The notes under the pieces were generated by a model. It did no database searches and was not told the origin of the DNA. It saw nothing but the letters and a program-made list of their open reading frames with translations. A stretch of DNA of 42,183 nt. It comes from Thiotrichaceae bacterium. GTDB taxonomy: Bacteria; Pseudomonadota; Gammaproteobacteria; Thiotrichales; Thiotrichaceae. Positions 1-42,183 of the stretch are shown one piece after another (position 1 is the stretch's first letter; every line of letters starts with the position of its first letter). Both the position numbers and the translations under genes were made by a program. The DNA is taken from the NCBI GenBank assembly GCA_023144895.1, contig JAGLEV010000053.1, positions 1-42,183 of the forward strand, in the 5' to 3' direction.

Positions 1-232
1 GCATAATATCCTCTGTTGACCTTTGTATAACATCCTTTGTTGGTTTTTTTACAATATCTTCTGTTGGCCTTTTTATAACATCCTCTACTGACCTTCCAGA
101 ATTACAAACCATAAAATAAATAACTATTACTAGAAAAAATAATATAGAAACACCTAGTGAAACTTTAACTATTAAGTTGTTTTCCTTGCTATTTTTCCCT
201 TTAAAAATATTTATAATTTTTTCTTTTTTCAT
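1..232 (-). CDS. Partial membrane-anchored protein with octapeptide repeats
   Basis: This reading frame runs off the left edge of the window, so only about 77 N-terminal residues are visible. It starts at an ATG at 230-232. The N-terminus is lysine-rich (MKKEKIINIF), a single hydrophobic segment spans about residues 21-42, and from residue 48 the chain becomes a tandem octapeptide repeat: SVEDVIKR, PTEDIVKK, PTKDVIQR, STEDIM. The lysine-rich start before the hydrophobic segment suggests a cytoplasmic N-terminus with the repeats outside (inference). I do not recognise a family. The repeats may continue well beyond the window. Confidence 0.6.
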   Translation of the reverse strand, partial: MKKEKIINIFKGKNSKENNLIVKVSLGVSILFFLVIVIYFMVCNSGRSVEDVIKRPTEDIVKKPTKDVIQRSTEDIM

Positions 233-381
233 TGTTACAGTCTCATTTCTATAAAACTCCCTTTAATTTTAAATATTCATCACCCATTCTATGATTTATT
301 AAAAAATAAAGGAATAATATAATAAATTATCATAGTTAATAATTAATGCGATAATAACCAGATAAACGGAATTAGGTGAAT

Positions 382-543
382 CCTGAATCCGTGAGACAAT
401 CTTACAAAGTATTATCTATACTATTGAAATTACAATAAAAAAATACCAACAATAGTACCCCTAAGAGAGATTAATTTTATTAAAAGATACCTTAGTTGGT
501 GAGTCGTATGGCTATTGATAATTTATTGACTCACAGATTCAGG
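382..543. repeat. 162-bp element bounded by 18-bp imperfect inverted repeats
   Basis: The ends are CCTGAATCCGTGAGACAA (382-399) and TTGACTCACAGATTCAGG (526-543), complementary at 16 of 18 positions. The right arm can also pair with a closer match: GTGAGTC at 499-505 is perfectly complementary to GACTCAC at 528-534. It could be a small non-autonomous mobile element or a transcribed RNA with two alternative folds. No second copy was seen in the window and there is no obvious target-site duplication. Confidence 0.45.
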
Positions 544-581
544 CTCTAGCAAGCAATAAATTAATATAATTATTAAAATAC

Positions 582-701
582 AGCAGTTTCTAGTTTAGTT
601 ATAAAGCAAGAGGGTTGCAATATCTTAGTAACCGAAAATCAAGACTTTAGAATTAAATAGTTATCAACTTATTTTATAGATACAGTAAAATAGGAACTGC
701 T
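582..701. repeat. Structured ~120-bp dispersed repeat, copy 1
   Basis: A 16-position inverted repeat closes the element (582-597 with 686-701, 15 of 16 paired, one G-U). Its interior matches the second copy at 24400-24514 over most of its length, including TAGTTATAAAGCAAGAG and TTATTTTATAG. It lies between genes, upstream of the TerD gene. The two copies differ in the arms by changes that keep pairing. That suggests a structural constraint, either RNA or a MITE-type terminal repeat. The function is unknown. Confidence 0.65.
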
Positions 702-822
702 AATTAAAATATTATTTTCATCTTCAATGAAGATTGGTGAAAGTATTGAATAATTTTTAAAATATGAGTTAGCGTGTGAGATAACTAACTCTCTGAAGTG
801 TAACTATAAGGAATAAATTAAT

Positions 823-1401
823 ATGGGTATTTCATTAGAGAAAGGTGGCAATGTTTCGTTAGATAGAGTTGCACCAGGTATGAGTCAATGTATTCTTGGT
901 CTTGGCTGGGATACTCGAACCACGGATGGTGCTGATTTTGACTTAGATGCCTCTTGTTTTATGGTAGGTGAAGATGGCAAGATACCTACTGATGATAACT
1001 TTATTTTTTATAACAATATGAAATCGCCTTGTGGATCTGTTGAACATACTGGTGATAACCTGACAGGTGATGGTGATGGTGATGACGAGTCTGTTAAGGT
1101 AGATCTTAGTAAAGTTCCAGAGAATATTAAGAAAATTACTATTGGAATTACCATACATAAGGCTGAAGAAAGAAACCAAAACTTTGGTCAAGTATCGAAT
1201 GCATTTATGCGAATTGTTAATCAGGATAATAATAAAGAAATAGTTCGTTATGACCTATCAGAAAATTATTCTGTTGAAACAGCGCTAATATTTGGTGAGC
1301 TATATCAGCATGGTAATGAGTGGAAATTTAAAGCGATTGGTCAAGGATTTAAAGGTGGACTAGGCCCAATGGCACAGCTACAGGGTGTTAGTATTGACTA
1401 G
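823..1401 (+). CDS. terD: TerD family protein (calcium-binding, tellurite/stress type)
   Basis: The 192-residue length is exactly what is usual for TerD/TerE proteins. The family signature is clear: LGWD at 27-30, DFDLDAS at 38-44, [13 protein letters not shown] at 77-89 and the glycine-rich C-terminal GFKGGLGP. The acidic residues in these stretches are the known Ca2+-binding positions of the family. Family members act in the cytoplasm in tellurite resistance, phage inhibition and envelope-stress phenotypes; their chemistry is unknown. Here the gene stands alone, with no terA, terB, terC or terZ neighbour, so a complete ter operon is not supported. Start: ATG at 823 preceded by AAGGA. terD versus terE cannot be settled from this sequence alone. 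Confidence 0.9.
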
Positions 1402-1437
1402 ATTATTAAAACTTTGTATCCCTATAATTCCAAGTAC

Positions 1438-1668
1438 TTAGTTATCGAAAGACGGCTGACTTTTCTCAAGAATTAAGTCAGCAAGGGGTGTCACTTTGAA
1501 TTCACCACTCACCTGTCCTGAATATATTCATAAATTCGCACCCAGTTTTTTAGTGGTCTGGCTAACCGTCATGAATGCATCTTCCACTTTAGCTCCTGCT
1601 TCGGATATCGTATGCAGGCTGATATCCCGTATCCTCGCTTGCCTACGTGCCGCAAGTTCAGACTGTTA
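1438..1668 (-). pseudogene. Decayed transposase-like C-terminal fragment
   Basis: On the minus strand one frame reads from 1665 to a stop at 1438-1440, with an internal TGA at 1528-1530. The first part gives EAGAKVEDAFMTVSQTTKKL and, after the stop, VSGEFKVTPLADLILEKS. The pattern of a helical segment, then VSGxFxxxPLADLI near the C-terminus, resembles transposase tails of IS66-like type; this is recognition by eye, and the family is uncertain. About 1500-1730 is visibly richer in G+C than the flanking DNA, which fits foreign origin. There is no start codon and no terminal repeats. A plus-strand frame over the same bases (1496-1732) looks like a shadow. Confidence 0.4.
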
Positions 1669-1728
1669 TGCAGAGGCAATTCTGGATACTCAAGAACCAA
1701 CAGTAGCTCCTGTCATTTTGCATAGGGT

Positions 1729-1974
1729 TTAGCAATTTTCCTGATTTTTTGTAAGATTTACCCCGCAAAATGGACAGTAGGAAATTAATAAAGTATGTGT
1801 GCTAATTATTTCACTTTTATGATCGGCAATACCATCTTTTACTTCTGATTCTGTTGCATACCATGTTTGTTCTAAGATCCACGCCCATTGTTCCATATTA
1901 ATTTTTTCATAACGTATCTCTGCATCCTCATACCCATTTTTTTCACAACTATGTTGCTCTTCATTTTTTATCAT
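1729..1974 (-). CDS. Small protein with CPFCG half zinc-ribbon
   Basis: An 81-residue protein I do not recognise as a family. It is acidic and ends with YCPFCGVNL, a CxxC knuckle of the kind seen in small zinc-ribbon proteins. A lone Cys at residue 9 and the C-terminal Cys could complete a site, but this is uncertain. It has no signal peptide or membrane segment, so it is probably cytoplasmic. The ATG at 1972-1974 lacks a good ribosome binding site. It is the last of five minus-strand genes in a row that look like accessory cargo. Small CPFCG proteins are often found beside toxins or in mobile regions; any immunity role here is inference. Confidence 0.5.
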   Translation of the reverse strand: MIKNEEQHSCEKNGYEDAEIRYEKINMEQWAWILEQTWYATESEVKDGIADHKSEIISTHTLLISYCPFCGVNLTKNQENC

Positions 1975-2026
1975 AATGAATCACTATACATTTTTATATT
2001 TAAATCCCTTTATTTTTTATTAACAT

Positions 2027-2296
2027 TTACTGTTTATTTTTACTACTAATTATTATGAAATATATTTTATATATAAAGTAAAAACCTAACCATAATACTA
2101 TGAAATACAACATAGAAAATACTGCTACATTACCATAAAATAAAGCATAAATAAATAATAAACCAATGCCATTTATCATTCCATCCATTTGATTTGGTAG
2201 TAAACCTTGAAGCTCAGAATATGACAAACTTATACTAATAAATATAAATATAATTGATAATAGTAAAATTAATTTTGGTGATATTTTATTATTCAT
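2027..2296 (-). CDS. Small two-helix membrane protein, function unknown
   Basis: An 89-residue, strongly hydrophobic protein. Two hydrophobic stretches are visible, about residues 8-27 and 44-80; the second is long enough for two close-packed helices. There is a polar loop with QMDGMING between them and a basic tail (SSKNKQ). No catalytic motif or known family is recognised. AGGATG lies about 10 bases before the ATG and is a credible ribosome binding site. It follows the 2395-3132 gene by 98 bases on the same strand. An inner-membrane location is inferred. It could be an immunity or holin-like protein, but nothing in the sequence proves either. Confidence 0.5.
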   Translation of the reverse strand: MNNKISPKLILLLSIIFIFISISLSYSELQGLLPNQMDGMINGIGLLFIYALFYGNVAVFSMLYFIVLWLGFYFIYKIYFIIISSKNKQ

Positions 2297-2394
2297 AACA
2301 TCTACATCCTATATTTATTAGCCTTTCATAATATTACTTGCAACATTAGCAGCTATAAAATATTTCTGTTCTATTTATTGTATGAAATATCTTG

Positions 2395-3132
2395 TTAACT
2401 TTTGTTTATCAATGACTTTATTTTTAACTTAATATCTTCAGAACATGCAGACAACTCTAAAGAATTATTATTTGCATATTTTTCTATAAAAGAGAAGTAA
2501 AAACTATCAGCTTGCTCCACTGTTTCAAATATTTTATCTCCATAATCCCACTCATCATCTACTGTAATATTACAAGAATACCTAACAAATAAATTTTCTT
2601 TTTCTATTTGCAACCAGCTTGAGTACTTATCTTCAAGCATTAGAACAGTATGAATGACTTCAGGTTTTAAAATATTTAAAAAATCAAGAAATGATGTTTC
2701 AGATCGTTTTATTTCACTAAATACTTCTTCATCAATACTATCAGATAAATAAATATTATCCTCATGAAATATAACCATATTCTTAGAGTTAGTGTGAATA
2801 AATGCTAATTGGGCTCCACTAGTATCTTGCCCAAATGAAAAACATAAATCTCCCGATATACAATCTGGGTTGGTTTCTCTTGTGCAATCAACATATTCAT
2901 AATTTTGAGTAAATTGAAAATGATGGTGATACTCTTCACCATCATTTTCTTCAAATTTATACTCACTTTCTTTATATGAAAACTTTAGCTTGCAAAACTC
3001 ACTAGCCTCAACTATTTCTTTCCATTTTTCTAAGAAAATACTTTTACTCTCAAGATTGTAAAAGTTTTTTTCAAGAAGAGGCTTAATTTTTTCTATAAAT
3101 TCTTTTCTTTTGTGATTGAAGTTATCGTTCAT
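2395..3132 (-). CDS. Hypothetical acidic cytoplasmic protein, possibly SUKH/SMI1-like
   Basis: A 245-residue acidic protein without signal peptide or membrane helix. The middle (about 95-150) reads as a beta-rich segment with GAQLAFIHTNSKNMVIF followed by SFLDFLNIL. This recalls the late half of SMI1/KNR4 (SUKH) proteins, in which strands reporting a display value precede a short helix with an F-x-x-F/L pattern; SUKH proteins are common immunity proteins of polymorphic toxins. The resemblance is weak and the canonical early SUKH motif is not obvious, so I would call it hypothetical. The start is supported by AAGG just upstream of the ATG at 3130-3132. Neighbours are other unknown minus-strand genes. 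Confidence 0.55.
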   Translation of the reverse strand: MNDNFNHKRKEFIEKIKPLLEKNFYNLESKSIFLEKWKEIVEASEFCKLKFSYKESEYKFEENDGEEYHHHFQFTQNYEYVDCTRETNPDCISGDLCFSFGQDTSGAQLAFIHTNSKNMVIFHEDNIYLSDSIDEEVFSEIKRSETSFLDFLNILKPEVIHTVLMLEDKYSSWLQIEKENLFVRYSCNITVDDEWDYGDKIFETVEQADSFYFSFIEKYANNNSLELSACSEDIKLKIKSLINKS

Positions 3133-3294
3133 ATCCTTCTCTTTTTAATGCTTTTTCCAAAAAATAAGTTTATTCGCATACAACTCATTTCTTTAAAAAT
3201 CTTCTTTATTCTAAAACATACTATGTATAATTAAATTCAGCGCACCTATAACAAATATTGCACTATGAATGTTAATTTAGTCTCATTTTATTCT

Positions 3295-4014
3295 CTAAAG
3301 CGCCTCTTTTAACACTATATACATCTTTTCATCTTTAAAAATAGAACTGCCATTTTTATCTAAATAGTTTTCAAATCCAAAGTCTAATATTTTTTCACAA
3401 GATTTTATTAATAGAATAGCTCTTGCCGCATGATAAAGTTTGACGATATTTAAACCTTTTTTATATGGATATTGTTTTATTCCAATTTTCTTACTGTTTA
3501 TATTTTTCATAAGAAGATTATAAGCTTTAACTTCATATTTATTGAAAGCAATAGGATATGTAAAGCCTTCAATTGAGAATATTGGTTCATCATCATTATT
3601 TAATAGCCCCCACAGATTTCTACTTCCAAACCCAAAAGACCACTCTTCAGTTTCAATTATTTTTTCTTCATCATCAAATACCGATCGATGAGATTTATTT
3701 TGCCAAAAAAAATCATAAGTCCCTAAAAATTCAGTTTCTAGCTGTATTTTTGCTGTATTAAAATCAATATTTCGCAAAATATGTTCATATTTTAGAATAA
3801 ATTCTTTCCAAGAATACTCAATAGCTTTATAAGTTGCGCCAAAGGTAATAACTTGTTCATCATAATAAAAGTGACTTTCTACACCTAGACTAAACATTTC
3901 AGTTCTAATCCAAGGATAATATTCGTCAGATTCTAAAGTTTTAATAAAGTCTCTTGCTTGCTCTATATTATCCGAAACAATTATCCTTCCTGTAACAATT
4001 GACTGAGTTCCCAT
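3295..4014 (-). CDS. Hypothetical protein, 239 residues
   Basis: I do not recognise a family. The protein is soluble, rich in aromatic residues (many Trp, Tyr and Phe) and mixed charge. The N-terminus, TGRIIVSDNIEQARDFIKTL, looks like a strand-helix unit, and a central SFGFGSRNLWG motif is the most distinctive element. There is no signal peptide or membrane helix. It lies 79 bases downstream of the 4094-4399 gene and 162 bases upstream of the 2395-3132 gene, all on the minus strand. Unlinked small genes spaced like this are typical of accessory or immunity arrays, but the role is unknown. Confidence 0.55.
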   Translation of the reverse strand: MGTQSIVTGRIIVSDNIEQARDFIKTLESDEYYPWIRTEMFSLGVESHFYYDEQVITFGATYKAIEYSWKEFILKYEHILRNIDFNTAKIQLETEFLGTYDFFWQNKSHRSVFDDEEKIIETEEWSFGFGSRNLWGLLNNDDEPIFSIEGFTYPIAFNKYEVKAYNLLMKNINSKKIGIKQYPYKKGLNIVKLYHAARAILLIKSCEKILDFGFENYLDKNGSSIFKDEKMYIVLKEAL

Positions 4015-4093
4015 AATTTAATATCTTATTTCATTTTTATAAATCTTCTCTGAACTTCTAATTTTTCTTTTTGTAGTGTAGACACTCAAACTA

Positions 4094-4399
4094 TCAATGC
4101 TCTTTCAAATAGTTTTCATAACCTTCATCTGTATTCCAATTTACCCAATCTGGATGAGTTTCATCATCTGCTTCTGATTGTGCATCTATATCAAGAAATG
4201 ACATACTACTAAAAGAAACTGTTTTAATTTCTTGCAATTTAACAGATGTATAGGAATTATTAACTGTTGTAGATTCAATAGTATATGTATTTCCAACTTT
4301 TAAATGAATGTTGGCCACCTCTGCATAACATTCTCCACCTGAGTCAATACTCTCTTCTGTAACTATTACTTTAAATCCTCTTAGAGCATATATATTCAT
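4094..4399 (-). CDS. Small hypothetical protein (ALRGFKV... family-like)
   Basis: A 101-residue acidic protein. The N-terminal half (ALRGFKVIVTEESIDSGG, then HLKVGNTYTIESTTV and a VKLQEI strand) looks like a small all-beta domain. The pattern is reminiscent of uncharacterised proteins of phage and Gram-positive accessory regions that read K-x-Y-x-V... L-x-V-G-x-x-Y-T-V-E. The last 30 residues are very acidic. Start ATG at 4397-4399 has AGGA five bases upstream. It is the first gene after the attC-like site at 4468-4529 when read on the minus strand. No function is assigned. Confidence 0.5.
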   Translation of the reverse strand: MNIYALRGFKVIVTEESIDSGGECYAEVANIHLKVGNTYTIESTTVNNSYTSVKLQEIKTVSFSSMSFLDIDAQSEADDETHPDWVNWNTDEGYENYLKEH

Positions 4400-4467
4400 G
4401 GTTTCCTACCTTAACTTATTAATAAAACTAATTTTTATTGTTTGTACAATATGCTTTTGCATCGCGG

Positions 4468-4529
4468 GCACATAACGCTCTGTTAGACGACATATAACTT
4501 AGACCACCCTTGCTTGTTAGGAGATATGC
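4468..4529 (-). repeat. Possible degenerate integron attC-like site
   Basis: Read on the minus strand, this stretch begins directly after the TGA of the peptidase gene with CTCCTAACAAGCA and ends with TCTAACAGAGCGTTATGTGC. The ending matches the L'-spacer-R' layout of attC sites (YTAAC, then GCGTTATGTGC), and the beginning looks like an R'' box. The expected L'' partner and a good central hairpin are missing, and no integrase gene is in the window. It is therefore at best a decayed site. Confidence 0.22.
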
Positions 4530-5267
4530 TCATATTTCAAAATAGACAACGCCATCAATGATTGCAATATCAGCATTTGATTTAATATGCATCCCTGTAA
4601 CCAACGAAAGATATCCTTTGGCAGGTGTAGGTAATCCAAATTTTTTTCCTACAAGCATTCCATCACTAATCTTTACATATTCTACCACTTCATTTGAGAA
4701 TTCCCTCCCTGCTCTAGGCGCTGGATCATGGAATATTAGTCGACCTCCCTTAGAGCCGACTAAAGTTACCCAGTGCCCTCCAATTCTTCTGTACTCGTTT
4801 TTTTTCCTATTATATTTGTACCAGCCAACATTTATCCAAGCTGCTGACCTCTTGGATATTATTGACTCTATTCGCTTAATTATAGGAACTTTTATTCCAT
4901 TTGAATATGATTTTGGATGCTTCCTCCACCCTTCATATTCCAGTACTTTGTAACCATCAAATAGCTCCTTTGATATTTTTTCTACGCCCCGTAACACCCC
5001 TGTCGTACCCGTTCCATTTTTAAGGCTAGTGTTCATATATTTCTTAGAGGCTAGCTTGGTAATAAATTGTATTTGTTCATTTTTATTATTAGCCAGCCAA
5101 ACAAGAGAATTAGATACCGCCACAGGCGCACAATATTGCTGCCCACTCCCAGTATTACCAACCTTTACATTTGTTTGAGTAAAGTCAGGAATTTCATCCA
5201 GATAAGACGTAGAACTAAAACAAGAAGAAGAAAAAACAATAATTATTAAAAAAATCAATTTCTTCAA
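4530..5267 (-). CDS. Secreted C39-like cysteine peptidase
   Basis: A 245-residue protein. The N-terminal hydrophobic stretch (KKLIFLIIIVFSSSCFSS) is a Sec signal peptide; the Cys there is not in a good lipobox. The mature part has the papain-fold pattern of C39-like peptidases: GSGQQYCAPVAVSNSLVWL supplies the oxyanion Gln and catalytic Cys, GGHWVTLVG the catalytic His, and FHDPAPR the Asp. It should act in the periplasm or outside the cell, on an unknown substrate. No ABC transporter is adjacent, so it is not the bacteriocin-processing type. The start is a TTG at 5265-5267 with GGAG seven bases upstream. The attC-like site right after the stop hints at cassette origin. Confidence 0.7.
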   Translation of the reverse strand: MKKLIFLIIIVFSSSCFSSTSYLDEIPDFTQTNVKVGNTGSGQQYCAPVAVSNSLVWLANNKNEQIQFITKLASKKYMNTSLKNGTGTTGVLRGVEKISKELFDGYKVLEYEGWRKHPKSYSNGIKVPIIKRIESIISKRSAAWINVGWYKYNRKKNEYRRIGGHWVTLVGSKGGRLIFHDPAPRAGREFSNEVVEYVKISDGMLVGKKFGLPTPAKGYLSLVTGMHIKSNADIAIIDGVVYFEI

Positions 5268-5288
5268 AATTTACTCCAAATTTGTCGC

Positions 5289-5477
5289 TCACACTTTACT
5301 ATATAATGGTTTTTTCGATTTCCAGTAGTTTCGTGACGGAAAGCAGTGCCAAGACCACCACAACACTGACATAATAGCAACTAAATCACTTAACCCTTTT
5401 TCTTTTTGATAGGCTGTTTCTCCTAGCTCTGTGATACTCGCCGCTCTTTTTTTTCTTAGCAGATCCCACATAGTCAT
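5289..5477 (-). CDS. Small hypothetical ORF, doubtful
   Basis: A 62-residue frame 21 bases upstream of the peptidase gene. The N-terminal half is charged (DLLRKKRAASITELGETAYQ) and the C-terminal half has one weakly hydrophobic segment (VAIMSVLWWSW). No family is recognised and the ATG has no good ribosome binding site. It may be a fragment of a larger lost gene, because the charged helix followed by a sudden Trp-rich end is unlike a complete domain. It is kept because it fills an otherwise empty 300-base stretch. Confidence 0.25.
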   Translation of the reverse strand: MTMWDLLRKKRAASITELGETAYQKEKGLSDLVAIMSVLWWSWHCFPSRNYWKSKKPLYSKV

Positions 5478-5595
5478 TGATCATTGAGAGCATTGAGAAG
5501 TAAAAAAGTACGACTTTACCTTTCTCTCATTCAGGAAATAGCTTTTAGTTTATAATCTCGTTAATATTACCGAATTCATTACGCTGAGACCCACA

Positions 5596-6027
5596 ATGCC
5601 AAAAGAAATCATTCCAGAAGAAAAAGCCATTAGTATCGCTCAACAGTGGCTAACTGACTCCGCACTTACTGCGAGTAACAATCAATTTGAAGAACACTTC
5701 AATTTAATTTCAAAAAAAGTCAAAGTCACGGGTGTACCTGGCTATGAGAGTGTTAGCTACACAGATTGGGCAAGACAGTCTGAGCAAGAGTTTAAAGATA
5801 AACTATTAAAAAGTGTCAGCTATAAAGGCTTTAAATTACTGGCAACAAATGATAGACAAATCATGTTTAAAACAGTTGAGACTATATTGACAAATGATGA
5901 TAATAGTAAAAAACAAGGTATTGAGGTGCTATTAACTCATGAGGATGACAGCGTATGGCGTGTCACTCAAGAACGCGTATTAACCCATGCTGAAGCAGTA
6001 CATGACGGGTTAATGAAGTCGCTATAA
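5596..6027 (+). CDS. NTF2/SnoaL-like fold protein, function unknown
   Basis: A 143-residue soluble protein. The N-terminal helix (EEKAISIAQQWLTDSAL) is followed by HFNLISKKVKVTGVPGY, a charged helix with WARQSEQEFKDKLL, and then alternating strands (KLLATNDRQIMFKTVETI, GIEVLLTHEDDSVWRVTQERV). This helix-strand order fits the NTF2-like cone fold of SnoaL-type proteins. No catalytic residue can be assigned. A TATAAT at 5551-5556 is a possible -10 box. It is a single-gene unit followed by the inverted repeat at 6040-6068. Confidence 0.6.
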   Translation: MPKEIIPEEKAISIAQQWLTDSALTASNNQFEEHFNLISKKVKVTGVPGYESVSYTDWARQSEQEFKDKLLKSVSYKGFKLLATNDRQIMFKTVETILTNDDNSKKQGIEVLLTHEDDSVWRVTQERVLTHAEAVHDGLMKSL

Positions 6028-6039
6028 TGAGTGTACTCC

Positions 6040-6068
6040 ATTGATAGGTTGGACTTCAGCCTATCAAT
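6040..6068 (+). terminator. Stem-loop after the NTF2-like gene
   Basis: ATTGATAGG (6040-6048) and CCTATCAAT (6060-6068) form a perfect 9-bp stem with an 11-base loop, 13 bases after the stop codon. There is no U-tract, so intrinsic termination is uncertain; it may instead protect the mRNA end. Confidence 0.4.
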
Positions 6069-6305
6069 ACGCACTTATTAAACTAAAATCTGATCTAACT
6101 TGCTTTATCTCTAGCCTCTTCAGTATAAACTTCCAGTCATTTTAATGAAAAGAGCCAAGCTATTGGCATAATAGATTAAGGATAACTTATACTTATTTTA
6201 AAATAGCCCTTATCGACTCATGAGCTGCTTTATCGTCTGGGTAACTTGCTAAGTTTTTCGACAAGCTGCCCGTTTGGAGCTTGTATGAGGTGTGTAGGCT
6301 AAGTA

Positions 6306-6623
6306 TTAATCAAATAAAAACCAAAGGATTAGAGACATAAAGGAAAGTAAAACAGAAAAACTAATTTTCCATAAAAAATCATTCCTACGCTTCTTTTTTT
6401 CTTCTTTCTCTTTCTTCTTTTCCTTCTCTTTTTTATCTTTTTCGTCTTCTTCGTCTTCTTTCTTTTTAATATAGGATTGCACTACATCGTTTTCACGCTG
6501 AGCGAGTTCTGGTTTCATCTCCTCACACTCTTCATCATAGTTACAGTTGGAACAGTTTTTATTTTTTACTGGATCGAATCTTCCAAAACACTTTGAATCA
6601 AAATCCATTTTTCGCTTGGTCAT
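6306..6623 (-). CDS. Cys-rich, KE-rich tail-anchored protein
   Basis: About 105 residues in three parts. An N-terminal CFGRFDPVKNKNCSNCNYDEECEE has four Cys in a C-x(9-12)-CxxC-x(5)-C layout, found in small metal-binding modules often written CFGxFDPxxxxCxxC. A long Lys/Glu-rich segment (about 55-85) is probably a charged helix. A C-terminal hydrophobic stretch (FSVLLSFMSLILWFLF) should anchor it in the membrane with its N-terminus in the cytoplasm. I chose the ATG at 6621-6623; a GTG four codons upstream (6633-6635) is possible, and neither has a clear ribosome binding site. The function is unknown. Confidence 0.5.
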   Translation of the reverse strand: MTKRKMDFDSKCFGRFDPVKNKNCSNCNYDEECEEMKPELAQRENDVVQSYIKKKEDEEDEKDKKEKEKKKEKEEKKKRRNDFLWKISFSVLLSFMSLILWFLFD

Positions 6624-6856
6624 TCTAATGATCACTTATTAATATTATTGTAACGACTCCTCTCTTATTATTTTCATATAAAAGCAAGAAAAGTATTTAA
6701 CCTATTTTTTCGGCATGAAAAATATATTTCTGGTTATTATTTCGATGGCTTTGATCAGAAAAACTTTGAGGGATTCGCTACCTTTATTTAAAATAAAATA
6801 CTTATATTGAATAAAAATTAAAGAGTATCAAGTGATTGCCCTGCCATTATTCTTCC

Positions 6857-6885
6857 TAAAAAAGCCTGCATTTAAGCAGGCTTTT
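6857..6885 (-). terminator. Intrinsic terminator of adk
   Basis: AAAGCCTGC (6861-6869) and GCAGGCTTT (6876-6884) form a 9-bp stem with a 6-base loop. Read on the minus strand it lies 22 bases after the adk stop and ends in a run of six T, the classic Rho-independent form. Confidence 0.85.
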
Positions 6886-6906
6886 AACAAATTAAGCCTA
6901 AAATAT

Positions 6907-7578
6907 TTAGCTAATTTGCTTCATAATTTCTTCAGAAATCGTTTTAATTGCTTTAGAACCATCAACAGCAATCACTTCAACATCCGTACTCTTAAAGTAG
7001 TTCACTGCTGCCATTGTGCCTGTGCTTTCATCATAGTAGATATCATGACGCTTATTAATTGCACCTTCATCTTGATCATCAGCACGTGCTGAAAGCTCTC
7101 CACTACAAACACGGCAAACTAGCTCTCCATCTTTCTCAACAGGCTTGATTGCATCAAAAGCAATATGGTTTGGATGATTATTATTGTTCGCACATAATCT
7201 ACGACCCATAATACGTTCTTTAGCAATTTCACGATCTAATGTGATTTCGAGCACATAATTAAGTGCCATGCCAGACTCTTTTAATGCTTTATCCAATGCT
7301 TCTGCTTGTGCTAATGAACGCGGAAAGCCGTCAAGCAACCAGCCTTTCTCTTTTGATTTTGCTAGTGTTTCTAAAACCATAGGAATCGTAATTTCATCAG
7401 GAACAAGGTCGCCACTTTCAATAAATGCCTTCGCTTTCATACCAAGCTCAGTACCCCCTTTGATATGTTCACGAAAAATTGCACCAGACTCAATATGATC
7501 TAAACCATGTTTTTCTTTAACAATGGCACCCTGTGTGCCTTTACCGCTTCCATTAGGTCCAAAAGCTAGAATATTCAT
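6907..7578 (-). CDS. adk: Adenylate kinase
   Basis: 223 residues, close to the long-form adenylate kinase. It interconverts ATP + AMP with 2 ADP in the cytoplasm. The P-loop is GPNGSGKGT at 7-15, the AMP-site motif is LLDGFPRS at 81-88, and the LID runs from about 123 to 170. The P-loop is unusual: Asn9 replaces the Pro of the common GxPGxGKGT. The LID has Cys129, Cys155 and Cys158 plus a His-rich NNNNHPNH, so it may bind metal with a mixed ligand set, unlike the Cys-free LID of enteric enzymes. GGAG lies eight bases before the ATG. It is a single-gene unit with its own terminator. Confidence 0.93.
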   Translation of the reverse strand: MNILAFGPNGSGKGTQGAIVKEKHGLDHIESGAIFREHIKGGTELGMKAKAFIESGDLVPDEITIPMVLETLAKSKEKGWLLDGFPRSLAQAEALDKALKESGMALNYVLEITLDREIAKERIMGRRLCANNNNHPNHIAFDAIKPVEKDGELVCRVCSGELSARADDQDEGAINKRHDIYYDESTGTMAAVNYFKSTDVEVIAVDGSKAIKTISEEIMKQIS

Positions 7579-7918
7579 CTGTAATCTCCATTAAGTGACA
7601 TAAAAGTGCTTAGGGTCTAAACGCTTCTATCCCCTAAACAGTTGTTGGTATGTATAAGCCTATAATACCTTTCGTTAGAGAGTATAAGTCAGACAGCGCT
7701 ACAATTATATTGCCATGGTTGGATATATGCAGTACTGACTCATTAAAGTAGCCGATTAGGTGTATCTTTTAGCAAGAAATGACATCAGTGAACAACGGTA
7801 CACTTAATCTATTTTCTCTAAAATTAAGCGGTTTTTTCTAATTCTATGGATATTTTTTTTAATCTATGGTCTTTATTGGCTATAATTGGTCTAAATCAGA
7901 CTGATAGTTGGATAAAAA
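7579..7918. promoter_or_regulatory. Divergent adk/fic promoter region
   Basis: This 340-base spacer between divergent genes has no ORF of interest. On the plus strand a TATAAT (7881-7886) lies about 33 bases before the fic start. It is directly followed by the small palindrome GTCTAAATCAGAC, a possible operator. On the minus strand TATTAT/TTATACT-type sequences near 7665-7690 could serve adk. The assignments are by eye. Confidence 0.4.
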
Positions 7919-8962
7919 ATGAAAGTACATTCTTTAGAAATAACCCCTGACATACTCAGAATTATTGCAGATATAGATGATTTTCGGGGAAGCTGGAGAA
8001 CCATGCGAAGCTTAACTCCAGAACGATTGGCTGTGTTGAAACGGGTTGCCACGATTGAAAGTATCGGGTCATCAACTAGAATAGAGGGGGTACGCCTTAC
8101 TGACTTGGAAATAGAAGATGTATTAAGTCACTTAGAGGCTAAATCGTTTACAAGCCGTGATGAACAAGAGGTGGCTGGTTATGCAGAAGTCATGGAGGTT
8201 ATTTTTAAGGGGTATGAAGCTATTGATTTGAGTGAAAATTATATAAAACAGCTTCACAGCATACTATTAAAGCATTCTGATAAAGATGTGCGACACCGAG
8301 GGCAATATAAAACACTGAGTAATAACGTAGAGGCGTTTGACGCAACAGGGAAAAGTTTAGGGGTTGTTTTTCAAACGGTTACTCCTTTTGAAACGCCTAT
8401 AAAGATGCAAGAGTTGATCTATTGGACAAGAGAATCACTAGCCGATAATAGCTTGCACCCATTGTTAGTTATGGGAGTTTTTGTTGTAGTATTTCTACAG
8501 ATACACCCTTTTCAGGATGGGAATGGTCGATTATCCCGTGCCTTAACCACTTTATTACTACTTAAATATAACTACCCTTACGTGCCTTATAGCTCTTTGG
8601 AAAGTGTGATAGAACAGAACAAAGAGGGATATTATTTAGGCTTAAGAAGGACACAGGGGACGTTAGAAAAAGAAAATCCAAATTGGTCACCATGGTTACG
8701 GTTTTTTCTTTCTTCACTACAAGCCCAAAAAAACCGTTTAGCCTCAAAATTAAACCTTAATGATGAATGGGGCATACTGCCTAAAGAATCCCTTTTGATT
8801 ATGGAGTATGTAAAAGAAAAAGGACGTATTACCATAAAAGAGGCTGAGGGTATAACAATGGATATTCCTCGCTCTACCCTTAAAAAAAGAATAGCGGACT
8901 TAGTAAAAAGTGGATTATTGTCTCAGCAAGGGAAAGCAAGAGGAACGTGGTATCAACTATAA
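7919..8962 (+). CDS. Fic family AMPylase with N-terminal inhibitory helix and C-terminal wHTH
   Basis: 347 residues. The Fic core has the full active-site motif HPFQDGNGRLSR at 196-207, including the catalytic His, so the enzyme should be active. Fic enzymes transfer AMP or other nucleotide groups to Ser, Thr or Tyr of target proteins. Upstream of the core SSTRIEG (51-57) matches the inhibitory motif (S/T)xxxE(G/N), which makes it a class II, self-inhibited Fic; no separate antitoxin is needed. The last 70 residues (LLIMEYVKEKGRITIKEAEG onward) look like a winged helix. That is common in this subgroup and suggests DNA binding or autoregulation. The target is unknown. Confidence 0.88.
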   Translation: MKVHSLEITPDILRIIADIDDFRGSWRTMRSLTPERLAVLKRVATIESIGSSTRIEGVRLTDLEIEDVLSHLEAKSFTSRDEQEVAGYAEVMEVIFKGYEAIDLSENYIKQLHSILLKHSDKDVRHRGQYKTLSNNVEAFDATGKSLGVVFQTVTPFETPIKMQELIYWTRESLADNSLHPLLVMGVFVVVFLQIHPFQDGNGRLSRALTTLLLLKYNYPYVPYSSLESVIEQNKEGYYLGLRRTQGTLEKENPNWSPWLRFFLSSLQAQKNRLASKLNLNDEWGILPKESLLIMEYVKEKGRITIKEAEGITMDIPRSTLKKRIADLVKSGLLSQQGKARGTWYQL

Positions 8963-9038
8963 AGTGACTCTTTAGATTCTAAATTTGCTCGCAATATCAA
9001 GACTCACTTTCTGTCCGATATTCAAATAATGGCTAGTA

Positions 9039-9068
9039 GCAGTTACCGAACTTTAATCCAGTAACTGC
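9039..9068. terminator. Stem-loop between converging fic and transporter genes
   Basis: GCAGTTAC (9039-9046) and GTAACTGC (9061-9068) form an 8-bp stem with a 14-base loop between the two converging stop codons. It may act in both directions. No clear U-tract follows on either strand, so termination is only probable. Confidence 0.4.
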
Positions 9069-9103
9069 CTAAATATTAATGAGAATAGTGACATAGATAA
9101 ATT

Positions 9104-11062
9104 CTAATAAACCAAATTCATCATTAAAATCAATACAAACAAGAAGAGCAAAGTCATCACACTACCTGCTTTCATAAAGTCAGGCACACGATATCCACCA
9201 GGTCCCATAATCAATGCATTCACTTGATGTGTTGGTATTAGAAATGAGTTTGAAGTTGCCAATGCCACAATCAATGCAAATGTCGCAGGATTACCCCCTG
9301 CCCCAATCGCTATATTGACAGCCAGTGGTACCAGCAATACCGTTGCTCCCACATTGGACATGACCAAGGTAAAGATTGTTGCTAAAATGGCAACCGCTAA
9401 CTGTATGCCCCAGATGGGGAAATCCCCCACAACCTGTAATACATGGTCTGCTATCCACTTAGCGGTGCCCGTCGATTCAACTGCATAGCCTAGAGGAATT
9501 AAACTAGCCAGCAAGAAGACTGTTTTCCATGAAATAGCAGCATAAGCTTCTTCAATCCTCAATACACCCGCCAATACCATACCAATAGCACCTGTGAGTA
9601 AAGCAACGGATAATTTTAGCTCTGTGAATAACACCAAACCTAAAGCAATACTAAAAAACAGCATTGCCCAACCCAATTTATCAGGGCGAACATCTTCTGA
9701 GCGTGGATATTCTGTTGTAATAACGACAAAATCACGATTCCCAGAAATACGCTCCAAAGCAACCCAAGTGGTATAAACCAATAACATATCACCTGCTTGG
9801 AATGGAATATCCCGAATACCTTGCTCACTCTCTTCAGCGTAAATGGTTTTACCGTTACGCAAAATACCCATTAATGACAAGCCATATTGTTTACGCAACC
9901 AAATATCACAGGCTGACTTACCAATTAAACTTGATGTTGAAGAAATAAGGATTTCTGCCATACCAGAATGCTTATGTGACATCACATCAACAAAACTTGC
10001 CGTTCCTTTATTGATCTTTAAAGGTAGCTCATTGGCAACTTCTTTTGAGGCTAAAGCAACAACACCTAACTTTTGCCCTGAATGAAGAACAATATTACGA
10101 TCAATTCCTTGAATACCAGCCTGGGTACTGCCACCCTGTTTAAGTGCAATAACACGTATATTGTATTGCTGTTCAACTGCTCTAATTTTTTGATTGGTCA
10201 GTTGTGTATTTTTATCGATATGGATTTCTTGCAAGCTAAGGTCAATATCATAAGTATTACGAAAATATTCTAAGCTATCCGTCTCTTTTTCATTCTCTTC
10301 TATCGCAGGTAGTACAAAACGACCTGCAATAATGAAGTACAACACACCCACCGTTACCAGAGCTAGACCAATAGGAGTGACCGAAAATAAACCCCATGTT
10401 TCCATCTGACTTTCAGGGGGAATATGCTTATTAGATGTGAGGATTAGATCATTCAGTAAAATGAGTGGGCTAGAGCCAATCATCGTCACCGTACCCCCCA
10501 GAATGGCACAAAACCCCATTGGCATCAGTAAGCGTGACATAGGAATACTAGCTCGCTTTGAAATCCGCCCAACCACTGGCAGGAATAAAGCCGCGGCTCC
10601 TACATTCTGCATAAAAGATGAAATAATAGCGACTGTGCCTGAAACCACAGGAATAATACCTTTCTCTTTTGTACCACCGACTTTCAGAATAAAGGCGGCA
10701 ACCTTAGACATAATCCCTGTCTTGTCCAGCCCTGCACCAATAATCATTACCGCCATAATGGAGACAACCGCATTACTCGAAAAGCCATCAAAGAGATGAT
10801 CACTAGGCACTAAACCGTGCTCTAGCCCAATATAAGGGGCAAAAAGTGAACTAAGCCCCAGCAAAACCATAATGACAATCGCTGCCACATCAACACTAAC
10901 CACTTCAAATGCAAATAAATAGACGGTTAATAATAAAATGGCGAATGCCCATGCAATACCCGCTGTAGGCACGAGACTAGCCAAATAAATAGCCATAATA
11001 AGGAAAAAAGCAGCACCAAGTGTATGCTTAGAGAATAGAGTGTTTTTTAGTGTCGTTATCAT
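9104..11062 (-). CDS. SLC13/DASS-type anion transporter with two RCK_C (TrkA_C) domains
   Basis: 652 residues. An N-terminal membrane half (about 12-255) and a C-terminal membrane half (about 465-650) flank a cytoplasmic insert with two TrkA_C-type modules. The first is near 270-355 (LTNQKIRAVEQQYNIRVIAL) and the second near 365-450 (LIGKSACDIWLRKQYGLSLM). Each half has a family hairpin motif: FMQNVGAAALFLPV with GSSPLILLN, and VMSNVGATVLLVP with ATSNSFLIPTHQVN. Family members import sulfate, dicarboxylates or similar anions with Na+. The RCK-bearing subgroup includes sulfate permeases, but the substrate here is unproven. The ATG at 11060-11062 has no strong ribosome binding site. It stands alone. 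Confidence 0.85.
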   Translation of the reverse strand: MITTLKNTLFSKHTLGAAFFLIMAIYLASLVPTAGIAWAFAILLLTVYLFAFEVVSVDVAAIVIMVLLGLSSLFAPYIGLEHGLVPSDHLFDGFSSNAVVSIMAVMIIGAGLDKTGIMSKVAAFILKVGGTKEKGIIPVVSGTVAIISSFMQNVGAAALFLPVVGRISKRASIPMSRLLMPMGFCAILGGTVTMIGSSPLILLNDLILTSNKHIPPESQMETWGLFSVTPIGLALVTVGVLYFIIAGRFVLPAIEENEKETDSLEYFRNTYDIDLSLQEIHIDKNTQLTNQKIRAVEQQYNIRVIALKQGGSTQAGIQGIDRNIVLHSGQKLGVVALASKEVANELPLKINKGTASFVDVMSHKHSGMAEILISSTSSLIGKSACDIWLRKQYGLSLMGILRNGKTIYAEESEQGIRDIPFQAGDMLLVYTTWVALERISGNRDFVVITTEYPRSEDVRPDKLGWAMLFFSIALGLVLFTELKLSVALLTGAIGMVLAGVLRIEEAYAAISWKTVFLLASLIPLGYAVESTGTAKWIADHVLQVVGDFPIWGIQLAVAILATIFTLVMSNVGATVLLVPLAVNIAIGAGGNPATFALIVALATSNSFLIPTHQVNALIMGPGGYRVPDFMKAGSVMTLLFLFVLILMMNLVY

Positions 11063-11482
11063 TGATCGCAGAAAATTAAGATTAACGTGGAGCTAAGTGC
11101 TGTAAAGCCCAAATACAACGACTAGAGCTGGGATTTAGGCAGAATGGTACGGTAATTCATTTAATAAATCTCAGATTTATTGGGGTTACTTGATATTTGT
11201 AGAGAAGATTAATTGAGTGTAGAGCACTAGCTTTTCAAGTGCTCTACACTCAATCACATCAACAAAGCATTATAGACTATATTATTAGCTAGTTATCAGC
11301 AGAAATAGCCTATTAAAAAAATTAATACTCACCATAAATCCGTACTTTCACAAGAGTGAAATGACTTCTCATTGATTCAACCTTGGTAAAAATAACGGGT
11401 TCATTGTCTTTCATGACATTATCTGTATCGCTACCTCCAAGAATACAGAAAGTAGCAAGATAGCCATTGAATATGACTCGCT
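11063..11482. other. 420-base spacer with two perfect hairpins
   Basis: This lies between the ParB-like gene and the transporter, both on the minus strand. It holds a 3-base-loop hairpin AATAAATC/GATTTATT (11163-11181) and a 17-bp perfect inverted repeat (11212-11254). A minus-strand frame without a usable start (about 11330-11500) reads on from the ParB stop region and ends in TLVKVRIYGEY; it is probably chance. Neither hairpin has a U-tract. Confidence 0.5.
11212..11254. repeat. Perfect 17-bp inverted repeat
   Basis: ATTGAGTGTAGAGCACT (11212-11228) and its exact reverse complement (11238-11254) are separated by nine bases. It lies 150 bases upstream of the transporter start and 229 bases past the ParB-like stop. 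It could be a Rho-type or processing hairpin, a leader structure of the transporter mRNA, or a protein binding site. Confidence 0.6.
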
Positions 11483-12370
11483 TTAGCCCTCTCCTACCAT
11501 AAGAAAATAACGCTCAACATTTTCTTTTAATTCAATCATATCTTTATTGATTTGTACTTGATCAGGTCCGTCATAGCGCAATTCTTCCAGCAAAATCCGT
11601 GAGAGATTTTTATTAATTCGCTTTAAGGGGTTTTTAAGCAAAGTATACTCTTTAGGTAAAGGGATCAGTGTGTCTGTTTCCTCAAGCGCTGCTTGTACTC
11701 CACCTTCTCGTGCCGCACGAATGATTTTCCTTGCCTCTTTCACTGTTTTATCAGCAATCAGTGGTAAAATATCTTCTTGAATATCTTTATCTAGTCGAAT
11801 AATTTCATTCGTTTGACTCGCATTTAACTCACCCAAGCCTCGTGCTTTTTTCACGGCTTCTGAAGCCAAGGCATCACGCTTAATTGCACTTTTAATAACA
11901 GATTTTGATAAACCTGTTTTTTCAGCAGTAATCGCCGCAAAAGAGTTAGTATCTAACTTATCCTTTTCCATCTGCTTTTGCTTACTTTCACCTGTTAGGT
12001 CTTCATTCGATAAATCCACTTTAATCACATCAGGGTTCAGTGTTTCATAAATTTCTCGACCACGATTTAAACACTCTTCTAGCTCCAAGCGACTCAATGG
12101 AGCACGAACAAGATTTTCATCAATAGAAATAAGCTCCTGTTCTAACGGCCCACGATCCACAATATGTACATTACACTCTTTCCAACCTAGCTCAGACATG
12201 GCTTGAAAACGTCGTGATCCTGCTAATAAGTCATTGTCTTGATTAAGAGTAATAGGATTAATTAAACCAATTTTTTCAATACTTTTTTTCAAGGTGTCAA
12301 CATTAGTATTTAAACGTAAATACTTGTTATTTAATTTAATATCGATTAATGCACGTGTTGTTATTTTCAC
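11483..12370 (-). CDS. Stand-alone ParB/Spo0J-like nuclease-fold protein
   Basis: 295 residues. The N-terminal ParB/sulfiredoxin domain spans about 1-95 with the characteristic NPITL, then LLAGSRRFQAMSELGW, equivalent to the GERRxxA box where ParB family proteins bind CTP. Helices follow (LSRLELEECLNRGREIY, later TAEKTGLSKSVIKSAIKR) that resemble the ParB helix-turn-helix. No ParA gene and no GTTTCAC-type parS cluster is seen nearby, so it is not the chromosome partition pair. Such orphan ParB proteins occur in mobile elements and as regulators. The start is a GTG at 12368-12370 with AAGGA nine bases upstream. An orphan AGGAGG sits 50 bases further upstream without a start codon. Confidence 0.75.
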   Translation of the reverse strand: MKITTRALIDIKLNNKYLRLNTNVDTLKKSIEKIGLINPITLNQDNDLLAGSRRFQAMSELGWKECNVHIVDRGPLEQELISIDENLVRAPLSRLELEECLNRGREIYETLNPDVIKVDLSNEDLTGESKQKQMEKDKLDTNSFAAITAEKTGLSKSVIKSAIKRDALASEAVKKARGLGELNASQTNEIIRLDKDIQEDILPLIADKTVKEARKIIRAAREGGVQAALEETDTLIPLPKEYTLLKNPLKRINKNLSRILLEELRYDGPDQVQINKDMIELKENVERYFLMVGEG

Positions 12371-13250
12371 TTGATGAGTCCTTGGTATTGAGAAAGCTGG
12401 GATGGGGAATTTTACCTCCTATGAAAAAAATTGGTAGTGATATTTTATTTGAATTTCAAACAAAGATACACGAAAGAAATAAAAATAAGACTAATATAAT
12501 CAAATAATTATATTAAATAATGCCGTTAACTTACACAGAGGAACTAAGCAAATATATTGACTTTTATAAATTATAGTTTTTTTAATAGGAATAATAATCT
12601 ATCATGGGGAAAATTTCGACCTGTACCATTAATAACTCTATAATAATGACTAAAATAGTCAGTCTTTTGTATTGAAAAATAGTTAATAAATTTTATAATT
12701 TGTTAAAATTCAAGGGCTAAGGGTAAAGTGATAGCAACTTTTTATAGAAATACAGCCGTTTCCATTAGGTTTTAGCTAGAGGTTGGTAGTGCCATCTGCT
12801 AAAAAAGGCAAAGGTCACAAAACTTTATATCCTTCTGTAATAGGGTTCAGAGAAGCAATAAGAACTGCTGATGTGAATAGGTGATGTATCACTATTTTTT
12901 TAGCTATTCTTTTATTATTAAGTTTATCACTGACTGATCGTCTTTCTAATCATTCAGTAAAGGGCATTAAAAAGTATCCATAACTTATCTTAGTTAGCGG
13001 TCATATTGATTTAAAAAAGAGAAATAAAAAGGAAATTTATACACTATCAAGGAAAGGTGTACTCTATTGCAATTTATATACCTTCATAGGATATTATTGA
13101 TTAAAGTAATAATTACAGCGCAAAAAATTATAAATATGATGACAAACAGCATTCGATAAGCTTGTTTCTAATATCGTCTAATCATCCTATTGATAAGATT
13201 AAACAAAATTATAGAATTTATTTTTCCTTCCTATAGAGATGATATAGTGT
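12371..13250. other. 880-base spacer, mostly without recognisable content
   Basis: This very AT-rich spacer lies between the divergent ParB-like gene and the 13251 gene. It includes TGACTAAAATAGTCA (12647-12661), a small palindrome. A 32-codon frame at about 12783-12884 reads PSAKKGKGHKTLYPS and IGFREAIRTADVNR; it looks protein-like but has no family, only a TTG start, and may be a gene remnant. Weakly matching ends near 12753 and 12870 (CAGCCGTTTC and GAACTGCTG) resemble the arms of the 582-701 repeat, but the interior does not. Promoters for both flanking genes should lie here; none is convincing. Confidence 0.5.
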
Positions 13251-14390
13251 ATGCAGGATAACAATGACAAAACAACTAATAATGTTTCAGTTGAAAAATT
13301 AGATACTCATAATGTTAATAGTATCATGGCAAAAATTTCAGAATACTCTGATAGCATCAAAAACCATAAAGTTGATACTGATAAAGTGAGTAAGTTTGCA
13401 ACTTTGTCAGCGTATAGTAAAAAACCAGATCAGGATTTTTATAATTTTATTGAGAGTATGCTTTCATTAAAATGGGTTGAAATATATCAGGATAAAGTAA
13501 ATCACTATCTCGATTCATTTGAAAAAAAAGCGCATGAAAACCTACGAAAGCTAGAGGGAATTAAAGATAATATTTCTGCATTACAAACCTATGAAGAAGA
13601 TGGAATTGTATGGGATAAAGCAAAAGTTATAAAATTTAATCTTATGATTTTTGCAACAGTCTCATTTGCATTACTATTTTCTTCTGTTAGCTTCTTTGCA
13701 ATTTTATACTCATCATGGGATGGTCTAGGAAGCCCTTTTATTAGGGAAAGTGTTTTAGATTATTTCCCTGCCATGGTCACTGCACTTTTTGCCTCTGTTG
13801 GTGGAATATTATTAAAGCTATCAGTCTCCACCGTTACAAAAAAAGAATCTATTGATAAGATAGTTAAAAATATTTCAATTTTATTAATACTATTGATACC
13901 CATGTATGTTTCTTTAATTATTGCCGTTGTTACAGGAGGCGAATTCTCCATAGGAAATACAGGTAATTTCTTTACCAATCTATTTACTAATATTTATTTT
14001 GTCATTACTGTGCATATTATATTAGAAATGATTATGGTGTTTTTGGCGATACACCATCTTATTCGACTGAATGATGAAAGAAAAAAAATAGTCATAGAAA
14101 ATAATCCACAATATAAGAAGATAGAAAGTTTTTTAGCTGAGCAAGAAAATCATATCATTTATTTTATGGGAATGAAGGCTGAATTGGAAAAGGTGATTGA
14201 GGAAATTTATACTAATCGATTCTTACTAAAAACTGATTATGAATTATCATATAATGGCTATAAAAAGAGAAAAGAGCTTGAAAAAACAATCAATGACAAG
14301 GATGTGAAGAAAATGGAATTACATGAGAAAAGACTGAATCAAGAGTTAGAGAGCATAAAAAGTGAAATTGAAGAATTTGGATCTAGCTAA
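13251..14390 (+). CDS. Membrane protein with four helices and coiled-coil flanks, family unknown
   Basis: 379 residues, not recognised as a known family. An N-terminal cytoplasmic part (about 1-125) includes a helical segment ending in YLDSFEKKAHENLRKLEGIK. Four hydrophobic stretches follow at about 131-153, 170-190, 206-228 and 240-270. A long charged C-terminal helix (about 280-379) includes FLAEQENHIIYFMGMKAELE and KELEKTINDKDVKKMELHEK, a probable coiled coil. Both ends should be cytoplasmic. The ATG at 13251 is the only start after an in-frame TAG. The next gene begins two bases after this stop, so the two are co-transcribed and probably work together. Confidence 0.6.
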   Translation: MQDNNDKTTNNVSVEKLDTHNVNSIMAKISEYSDSIKNHKVDTDKVSKFATLSAYSKKPDQDFYNFIESMLSLKWVEIYQDKVNHYLDSFEKKAHENLRKLEGIKDNISALQTYEEDGIVWDKAKVIKFNLMIFATVSFALLFSSVSFFAILYSSWDGLGSPFIRESVLDYFPAMVTALFASVGGILLKLSVSTVTKKESIDKIVKNISILLILLIPMYVSLIIAVVTGGEFSIGNTGNFFTNLFTNIYFVITVHIILEMIMVFLAIHHLIRLNDERKKIVIENNPQYKKIESFLAEQENHIIYFMGMKAELEKVIEEIYTNRFLLKTDYELSYNGYKKRKELEKTINDKDVKKMELHEKRLNQELESIKSEIEEFGSS

Positions 14391-14391
14391 T

Positions 14392-15663
14392 ATGATCAAT
14401 TTTAAAATAAAGATAATACTTGTGCTTGTTTCTATATTCAGCTCCACTGTATTTGCTGGGAATAATTATATAGTAGCAATATCTCCTAATATATCGAGTA
14501 ATAGCTCGGCAGAGTTTCATCAATATTTTATTGGTTTCTTATCTAGCCTAAAAGATGAGGATAGTGTTGAAATATATAATGCTATCACACTAAAAAAAAT
14601 TGATGCTATTGAAATACCTAAAAAATTCACATCATCACGAAGAGGGAAAGAAAGATTTTTCAGAAGAAAACTAAGTAGCTATGCAAATTTTCTAGCTAAA
14701 AATAAAGCAACAAGTAATAATCAGCATAGAATTAATTTTATTGATTTAGTAGATCTTCTATCAGAAAAAGCAAACATTGATGAATTAGAAAATTATTCCC
14801 TCATAATTTATGGTAGTAATACTTTTATATCAAGAGAAATAAGAACCACTAAGGATGCAGTGACTTTATTTTCCAACTACAGTATTAATAATAAGGCAAT
14901 CCGCACAACACAACAAAAAAATATATATTACTTTTATACTAATAAAAATAATATAAGAAGCAGTCTGCCCTTAAAGTATATACATTACAATACATGTCAG
15001 CGATCTGCTGAACTTGGCATTTATTCTAGTAACCTAGAAATGATCAAATCAGTGACTAAAATAAGAAATAAAACAGGAAAATACTCATGTAAAATATTTT
15101 CAAAAAAGAAAAAGAAACGAAAGATTGTTAGCATCATAAAAGAAGAAAAAGGTGATAATCTTGATGAAATATTTAACACTCCCATTATTACTAACCCTAG
15201 CGCTCCAACAGCAAAACATGGAAGAATAAAAGTTGGGTTGCGTTGGAACTATGACGATTGTACAGGCGGAGAAAGAAATTGTGATTTAGACCTTCACATT
15301 AAACCTCATAAGTTTTCATCTGAAATTTATTATAAAAATAAAGACTCGGTAGCTTATGGAAGTCTTCAGAAAGTTAATGCAAATAATAAAAAAAATTCAT
15401 ATGAAATTGTAGACTTAGCTAAATCCAGTATTAAAATCGATGATTTATTGATAGACATAAATTTTTATGAAGGACATGCCCCCAAGGGTATTGACCTTGA
15501 GCTAAGGGTGGTATTTAATGATAAAATTTTTTATAAAAACTTCCATATCAGTGCAACTAATGGGGATCGTGGAAAGTCTTCACGAAAGAATAGTAAGAAC
15601 TGGTTAAGAGTCAACTTAGCTGATGTATTTTCTTCATCGAAGGATCGTTTAACTAAGCAGTAA
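14392..15663 (+). CDS. Secreted protein with YfaP/TerD-like C-terminal beta domain
   Basis: 423 residues from the ATG at 14392. This start gives a clean signal peptide (FKIKIILVLVSIFSSTVFAG); an in-frame ATG at 14362 would put ten extra residues before it and overlap the previous gene by 29 bases. The N-terminal domain (about 24-180) begins NYIVAISPNISSNSS and later has LENYSLIIYGS, a strand-helix pattern loosely like a vWA fold, without a clear MIDAS. The C-terminal domain (about 280-410) contains VGLRWNYDDC and NCDLDLHIKP, a signature shared with YfaP-type (DUF2135) sandwiches and faintly with TerD's LGWD...DFDLDAS. The product should be periplasmic. Its role is unknown. Confidence 0.6.
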   Translation: MINFKIKIILVLVSIFSSTVFAGNNYIVAISPNISSNSSAEFHQYFIGFLSSLKDEDSVEIYNAITLKKIDAIEIPKKFTSSRRGKERFFRRKLSSYANFLAKNKATSNNQHRINFIDLVDLLSEKANIDELENYSLIIYGSNTFISREIRTTKDAVTLFSNYSINNKAIRTTQQKNIYYFYTNKNNIRSSLPLKYIHYNTCQRSAELGIYSSNLEMIKSVTKIRNKTGKYSCKIFSKKKKKRKIVSIIKEEKGDNLDEIFNTPIITNPSAPTAKHGRIKVGLRWNYDDCTGGERNCDLDLHIKPHKFSSEIYYKNKDSVAYGSLQKVNANNKKNSYEIVDLAKSSIKIDDLLIDINFYEGHAPKGIDLELRVVFNDKIFYKNFHISATNGDRGKSSRKNSKNWLRVNLADVFSSSKDRLTKQ

Positions 15664-15676
15664 TAGACTGGTAGTG

Positions 15677-15726
15677 TTAATATTTTTTAGATACTCAGAT
15701 ACAAATAATATGCTAAAAAATATTAA
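15677..15726. terminator. 14-bp AT-rich inverted repeat between converging genes
   Basis: TTAATATTTTTTAG (15677-15690) and CTAAAAAATATTAA (15713-15726) are perfectly complementary with a 22-base loop. The repeat spans the gap between the secreted protein's stop and the acpS stop and overlaps the acpS stop codon. With T-runs in the stem it may serve as a bidirectional terminator. Confidence 0.5.
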
Positions 15727-16115
15727 TCAGCCCCAACCAAAATAACATAACTCAACGCATAGTAACGCTCATCTGACAATGAAACAAAAGTGACTTCAAC
15801 GCCTCGCTGCTCAGCATATTCTTTAGTCTTGCCATGCAGTCTAAGCATAGGCGCACCCAGTTCATTATGATAAGTTTCAATATCACCAAAATGCACTGAA
15901 GAACCTATTCCCGTCCCAAGTGCTTTGCTAACCGCTTCTTTAGTTGCAAAGCGTTTGGCAAGATAGCTAGCAGCTTGCTTGTGATCCTTAAACTTTATTA
16001 GCTCATTGGAATGTAATATACGCTGGGCAAATTTTTCACCCCGCGTTGATTTAGACAGGATTTTTTCAATCCGCCTAATATCGACTAAATCAGTACCAAT
16101 CCCAATGATATTCAA
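15723..16115 (-). CDS. acpS: Holo-[acyl-carrier-protein] synthase
   Basis: 130 residues, the usual AcpS size. It transfers 4'-phosphopantetheine from CoA to apo-ACP for fatty acid synthesis in the cytoplasm. The N-terminal IGIGTDLVDIRRIE carries the Mg2+ ligand Asp9, and RFATKEAVSKALGTG carries Glu60; these are the two family signatures. The start is a TTG (16113-16115), three bases after the pdxJ stop. It is the last gene of the operon, followed by the inverted repeat at 15677-15726. Confidence 0.95.
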   Translation of the reverse strand: MNIIGIGTDLVDIRRIEKILSKSTRGEKFAQRILHSNELIKFKDHKQAASYLAKRFATKEAVSKALGTGIGSSVHFGDIETYHNELGAPMLRLHGKTKEYAEQRGVEVTFVSLSDERYYALSYVILVGAD

Positions 16116-16118
16116 GGA

Positions 16119-16859
16119 TTATTTTCTTGCTTGAACAAAAATAGCTTTCATTTCTTCAATCGCCTGTTTTAGTCCAACAAAAACAGATCGTGCCACAAGA
16201 TAATGTCCAATATTAAGCTCTACAATTTCTGGCAAAGCAGCAATAGCCAATGTATTAATATTATCCAAACCATGCCCTGCATTGACTTGAATTCCCTGTG
16301 CATGAGCAAAATCAGCAGCTTTAGCAATCTGCTCTAACTCTTTAGATTGCTCATCTCCATGGTAATTAGCATAATGCCCTGTATGTAATTCAATCACGGG
16401 TGCGCCCATATCAACAGCACGTTTAATATGCTCAATATTTGGCTCAATGAATAATGAGACTTTAATATTATTGGTAGTCAATGTTTGAGTACAGTTTTTA
16501 ATCCGCTCAAAAGCCCCCACCACATCAAGCCCTCCCTCTGTGGTGAGCTCTTCACGCTTTTCTGGAACAATACAACAATCTTCAGGCTGAATTTTTAAAG
16601 CAATCTGAGTCATCTCGTCCGTTGCTGCCATTTCTAGATTCATACGTGTTTTACAATGCTCACGTACTGCATCAACATCACTATCTTGAATATGACGACG
16701 ATCTTCACGTAAATGCAATGTAATTGCATCTGCTCCAGCCTGTTCTACTGATTCTACGACGTCAACAATATCAGGGTATGGAGTCAATCGAGCTTGACGG
16801 ATATTGATAATATGATCGATATTAAATCCGAGGGCGATGGGTTTAGTGTTCAAAAGCAA
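16119..16859 (-). CDS. pdxJ: Pyridoxine 5'-phosphate synthase
   Basis: 246 residues. It condenses 3-amino-1-hydroxyacetone phosphate with deoxyxylulose 5-phosphate to form pyridoxine 5'-phosphate in DXP-dependent vitamin B6 synthesis. The family motifs are in order: GFNIDHIINIRQAR at the start, ITLHLREDRRHI, NLEMAAT, ELHTGHYA, VNAGHGLD and ELNIGH. The reading frame opens at a TTG (16857-16859) inside the recO end. A second TTG two codons later (16851-16853) has better spacing from AAGGA and may be the true start. Overlap with recO is 11-17 bases, which points to translational coupling. Confidence 0.95.
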   Translation of the reverse strand: MLLNTKPIALGFNIDHIINIRQARLTPYPDIVDVVESVEQAGADAITLHLREDRRHIQDSDVDAVREHCKTRMNLEMAATDEMTQIALKIQPEDCCIVPEKREELTTEGGLDVVGAFERIKNCTQTLTTNNIKVSLFIEPNIEHIKRAVDMGAPVIELHTGHYANYHGDEQSKELEQIAKAADFAHAQGIQVNAGHGLDNINTLAIAALPEIVELNIGHYLVARSVFVGLKQAIEEMKAIFVQARK

Positions 16860-17517
16860 ATTTCCTTGTTTTTAATGGCCGACCACCGAGCTGTTGATTA
16901 ATAAGGTGATCTAAAAACTGACGATACTGCTTTTGTTGTGATTCATCAAGAAGAAGTTTTTGGTATAAATTTAATAGAAGTTGACCCGATAGTCTTATTC
17001 CTTGAGTCGTGTGTGTTGCCAGCTCAATCCCTACATCACTCGTATATTGATAGTGATACTGAGCATTAATGGGAACACTCTCTTTATGAGTCACGGGAGT
17101 AACAAAATCAAGACCTAAGCTTGCTAGCAGATCAGTTTCTGTAAGATATAACGCTTGATGATTTGAAGAAAGATCAAATAGCGCTTGTTGGTAGGCGGTA
17201 AAAACTTCTGGTGCAGCTAGCTCTTTAGGCAAGAGTTTAAGAATCAACTCACCAAAATAAAGCCCCCTTGCTATCTGTGAAATAGGCACAGCATAGTGTC
17301 GTCGCTCTTCTACCTGCCTTAGTGTCTGCACTTCACCTCGACCAAACCATTCAATCGCTAGCTGACGAAAAGGCTCAATCGTTCCTCGCATGATCTTGCC
17401 TTTTCTCTTGGCAACTCTAGCAATACAAGTAATGCGCCCACTATGTTCTGTGAGTAAATCAACCAACACACTGTGTTCATGATAAGGGCGGCGGTGTAAT
17501 ATGAAAGCAGATTCCAT
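16843..17517 (-). CDS. recO: DNA repair protein RecO
   Basis: 224 residues, the normal size for gammaproteobacterial RecO. RecO anneals single strands and loads RecA in the RecFOR pathway. The N-terminal OB-fold reads SAFILHRRPYHEHSVLVDLL followed by HSGRITCIARVAKRKGK. The helical C-terminal part contains YFGELILKLLPKE and LGLDFVTPVT. The Cys zinc finger found in Gram-positive and Deinococcus RecO is absent, as in E. coli. It lies 16 bases after era and overlaps pdxJ, in the usual rnc-era-recO-pdxJ order. Confidence 0.92.
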   Translation of the reverse strand: MESAFILHRRPYHEHSVLVDLLTEHSGRITCIARVAKRKGKIMRGTIEPFRQLAIEWFGRGEVQTLRQVEERRHYAVPISQIARGLYFGELILKLLPKELAAPEVFTAYQQALFDLSSNHQALYLTETDLLASLGLDFVTPVTHKESVPINAQYHYQYTSDVGIELATHTTQGIRLSGQLLLNLYQKLLLDESQQKQYRQFLDHLINQQLGGRPLKTRKFAFEH

Positions 17518-17533
17518 AGTTTATGGTAGATTT

Positions 17534-18427
17534 TTAGGTTGTGCGAGTGATTCCTAGCTCTCCTAAGTGACGAGGATTATTTTGCCAATGCTCCTCAACT
17601 TTCACCCAGAGTTTTAACATCACCTTGGCATCAAGAAATTCTTCTAAAGCAATCCGTCCAGAGCTTCCTATTCGCTTAAGTGTCGCACCTTTTTTACCAA
17701 TAACAATGCCTTTTTGACCTTTCTTACCCACCCAAATGGTGGCATGTATGGTTGTTATTTTTTCAGTTTCTTCAAATTTTTCGATATTAACAGCGGTCGT
17801 ATAGGGAATTTCTTGATGGAGGTAAATAACTAACTGCTCACGAATTAATTCGCTACAAATATCTTTAACGGGTTTATCCGTAATATAATCCGCAGGATAA
17901 ATAAAATCACCCATAGGCAGATAGCTTACTGCTTTTTTAAGAAAGACATCCGTATTAATCTGCTTTGTTGCTGACATTGGAATGATGTCATCAAAAACAC
18001 GTTGCCCAGAAACTTTTTGTAGATAAGCCAATAGCTTGGTTTTATCTTTGATCATATCCACTTTATTGACCAATAAGAGCACAGGGCATTGACTATGCTT
18101 TAAGCGTGAGATAACAAGATCATCCTCCGCAGTCCAGCGCCCTGCTTCGACCATCATAACCACAGCATCGGCTTGCTCTAGTGAGGCAACTGCTTCTTTA
18201 TTTAATACTTGGTTTAATGCATTACCTGAGCGTTGATGAATTCCTGGTGTGTCTGTCAGTATTAGCTGATAATTATCTTCAGTAATAATACCACGTATAT
18301 TGGTACGAGTTGTTTGGGGTTTATTGGCAATTGCCGATATTTTATAGCCAACCAAAAGATTTAATAAGGTTGATTTGCCGACATTGGGGTGACCGACGAT
18401 GGATACAAATCCACATTTTTTTGTCAT
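17534..18427 (-). CDS. era: GTPase Era
   Basis: 297 residues, the usual Era length. This GTPase binds 16S rRNA and checks 30S maturation. The G domain has GHPNVGKS at 12-19, PQTTRT in switch I, DTPG at 59-62 and NKVD near 120. The C-terminal KH domain has VIGKKGATLKRIG, with the conserved GxxG-type loop. It overlaps rnc by four bases (ATGA), so the two are translationally coupled. Confidence 0.97.
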   Translation of the reverse strand: MTKKCGFVSIVGHPNVGKSTLLNLLVGYKISAIANKPQTTRTNIRGIITEDNYQLILTDTPGIHQRSGNALNQVLNKEAVASLEQADAVVMMVEAGRWTAEDDLVISRLKHSQCPVLLLVNKVDMIKDKTKLLAYLQKVSGQRVFDDIIPMSATKQINTDVFLKKAVSYLPMGDFIYPADYITDKPVKDICSELIREQLVIYLHQEIPYTTAVNIEKFEETEKITTIHATIWVGKKGQKGIVIGKKGATLKRIGSSGRIALEEFLDAKVMLKLWVKVEEHWQNNPRHLGELGITRTT

Positions 18428-19092
18428 AGTTTTACCAGTTGATAAGCCATTTCTGCGGCATTTTGCTCTGCCTTTCGACGACTTTTCGCCATACCTTCTG
18501 TACGAATCTTCAAGCTTTTAATTAAACATTCTGCTTTAAATTCTTGTTTATGCGCCTCACCTGTTACGGTAAGTAGTGTATATCGGGGAATATCATGTCC
18601 ATGCATTTGTAACTTTTCTTGTAACCGACTTTTGGGGTCTTTCAAAGAGTGCTCTGAGGGCAATAAGCCAACATTTAAGCGACTATCATAGATTGCCAAA
18701 ATAAACTCAGTAGTTGCTTCCATGCCTTGTTCAATATAGACACTAGCAATAATGGCTTCTAAGGCATCGGCTAAAATAGAATTACGACGATGACCTCCAG
18801 CACGTAGCTCACCAGGGCCTAGCTTGATATAGTCACCAACACATAACTCTTTGGAGATTTCTGCCAGTGTTTCTGCATTCACTAAGGAGGCCCTAAGCCG
18901 ACTCAGATAGCCTTCACTGGCACTAGGCAACAAATCATACAGTTGCTTGGTGATCACGACACCTAAGACACTATCACCAAGGAATTCCAAACGCTCATTG
19001 TGTGCACTTGCGGCACTACGATGGGTAATCGCTAGTAAAAAATTAATACTAGCGAGGAATGGTTTGTCGAAATATTTTGTTAATTTTTTCAA
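18424..19092 (-). CDS. rnc: Ribonuclease III
   Basis: 222 residues. RNase III cuts double-stranded RNA, including rRNA precursors. The signature ERLEFLGDSVLG is at 33-44 with catalytic acidic residues, a second acidic pair lies in DALEAIIASVYIEQG, and a double-stranded RNA-binding domain (about 152-222) starts at DPKSRLQEKLQ. The start is a TTG at 19090-19092 with GAGA about eight bases upstream, an unusual start for this gene. A strong hairpin lies in its leader. Confidence 0.95.
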   Translation of the reverse strand: MKKLTKYFDKPFLASINFLLAITHRSAASAHNERLEFLGDSVLGVVITKQLYDLLPSASEGYLSRLRASLVNAETLAEISKELCVGDYIKLGPGELRAGGHRRNSILADALEAIIASVYIEQGMEATTEFILAIYDSRLNVGLLPSEHSLKDPKSRLQEKLQMHGHDIPRYTLLTVTGEAHKQEFKAECLIKSLKIRTEGMAKSRRKAEQNAAEMAYQLVKL

Positions 19093-19165
19093 AAAGTATC
19101 TCTACATTTAGACCTGATAATTAACAGGTTATGTCTACGACGCAATCCATTGCTTGCTCTATACT

Positions 19166-19193
19166 GTCGGACAGACTAAAAAATCTGACCGAC
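19166..19193 (-). promoter_or_regulatory. Hairpin in the lepB-rnc gap (rnc leader)
   Basis: GTCGGACAGA (19166-19175) and TCTGACCGAC (19184-19193) pair at 9 of 10 positions around an 8-base loop, six bases past the lepB stop and 73 bases before rnc. A smaller stem, ACCTG/CAGGT (19112-19129), follows. In E. coli, RNase III cuts a hairpin in its own leader; this could do the same (inference). A plus-strand terminator is less likely. Confidence 0.5.
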
Positions 19194-19198
19194 AACTT

Positions 19199-19981
19199 TT
19201 ATTTTATTACGGTACCAATGCGTGAAGCATTAAGGTAACCATTATTTGATGCCCAATGCATCCAAATAACCATTGCTTTACCGACAAGGTTCTCTTCAGG
19301 AACAAATCCCCAAAAGCGACTATCATGACTACCAAAGCGATTATCCCCCATCGCAAAGTATTGTCCTGCTGGTACTATTGCACTTCCCTTAGCCATAGGT
19401 CCTTGGGGATAAAGGATAATATCATGTTTTAATCCTGTTAGGTCTTCTTCATAACGTACTGAAGGATGTTTATTACCATGTTGGTCTATTGCCGTATAGG
19501 AACCTTTATCTTCAGTAGCTATTAATTGATCATTAACATATAAACGACCATTATCCCAAGCAATCTTATCTCCTGGTAAACCAACAACACGTTTAATAAA
19601 GTTCTGCCATGGTCTTTCTGGATAGCGGAAGACAAAAACATCACCTCGCTCAGGATCATTATTTGAGATTATTTTAGTACGGAATACGGGTAATCGAATG
19701 CCATAAGTGAATTTATTAACCAAAATAAAATCACCGACTTCTAATGTTGGCATCATCGACCCCGAAGGAATTCTAAAAGGCTCAACAATAAAAGAACGTA
19801 AAGCAACAACAACTAATAATATGGGCAATAATGAACGTGCAATATCAACAATAAAAGCAGGCTTTTCTTTCTTGTTTAGTTTTCCTCTATTAGCAATCCA
19901 GCTAATCAATACGATAATCGCAGCGATTGCCGTCACTAAAACAAACCAAAATTCAATATCTAAATAAAAATTTTCAATCAT
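19199..19981 (-). CDS. lepB: Signal peptidase I
   Basis: 260 residues. This inner-membrane peptidase removes Sec and Tat signal peptides on the periplasmic side. Two N-terminal membrane helices lie at about 10-30 and 48-66. The catalytic Ser75 is in PSGSMMPTL and the general base Lys130 in [26 protein letters not shown] is box E. It overlaps lepA by four bases (ATGA), the standard lepA-lepB arrangement. A 106-base gap with a hairpin follows before rnc. Confidence 0.96.
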
Positions 19982-21783
19982 TTATCATCTACTCTCAATA
20001 CTGCAAGAAAGGCCTCTTGGGGTATTTCAACACTCCCCACTTGTTTCATTCGTTTTTTTCCAGCCTTCTGCTTTTCTAATAATTTTCGTTTTCTAGAAAC
20101 ATCACCACCATAACATTTAGCAGTAACATTTTTACGTAAGGCTTTCACATTGGTACGAGCAATAATATTCGTTCCTATCGCAGCCTGTATTGCGACATCA
20201 AACATTTGTCGCGGTATTATTTTTTTCATCCGTGAAGCAAGATCACGACCTTTATTTTGTGAAAAGTCACGATGCACAATTAATGATAAAGCATCCACCG
20301 ATTCACTATTAATCAGTATATCTAACTTCACTAAATCACCGACTTCATAACGATCTAATTCATAATCAAATGAAGCATAACCACGACTGACGGATTTTAG
20401 TCGGTCAAAGAAGTCTAAAACAACTTCACTTAAAGGTAATTCATATTCTAGCGTGACTTGATTGCCCAAGTATTGCATTTTTTTCTGCACACCACGTTTA
20501 GAAATACAAAGATTAATAATATTACCCACATAATCACTAGGAACAAGTATAGTCCCTCTAATAATGGGTTCTCGTATTTCTTCAATTTTATTAATAGGAG
20601 GCAACTGTGATGGGTTATGAATCATCAGTATTTCCCCATCTGTTTTTAATACCTCATAAGTAACCGTTGGCGCAGTTGTAATTAAGTCTAGGTCATATTC
20701 ACGTTCAAGTCGCTCTTGAATAATCTCCATATGGAGCATACCCAAGAAACCACAACGAAAACCAAAGCCTAATGCCTGAGAGGTTTCTGGCTCGTAATGT
20801 AGTGAAGCATCATTTAAGGTTAATTTTGTTAATGCATCACGAAGGTTTTCATAGTCCTCAGAGCTAACAGGATAAATACCAGCAAAGACTCGTGGTTGAA
20901 CCTCTTTAAATCCTGTTAGTATTTTTTTGGCTGGATTATGTGAGTCAGTAAAGGTATCACCTACTTTTGCCCCTGAAAGGTCTTTAATCCCTGCAATAAC
21001 AAAACCCACTTGCCCTACCACTAATTCCGTCTTATCAACAGACTTAGGGTTATAAACCCCTGTTCGCTCCACTAAGAAGTCATTACCTGTTGACATTGCT
21101 CTAATCTTAGTTTTAGTTTTCAATGTACCATCAAAAACACGAACTAAAGCAACAACACCCAAATAGTTATCAAACCAAGAGTCAATAATCAATGCTTTTA
21201 AAGGTGCATCAGGATCACCTTGTGGTGGTGGTATGCGTTCAACAAGCTGCTCTAAAAGCTCAGTAATACCAATCCCTGTTTTCGCACTACAATGCACTGC
21301 ATCCGTCGCATCTAAGCCAATGATTTCTTCTATTTCTTGGCTGACTCTATCAACATCCGCCGCTGGCAAGTCTATTTTATTCAGAACAGGAACCACTTCT
21401 AAGTCCAGTTCTATTGCAGTATAACAATTGGCAACACTTTGCGCCTCAACGCCCTGTGAAGCATCAACCACTAATAAAGCGCCTTCACAAGCAGATAATG
21501 AGCGTGAAACTTCATAGGAGAAATCGACATGCCCAGGCGTATCAATAAAGTTAAGGTGATAGGTATTACCATCTTTTGATTGATAATCTAAAGAAACACT
21601 TTGTGCTTTAATGGTGATGCCACGTTCCCGTTCTAAATCCATAGAATCAAGGACTTGATTCTCCATTTCGCGATCACTCAGCCCACCACAGACTTGTATA
21701 AAACGGTCTGATAATGTGGATTTACCATGATCAATATGAGCGATAATAGAAAAATTACGTATATTTTGGTTTGCTTCACCCAT
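19978..21783 (-). CDS. lepA: Elongation factor 4 (LepA)
   Basis: 601 residues, typical of EF4. This ribosome-binding GTPase acts in back-translocation and 30S assembly. G motifs: [10 protein letters not shown] near residue 16, DTPGHVDF near 78 and NKIDLP near 132. The EF4-specific C-terminal domain reads [20 protein letters not shown]. Its start overlaps the end of the glutaredoxin-like gene by eight bases. Confidence 0.97.
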
Positions 21784-22036
21784 GAGTGAGTGCCTGCCTT
21801 ATGTTATTTTCATCATAAAAGTGGCGAAATAGTACCTTACTATCTAGCATCAAAACAGGAACATCTGCATTATATTTTTTTAAAAATTCTGTTTGTTCAT
21901 CAATATCGATAAAGTTGATACTAAAGTTAAGTTCTTTTTGCAATAAAATCAACTGCCTTTCAGCCTGATCACAAAGATGACAACCTTCACGCAAATAAAA
22001 AGTTAATACCGAGACACTGTTTTCCATAAGATCCAA
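21776..22036 (-). CDS. Glutaredoxin-like thioredoxin-fold protein (DUF836 type)
   Basis: 86 residues with a thioredoxin-like start, [16 protein letters not shown]. The redox pair is Cys19-His-Leu-Cys22. A later [14 protein letters not shown] contains the cis-Pro of the fold. Family members in this size class are DUF836/glutaredoxin 2-like; they sit next to lepA or degP in several proteobacteria. The substrate is unknown. It overlaps lepA by eight bases and begins nine bases after the DegP-like gene. Confidence 0.8.
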
Positions 22037-22044
22037 GTTGAGTC

Positions 22045-23376
22045 CTAGTTAATATTAATAGCAAGATAAAGTGTCTTATTATTCCTCAAAATTCTGATAG
22101 GTACAATGTCACCTTGTAGAAGCTTCTTAGCTATCTTAACAAAATCCTTTGTCTCTGTGATAGGAAGTTGATTCATCTCAACAATAATATCACCTTTACG
22201 AAGCCCTGCTCGATACGCCTTGCCAGGCTTTACTTTACGAACATAAACACCTGAGACGTGCTTATTCTCTTTATTTGCATCAGAGACGGATAAGCCCAAG
22301 CTTAAATCGAAACTACTCTCATCAAGATGCTTCTTTATTGTTGATTTTTTATATTTAATTTTTTTAGGGGTAATTAATAGACTTAATTCCAGCACTTTAC
22401 CTTGACGAAATACTTTAACAGGCACTTTACTACCAACAACGGAAGGACCAATTAAATAGGGTAAATCGGCCTTACCGCGTACATTGACGTTATTAATAGA
22501 AAGAATAATATCACCCGCTTTCAATATTCCTTTAGAAGGGCTTTTCTCTCCGACTTCAGTGACTAATGCCCCTTCAACACTGTGCATTCCAAAAGCGGTA
22601 GCGAGGTCTGCATTTAAATCCTGCACTTTTGCTCCTAGCTTGCCTCTAGTCACATAACCTTGTTCTTTCAGTTGCTTAGCAATATCAAAGGCAATATCGA
22701 TAGGAATAGCAAAAGCAATCCCCATATAACCCCCTGTTTCGCTATAAATTTGCGAATTAACACCAATCACTTCGCCTTCAAGGTTGAATAAAGGTCCACC
22801 CGAACTACCCGGATTAATCGCAACATCACTTTGTATGAAAGGCACATAACCTTCTGCAGGCAAACTTCTATTTAGCCCGCTAACCACACCGACTGTAATC
22901 GTATATTCAAAACCAAAAGGTGAGCCAATCGCTGCCACCCACTCCCCAACATGTAAATCATTTGATCTTCCAATAGTTACCGTTGGTAGTTCTTGAGCTT
23001 CTATTTTTAATAATGCTAAGTCACTTTCTGTATCGTAACCGACAACAACAGCAGAAAAGTGTCGACGATCACTGAGTTTTACTTGAATAAGCTCTGAACT
23101 AGCAACAACATGGTAATTTGTTAATATATAACCATTATGGCTAATAATAAAGCCAGAGCCTGCACCATTTTTTACAGGATTGGATTTTTTAATTTGGAAG
23201 GAACTGGCATCATCAATGTTGTTAGCATTGTAGCTTGTTTCTGAAAAGCTCGTAATATTAACAACGGCAGGACTATGCTTCTTAACTAAATGAGTGAAGT
23301 CAGGTAGGCCATGAGCACTCACAAATTGACTGATGCTACAGCAAAAAATTATTATTATTATTATTGTTTTTAACAT
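22045..23376 (-). CDS. Periplasmic Do-type serine protease (DegP/MucD family)
   Basis: 443 residues. The signal peptide ends at about residue 21 (SISQFVSA). The trypsin-like domain has catalytic His89 (ILTNYHVV), Asp119 (ESDLALLKI) and Ser192 (NPGSSGGPL). Two PDZ domains follow at about 235-330 and 350-440. Such proteases degrade misfolded periplasmic proteins; next to rseC this is the mucD position. Six successive Ile residues in the signal peptide are encoded by an (ATA)n run, a small simple-sequence repeat. mucD is the likely equivalent, but degP and degQ cannot be excluded by eye. Confidence 0.93.
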   Translation of the reverse strand: MLKTIIIIIIFCCSISQFVSAHGLPDFTHLVKKHSPAVVNITSFSETSYNANNIDDASSFQIKKSNPVKNGAGSGFIISHNGYILTNYHVVASSELIQVKLSDRRHFSAVVVGYDTESDLALLKIEAQELPTVTIGRSNDLHVGEWVAAIGSPFGFEYTITVGVVSGLNRSLPAEGYVPFIQSDVAINPGSSGGPLFNLEGEVIGVNSQIYSETGGYMGIAFAIPIDIAFDIAKQLKEQGYVTRGKLGAKVQDLNADLATAFGMHSVEGALVTEVGEKSPSKGILKAGDIILSINNVNVRGKADLPYLIGPSVVGSKVPVKVFRQGKVLELSLLITPKKIKYKKSTIKKHLDESSFDLSLGLSVSDANKENKHVSGVYVRKVKPGKAYRAGLRKGDIIVEMNQLPITETKDFVKIAKKLLQGDIVPIRILRNNKTLYLAININ

Positions 23377-23451
23377 TACACTGTTTAGGACGTTTTAAGG
23401 TCTATGTAGACATAAGTTTAGCCCTGTGGCTAATAGGATAAAAGATCTATT

Positions 23452-23931
23452 TTAGTGAGCCAATGAGTCGACTGGAACAACACGAATAATAACCGCTTCA
23501 AGACGCTTCTCAAGTGAGGGTAATTTTAGAATTTCACGGATAATAAAGAGACTGAGAGTAAAACTAAAGAGACCCACAAGGATACTACCGAGTTCAGCAT
23601 TAAGGCTCAATGATGTAAATATCAAATCCCCTAGTAATGCACCCACTAATAAGAAAACCAGAGGAATAAGATACACTAGTACAGAGCCTGCAAGTAATGC
23701 ATCGGGCTTTACTCCAATCACGACATGATCCCCTGTTTTGGCATAAATAGGGTTACTCACTCGCAATGCAGACTGAGGCTTTGCTTTGGGTGAAAGAAAG
23801 CTAAAGAATTCTTTTAAAGAACCACAACTTGCACCTGACTGGCAATTTGAACATGATGACTCATTAGAGTCTGGGACAATTTCGGCATAATTTTGACGAA
23901 CCTGAGTCACAATAGCTGTTTCTTCAATCAT
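23452..23931 (-). CDS. rseC: RseC/MucC family membrane protein
   Basis: About 159 residues from the ATG at 23929-23931, which has AAAGG eight bases upstream; a TTG eight codons earlier (23953-23955) is less likely. The N-terminus carries Cys27, Cys30 and Cys36 (SSCSNCQSGASCG), a possible Fe-S or redox cluster typical of RseC. Two membrane helices follow at about 80-105 and 112-135. RseC/MucC modulates sigma-E signalling and acts with SoxR reduction. The usual upstream genes rpoE, rseA and rseB are not present in the window. Confidence 0.9.
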   Translation of the reverse strand: MIEETAIVTQVRQNYAEIVPDSNESSCSNCQSGASCGSLKEFFSFLSPKAKPQSALRVSNPIYAKTGDHVVIGVKPDALLAGSVLVYLIPLVFLLVGALLGDLIFTSLSLNAELGSILVGLFSFTLSLFIIREILKLPSLEKRLEAVIIRVVPVDSLAH

Positions 23932-24570
23932 TTCATTGACCTTTGTTATTATCAAAGTTTTAGTAGTAAAAGATCTTTACTCTGGAGTATCTACAGCAAA
24001 CTGATGAGAAATGGTAACAATATTCTGTTTTGATTTCTCAATCCACGTAAAAATCTTGCTAGTTATACACATAGATTAATTTCAAATGATTGAGAAGTGA
24101 CTATTGATAAGCATATTACTATGCTTGGATAGAGGGTATCACACTACTAATTTTATGTAGTGATAAAACCCAATATCAATGTAAAAACAATCGATAGAAT
24201 TGTTATACTTTTAAGCCCCTTTTGGTATGACTAGAAATTAATCATAACGCAGTATGCGGGGCTCAGCCTGTATTCAAACTTAAGGAAAGGACTGATTGAT
24301 AATTAATCATAGCGATTATTAGAATTTATTGGCTTCAATAATAATTTAATCAGAGTGTTTGTTTAACTAATGACTGAGGCTATTAGTAATAATAACAAGA
24401 GTTCCCGTTTTAGTTATAAAGCAAGAGAGGTTGCAATCTCTTAGCAATAAAAAATCAAGGCTGTAGACTTCAATCGTCATCAATTTATTTTATAGTTACT
24501 ATAAAACGGGAACTATTGTAATAATAGGTCACTTTTTCACAAGAAGATTTTATGCAAAAGTGACTTTAAA
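23932..24570. other. 640-base spacer with promoter-like region and repeat copy 2
   Basis: No gene is seen. TATACT (24204-24209) is a possible -10, but it points away from rseC. AGCCCC (24214-24219) can pair with GGGGCT about 40 bases later around an inner TATGA/TCATA hairpin, so a small transcript is possible. ATTAATCATARCG occurs twice, near 24238 and 24302. Copy 2 of the structured repeat is at 24400-24514. The rseC operon promoter should be here on the minus strand; I cannot point to it. Confidence 0.45.
24400..24514. repeat. Structured ~115-bp dispersed repeat, copy 2
   Basis: A 13-bp perfect inverted repeat, AGTTCCCGTTTTA (24400-24412) with TAAAACGGGAACT (24502-24514), encloses an interior closely matching 582-701. 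An inner hairpin AAGAGA-GGTTGCAA-TCTCTT is perfect in this copy. It lies 56 bases beyond the stop of the NlpC/P60 gene, between genes as copy 1 does. Confidence 0.65.
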
Positions 24571-25362
24571 TTAATACCTTACTTTTTTCATTGGACGACC
24601 ATAACCAACAATAAACTGTGACCAACGAATAGCATCCATATTATCAATGGCAATACGAGTCCCTTCACCAGGTGCATGTAGTATACGGTTTGACCCCATA
24701 TAAATACCCACATGATTAATATAGACTTTACGTGCAATCGGCAAATGGAAGAAGACTAAATCACCAGGGCGAGCATCTCTTTGACGACGAATATGCTTCG
24801 TTGCTTTAAATTGTGTTGCCGCCGTTCGTGGAAGGTGAATACCTGCTGCGCGGTAGGTATATTGTACCAAACCACTACAATCAAACCCTCGTGGTGTTGT
24901 TCCACCCCAAACATAGCGAATATTAATCATTTTTCTCGCTTTTGATATCGCATTTCTAACATTGCGATAAGGATATGGCTTGGAGCGTGTTCTTGTCTTT
25001 TGACGTGATGATGGGCGACGGTGACTACTTCCCATGAACTCCTTTGCGATGGTCTGCCAATCTGACGACTGATTTCGTCTTCTTGATCTAGAGCGGCGCT
25101 TTTGTGTCTTTTGAGGCTTATCCAATACCAAGGTTCGTAATTCACGATCAGTTAACGTTGTTCTTCTTTTTTTTCTTTTTTGTGTCTGTGACTGTGGCTT
25201 ACCTAATAAACTATAAACTAAGTTCATATCAATAGGCTTTGACTTCGATGCCTTGCTTTGCTCAGGATAACTGGCTAAAGCGCGTTCAACTTGTCTTGAT
25301 AAGCTTTCCGCAGAAACTGAACTAACCAGTGTTAATAAAATCAATCCAAAAAAAATTCTCAT
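24571..25362 (-). CDS. Secreted NlpC/P60 peptidoglycan hydrolase with basic linker
   Basis: 263 residues. The signal peptide is residues 1-18 (ending SSVSA). A very basic linker (about 55-130, Arg/Lys/Ser-rich with RRSRSRRR) precedes the C-terminal NlpC/P60 domain. The catalytic Cys162 is in DCSGLVQY, His217 in NHVGIY and the third residue His229 in ILHAPGEG. These enzymes cut peptide bonds in peptidoglycan stems, often between D-Glu and diamino acid. The basic linker may bind teichoic-like or other polyanions; in a Gram-negative, lipopolysaccharide or peptidoglycan is more likely (inference). It is a single-gene unit divergent from guaA. Confidence 0.9.
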   Translation of the reverse strand: MRIFFGLILLTLVSSVSAESLSRQVERALASYPEQSKASKSKPIDMNLVYSLLGKPQSQTQKRKKRRTTLTDRELRTLVLDKPQKTQKRRSRSRRRNQSSDWQTIAKEFMGSSHRRPSSRQKTRTRSKPYPYRNVRNAISKARKMINIRYVWGGTTPRGFDCSGLVQYTYRAAGIHLPRTAATQFKATKHIRRQRDARPGDLVFFHLPIARKVYINHVGIYMGSNRILHAPGEGTRIAIDNMDAIRWSQFIVGYGRPMKKVRY

Positions 25363-25680
25363 AGTTGTTGCTTCCCCAAATTAGGAACCTAGAAAAACAC
25401 CACCCAAATTAAATCACATAACTAGGTAATATTTCATTGGTTTATTAAAAATATAAATAATATTTGCAATCGTTACTTCAGTGCATCCAATGCGTAGTGA
25501 AGTAATAAATCGATCAAACTTGTACCATTCACTATAAGGTGATTATCTTTTAACCTCTTCATAAATCAATGAATGTCACCTGTAGTGTAGCCGATATATA
25601 GATAAGCGCGGACATAAGCTTGTTCAAAGCTACCGTAAAGCTTATGATTGGTCAATTCAGAGCTTAAGGTAACCCCTACC
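25363..25680. promoter_or_regulatory. Divergent nlpC-like/guaA leader with hairpin
   Basis: This 318-base spacer lacks an ORF. CATAAGCTT (25613-25621) and AAGCTTATG (25638-25646) form a perfect 9-bp stem with a 16-base loop, 34 bases before the guaA start. It may influence guaA expression. No riboswitch family is recognised. Confidence 0.45.
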
Positions 25681-27255
25681 ATGTCAACAATCCATGATGA
25701 TCGTATTCTAATTCTCGATTTTGGATCACAATATACCCAACTCATTGCCCGACGTATACGTGAAATTGGGGTTTACTCAGAGATATACCCTTGGGATGCT
25801 GATGAGGATGAGATTCGTCGCTTTGGTGCGAAGGGCATAATTCTTTCTGGCGGCCCTGAATCTGTTATTGCAGAGAATCCTCCAGAAGCACCCACAGTAG
25901 TATTTGAACTAGGCTGCCCTATATTAGGTATTTGCTATGGTATGCAGACGATGGCAAACCAGCTAGGTGGTAAGGTAGAATCTGCTGATTTGCATGAATA
26001 TGGCTATGCACAGGTGCGAGCACGAGGTCATACTCAATTATTAAAAGATATTCAAGATGAAACGAATGAGCTAGGACATGGGCTACTTGATGTATGGATG
26101 TCGCACGGTGATCATGTTGTTTCCCTACCGGATGGTTTTAAACTGATGGCCAGTACGGAAAGTGCTCCTATTGCTGCCATTGCGGATGAATCACGTCATT
26201 ATTATGGCTTGCAATTTCATCCAGAAGTCACTCACACACACCAAGGCAAAGCAATATTACAGCGCTTTGCTAGTGATATTTGTGGCTGTCAGCAACTTTG
26301 GACATCGAGCAAAATTATTGATAATAGTATTCAAACGGTACGTCAGAAGGTGGGGAGTGATGAGGTCATTCTTGGTCTATCAGGCGGTGTTGATTCATCC
26401 GTTGTTGCTGCTATTTTACATGAGGCTATTGGTAAGCAACTTACCTGTGTTTTTGTTGATACGGGTTTATTACGCCATGAGGAAGGCGATCAAGTCATGG
26501 CTTTATTTGCCAATAATATGGGCATTCATGTGATTCGTGTGAATGCAGAGCAGCGATTTTTAAGTGCTTTAGAGGGAGTGACTGACCCTGAGAAAAAACG
26601 CAAAATCATTGGCAATATGTTTATTGAAATCTTTGATGAAGAAGCCGCCAAATTACCCAATGCCAATTGGCTAGCACAAGGGACTATTTATCCTGATGTT
26701 ATTGAATCAGCAGGCGCTAAAACGGGCAAGGCTCATTTGATTAAGTCACACCATAATGTGGGTGGTTTGCCTGATGACATGAAACTTAAATTAGTTGAAC
26801 CTTTACGTGAGCTATTTAAAGATGAAGTACGTGAAATAGGGATAGAGCTTGGTTTAAAGCGAGAAATGGTTTATCGCCATCCCTTTCCAGGTCCAGGTCT
26901 GGGGGTCAGAATTTTAGGTGCAGTAAAGAAGGAGTTTGCTGATACCTTACGTTTAGCGGATTATATTTTTATTGAAGAACTGTATAAGGCCGATCTTTAT
27001 AATAAAGTATCACAAGCCTTTGCAGTATTTTTGCCAATAAAATCAGTGGGTGTTACCGGTGATGGTCGTCGCTATGACTATGTTATTGCACTACGTGCCG
27101 TTGAAACGATTGACTTTATGACGGCTCGCTGGGCACATTTACCCTATGATTTCTTAGATCATGTCTCTAGTCGTATTATTAATGAGATTTCAGGAATTTC
27201 ACGAGTGACTTATGATATTTCTGGTAAACCACCCGCTACGATTGAATGGGAGTAG
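25681..27255 (+). CDS. guaA: GMP synthase (glutamine-hydrolysing)
   Basis: 524 residues from the ATG at 25681; a TTG at 25648 would add eleven residues, but the family begins right before the [17 protein letters not shown] motif. It converts XMP to GMP. The class I glutamine amidotransferase domain has Cys85 (GICYGMQ) and the FHPEVTHT His/Glu pair. The PP-loop ATP domain has SGGVDSS. The C-terminal dimer domain ends KPPATIEWE. guaB, its common upstream partner, is absent. It overlaps tadA by ten bases. Confidence 0.97.
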
Positions 27256-27734
27256 ATAAGGAATATGCTCAGCATGAGGACTATATACGTCAAGCTCTCA
27301 TGCTGGCACAAAAAGCACGGGCAATGGGTGAGGTGCCTGTGGGTGCCTTAGTGGTTAAAGACGGTACTATTATCGGTGAAGGCTGGAACCAACCTATCCA
27401 GCAACATGATCCTTCTGCACATGCTGAAATGATAGCAATCCGTGCAGCAGCTCAGCATTTGGAGAACTATCGTATTCCTGATACAACGCTTTATGTTACT
27501 TTAGAACCCTGCCCTATGTGTGTAGGGCTAATGATTCATGCTCGCATTAAACGCCTTGTTTTTGCAGCTTATGATTCCAAGATAAAAGCCATCAATGAAC
27601 CGTCTTCATTATTTAATGACCAACGCCACAATCACCAGATTGAAGTCATAGGCGGTGTTTTAAAGAATGAATGCTCCCATGATTTAAAAACTTTCTTTCA
27701 AGAACGACGGGCAATAGCAAAACAAAATCGTTAA
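27246..27734 (+). CDS. tadA: tRNA-specific adenosine deaminase
   Basis: 162 residues. It deaminates A34 of tRNA-Arg to inosine. The zinc site is complete: His59 and the proton shuttle Glu61 in HAEMIAIR, Cys89 and Cys92 in LEPCPMC. The ATG at 27246 lies inside the last codons of guaA, giving a ten-base overlap in another frame, so its translation is probably coupled to guaA. There is no clear ribosome binding site. Downstream, TAGGGT/ACCCTA (27752-27771) is a weak stem-loop between converging genes. Confidence 0.93.
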
Positions 27735-27826
27735 TGAAACTATAGATGTCTAGGGTAAACGAGCACCCTATTCAATCCTTGGAACCTGTAGCCCTCCAAT
27801 AAAAACCTGATAGGAACTAAAGCCGC

Positions 27827-29002
27827 TTAGCCTCTAGTCACCAAAGTTCTCTCACCACTGACCTTAATTTCGACGCGACGATTTCTTGCTCGACCTTGGG
27901 CAGTATTATTACTAACCAATGGACGCTGTTCACCATAACCAATCACTGTCATCACTTGACGAAGAATGCCTTTACTCTGTAAAAAATTAGCTACCGCTTC
28001 AGATCGCCGTCTCGATAGATTTAAGTTATAAATATCGGAACCTAGATTATCAGTATGACCTGTAATTTCAATGTTATAGATCTTCATTTTTGAGCTTATC
28101 ATCTCATGATTGAGTTCCATTATCTTACGACGACCCAAAGCCGTTAACAAAGAGCTATTACTTGCAAATAAAGACCCACCTGCCAAGTTACTACTAATCA
28201 CCTTAATCCTATCAGGTCGTGGTGGAGCAGTCATGTAAACCGGTGTTTTTACAACAATCGGTTTCCTATAAACCGCTTTTTTTATAATAGCTATTGGTAC
28301 GCGAGGCTTTGCAACAGCTACAATATTAGGCAGTGCTGCAGGTAGTGCCTTGGGCTTTTTAGCTACAGGTAATGCCTTAGGCTTTTTAGGTACGATAATA
28401 GCTGTTTTTCTATCGGGCAATGGATTGTTGTCTCGATCATTTGGAGACCAATTCAAACCTATATTAAGATGACTAATATCTTTAGAGAAATAATCATATC
28501 CTGCTCGAATTCTAAACTGCTTATCCAAAGCATACTCTGCTCCAACCCCAGTAAATAAGGAAAAATTATTTTTCTGTGTAAATGTTGCAGGATGCTTTGA
28601 CTTTGTTGATACCTTGGCAATACCAGCTTTAACAAAAGGTATAATGGGAATATCATCAAGCTTCAAATGATAAATAGCATTCATACCTACTGCTGAGTAG
28701 CTAACACTAGCATCATGATCAGAGCCACGTACCTCACTCTCACCTAGCCTAGACCAAAAAGCTTCAACGCCTAAATGCTCAGAAATATCAACACCCGCAT
28801 AGGCTGTTGCTGAGAAATCCGCCGTACTCTGTACCTTATATTGTCCCGTAGTATTAGGGTTGAGATGACTTAAACCAATCGCCCCACCGACATACCAACT
28901 ATCCTCCAAATTTTTTAATTGCTCAGCATAAGCCTGACTACTCGCCAGACTTAGCAAAACACCAGACACAACACAGCATTTTAACTTATGTGTAGTTTGC
29001 AT
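27827..29002 (-). CDS. OmpA-type outer membrane protein with peptidoglycan-binding domain
   Basis: 391 residues. The signal peptide ends around residue 26 (SSQAYA). An OmpA-like eight-strand beta-barrel (about 30-185) begins WYVGGAIGLSHLNP. A Lys/Pro/Ala linker (about 195-260) has an imperfect duplicate KKPKALPVA/KKPKALPAA. The C-terminal OmpA domain (about 268-385) has EITGHTDNLGSDIYN and ARNRRVEIKV, including the Asp/Arg that bind diaminopimelate. It starts four bases after the giant gene's stop; its ribosome binding site AAAGGG overlaps that gene's last codons, so the two are translationally coupled. OprF-type relatives have calcium-binding TSP3 linkers; here those motifs are in the neighbour instead. 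Confidence 0.88.
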   Translation of the reverse strand: MQTTHKLKCCVVSGVLLSLASSQAYAEQLKNLEDSWYVGGAIGLSHLNPNTTGQYKVQSTADFSATAYAGVDISEHLGVEAFWSRLGESEVRGSDHDASVSYSAVGMNAIYHLKLDDIPIIPFVKAGIAKVSTKSKHPATFTQKNNFSLFTGVGAEYALDKQFRIRAGYDYFSKDISHLNIGLNWSPNDRDNNPLPDRKTAIIVPKKPKALPVAKKPKALPAALPNIVAVAKPRVPIAIIKKAVYRKPIVVKTPVYMTAPPRPDRIKVISSNLAGGSLFASNSSLLTALGRRKIMELNHEMISSKMKIYNIEITGHTDNLGSDIYNLNLSRRRSEAVANFLQSKGILRQVMTVIGYGEQRPLVSNNTAQGRARNRRVEIKVSGERTLVTRG

Positions 29003-29006
29003 GGGA

Positions 29007-32000
29007 TTACCCTTTGATTTTTTTTATTATTTTTCTCAATGGAGCCGCTAGCAGTAATAACCAGTACCAATACATTCCTATTACGCCACCAGCACCACCA
29101 CCAACAACCGATGTTACCCCATCAGTGGGCTCTTCAGCACCTCCAGTACCACTACCACCACTACCACCACTACCAACAGGTCTCTGGCGTATCGGTGTAT
29201 CAGCATTTTGATAATCTGGGATACCATCATTATTTAAATCGGGGCAAGGTATACCTGTTGGGCACTCCACTCGATCAGGAACACCATCACCATCCGCATC
29301 ACCATTAGGGTTACCATCAGGATTTTCAGCATTCGTATCTGGATCTAAATAGTCAGGAATGCCATCACCATCCGCATCACCTGTGCCCTCATCTCGATTA
29401 ATAACCCCGTCATTATCATCATCATCATCTTGATGATCGGGTATACCATCACCATCACTATCGATATTATTAGACTCCTGATAATTAGGAATACCATCAT
29501 TATCACTATCTAATGGCGTGACAGGATTACCACCAATCTCATCAATATCACTCACACCATCACCATCATCATCAGGATCAATATAATCAGGAGAAGTATC
29601 ATTATTAAGGTCAACACATGGCAGTGCTATATTCTTACATTCTGTTATATCACTTAAACCATTACGATCGGTATCACCACTACTATCTTCCATATCTTGC
29701 TGATTGGTTGAATCTGCATCGAGAAAATCAGGAATACCATCATTATCAATATCGTTAGCATAATCTGCTAATGTTGGCACCTCGTCTGCTGTTGGAATGC
29801 CATCATTATCATCATCAGGATCATTAAAGTCCTTCAAGCCATCACCATCAAAATCAGCAGTATTAGATTCAAGATAATCTGGAATATTATCATAATCGGT
29901 ATCAACTGAACCTTCATCAAGTGTCAGTAGCTGATCATCAGGGTCATTCCCATCCCCATCATCATCATCATCAAAGGCATTTAGAGAGCCATCATTGTCT
30001 AGGTCAAATGGGAATTCTATCTTTCTATTATTATTGACAATATTTCTATCATTATCATCATCATCCAAATAGATAGGAATACCATCATAATCAGCATCAA
30101 TCAAAGGAGACCCTCCGATTTCATCAAGATTACTAATACCGTCACCATCCCAGTCATTCGTCAAGGAATCAATAAAGCCATCATCATCAGTATCGGTATC
30201 GGTAGGATCTAGACCAGCCAACATCTCAATGAGGTTAGTCAGACCATCACCATCATTATCTTCTAAGCCATCAGGAGTACCATTACCATCAGTATCTGTT
30301 TTCACTGGATCAGAGTTAAGCTTTACTTCAAGTGCATTATTCAGCCCATCCCCATCACCATCTTCCAGACCATCAAGCGTACCATTACCATCAGTATCGG
30401 ATTTTGTTGGATCTAGCCCTAATGCCAGCTCAACCTCATTACTCAATCCATCGCCATCACTATCATTTCCAGTGTTCAGGTAATCCTTATTAGGAACATT
30501 GTCATCAACACCATCATTATTGACATCATCTCCACCCGTTTGATCCACATCATAGCGATCATCAATACCATCACCATCCGTATCTTTACCAGTACGAGCC
30601 TCAGCAGCATCAGAAACCCCATCACCATCAGAGTCTGAATCTAAGTAGTTAGGAGTGCCGTCATTATCTTTATCAATAAAACCTTCAACAACATCAGGAA
30701 TACCATCATTATCACTATCTAAATCATAGATATTTGGAATGCCGTCATCATCACTATCAGGCAAGCCTACGCCATTAGTGAAACGATCATCAATGCCATC
30801 ATTATTCGTATCAGGGCCACCTGTCTGACTGACATCAAAATAATCATCAATACCATCACCATCATCGTCATTGCCTATGCCCGCTTCCACCGCATCAGGG
30901 ACACCATCACCATCGGAATCTAAATCAAGATAATCAGGAATACCATCATTATCTCTATCACCTTTACCTTCAACAATATCAGGAATACCATCATTATCAC
31001 TGTCTAAGTCATAGATATCTGGAATTCCATCACTGTCAGTATCCATTAAACCTATACCCCCATTAAAGCGGTCATCAATACCATCACCATTAGCATCCGT
31101 ACCTCCTGTTTGAGTTATATCAAAACGGTCATCAATACCATCATTGTCTGTATCCGTCCCTATGCCTGCTTCTAGTGAATCAAGAATACCATCACCATCT
31201 GAATCTGTATCTCGGTAGTTAGGAATACCATCATTATCGGTATCGGTTACTCCTTCAATAATATCAGGAATACCATCATTATCACTGTCAGTATCAAAGA
31301 AATCAGGAGTACCGTCATTATCTTTATCGGTTAAGCCCACTCCCCCATTAAAGCGATCATCAATGCCATCATTATTCGCATCAGTTCCACTCGTCTGATC
31401 CACATCAAAGAGGTCATCAATCCCATCACCATCTGTATCAGTACCCGTTTCAGCTTCTATTGCATCCAGAATGCCATCACCATCAGAATCGGTATCTCGG
31501 TAATTAGGAATACCATCACCATCTACATCTCCACTCCCTTCAACAATATCAGGAATACCATCATTATCACTGTCAGCATCAAAGAGATCAGGAGTACCGT
31601 CATTATCTTTATCCGTTAAATCTGCTCCCCCATTAAAGCGATCATCAATGCCATCATTATTGGCATCCGTCCCACCCGTTTGGTTCACATCAAAGCGATC
31701 ATCGATTCCATCATTATCGGTATCGGTGCCTGTTTCAGCTTCTGCTGAATCAAGAATGCCATCACCGTCTGAATCGGTATCTCGGTAATTAGGAATGCCG
31801 TCATTATCGGTATCGGTTATCCCTTCAACAATATCAGGAATCCCATCATTATCACTATCAATATCAAAGATATCGGGAGTACCGTCATTGTCTTTATCGG
31901 TTAAACCTGCTCCCCCATTAAAGCGATCATCAATGCCATCATTATTCGCATCCGTTCCGCCCGTCTGAGTCACATCAAAGCGATCATCGATCCCATCACC

Positions 32001-35000
32001 ATCCGTATCGGTACCCGTTTCAGCTTCTACTGAATCAAGAATGCCATCACCGTCTGAATCGGTATCTCGGTAGTTAGGAATACCATCATTATCGGTATCA
32101 ACTACCCCTTCAATAACATCAGGAATACCATCATTATCACTGTCAACATCAAAAATATCAGGCGTACCGTCATTATCTTTATCGGTTAAACCTGCTCCCG
32201 CATTAAAGCTATCATCAATGCCATCATTATTGGCATCCGTTCCGCCCGTTTGAGTGACATCAAAGCGATCATCAATCCCATCACCATCCGTATCAGTACC
32301 TGTTTCAGCTTCCATTGCATCGAGAATGCCATCACCATCTGAATCGGTATCACGGTAGTTAGGAATACCATCATTATCAGTATCTCCAGTGCCTTCAACA
32401 ATATCAGGAATGCCATCATTATCACTATCGGCATCAAAGATATCAGGAGTACCGTCACTGTCTTTATCGGTTAAACCCACTCCACCATTAAAGCGATCAT
32501 CAATGCCATCATTATTCGCATCGGTTCCACTGGTCTGATCTACATCAAAGCGGTCATCAATCCCATCACCATCCGTATCAGTACCCGTTTCGGCTTCCAT
32601 TGCATCCAGAATGCCATCACCGTCTGAATCGGTATCACGATAGTTAGGAATGCCGTCATTATCCGTATCGGTTACCCCTTCAACAATATCAGGAATGCCA
32701 TCATTATCACTGTCAATATCAAAGATATCAGGAGTACCGTCACTATCTTTATCGGTTAAACCCACTCCACCATTAAAGCGATCATCAATGCCATCATTAT
32801 TAACATCCATCCCACCCGTCTGAGTGACATCGAAGTGATCATCGATCCCATCACCATCCGTGTCCGTACCTGTTTCAGCTTCTACTGAATCGAGAATGCC
32901 ATCACCGTCTGAATCGGTATCTCGGTAGTTAGGAATCCCGTCATTATCAGTATCTCCAGTCCCTTCAACAATATCAGGAATACCATCATTATCACTGTCA
33001 GCATCAAAAATATCAGGAGTACCGTCATTATCTTTATCGGTTAAACCTGCTCCACCATTAAAGCGATCATCAATACCATCATTATTCGCATCCGTCCCGC
33101 CCGTTTGAGTGACATCAAAGAGGTCATCAATGCCATCACCATCCGTGTCCGTACCTGTTTCAGCTTCTGCTGAGTCAAGAATACCATCACCATCTGAATC
33201 CGTATCTCGGTAGTTAGGAATCCCATCACCATCCGTATCTCCAGTCCCTTCAACAATATCAGGAATCCCATCATTATCACTGTCAGCATCAAAGATATCA
33301 GGAGTACCGTCATTATCTTTGTCTGCTAAACCTGCTCCTGCATTAAAGCGATCATCAATACCATCATTATTGGCATCCGTTCCGCCCGTCTGAGTCACAT
33401 CAAAGCGGTCATCGATTCCATCACCATCGGTATCAGTACCCGTTTCAGCTTCTACTGCATCTAGAATGCCATCACCGTCTGAATCGGTATCTCGATAGTT
33501 AGGAATACCATCATTATCTGTATCCCCACCCCCTTCAACAATATCGGGAATGCCATCATTATCACTGTCAGCATCAAAGATATCAGGAGTGCCATCACTG
33601 TCTTTATCCGCTAAACCTGCTCCCCCATTAAAGCCATCATCAATGCCATCATTATTCGCATCAACTCCGCCCGTTTGATTCACATCAAAGCGATCATCAA
33701 CCCCATCATTATCCGTGTCCGTACCTGTTTCAGCTTCTGCTGAGTCAAGAATACCATCACCATCTGAATCCGTATCTCGGTAGTTAGGAATACCATCACC
33801 ATCTGTATCCCCGCCCCCTTCAACAATATCAGGAATGCCATCATTATCACTATCAGCATCAAAGATATCAGGAGTGCCATCACTGTCTTTATCCGCTAAA
33901 CCTGCTCCCCCATTAAAGCGATCATCAATGCCATCATTATTCGCATCCACCCCGCCCGTTTGAGTCACATCAAAGAGGTCATCGATTCCATCACTATCCG
34001 TATCGGTGCCTGTTTCGGCTTCCATTGCATCCAGAATGCCATCACCGTCTGAATCCGTATCACGGTAATTAGGAATGCCATCACCATCAGTATCAACGAC
34101 TCCTTCAATAATATCAGGAATGCCATCATTATCACTGTCAGCATCAAAAATATCAGGAGTACCATCATTATCTTTGTCGGTTAAACCTGCTCCCCCATTA
34201 AAGCTATCATCAATGCCATCATTATTGGCATCCGTTCCGCCCGTTTGAGTGACATCAAAGCGATCATCAATCCCATCACCATCCGTATCAGTACCTGTTT
34301 CAGCTTCCATTGCATCGAGAATGCCATCACCATCTGAATCGGTATCACGGTAGTTAGGAACTCCATCACCGTCCGTATCTCCAGTGCCTTCAACAATATC
34401 AGGAATGCCATCACCATCAGAATCGATGTCACGATAGTTAGGAATACCATCATTGTCGCTATCTCCAGTGCCTTCAACAGCATCAGGAATACCGTCATTA
34501 TCACTGTCAGTATCAAAAATATCAGGAGTACCGTCATTATCTTTATCTGCTAAACCTGCTCCCCCGTTAAAGCTATCATCAATACCATCATAATTGGCAT
34601 CAGTTCCGCCCGTTTGATTCACATCAAAGCGGTCATCAATCCCATCATTATCCGTATCGGTACCCGTTTCAGCTTCTGCTGAATCGAGAATACCATCACC
34701 GTCTGAATCCGTATCTCGGTAATTAGGAATACCGTCATTATCCGTATCTCCAATCCCTTCAACAATATCAGGAATACCGTCATTATCACTGTCAGTATCA
34801 AAAATATCAGGAGTGCCATCATTATCTTTGTCGGTTAAACCTGCCCCCCCATTAAAGCGATCATCAATGCCATCATTATTCGCATCAGTTCCGTTCGTTT
34901 GAGTTACATCAAATAGGTCATCAATGCCATCACCATCCGTATCCGTACCCGTTTCGGCTTCCATCGCATCCAGAATACCATCACCGTCTGAATCCGTATC

Positions 35001-36749
35001 TCGGTAGTTAGGAATACCATCATTATCGGTATCAACTACCCCTTCAACAATATCAGGAATACCATCATTATCACTGTCAGTATCAAAAATATCAGGAGTA
35101 CCGTCACTATCCTTATCCGCTAAACCTAATCCACCATTAAAGCGATCATCAATACCATCATGATTAGCATCCATCCCACCTATTTGATTCACATCAAATA
35201 GGTCATCAATCCCATCATTGTCCGTATCCGTTCCTGTACCAGCTTCTGCTGAATCGAGAATACCATCACCGTCTGAATCCGTATCTCGGTAGTTAGGAAT
35301 TCCATTATTATCCGTATCAGCGATCCCTTCAACAATATCAGGAATACCATCATTATCACTGTCAGCATCAAAAATATCAGGAGTGCCGTCATTATCTGAA
35401 TCGGTTAAACCTGCTCCCCCATTAAAGCGATCATCAATACCATCATTATTCGCATCTGTCCCACCCACCTGATCCACATCAAAGAGGTCATCAATACCAT
35501 CACCATCTGTATCCGTACCCGTTCCTGCTTCCATTGCATCTAGAATGCCATCACCATCCGAATCCGTATCACGATAGTTAGGAACACCATCATTATCCGT
35601 ATCCCCACTCCCTTCAATGATATCAGGAATGCCATCGCCATCACTATCAATATCAAGAATATTAGTGACTTGATCACCATCAGTATCCACTAATTTAGCA
35701 CTATCATCGATCCCATCACCATTGGTATCAATACCGCCGACTATTTGATCAACATCAAAGACATCAGGAATGCCATCATTATCCGTATCAGTCAAGCCAG
35801 CTAATTCCGCTTCAATATTGTCATTAATACCATCACCATCAGTATCAATCTTCCTTGGGTTTGATCCTAATGCTGTTTCTAGTCCTGTTCCTATTCCATC
35901 ACCATCCCAGTCATCCATAGGATCAAGAGCATCAATTTTATTATCATTATTACTATCAATAGGATTATTAATATCTCCTCCTACTTCAGTTTTATCATCA
36001 ATCCCATCACCATCAGTATCAACCTTCGCTGGATCAGTACCAGTCAAATTCACCTCAACAGTATTGCTAAGCCCATCATTATCATAGTCACCCACTGGGC
36101 TCATAATACGAATCGGCATCGTTGTCGGTTCACCCTTATTACCTAAATCATCACTACTTACCGCCGCAACAGTATATGTGTCATAATCTAGTTGAGAAGG
36201 AACCTCACACTCCCATGTACCATCAGGTTCAACAATCGTATCGCAACTACCATCAACCCCTTCAATAGTCACATCAATACGACTACCAACCTCACCCGTT
36301 CCCTTTAATGTCGGCTGTTTATTAAAGTTAATTACTGATGAAGTCATCTCAGGAACAGCAGGCGGAACCTTGTCTAATTTATAAAAAGGTAAATCAGAAT
36401 CAGCAGTAAAATTAATATTAGGATCGACATTTTTAAGTTTAATCATAATATTACCTATTTCTTTCGTGGTAATATGAACTAAATATACTTTCTCATCGTT
36501 GCCTAAAGCCTCTACTGAAGCAGTCCCCCCCCCAGCATCAAAGACAAAAAGTATATTATCTATTGTTATTAACGTGCCACTAGCTAACTCTATCTTATAC
36601 GTGACAATTTCTGCATTAGTTCTTGGGTTTAGAGGTTCTGACCGTGCAATCTGATAGTTTATTGATTCACCCCAAGCATAACTAGGTGTTAGAAAAACAG
36701 AACTAATTAATACCGACAATAAGGTTCTTCTTATTATTTTATTTTTCAT
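29007..36749 (-). CDS. Giant secreted Asp-rich protein of thrombospondin type 3 repeats
   Basis: 2580 residues. The signal peptide ends near 25 (VFLTPSYA). An unassigned domain (about 28-130) and a bacterial Ig-like domain (about 131-215) precede an almost continuous run of D-x-D-x-D-G calcium-binding motifs to about 2540. Seventeen units of 95 residues begin at residue 391, each with six motifs. After a Gly/Ser linker the C-terminus is [18 protein letters not shown] plus a basic tail, which fits GlyGly-CTERM-type surface sorting. The protein should be extended, very acidic, calcium-stabilised and cell-surface attached; adhesion or matrix function is inference. No ribosome binding site precedes the ATG; an (ATT) repeat occupies that place. 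Confidence 0.9.
30651..35579 (-). repeat. Tandem array of 17 x 285 bp units plus one 84-bp partial unit
   Basis: Each unit starts with [14 protein letters not shown] (later ones NYLD or DYLD) and ends ...DTDNDGIP. 17 x 285 + 84 = 4929 bases, exactly the span measured. Units are in frame and close in sequence through the middle of the array; the last two (nearest 30651) are the most diverged. An eighteenth, broken unit begins at 30650. The array lies inside one gene and is not a CRISPR. Confidence 0.9.
34356..34439 (-). repeat. 28-residue hybrid partial repeat unit
   Basis: Between units four and five lies a short segment starting [18 protein letters not shown]. Its first half matches the beginning of a unit, and its second half matches the [13 protein letters not shown] part about 66 residues further on. 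This is the product expected from recombination or slippage between two similar motifs in different parts of the unit. Frame is kept (84 bp). Confidence 0.75.
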
Positions 36750-36772
36750 ATTATTATTATTATTATTATTAT
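36749..36772 (-). repeat. (ATT)8 simple-sequence repeat at the giant gene start
   Basis: About eight TAT/ATT units directly abut the ATG at 36747-36749 and take the place of a Shine-Dalgarno sequence. Changes in copy number would alter the spacing of upstream signals but not the frame. Confidence 0.75.
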
Positions 36773-37383
36773 CTAATAACAGCTTAATAAATCATGTACC
36801 AATCCAAATATAGTGAGAACCAAGTCAAGTCATTCACTATCATGATGTTATTTTTACCAGTCCATAGGATTAGGTTAGAGAAATAACCTAGCTGTATTTT
36901 TTAGTATATTCAACTTTTGCCATCCAGAGATGACTCGAAATTTTGGTCAATTTTACTAATATAAGAATTTAACCAAGCCCCTGTGGTTCTCTTTGTGCAG
37001 AAAACGTATTATATAAAACCACAGGGTAAAATTTTGAGCAAGATATAAAAGACCAATGCCCTGTCTAACATGTAAGTAATTGAAATAAAAGTAATTATAA
37101 AAAATAAGTTATTCCTCCAAATGTATATTTTATATACAGTTTTTTCCATTCACCCTAATTTCCACCTATTTAGTTAGCAATAAAACTCATAAAAAACACC
37201 CTATTTCTATTTATTGAGCACACCTATTTGATAATTTATATTCTCTATACACGGCTGAAATACGTTAGAATAAGTAACATGGAATCACTTCCTAAATAAC
37301 GAAGGTAGGTTAAACTTTAGTTCATCAATGACTAACGGGAGTCTACTACTATAAGTACCGATTAACCCTCACAGAAGCTATCA
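36773..37383. other. 610-base spacer with a 10-bp inverted repeat
   Basis: This lies between the divergent giant gene and RNase II-type gene. CCCTGTGGTT (36979-36988) and AACCACAGGG (37017-37026) are exactly complementary, 28 bases apart. The rest is AT-rich, with no convincing ORF or promoter. Regulatory signals of both flanking genes must lie here. Confidence 0.5.
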
Positions 37384-39201
37384 ATGACAGAATTAAAATC
37401 AGGCGCTTTAGTTTGCTACAAAGCCAAAGCAGCCGTCGTAATTGACCTGAACGATAAAATTGAAATTTTATTCTTTAAGACGACAAAACGGGTTCGTGAT
37501 AAAGATATTACCCTATTGCATCCAGGCCCTGTAGGCGATGTCAACACATTAGATATGAGCCTTCCAGAATCATTAGATAGCTTAGATGAAACCTTAGAAT
37601 TATTAGAAGGTGAAACAACATCACTCAAAGATTTAGCCGATTATTTATACGGTGAATATACTCCACAAACAGCATGGTCAAGCTGGATGTTAATCGCTGA
37701 TGGACTTTATTTTGAAGGTACTGTTGATGCCATTGTTGTGCGTCCTTTAGCGCTTATTGCTGCTGAGAAAGAACAACGTGCGACTAAAAAAGCACAAAAA
37801 GATGCATGGAGTTCATTACTAGAGCGTATTAAAAATGCCCAAATTGAAACCGAAGATTACACCCACCTTGTTGATGTAGAACAGCTAGCCTGTGGTGAAC
37901 GTGAAAATAGCCGTATCATGAAAGCAATCGGTCTTCGCGAAAGCAAAGAAGATGCTCACAAATTATTATTACGACTAGGCTACTGGCAAGAAGAATATAA
38001 TCCATGGCCCCGTCGCTTAGGTGTGGACATGAGCAAGCCTGAACTTGAGATTCCCGCCGCTATTGAGTGCGAGCGCCTTGACTTACAACACCTAACGGCA
38101 TGGGCGATCGATGATGTGGGTAATCAAGATCCTGATGATGCTATCTCTATCGATGGTGATTATTTATGGGTACATATTGCCGATGCCTCTTCGCTCATTG
38201 CTCCAGATTCTGAATTAGATATTGAAGCACGCTCTCGTGGTACTAACCTGTATCTCCCTGACCAAGTCAGGCACATGTTACCCAGAGGGATTACCGAACA
38301 ATTAGGTTTAGGATTACATGAAACCAGCCCCGCACTTTCTATTGGTTTTAAAGTGGCTGATAATGGTCAATTAGAAAATATAAAGGTTTGTTTCTCACAA
38401 ATAAAAGTCACTCGCACAACCTATGGTGATGCTGATAATGCACTAGAAACGACCTTTGCAGAAATCAATACTATTGCCAATCGTTATCGTCAACGTCGAA
38501 TGGACAATGATGCGGCTATGTTGGATTTACCCGATGTTAATATCTTCGTTAAAGACGGTGAAATTTTTGTAGAGCCATACCAGCAAACAGGTAGCCGTCA
38601 ACTAGTGGGTGAATGTATGCTTGCTGCAGGTGAAGCGATTTCACTCTTTGCACAAGACAATAATATTCCCATTCCTTTTGCTTCTCAGCCTGAACCAGAA
38701 GAAATTCAATATCCAGAAAAACCTTCTGAACACTATGCTTATCGTCGTCATTTTAAACCTTCACGTCATGCCTCTGTGCCCGAATCACATTTTGGTTTAG
38801 GCTTATCAAGCTACACCCGTGTGACTAGCCCTTTACGTCGTTATTTAGACTTAGTCGTACACCAGCAACTAAGAGCTTTTTTGACCGACCAACCATTACT
38901 AGAATCCAGTGATTTAATTGAACGTATTGGCTTAGCCGATGAAGCTTCGTATGCTGCTCGTAAAGCAGAGCGCTTCTCTAATCAGCATTGGAAAATGCTC
39001 TATTTAAAGCAACATAATGACTGGCAAGGTGATGCGATTGTCGTCAATATCGATGATCGTAATACAACCGTTATTATGCCAGGTCTTGCCTTAGAGCCTC
39101 GACTACGTAACCAAGCTGCTTTTGAATTGAATCAAGAACTCACAATAAAAGTGACCTCTATCGATATCGTTGGTCTACGAGCAAATTTTAAAGCCATATA
39201 A
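37384..39201 (+). CDS. RNase II/RNB-family exoribonuclease
   Basis: 605 residues, shorter than RNase R. The N-terminal part (about 1-225) is unlike the standard two cold-shock domains of RNase II and lacks their clear RNA-binding motifs. The RNB catalytic domain (about 230-540) has IDDVGNQDPDDA at 242-253, supplying Asp243, Asp249, Asp251 and Asp252 for two Mg2+ ions, and YTRVTSPLRRYLDL, with the Arg needed for catalysis. A short S1-like tail ends LRANFKAI. It should degrade RNA 3'-to-5'. It resembles the divergent RNB proteins of gammaproteobacteria rather than rnb or rnr. Confidence 0.88.
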   Translation: MTELKSGALVCYKAKAAVVIDLNDKIEILFFKTTKRVRDKDITLLHPGPVGDVNTLDMSLPESLDSLDETLELLEGETTSLKDLADYLYGEYTPQTAWSSWMLIADGLYFEGTVDAIVVRPLALIAAEKEQRATKKAQKDAWSSLLERIKNAQIETEDYTHLVDVEQLACGERENSRIMKAIGLRESKEDAHKLLLRLGYWQEEYNPWPRRLGVDMSKPELEIPAAIECERLDLQHLTAWAIDDVGNQDPDDAISIDGDYLWVHIADASSLIAPDSELDIEARSRGTNLYLPDQVRHMLPRGITEQLGLGLHETSPALSIGFKVADNGQLENIKVCFSQIKVTRTTYGDADNALETTFAEINTIANRYRQRRMDNDAAMLDLPDVNIFVKDGEIFVEPYQQTGSRQLVGECMLAAGEAISLFAQDNNIPIPFASQPEPEEIQYPEKPSEHYAYRRHFKPSRHASVPESHFGLGLSSYTRVTSPLRRYLDLVVHQQLRAFLTDQPLLESSDLIERIGLADEASYAARKAERFSNQHWKMLYLKQHNDWQGDAIVVNIDDRNTTVIMPGLALEPRLRNQAAFELNQELTIKVTSIDIVGLRANFKAI

Positions 39202-39353
39202 TCACCGTTGATAGATAGACGGACTTTAGTTTCGTCACTTAAGCGACCTGAAGACTGTCCTACAGACAAACAATATAGGACAAATTTTAGCCCGTTATTT
39301 GACAAGCCGAAGCGATCCTATCGATAAATAAAATTAAAAGTGAGTCATTCATT

Positions 39354-39917
39354 ATGTCCATAAATTGTCCTAATTGCTCTTCTGTAACACTTAAAGCAAG
39401 CCAGATAGAACCCCAACTCATTAGCCAGCAATGCCCTCAATGCGAAGGTCACTGGATACGTTTGGCACATTATATTGATTGGGTAAAATCGCAAACTATT
39501 GAACAAGCGGTAGTGGAGGAAATTGATGTTGAAGTCGAACCTAATATGACAACCCCTCTCATTTGCCCTAAAACCCAAGAGCCTCTTATTCCTTTTAGCG
39601 TCACCAGTGATATCAAACATCAACTCCATTGGGGGCAAACCAGCAAATCTTTTTGGTTAGACAAGGGTGAGTGGCAACAAATGCAGGAAAAAAGGGTTGC
39701 TGATAAGCTCACTGATGTTTTCAGTACCGAGAGGCAATCACAGTTAGCGCCGCTACAACAGCAACTTAACCGTGAGCACTTAATAATTAATGCTATCGGT
39801 AAAGAAAACTATTCTCGTTTAAAATTGGTCAGAACATGGCTACATGAGCAATCAGATGAACATAAAGCACTGATGGTGTCATTTTTAGTCAGCAAAGACC
39901 CTTTCAAAATGAAATAA
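39354..39917 (+). CDS. TFIIB-type zinc-ribbon protein with a degenerate second ribbon
   Basis: 187 residues. The first ribbon is complete: Cys5/Cys8 (CPNC) and Cys27/Cys30 (CPQCEGHWIRL), the layout CxxC...CPxCxGxW of the zf-TFIIB family. A second copy (about 70-110) starts ICPKTQEPL and ends SFWLDKGEW, matching the same domain, but only one of four Cys remains, so it cannot bind zinc in the usual way. The C-terminal part is helical and charged. It lies between the RNB gene and rph; both neighbours handle RNA, so a nucleic-acid role is plausible but unproven. Confidence 0.7.
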   Translation: MSINCPNCSSVTLKASQIEPQLISQQCPQCEGHWIRLAHYIDWVKSQTIEQAVVEEIDVEVEPNMTTPLICPKTQEPLIPFSVTSDIKHQLHWGQTSKSFWLDKGEWQQMQEKRVADKLTDVFSTERQSQLAPLQQQLNREHLIINAIGKENYSRLKLVRTWLHEQSDEHKALMVSFLVSKDPFKMK

Positions 39918-39981
39918 GCGAATTGCATATCTCCCCATCTCCAAGTAGCATGTCCACATAATTTTTAACAAGGATTCTCCT

Positions 39982-40698
39982 ATGCGACCCAGTGGTAGAG
40001 CGCTCGATGAAATGCGCACCGTTTCTTTTACCCGTCATTATACCAAACATGCAGAAGGTTCAGTTTTGGTTGAATTTGGTGACACCAAAGTACTGTGTAC
40101 TGCCAGTATTGACGAACGTGTTCCACCTTTCCTGCGTGGCAAAGGCACAGGCTGGGTAACCGCAGAATATGGTATGTTACCTCGCTCAACCGATTCACGT
40201 ATGCGTCGTGAAGCAGCGGCAGGTAAACAAGGTGGTCGTACTGTCGAAATCCAACGCCTGATTGGTCGATCATTACGCGCCTGTGTTGATATGGGCAAAT
40301 TGGGTGAACGTCAAATCGTTATCGATTGTGATGTTATTCAAGCCGATGGCGGGACTCGCACGGCTTCTATCAGTGGTGGCTATGTCGCTTTACAGGATGC
40401 AATTGAAAGCTTATTAGCCAGTGATAAAATAAGTGAAAACCCTCTTCATACTCAAATTGCCTCTGTTTCTGTTGGTATCTATAAAGGTGAGCCTGTAGTA
40501 GATCTTGATTACCCTGAAGACTCAAATGCAGAAACGGACATGAATGTGGTTATGAACAATGATGGGCAATTCATTGAAGTTCAAGGTACTGCTGAAGGTC
40601 ATGCCTTTAGCCGTGAGGAAATGAATAATATGCTGACATTGGCTGAAAAAGGTATTAGTGAAATCATGGTCATACAGAACAAGGCAATACACGCATGA
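39982..40698 (+). CDS. rph: Ribonuclease PH
   Basis: 238 residues, the normal size. It trims tRNA 3' ends phosphorolytically. Motifs in order: [60 protein letters not shown] and [18 protein letters not shown]. The full-length C-terminus is present, unlike the frameshifted rph of E. coli K-12. AAGGA lies eight bases before the ATG. It overlaps rdgB by four bases. Confidence 0.97.
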
Positions 40699-41300
40699 AG
40701 ATTGATAAAATAGTACTAGCGAGTGATAATCAAGGAAAACTAAGAGAGTTCAAGCGCTTACTAGAAACGGCTAACTTTAAAATCATTCCACAGTCTCAAT
40801 TTAACACCCCAGAAGCGATTGAAGATGGTTTAAGCTTTGTTGAAAATTCTATTATCAAAGCGCGTAATGCTGCTGAACATAGTGGCTTACCTGCATTAGC
40901 TGATGATTCGGGTATTGAAGTCGATTATCTCAATGGACAGCCTGGTATTTACTCTGCCCGTTATGCAGGAGTCGGTAAGGGTGATCAAGCGAATAATGAT
41001 AAATTATTAGCCTCAATGCAAGGCGTTGAAGAAGCACAACGTACCGCTCGATTCCGTTGCTGTATTGTCTTTGTACGTCACCCAGAAGATCCATCACCTT
41101 TGATTGCTGATGCAAGCTGGGAAGGTATTATTTTAAATAAGGAGTCAGGGGATAATGGTTTTGGTTATGACTCGCTTTTTTATGTACCGACTCATCAATG
41201 CAGCTCCGCAGAACTTGATCCTGACGAAAAAAATAAAATTAGTCATCGAGGTTTGGCACTAGAGATAATGCTTCAACAACTCACTATATTAAGCCAATGA
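40695..41300 (+). CDS. rdgB: XTP/dITP pyrophosphatase
   Basis: 201 residues. It hydrolyses non-canonical purine nucleotides (dITP, XTP) to keep them out of DNA. Family motifs: [53 protein letters not shown] and [14 protein letters not shown]. Four-base overlaps with rph upstream and plsC downstream show a coupled three-gene operon. Confidence 0.96.
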
Positions 41301-42016
41301 ATAAAATCTTATTAACGATTCGAGCCAGCCTATTTTGGGTTGGGTTCTTCCTGAATGCCTTATTCTTTGGGCTACTCTCACCGTTCTTATTCTTCATCCC
41401 CTCTCCTAAACGCTTGAAGATATTAATAGGCTGGGCAAGGTTCGGAGTTTTTTGGGTTGATGTAACCTGTGGCTTAAAGTATCAGGTCATTGATCGTTAT
41501 AAACTGGATAGGAATAAAACCTATATCGTCTTTGCAAACCATCAATCCACCTATGAAACGATGGCACTACCCTTATTAGTTCCTGCTTTTTCATGGATAC
41601 TTAAACGTGAGTTATTACGCATTCCTTTCTTTGGCTGGGCATTATATCATTCCAGCCCGATTGCCATTAATCGTAGCTCAGGAAAATCAGCGATAGAACA
41701 AATCAAAACGATTGGCAAAGAGAAGCTTGATAGTGGTTTATGGGTTTGCATTTTCCCTGAAGGAACGCGTATTGCACCAGAGAAGCTAGGTAATTTTAAA
41801 TTAGGTGGTGGCATACTTGCTAGCCATGCAGGTTACCCTGTCATCCCTATTGCACATAACTCAGGAGAGTTCTGGCCAAAGCATCAATTTATAAAAAACG
41901 CAGGGATGATTACTTTTAGTATTGGCCCTGAAATTAGTACTGAGGGAAAAAAGCCTGCCGAAATATTGCAAGAAGCTAAGCAGTGGATTGAAGAAGAGAA
42001 GAAGACTTTTAGTTAA
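41297..42016 (+). CDS. plsC: 1-acyl-sn-glycerol-3-phosphate acyltransferase
   Basis: 239 residues. It makes phosphatidic acid from lysophosphatidic acid at the inner membrane. A hydrophobic N-terminal segment (about 8-34) anchors it. The acyltransferase motif is NHQSTYE at 81-87, with Glu in place of the usual Asp of NHx4D, a known variant; the second motif is FPEGTR. It is the last gene of the rph-rdgB-plsC operon. An IS5-type remnant follows within 40 bases. Confidence 0.93.
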   Translation: MNKILLTIRASLFWVGFFLNALFFGLLSPFLFFIPSPKRLKILIGWARFGVFWVDVTCGLKYQVIDRYKLDRNKTYIVFANHQSTYETMALPLLVPAFSWILKRELLRIPFFGWALYHSSPIAINRSSGKSAIEQIKTIGKEKLDSGLWVCIFPEGTRIAPEKLGNFKLGGGILASHAGYPVIPIAHNSGEFWPKHQFIKNAGMITFSIGPEISTEGKKPAEILQEAKQWIEEEKKTFS

Positions 42017-42052
42017 AAATCTATAAGAAAGTGGTTTTTTCATATAAGTCGT

Positions 42053-42181
42053 ATAGCCTGCTTGATTGAGTTGTTGAAAGAAGGCTTTGAACACGTTCTC
42101 AATAAGATTGAGTTGCGTTAGTTTTTCTCTAAAAACCCAAAATGTCTTCGCATCAGGGGCGCGCTCATGTTTGTTTAAACC
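42053..42181 (-). pseudogene. IS5-type transposase remnant, truncated
   Basis: On the minus strand, reading in from the right edge, one frame gives GLNKHERAPDAKTFWVFREK and then LIENVFKAFFQQLNQAGY. This is the N-terminal region of IS5-group transposases, normally followed by a stretch leading to the first catalytic Asp. After LNQAGY the similarity stops and the frame runs into DNA antisense to plsC, so the element is broken at this end. The rest, if present, lies outside the window. Confidence 0.65.
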
Positions 42182-42183
42182 AA

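What the first reader, a model, noticed from the sequence alone, without database searches (positions are those of the whole stretch)
582..701. Dispersed structured element with compensatory changes (partner at 24400-24514)
The two copies share most of the interior and have terminal arms that pair. In the arm, T591-A692 of copy 1 is C24406-G24508 in copy 2, and A592-T691 is G24407-C24507: two double changes that both keep pairing, plus one G-U to G-C. Selection on structure, either as RNA or as a MITE-type end, is the simplest reading. Both copies lie between genes. I do not recognise a described family.
Basis: partly seen in the sequence, partly recalled or inferred. Interest (0 to 1): 0.7.

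Follow-up and report, generated by a model that had tools for sequence, protein, structure and literature searches.

The report
Dispersed miniature transposon (MITE) family
The two matching hairpin-like stretches are old copies of a small, gene-less jumping DNA element found at 22 places in this bacterium's genome; this is an ordinary kind of element, and the supposed compensatory changes do not point to a structured RNA.

Summary
The pair is real, but it is two of 22 copies (model search, E<=0.01) of a ~122-bp non-autonomous transposable element (MITE). True ends are 581-702 and 24396-24518; consensus terminal inverted repeats are 17 bp (CAGCAGTTCCCGTTTTA). Decisive: a 9-bp target-site duplication. 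Over 21 copies with both ends, the flanking 9-mers are 71.4% identical against 35.6% for mismatched flanks (z 8.6, 0 of 2000 shuffles); 14 of 21 match at 7 or more of 9 bases. Copy 1 has ATTAAAATA on each side. The compensatory-change argument fails on a larger alignment. Over 17 copies, pairing and double changes are about those of shuffled arms and RNAalifold predicts no pair. After duplication of the TerD-gene locus the element diverged more (87.7% identity) than the 3' flank (93.3%) or the gene (95.9%). Nearly confined to this genome: 1 further copy in 59 other genomes of its family. No autonomous partner was found; PF01609 and PF00872 transposases gave no match in the assembly, other transposase families were not searched. 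A new family of a well-known kind, of low interest.

The parts
581..702 (+). MITE copy 1 (122 bp)
   Evidence: blastn and covariance-model matches in own genome; ends set by the model and the flanking duplication
572..580 (.). left 9-bp target-site duplication of copy 1 (ATTAAAATA)
   Evidence: 9 of 9 identical to 703-711
703..711 (.). right 9-bp target-site duplication of copy 1 (ATTAAAATA)
   Evidence: 9 of 9 identical to 572-580
581..597 (+). left terminal inverted repeat of copy 1
   Evidence: aligned with the consensus CAGCAGTTCCCGTTTTA
686..702 (-). right terminal inverted repeat of copy 1
   Evidence: aligned with the consensus end TAAAACGGGAACTGCTG
24396..24518 (+).
   Evidence: covariance-model match, best in the genome, E 5e-26
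24387..24395 (.). left target-site duplication of copy 2 (TAATAATAA)
   Evidence: 8 of 9 identical to 24519-24527
24519..24527 (.). right target-site duplication of copy 2 (TAATAATAG)
   Evidence: 8 of 9 identical to 24387-24395
24396..24412 (+). left terminal inverted repeat of copy 2
24502..24518 (-). right terminal inverted repeat of copy 2
823..1401 (+). TerD-domain ORF downstream of copy 1; the locus 551-1415 (element, flank, gene) is duplicated elsewhere in the genome (C63) with its own copy of the same insertion
   Evidence: Pfam PF02342 E 3e-83; 815 of 866 identical

Best explanation
The element is a MITE: a ~122-bp non-autonomous DNA transposon with imperfect 17-bp terminal inverted repeats, long since inserted at 22 recognisable places. 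Shown: dispersed copies, common ends, a 9-bp duplication of a site-specific sequence at each insertion, copies with internal deletions that keep both ends, no room for a transposase gene. Inferred: a transposase acting in trans, of the cut-and-paste kind that leaves 9-bp staggered cuts, bound the two inverted ends and moved the DNA; its gene has been lost from this genome, lies outside the assembly, or belongs to a family not searched. The copies have since decayed: the arms pair because they began as inverted repeats, and most differences between copies are independent mutations or differences between source copies. The hairpin potential of a transcript would be a by-product.
For: 22 places at E<=0.01 in the own genome. 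9-bp flank identity 71.4% against 35.6% in mismatched flanks, 0 of 2000 shuffles, z 8.6; 14 of 21 copies at 7 or more of 9 (five 9/9, three 8/9, six 7/9), the flanks differing from copy to copy. Consensus inverted repeats over 17 aligned copies. Internally deleted forms with two ends: 89 bp at C27, 50 bp at C31, 92 bp in G059. None of 22 copies wholly inside an ORF of 90 aa or more; 3 overlap ORF ends by 20 to 43 bases. No covariation over shuffled arms and faster divergence than flank and gene after locus duplication.
Against: No autonomous element with these ends was found: of 45 matches to the 14-base end with up to 2 mismatches (21 expected from the reversed control), none form an inward pair 0.7-3 kb apart (by inspection); no PF01609 or PF00872 match. 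7 of 21 copies show 2-4 of 9 matching flank bases, i.e. no duplication. The 50-bp and 80-bp forms at C31 and C17 match 5 and 1 of 9, the G059 copy 3 of 9. No orthologous empty site was shown. Flank lengths 6 and 12 also exceed shuffles mildly (z 2.8 and 3.2). One measure of double changes leans weakly towards covariation (mean 0.72 against 0.49 per copy pair, 11% of shuffles).
Confidence: 0.95

Rival explanations
1. A structured non-coding RNA (or structured cis-element) family kept by selection on pairing, spread by duplication.
For: The two window copies differ by 3 double changes that keep pairing. Some copies fold better than shuffled sequence: z -2.5, -4.5, -5.2, -1.8, -0.4, -5.9 in the 6 copies tested. 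The 17+6-pair structure beats slid versions (85.8% against 40-50% cells paired), as any inverted repeat would.
Against: Shuffled arms pair as well (85.1%) and give as many doubly changed pairs (5.6 against 6). RNAalifold predicts 0 pairs. The inner 6-pair stem shows none either (1 against 1.1). The element diverged more than neutral-looking flank after locus duplication. No Rfam match in the window at gathering threshold. The 9-bp duplications are not explained.
Confidence: 0.03
2. A MITE some copies of which have been put to use by the host, for example as a terminator, mRNA-stability hairpin or promoter.
For: Most copies lie just outside ORFs; MITEs in other bacteria are described as transcribed or carrying promoters (passages of PMC6382973 and PMC5896051).
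Against: Nearest ORFs of 20 copies with both neighbours: 13 same strand, 4 divergent, 3 convergent, so no preference for gene ends (counted). Pattern scan of 400-1000: 0 terminator-like sites and 3 promoter-like against 3.8 expected (only copy 1 scanned). No conservation of the element over its flank in the duplicated locus.
Confidence: 0.1
3. Remnants of one full-length insertion sequence decayed to its ends (solo ends, relics) rather than a MITE that moved as such.
For: Single ends exist, e.g. C88:26110-26129.
Against: 17 copies share the same interior of about 88 bases between the ends, with their own 9-bp duplications, so the short form itself moved.
Confidence: 0.02

Closest known systems
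MITEAba12 of Acinetobacter (PMC6382973; passages seen)
   Same: Short (111-114 bp), no coding capacity, terminal inverted repeats, 9-bp AT-rich target-site duplications, dispersed.
   Different: Its ends read GGCTTTGTTGCACAAA, unlike CAGCAGTTCCCGTTTTA; it has a resident partner (ISAba12), here none was found.
QMITE2 of Coxiella burnetii (PMC5896051; passages seen)
   Same: Intergenic, 150-190 bp, direct repeats of 7-11 nt that differ for each copy, size variants.
   Different: Sequences not compared here; QMITE2 carries a REP that IS1111 targets, not looked for here.
hupL MITE of Candidatus Thiomargarita nelsonii (PMC4853749; passages seen)
   Same: Also a sulfur-oxidising gammaproteobacterium; 19-bp inverted repeat and a 10-bp direct repeat that share one base, close to the 9-bp duplication here; no parent found in ISfinder by those authors.
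   Different: Its sequence is in a supplement I did not see, so identity is untested; those authors suggest a Yhg-A type PD-(D/E)XK partner, which was not searched here.

Membership tests
Prokaryotic MITE | short, typically under 500 bp, without a transposase gene | tested here: met
   122 bp, so at most 40 codons; no ORF of 80 aa overlaps 581-702. Size criterion from review PMC10969869, passages.
Prokaryotic MITE | terminal inverted repeats (~4-30 bp) | tested here: met
   17 bp in the consensus of 17 copies; per copy 65-100% of positions pair.
Prokaryotic MITE | target-site duplication in the younger copies | tested here: met
   9 bp; 14 of 21 copies at 7 or more of 9; 0 of 2000 shuffles as high.
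Prokaryotic MITE | several dispersed copies | tested here: met
   22 places at E<=0.01.
Prokaryotic MITE | transposase-bearing partner with the same ends | tested here: inconclusive
   None found by end patterns in 63 genomes of the family and 369 of the class nor by PF01609 and PF00872 in the own genome; other transposase families not searched; a lost partner would not exclude a MITE.
Structured RNA family | covariation beyond chance in the helices | tested here: not met
Structured RNA family | match to a described Rfam family | tested here: not met
   0 matches at gathering score in the window
Structured RNA family | expressed as a discrete RNA | not testable with these tools
   no RNA-seq
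MITEAba12 | ends GGCTTTGTTGCACAAA | tested here: not met
   ends here are CAGCAGTTCCCGTTTTA (against the paper's table)
hupL MITE of Thiomargarita | sequence of the inverted repeat | not tested

The most novel reading that the evidence does not exclude
A MITE family with no DDE partner of the common kinds in its host, moved by a transposase outside the IS families known to leave 9-bp duplications (for instance of the PD-(D/E)XK type proposed for a MITE of Thiomargarita), so that its ends could serve to find that enzyme.
Probability: 0.07. Interest if true: 0.5.

Novelty: new member of a known kind. Interest (0 to 1): 0.15.

Why it matters
It settles a plausible false lead: two copies of an inverted-repeat element can show several double changes that keep pairing without any selection on structure. 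It also adds a named-by-sequence MITE family (17-bp ends, 9-bp duplication) for a group of marine gammaproteobacteria, which could help to mark insertion polymorphisms or to find the missing transposase.

Tried and rejected
Structured RNA: rejected (above). Autonomous partner: end patterns in the own genome, in 63 genomes of the family, the same 63 as 'order', 369 of the class and viral contigs gave no full-length element. Of the 7 of 63 genomes matching, loci of 6 were printed from the start of the match (own genome apart: G069, G014, G017, G071, G059); the G079 locus (L059) was not caught by my pattern and was not looked at. The G069 matches lie in long near-identical sequence that continues past the end and has no resemblance to this element beyond the 17 bases (6 of 7 places; the seventh differs). 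PF01609 (3 candidates, 0 pass; rings in 9 of 14 control genomes) and PF00872 (0; rings in 6 of 14 controls) are absent from the assembly. Plasmid and phage records: no match. Viral contigs: no match to the interior. The NlpC/P60 gene beside copy 2 was searched in the genus to find an empty site: best match 53% identical over half the protein, so no usable orthologous site; not pursued.

Printed texts of the ends: 0 of the 5.39 million held papers carry the 16-17 base end; most subscription journals and ISfinder are not covered.

Caveats on counts: the 17-row alignment A1 leaves out 5 of the 22 places (C27, C64, C65:11481, C11 and C41: truncated, deleted or partial). L001 and L002 are one insertion, duplicated, so independent counts are one lower. 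Row L015 is shifted by a base or two at its 5' end.

Full report
Observation. The copy at 24400-24514 matches copy 1 at 83% identity, E 2e-24. By a covariance model the ends are 581-702 and 24396-24518. Between these two copies there are three positions, not two, at which both arms differ and still pair (positions 3, 11 and 12 of the arm), besides mismatches in both copies.

A dispersed family. blastn finds 20 places in the own genome at E<=0.1. A covariance model built from 17 aligned copies (A1; R1) finds 22 places at E<=0.01; 17 of these are the model's own rows and match by construction. Two weaker matches (C31, E 0.07; C17, E 1.95) also carry both ends. Copies differ from the consensus by 13.1% and from one another by 20.7% on average. 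In 57 genomes searched by DNA only the own one matched. In 60 genomes of the family searched with the model (stricter filters), one other matched, G059, with one 92-bp copy. This is the same contig that an exact pattern found in the named collection as a Cocleimonas sp. metagenome-assembled genome (identity of the two loci checked). The host is therefore inferred to be a relative of Cocleimonas within one GTDB family; the name itself is not given by any search.

Mobility. Each of the 21 places with both ends was read with its flanks. The 9 bases on the left and right agree at 71.4%, against 35.6% (sd 4.2) when flanks are dealt out among copies; 0 of 2000 shuffles reach this. Per-position agreement is 12 to 18 of 21 within the nine positions and falls to 1-8 of 21 outside. 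Fourteen of 21 copies match at 7 or more of 9: five 9/9, three 8/9, six 7/9. The other seven match at 2-4 of 9. At lengths 4 to 14 other than 9, at most one copy reaches 78%; lengths 6 and 12 show mild excess of mean identity (z 2.8, 3.2). Two 9/9 copies (L001, L002) are one insertion duplicated with the TerD gene, so the independent count is 13 of 20. The duplicated 9-mers differ between copies, so the repeat is not part of the element. This is the mark of transposition.

Selection on structure. On the 17-row alignment, 85.8% of cells pair; with the 3' letters dealt out anew the mean is 85.1% (112 of 500 reach it). Pairs with a change on both sides: 6 against 5.6 (254 of 500); cells with such a change: 10 against 7.5 (88 of 500); covariation score 0.163 against 0.155 (121 of 500). 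Slid structures pair far less (40-50%), which an inverted repeat must give. Fisher tests per arm pair give no p under 0.06 (17 pairs). The inner 6-pair stem shows nothing either, and RNAalifold predicts no pair. Single copies fold better than shuffles to varying degrees: z -0.4 to -5.9 in 6 copies.

A natural experiment. The locus 551-1415 recurs in C63 at 815 of 866 identical bases, with the element and its 9-mers. Since that duplication the element kept 107 of 122 bases (87.7%), the 3' flank 112 of 120 (93.3%), the 5' flank 28 of 30, the coding sequence 555 of 579 (95.9%). The arms kept 15 of 17 and 13 of 17. At positions 11-13 copy L002 reads C-G, A.C, T-G where L001 reads T-A, A-T, G.A: pairs are gained and lost side by side. 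The element is thus not more constrained than its surroundings.

Context. None of the 22 copies lies wholly inside an ORF of 90 aa or more; three overlap ORF ends by 20 to 43 bases. Of 20 copies with ORFs on both sides, 13 lie between same-strand, 4 between divergent and 3 between convergent ORFs. This suits an element that survives where it does no harm and gives no sign of a role as terminator.

Mechanism. Shown: common ends, flank duplication, internally deleted forms. Inferred: a transposase in trans acting on the ends with a 9-bp stagger. From general knowledge (recalled), IS4/IS10/IS50-, IS903-, ISAs1-, IS1- and IS256-type elements leave duplications of about 8-9 bp; most of those with a DDE_Tnp_1 domain and those with Transposase_mut were sought in the own genome and gave no match. 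End patterns showed no longer element with these ends. The partner is therefore lost, not assembled or of another family.

Known kinds. It meets the tested features of a prokaryotic MITE as given in the review PMC10969869 (passages). MITEAba12 is a close parallel in size and duplication length (passages of PMC6382973) but has other ends. A Thiomargarita MITE is a possible relative that could not be compared (passages of PMC4853749). No held paper carries the end sequence.

Noticed in passing
L052:1674-1738 (G000:C13:1674-1738) and L062 (G017:C136:16468-16532): A 65-bp stretch 82% alike in two genera begins with the same end motif (CAGCARTTCCCGTTT) but then differs from this element (GGTTA..CTTG..TATARCC); perhaps a second, related element or a solo end. 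Weaker matches at E 0.0006-0.007 in 6 other genomes cover only parts.
   Followed up: partly
alignment A1 (17 copies): The 3' inverted repeat differs from the consensus twice as often (71 of 287, 24.7%) as the 5' one (37 of 286, 12.9%) or the interior (10.9%); ends in CTGCTG and CTATTG types.
   Followed up: no
window 551-1415 and L024:1471-2336: TerD-domain gene with its upstream MITE duplicated at 94% identity; further terD-like stretches follow in L024.
   Followed up: partly
G000:C65:11481-11607(+) and 12559-12680(-): Two copies about 1 kb apart in opposite orientation round one 313-aa ORF; the left one lacks recognisable right end and duplication.
   Followed up: no
window 29007-36749 (-): 2580-aa ORF with bacterial TSP3 repeats; a 14-base match to the end motif recurs in it at 31439 and 33434, suggesting internal repeats.
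   Followed up: no
window 7919-8962 (+): ORF with a Fic/DOC domain.
   Followed up: no
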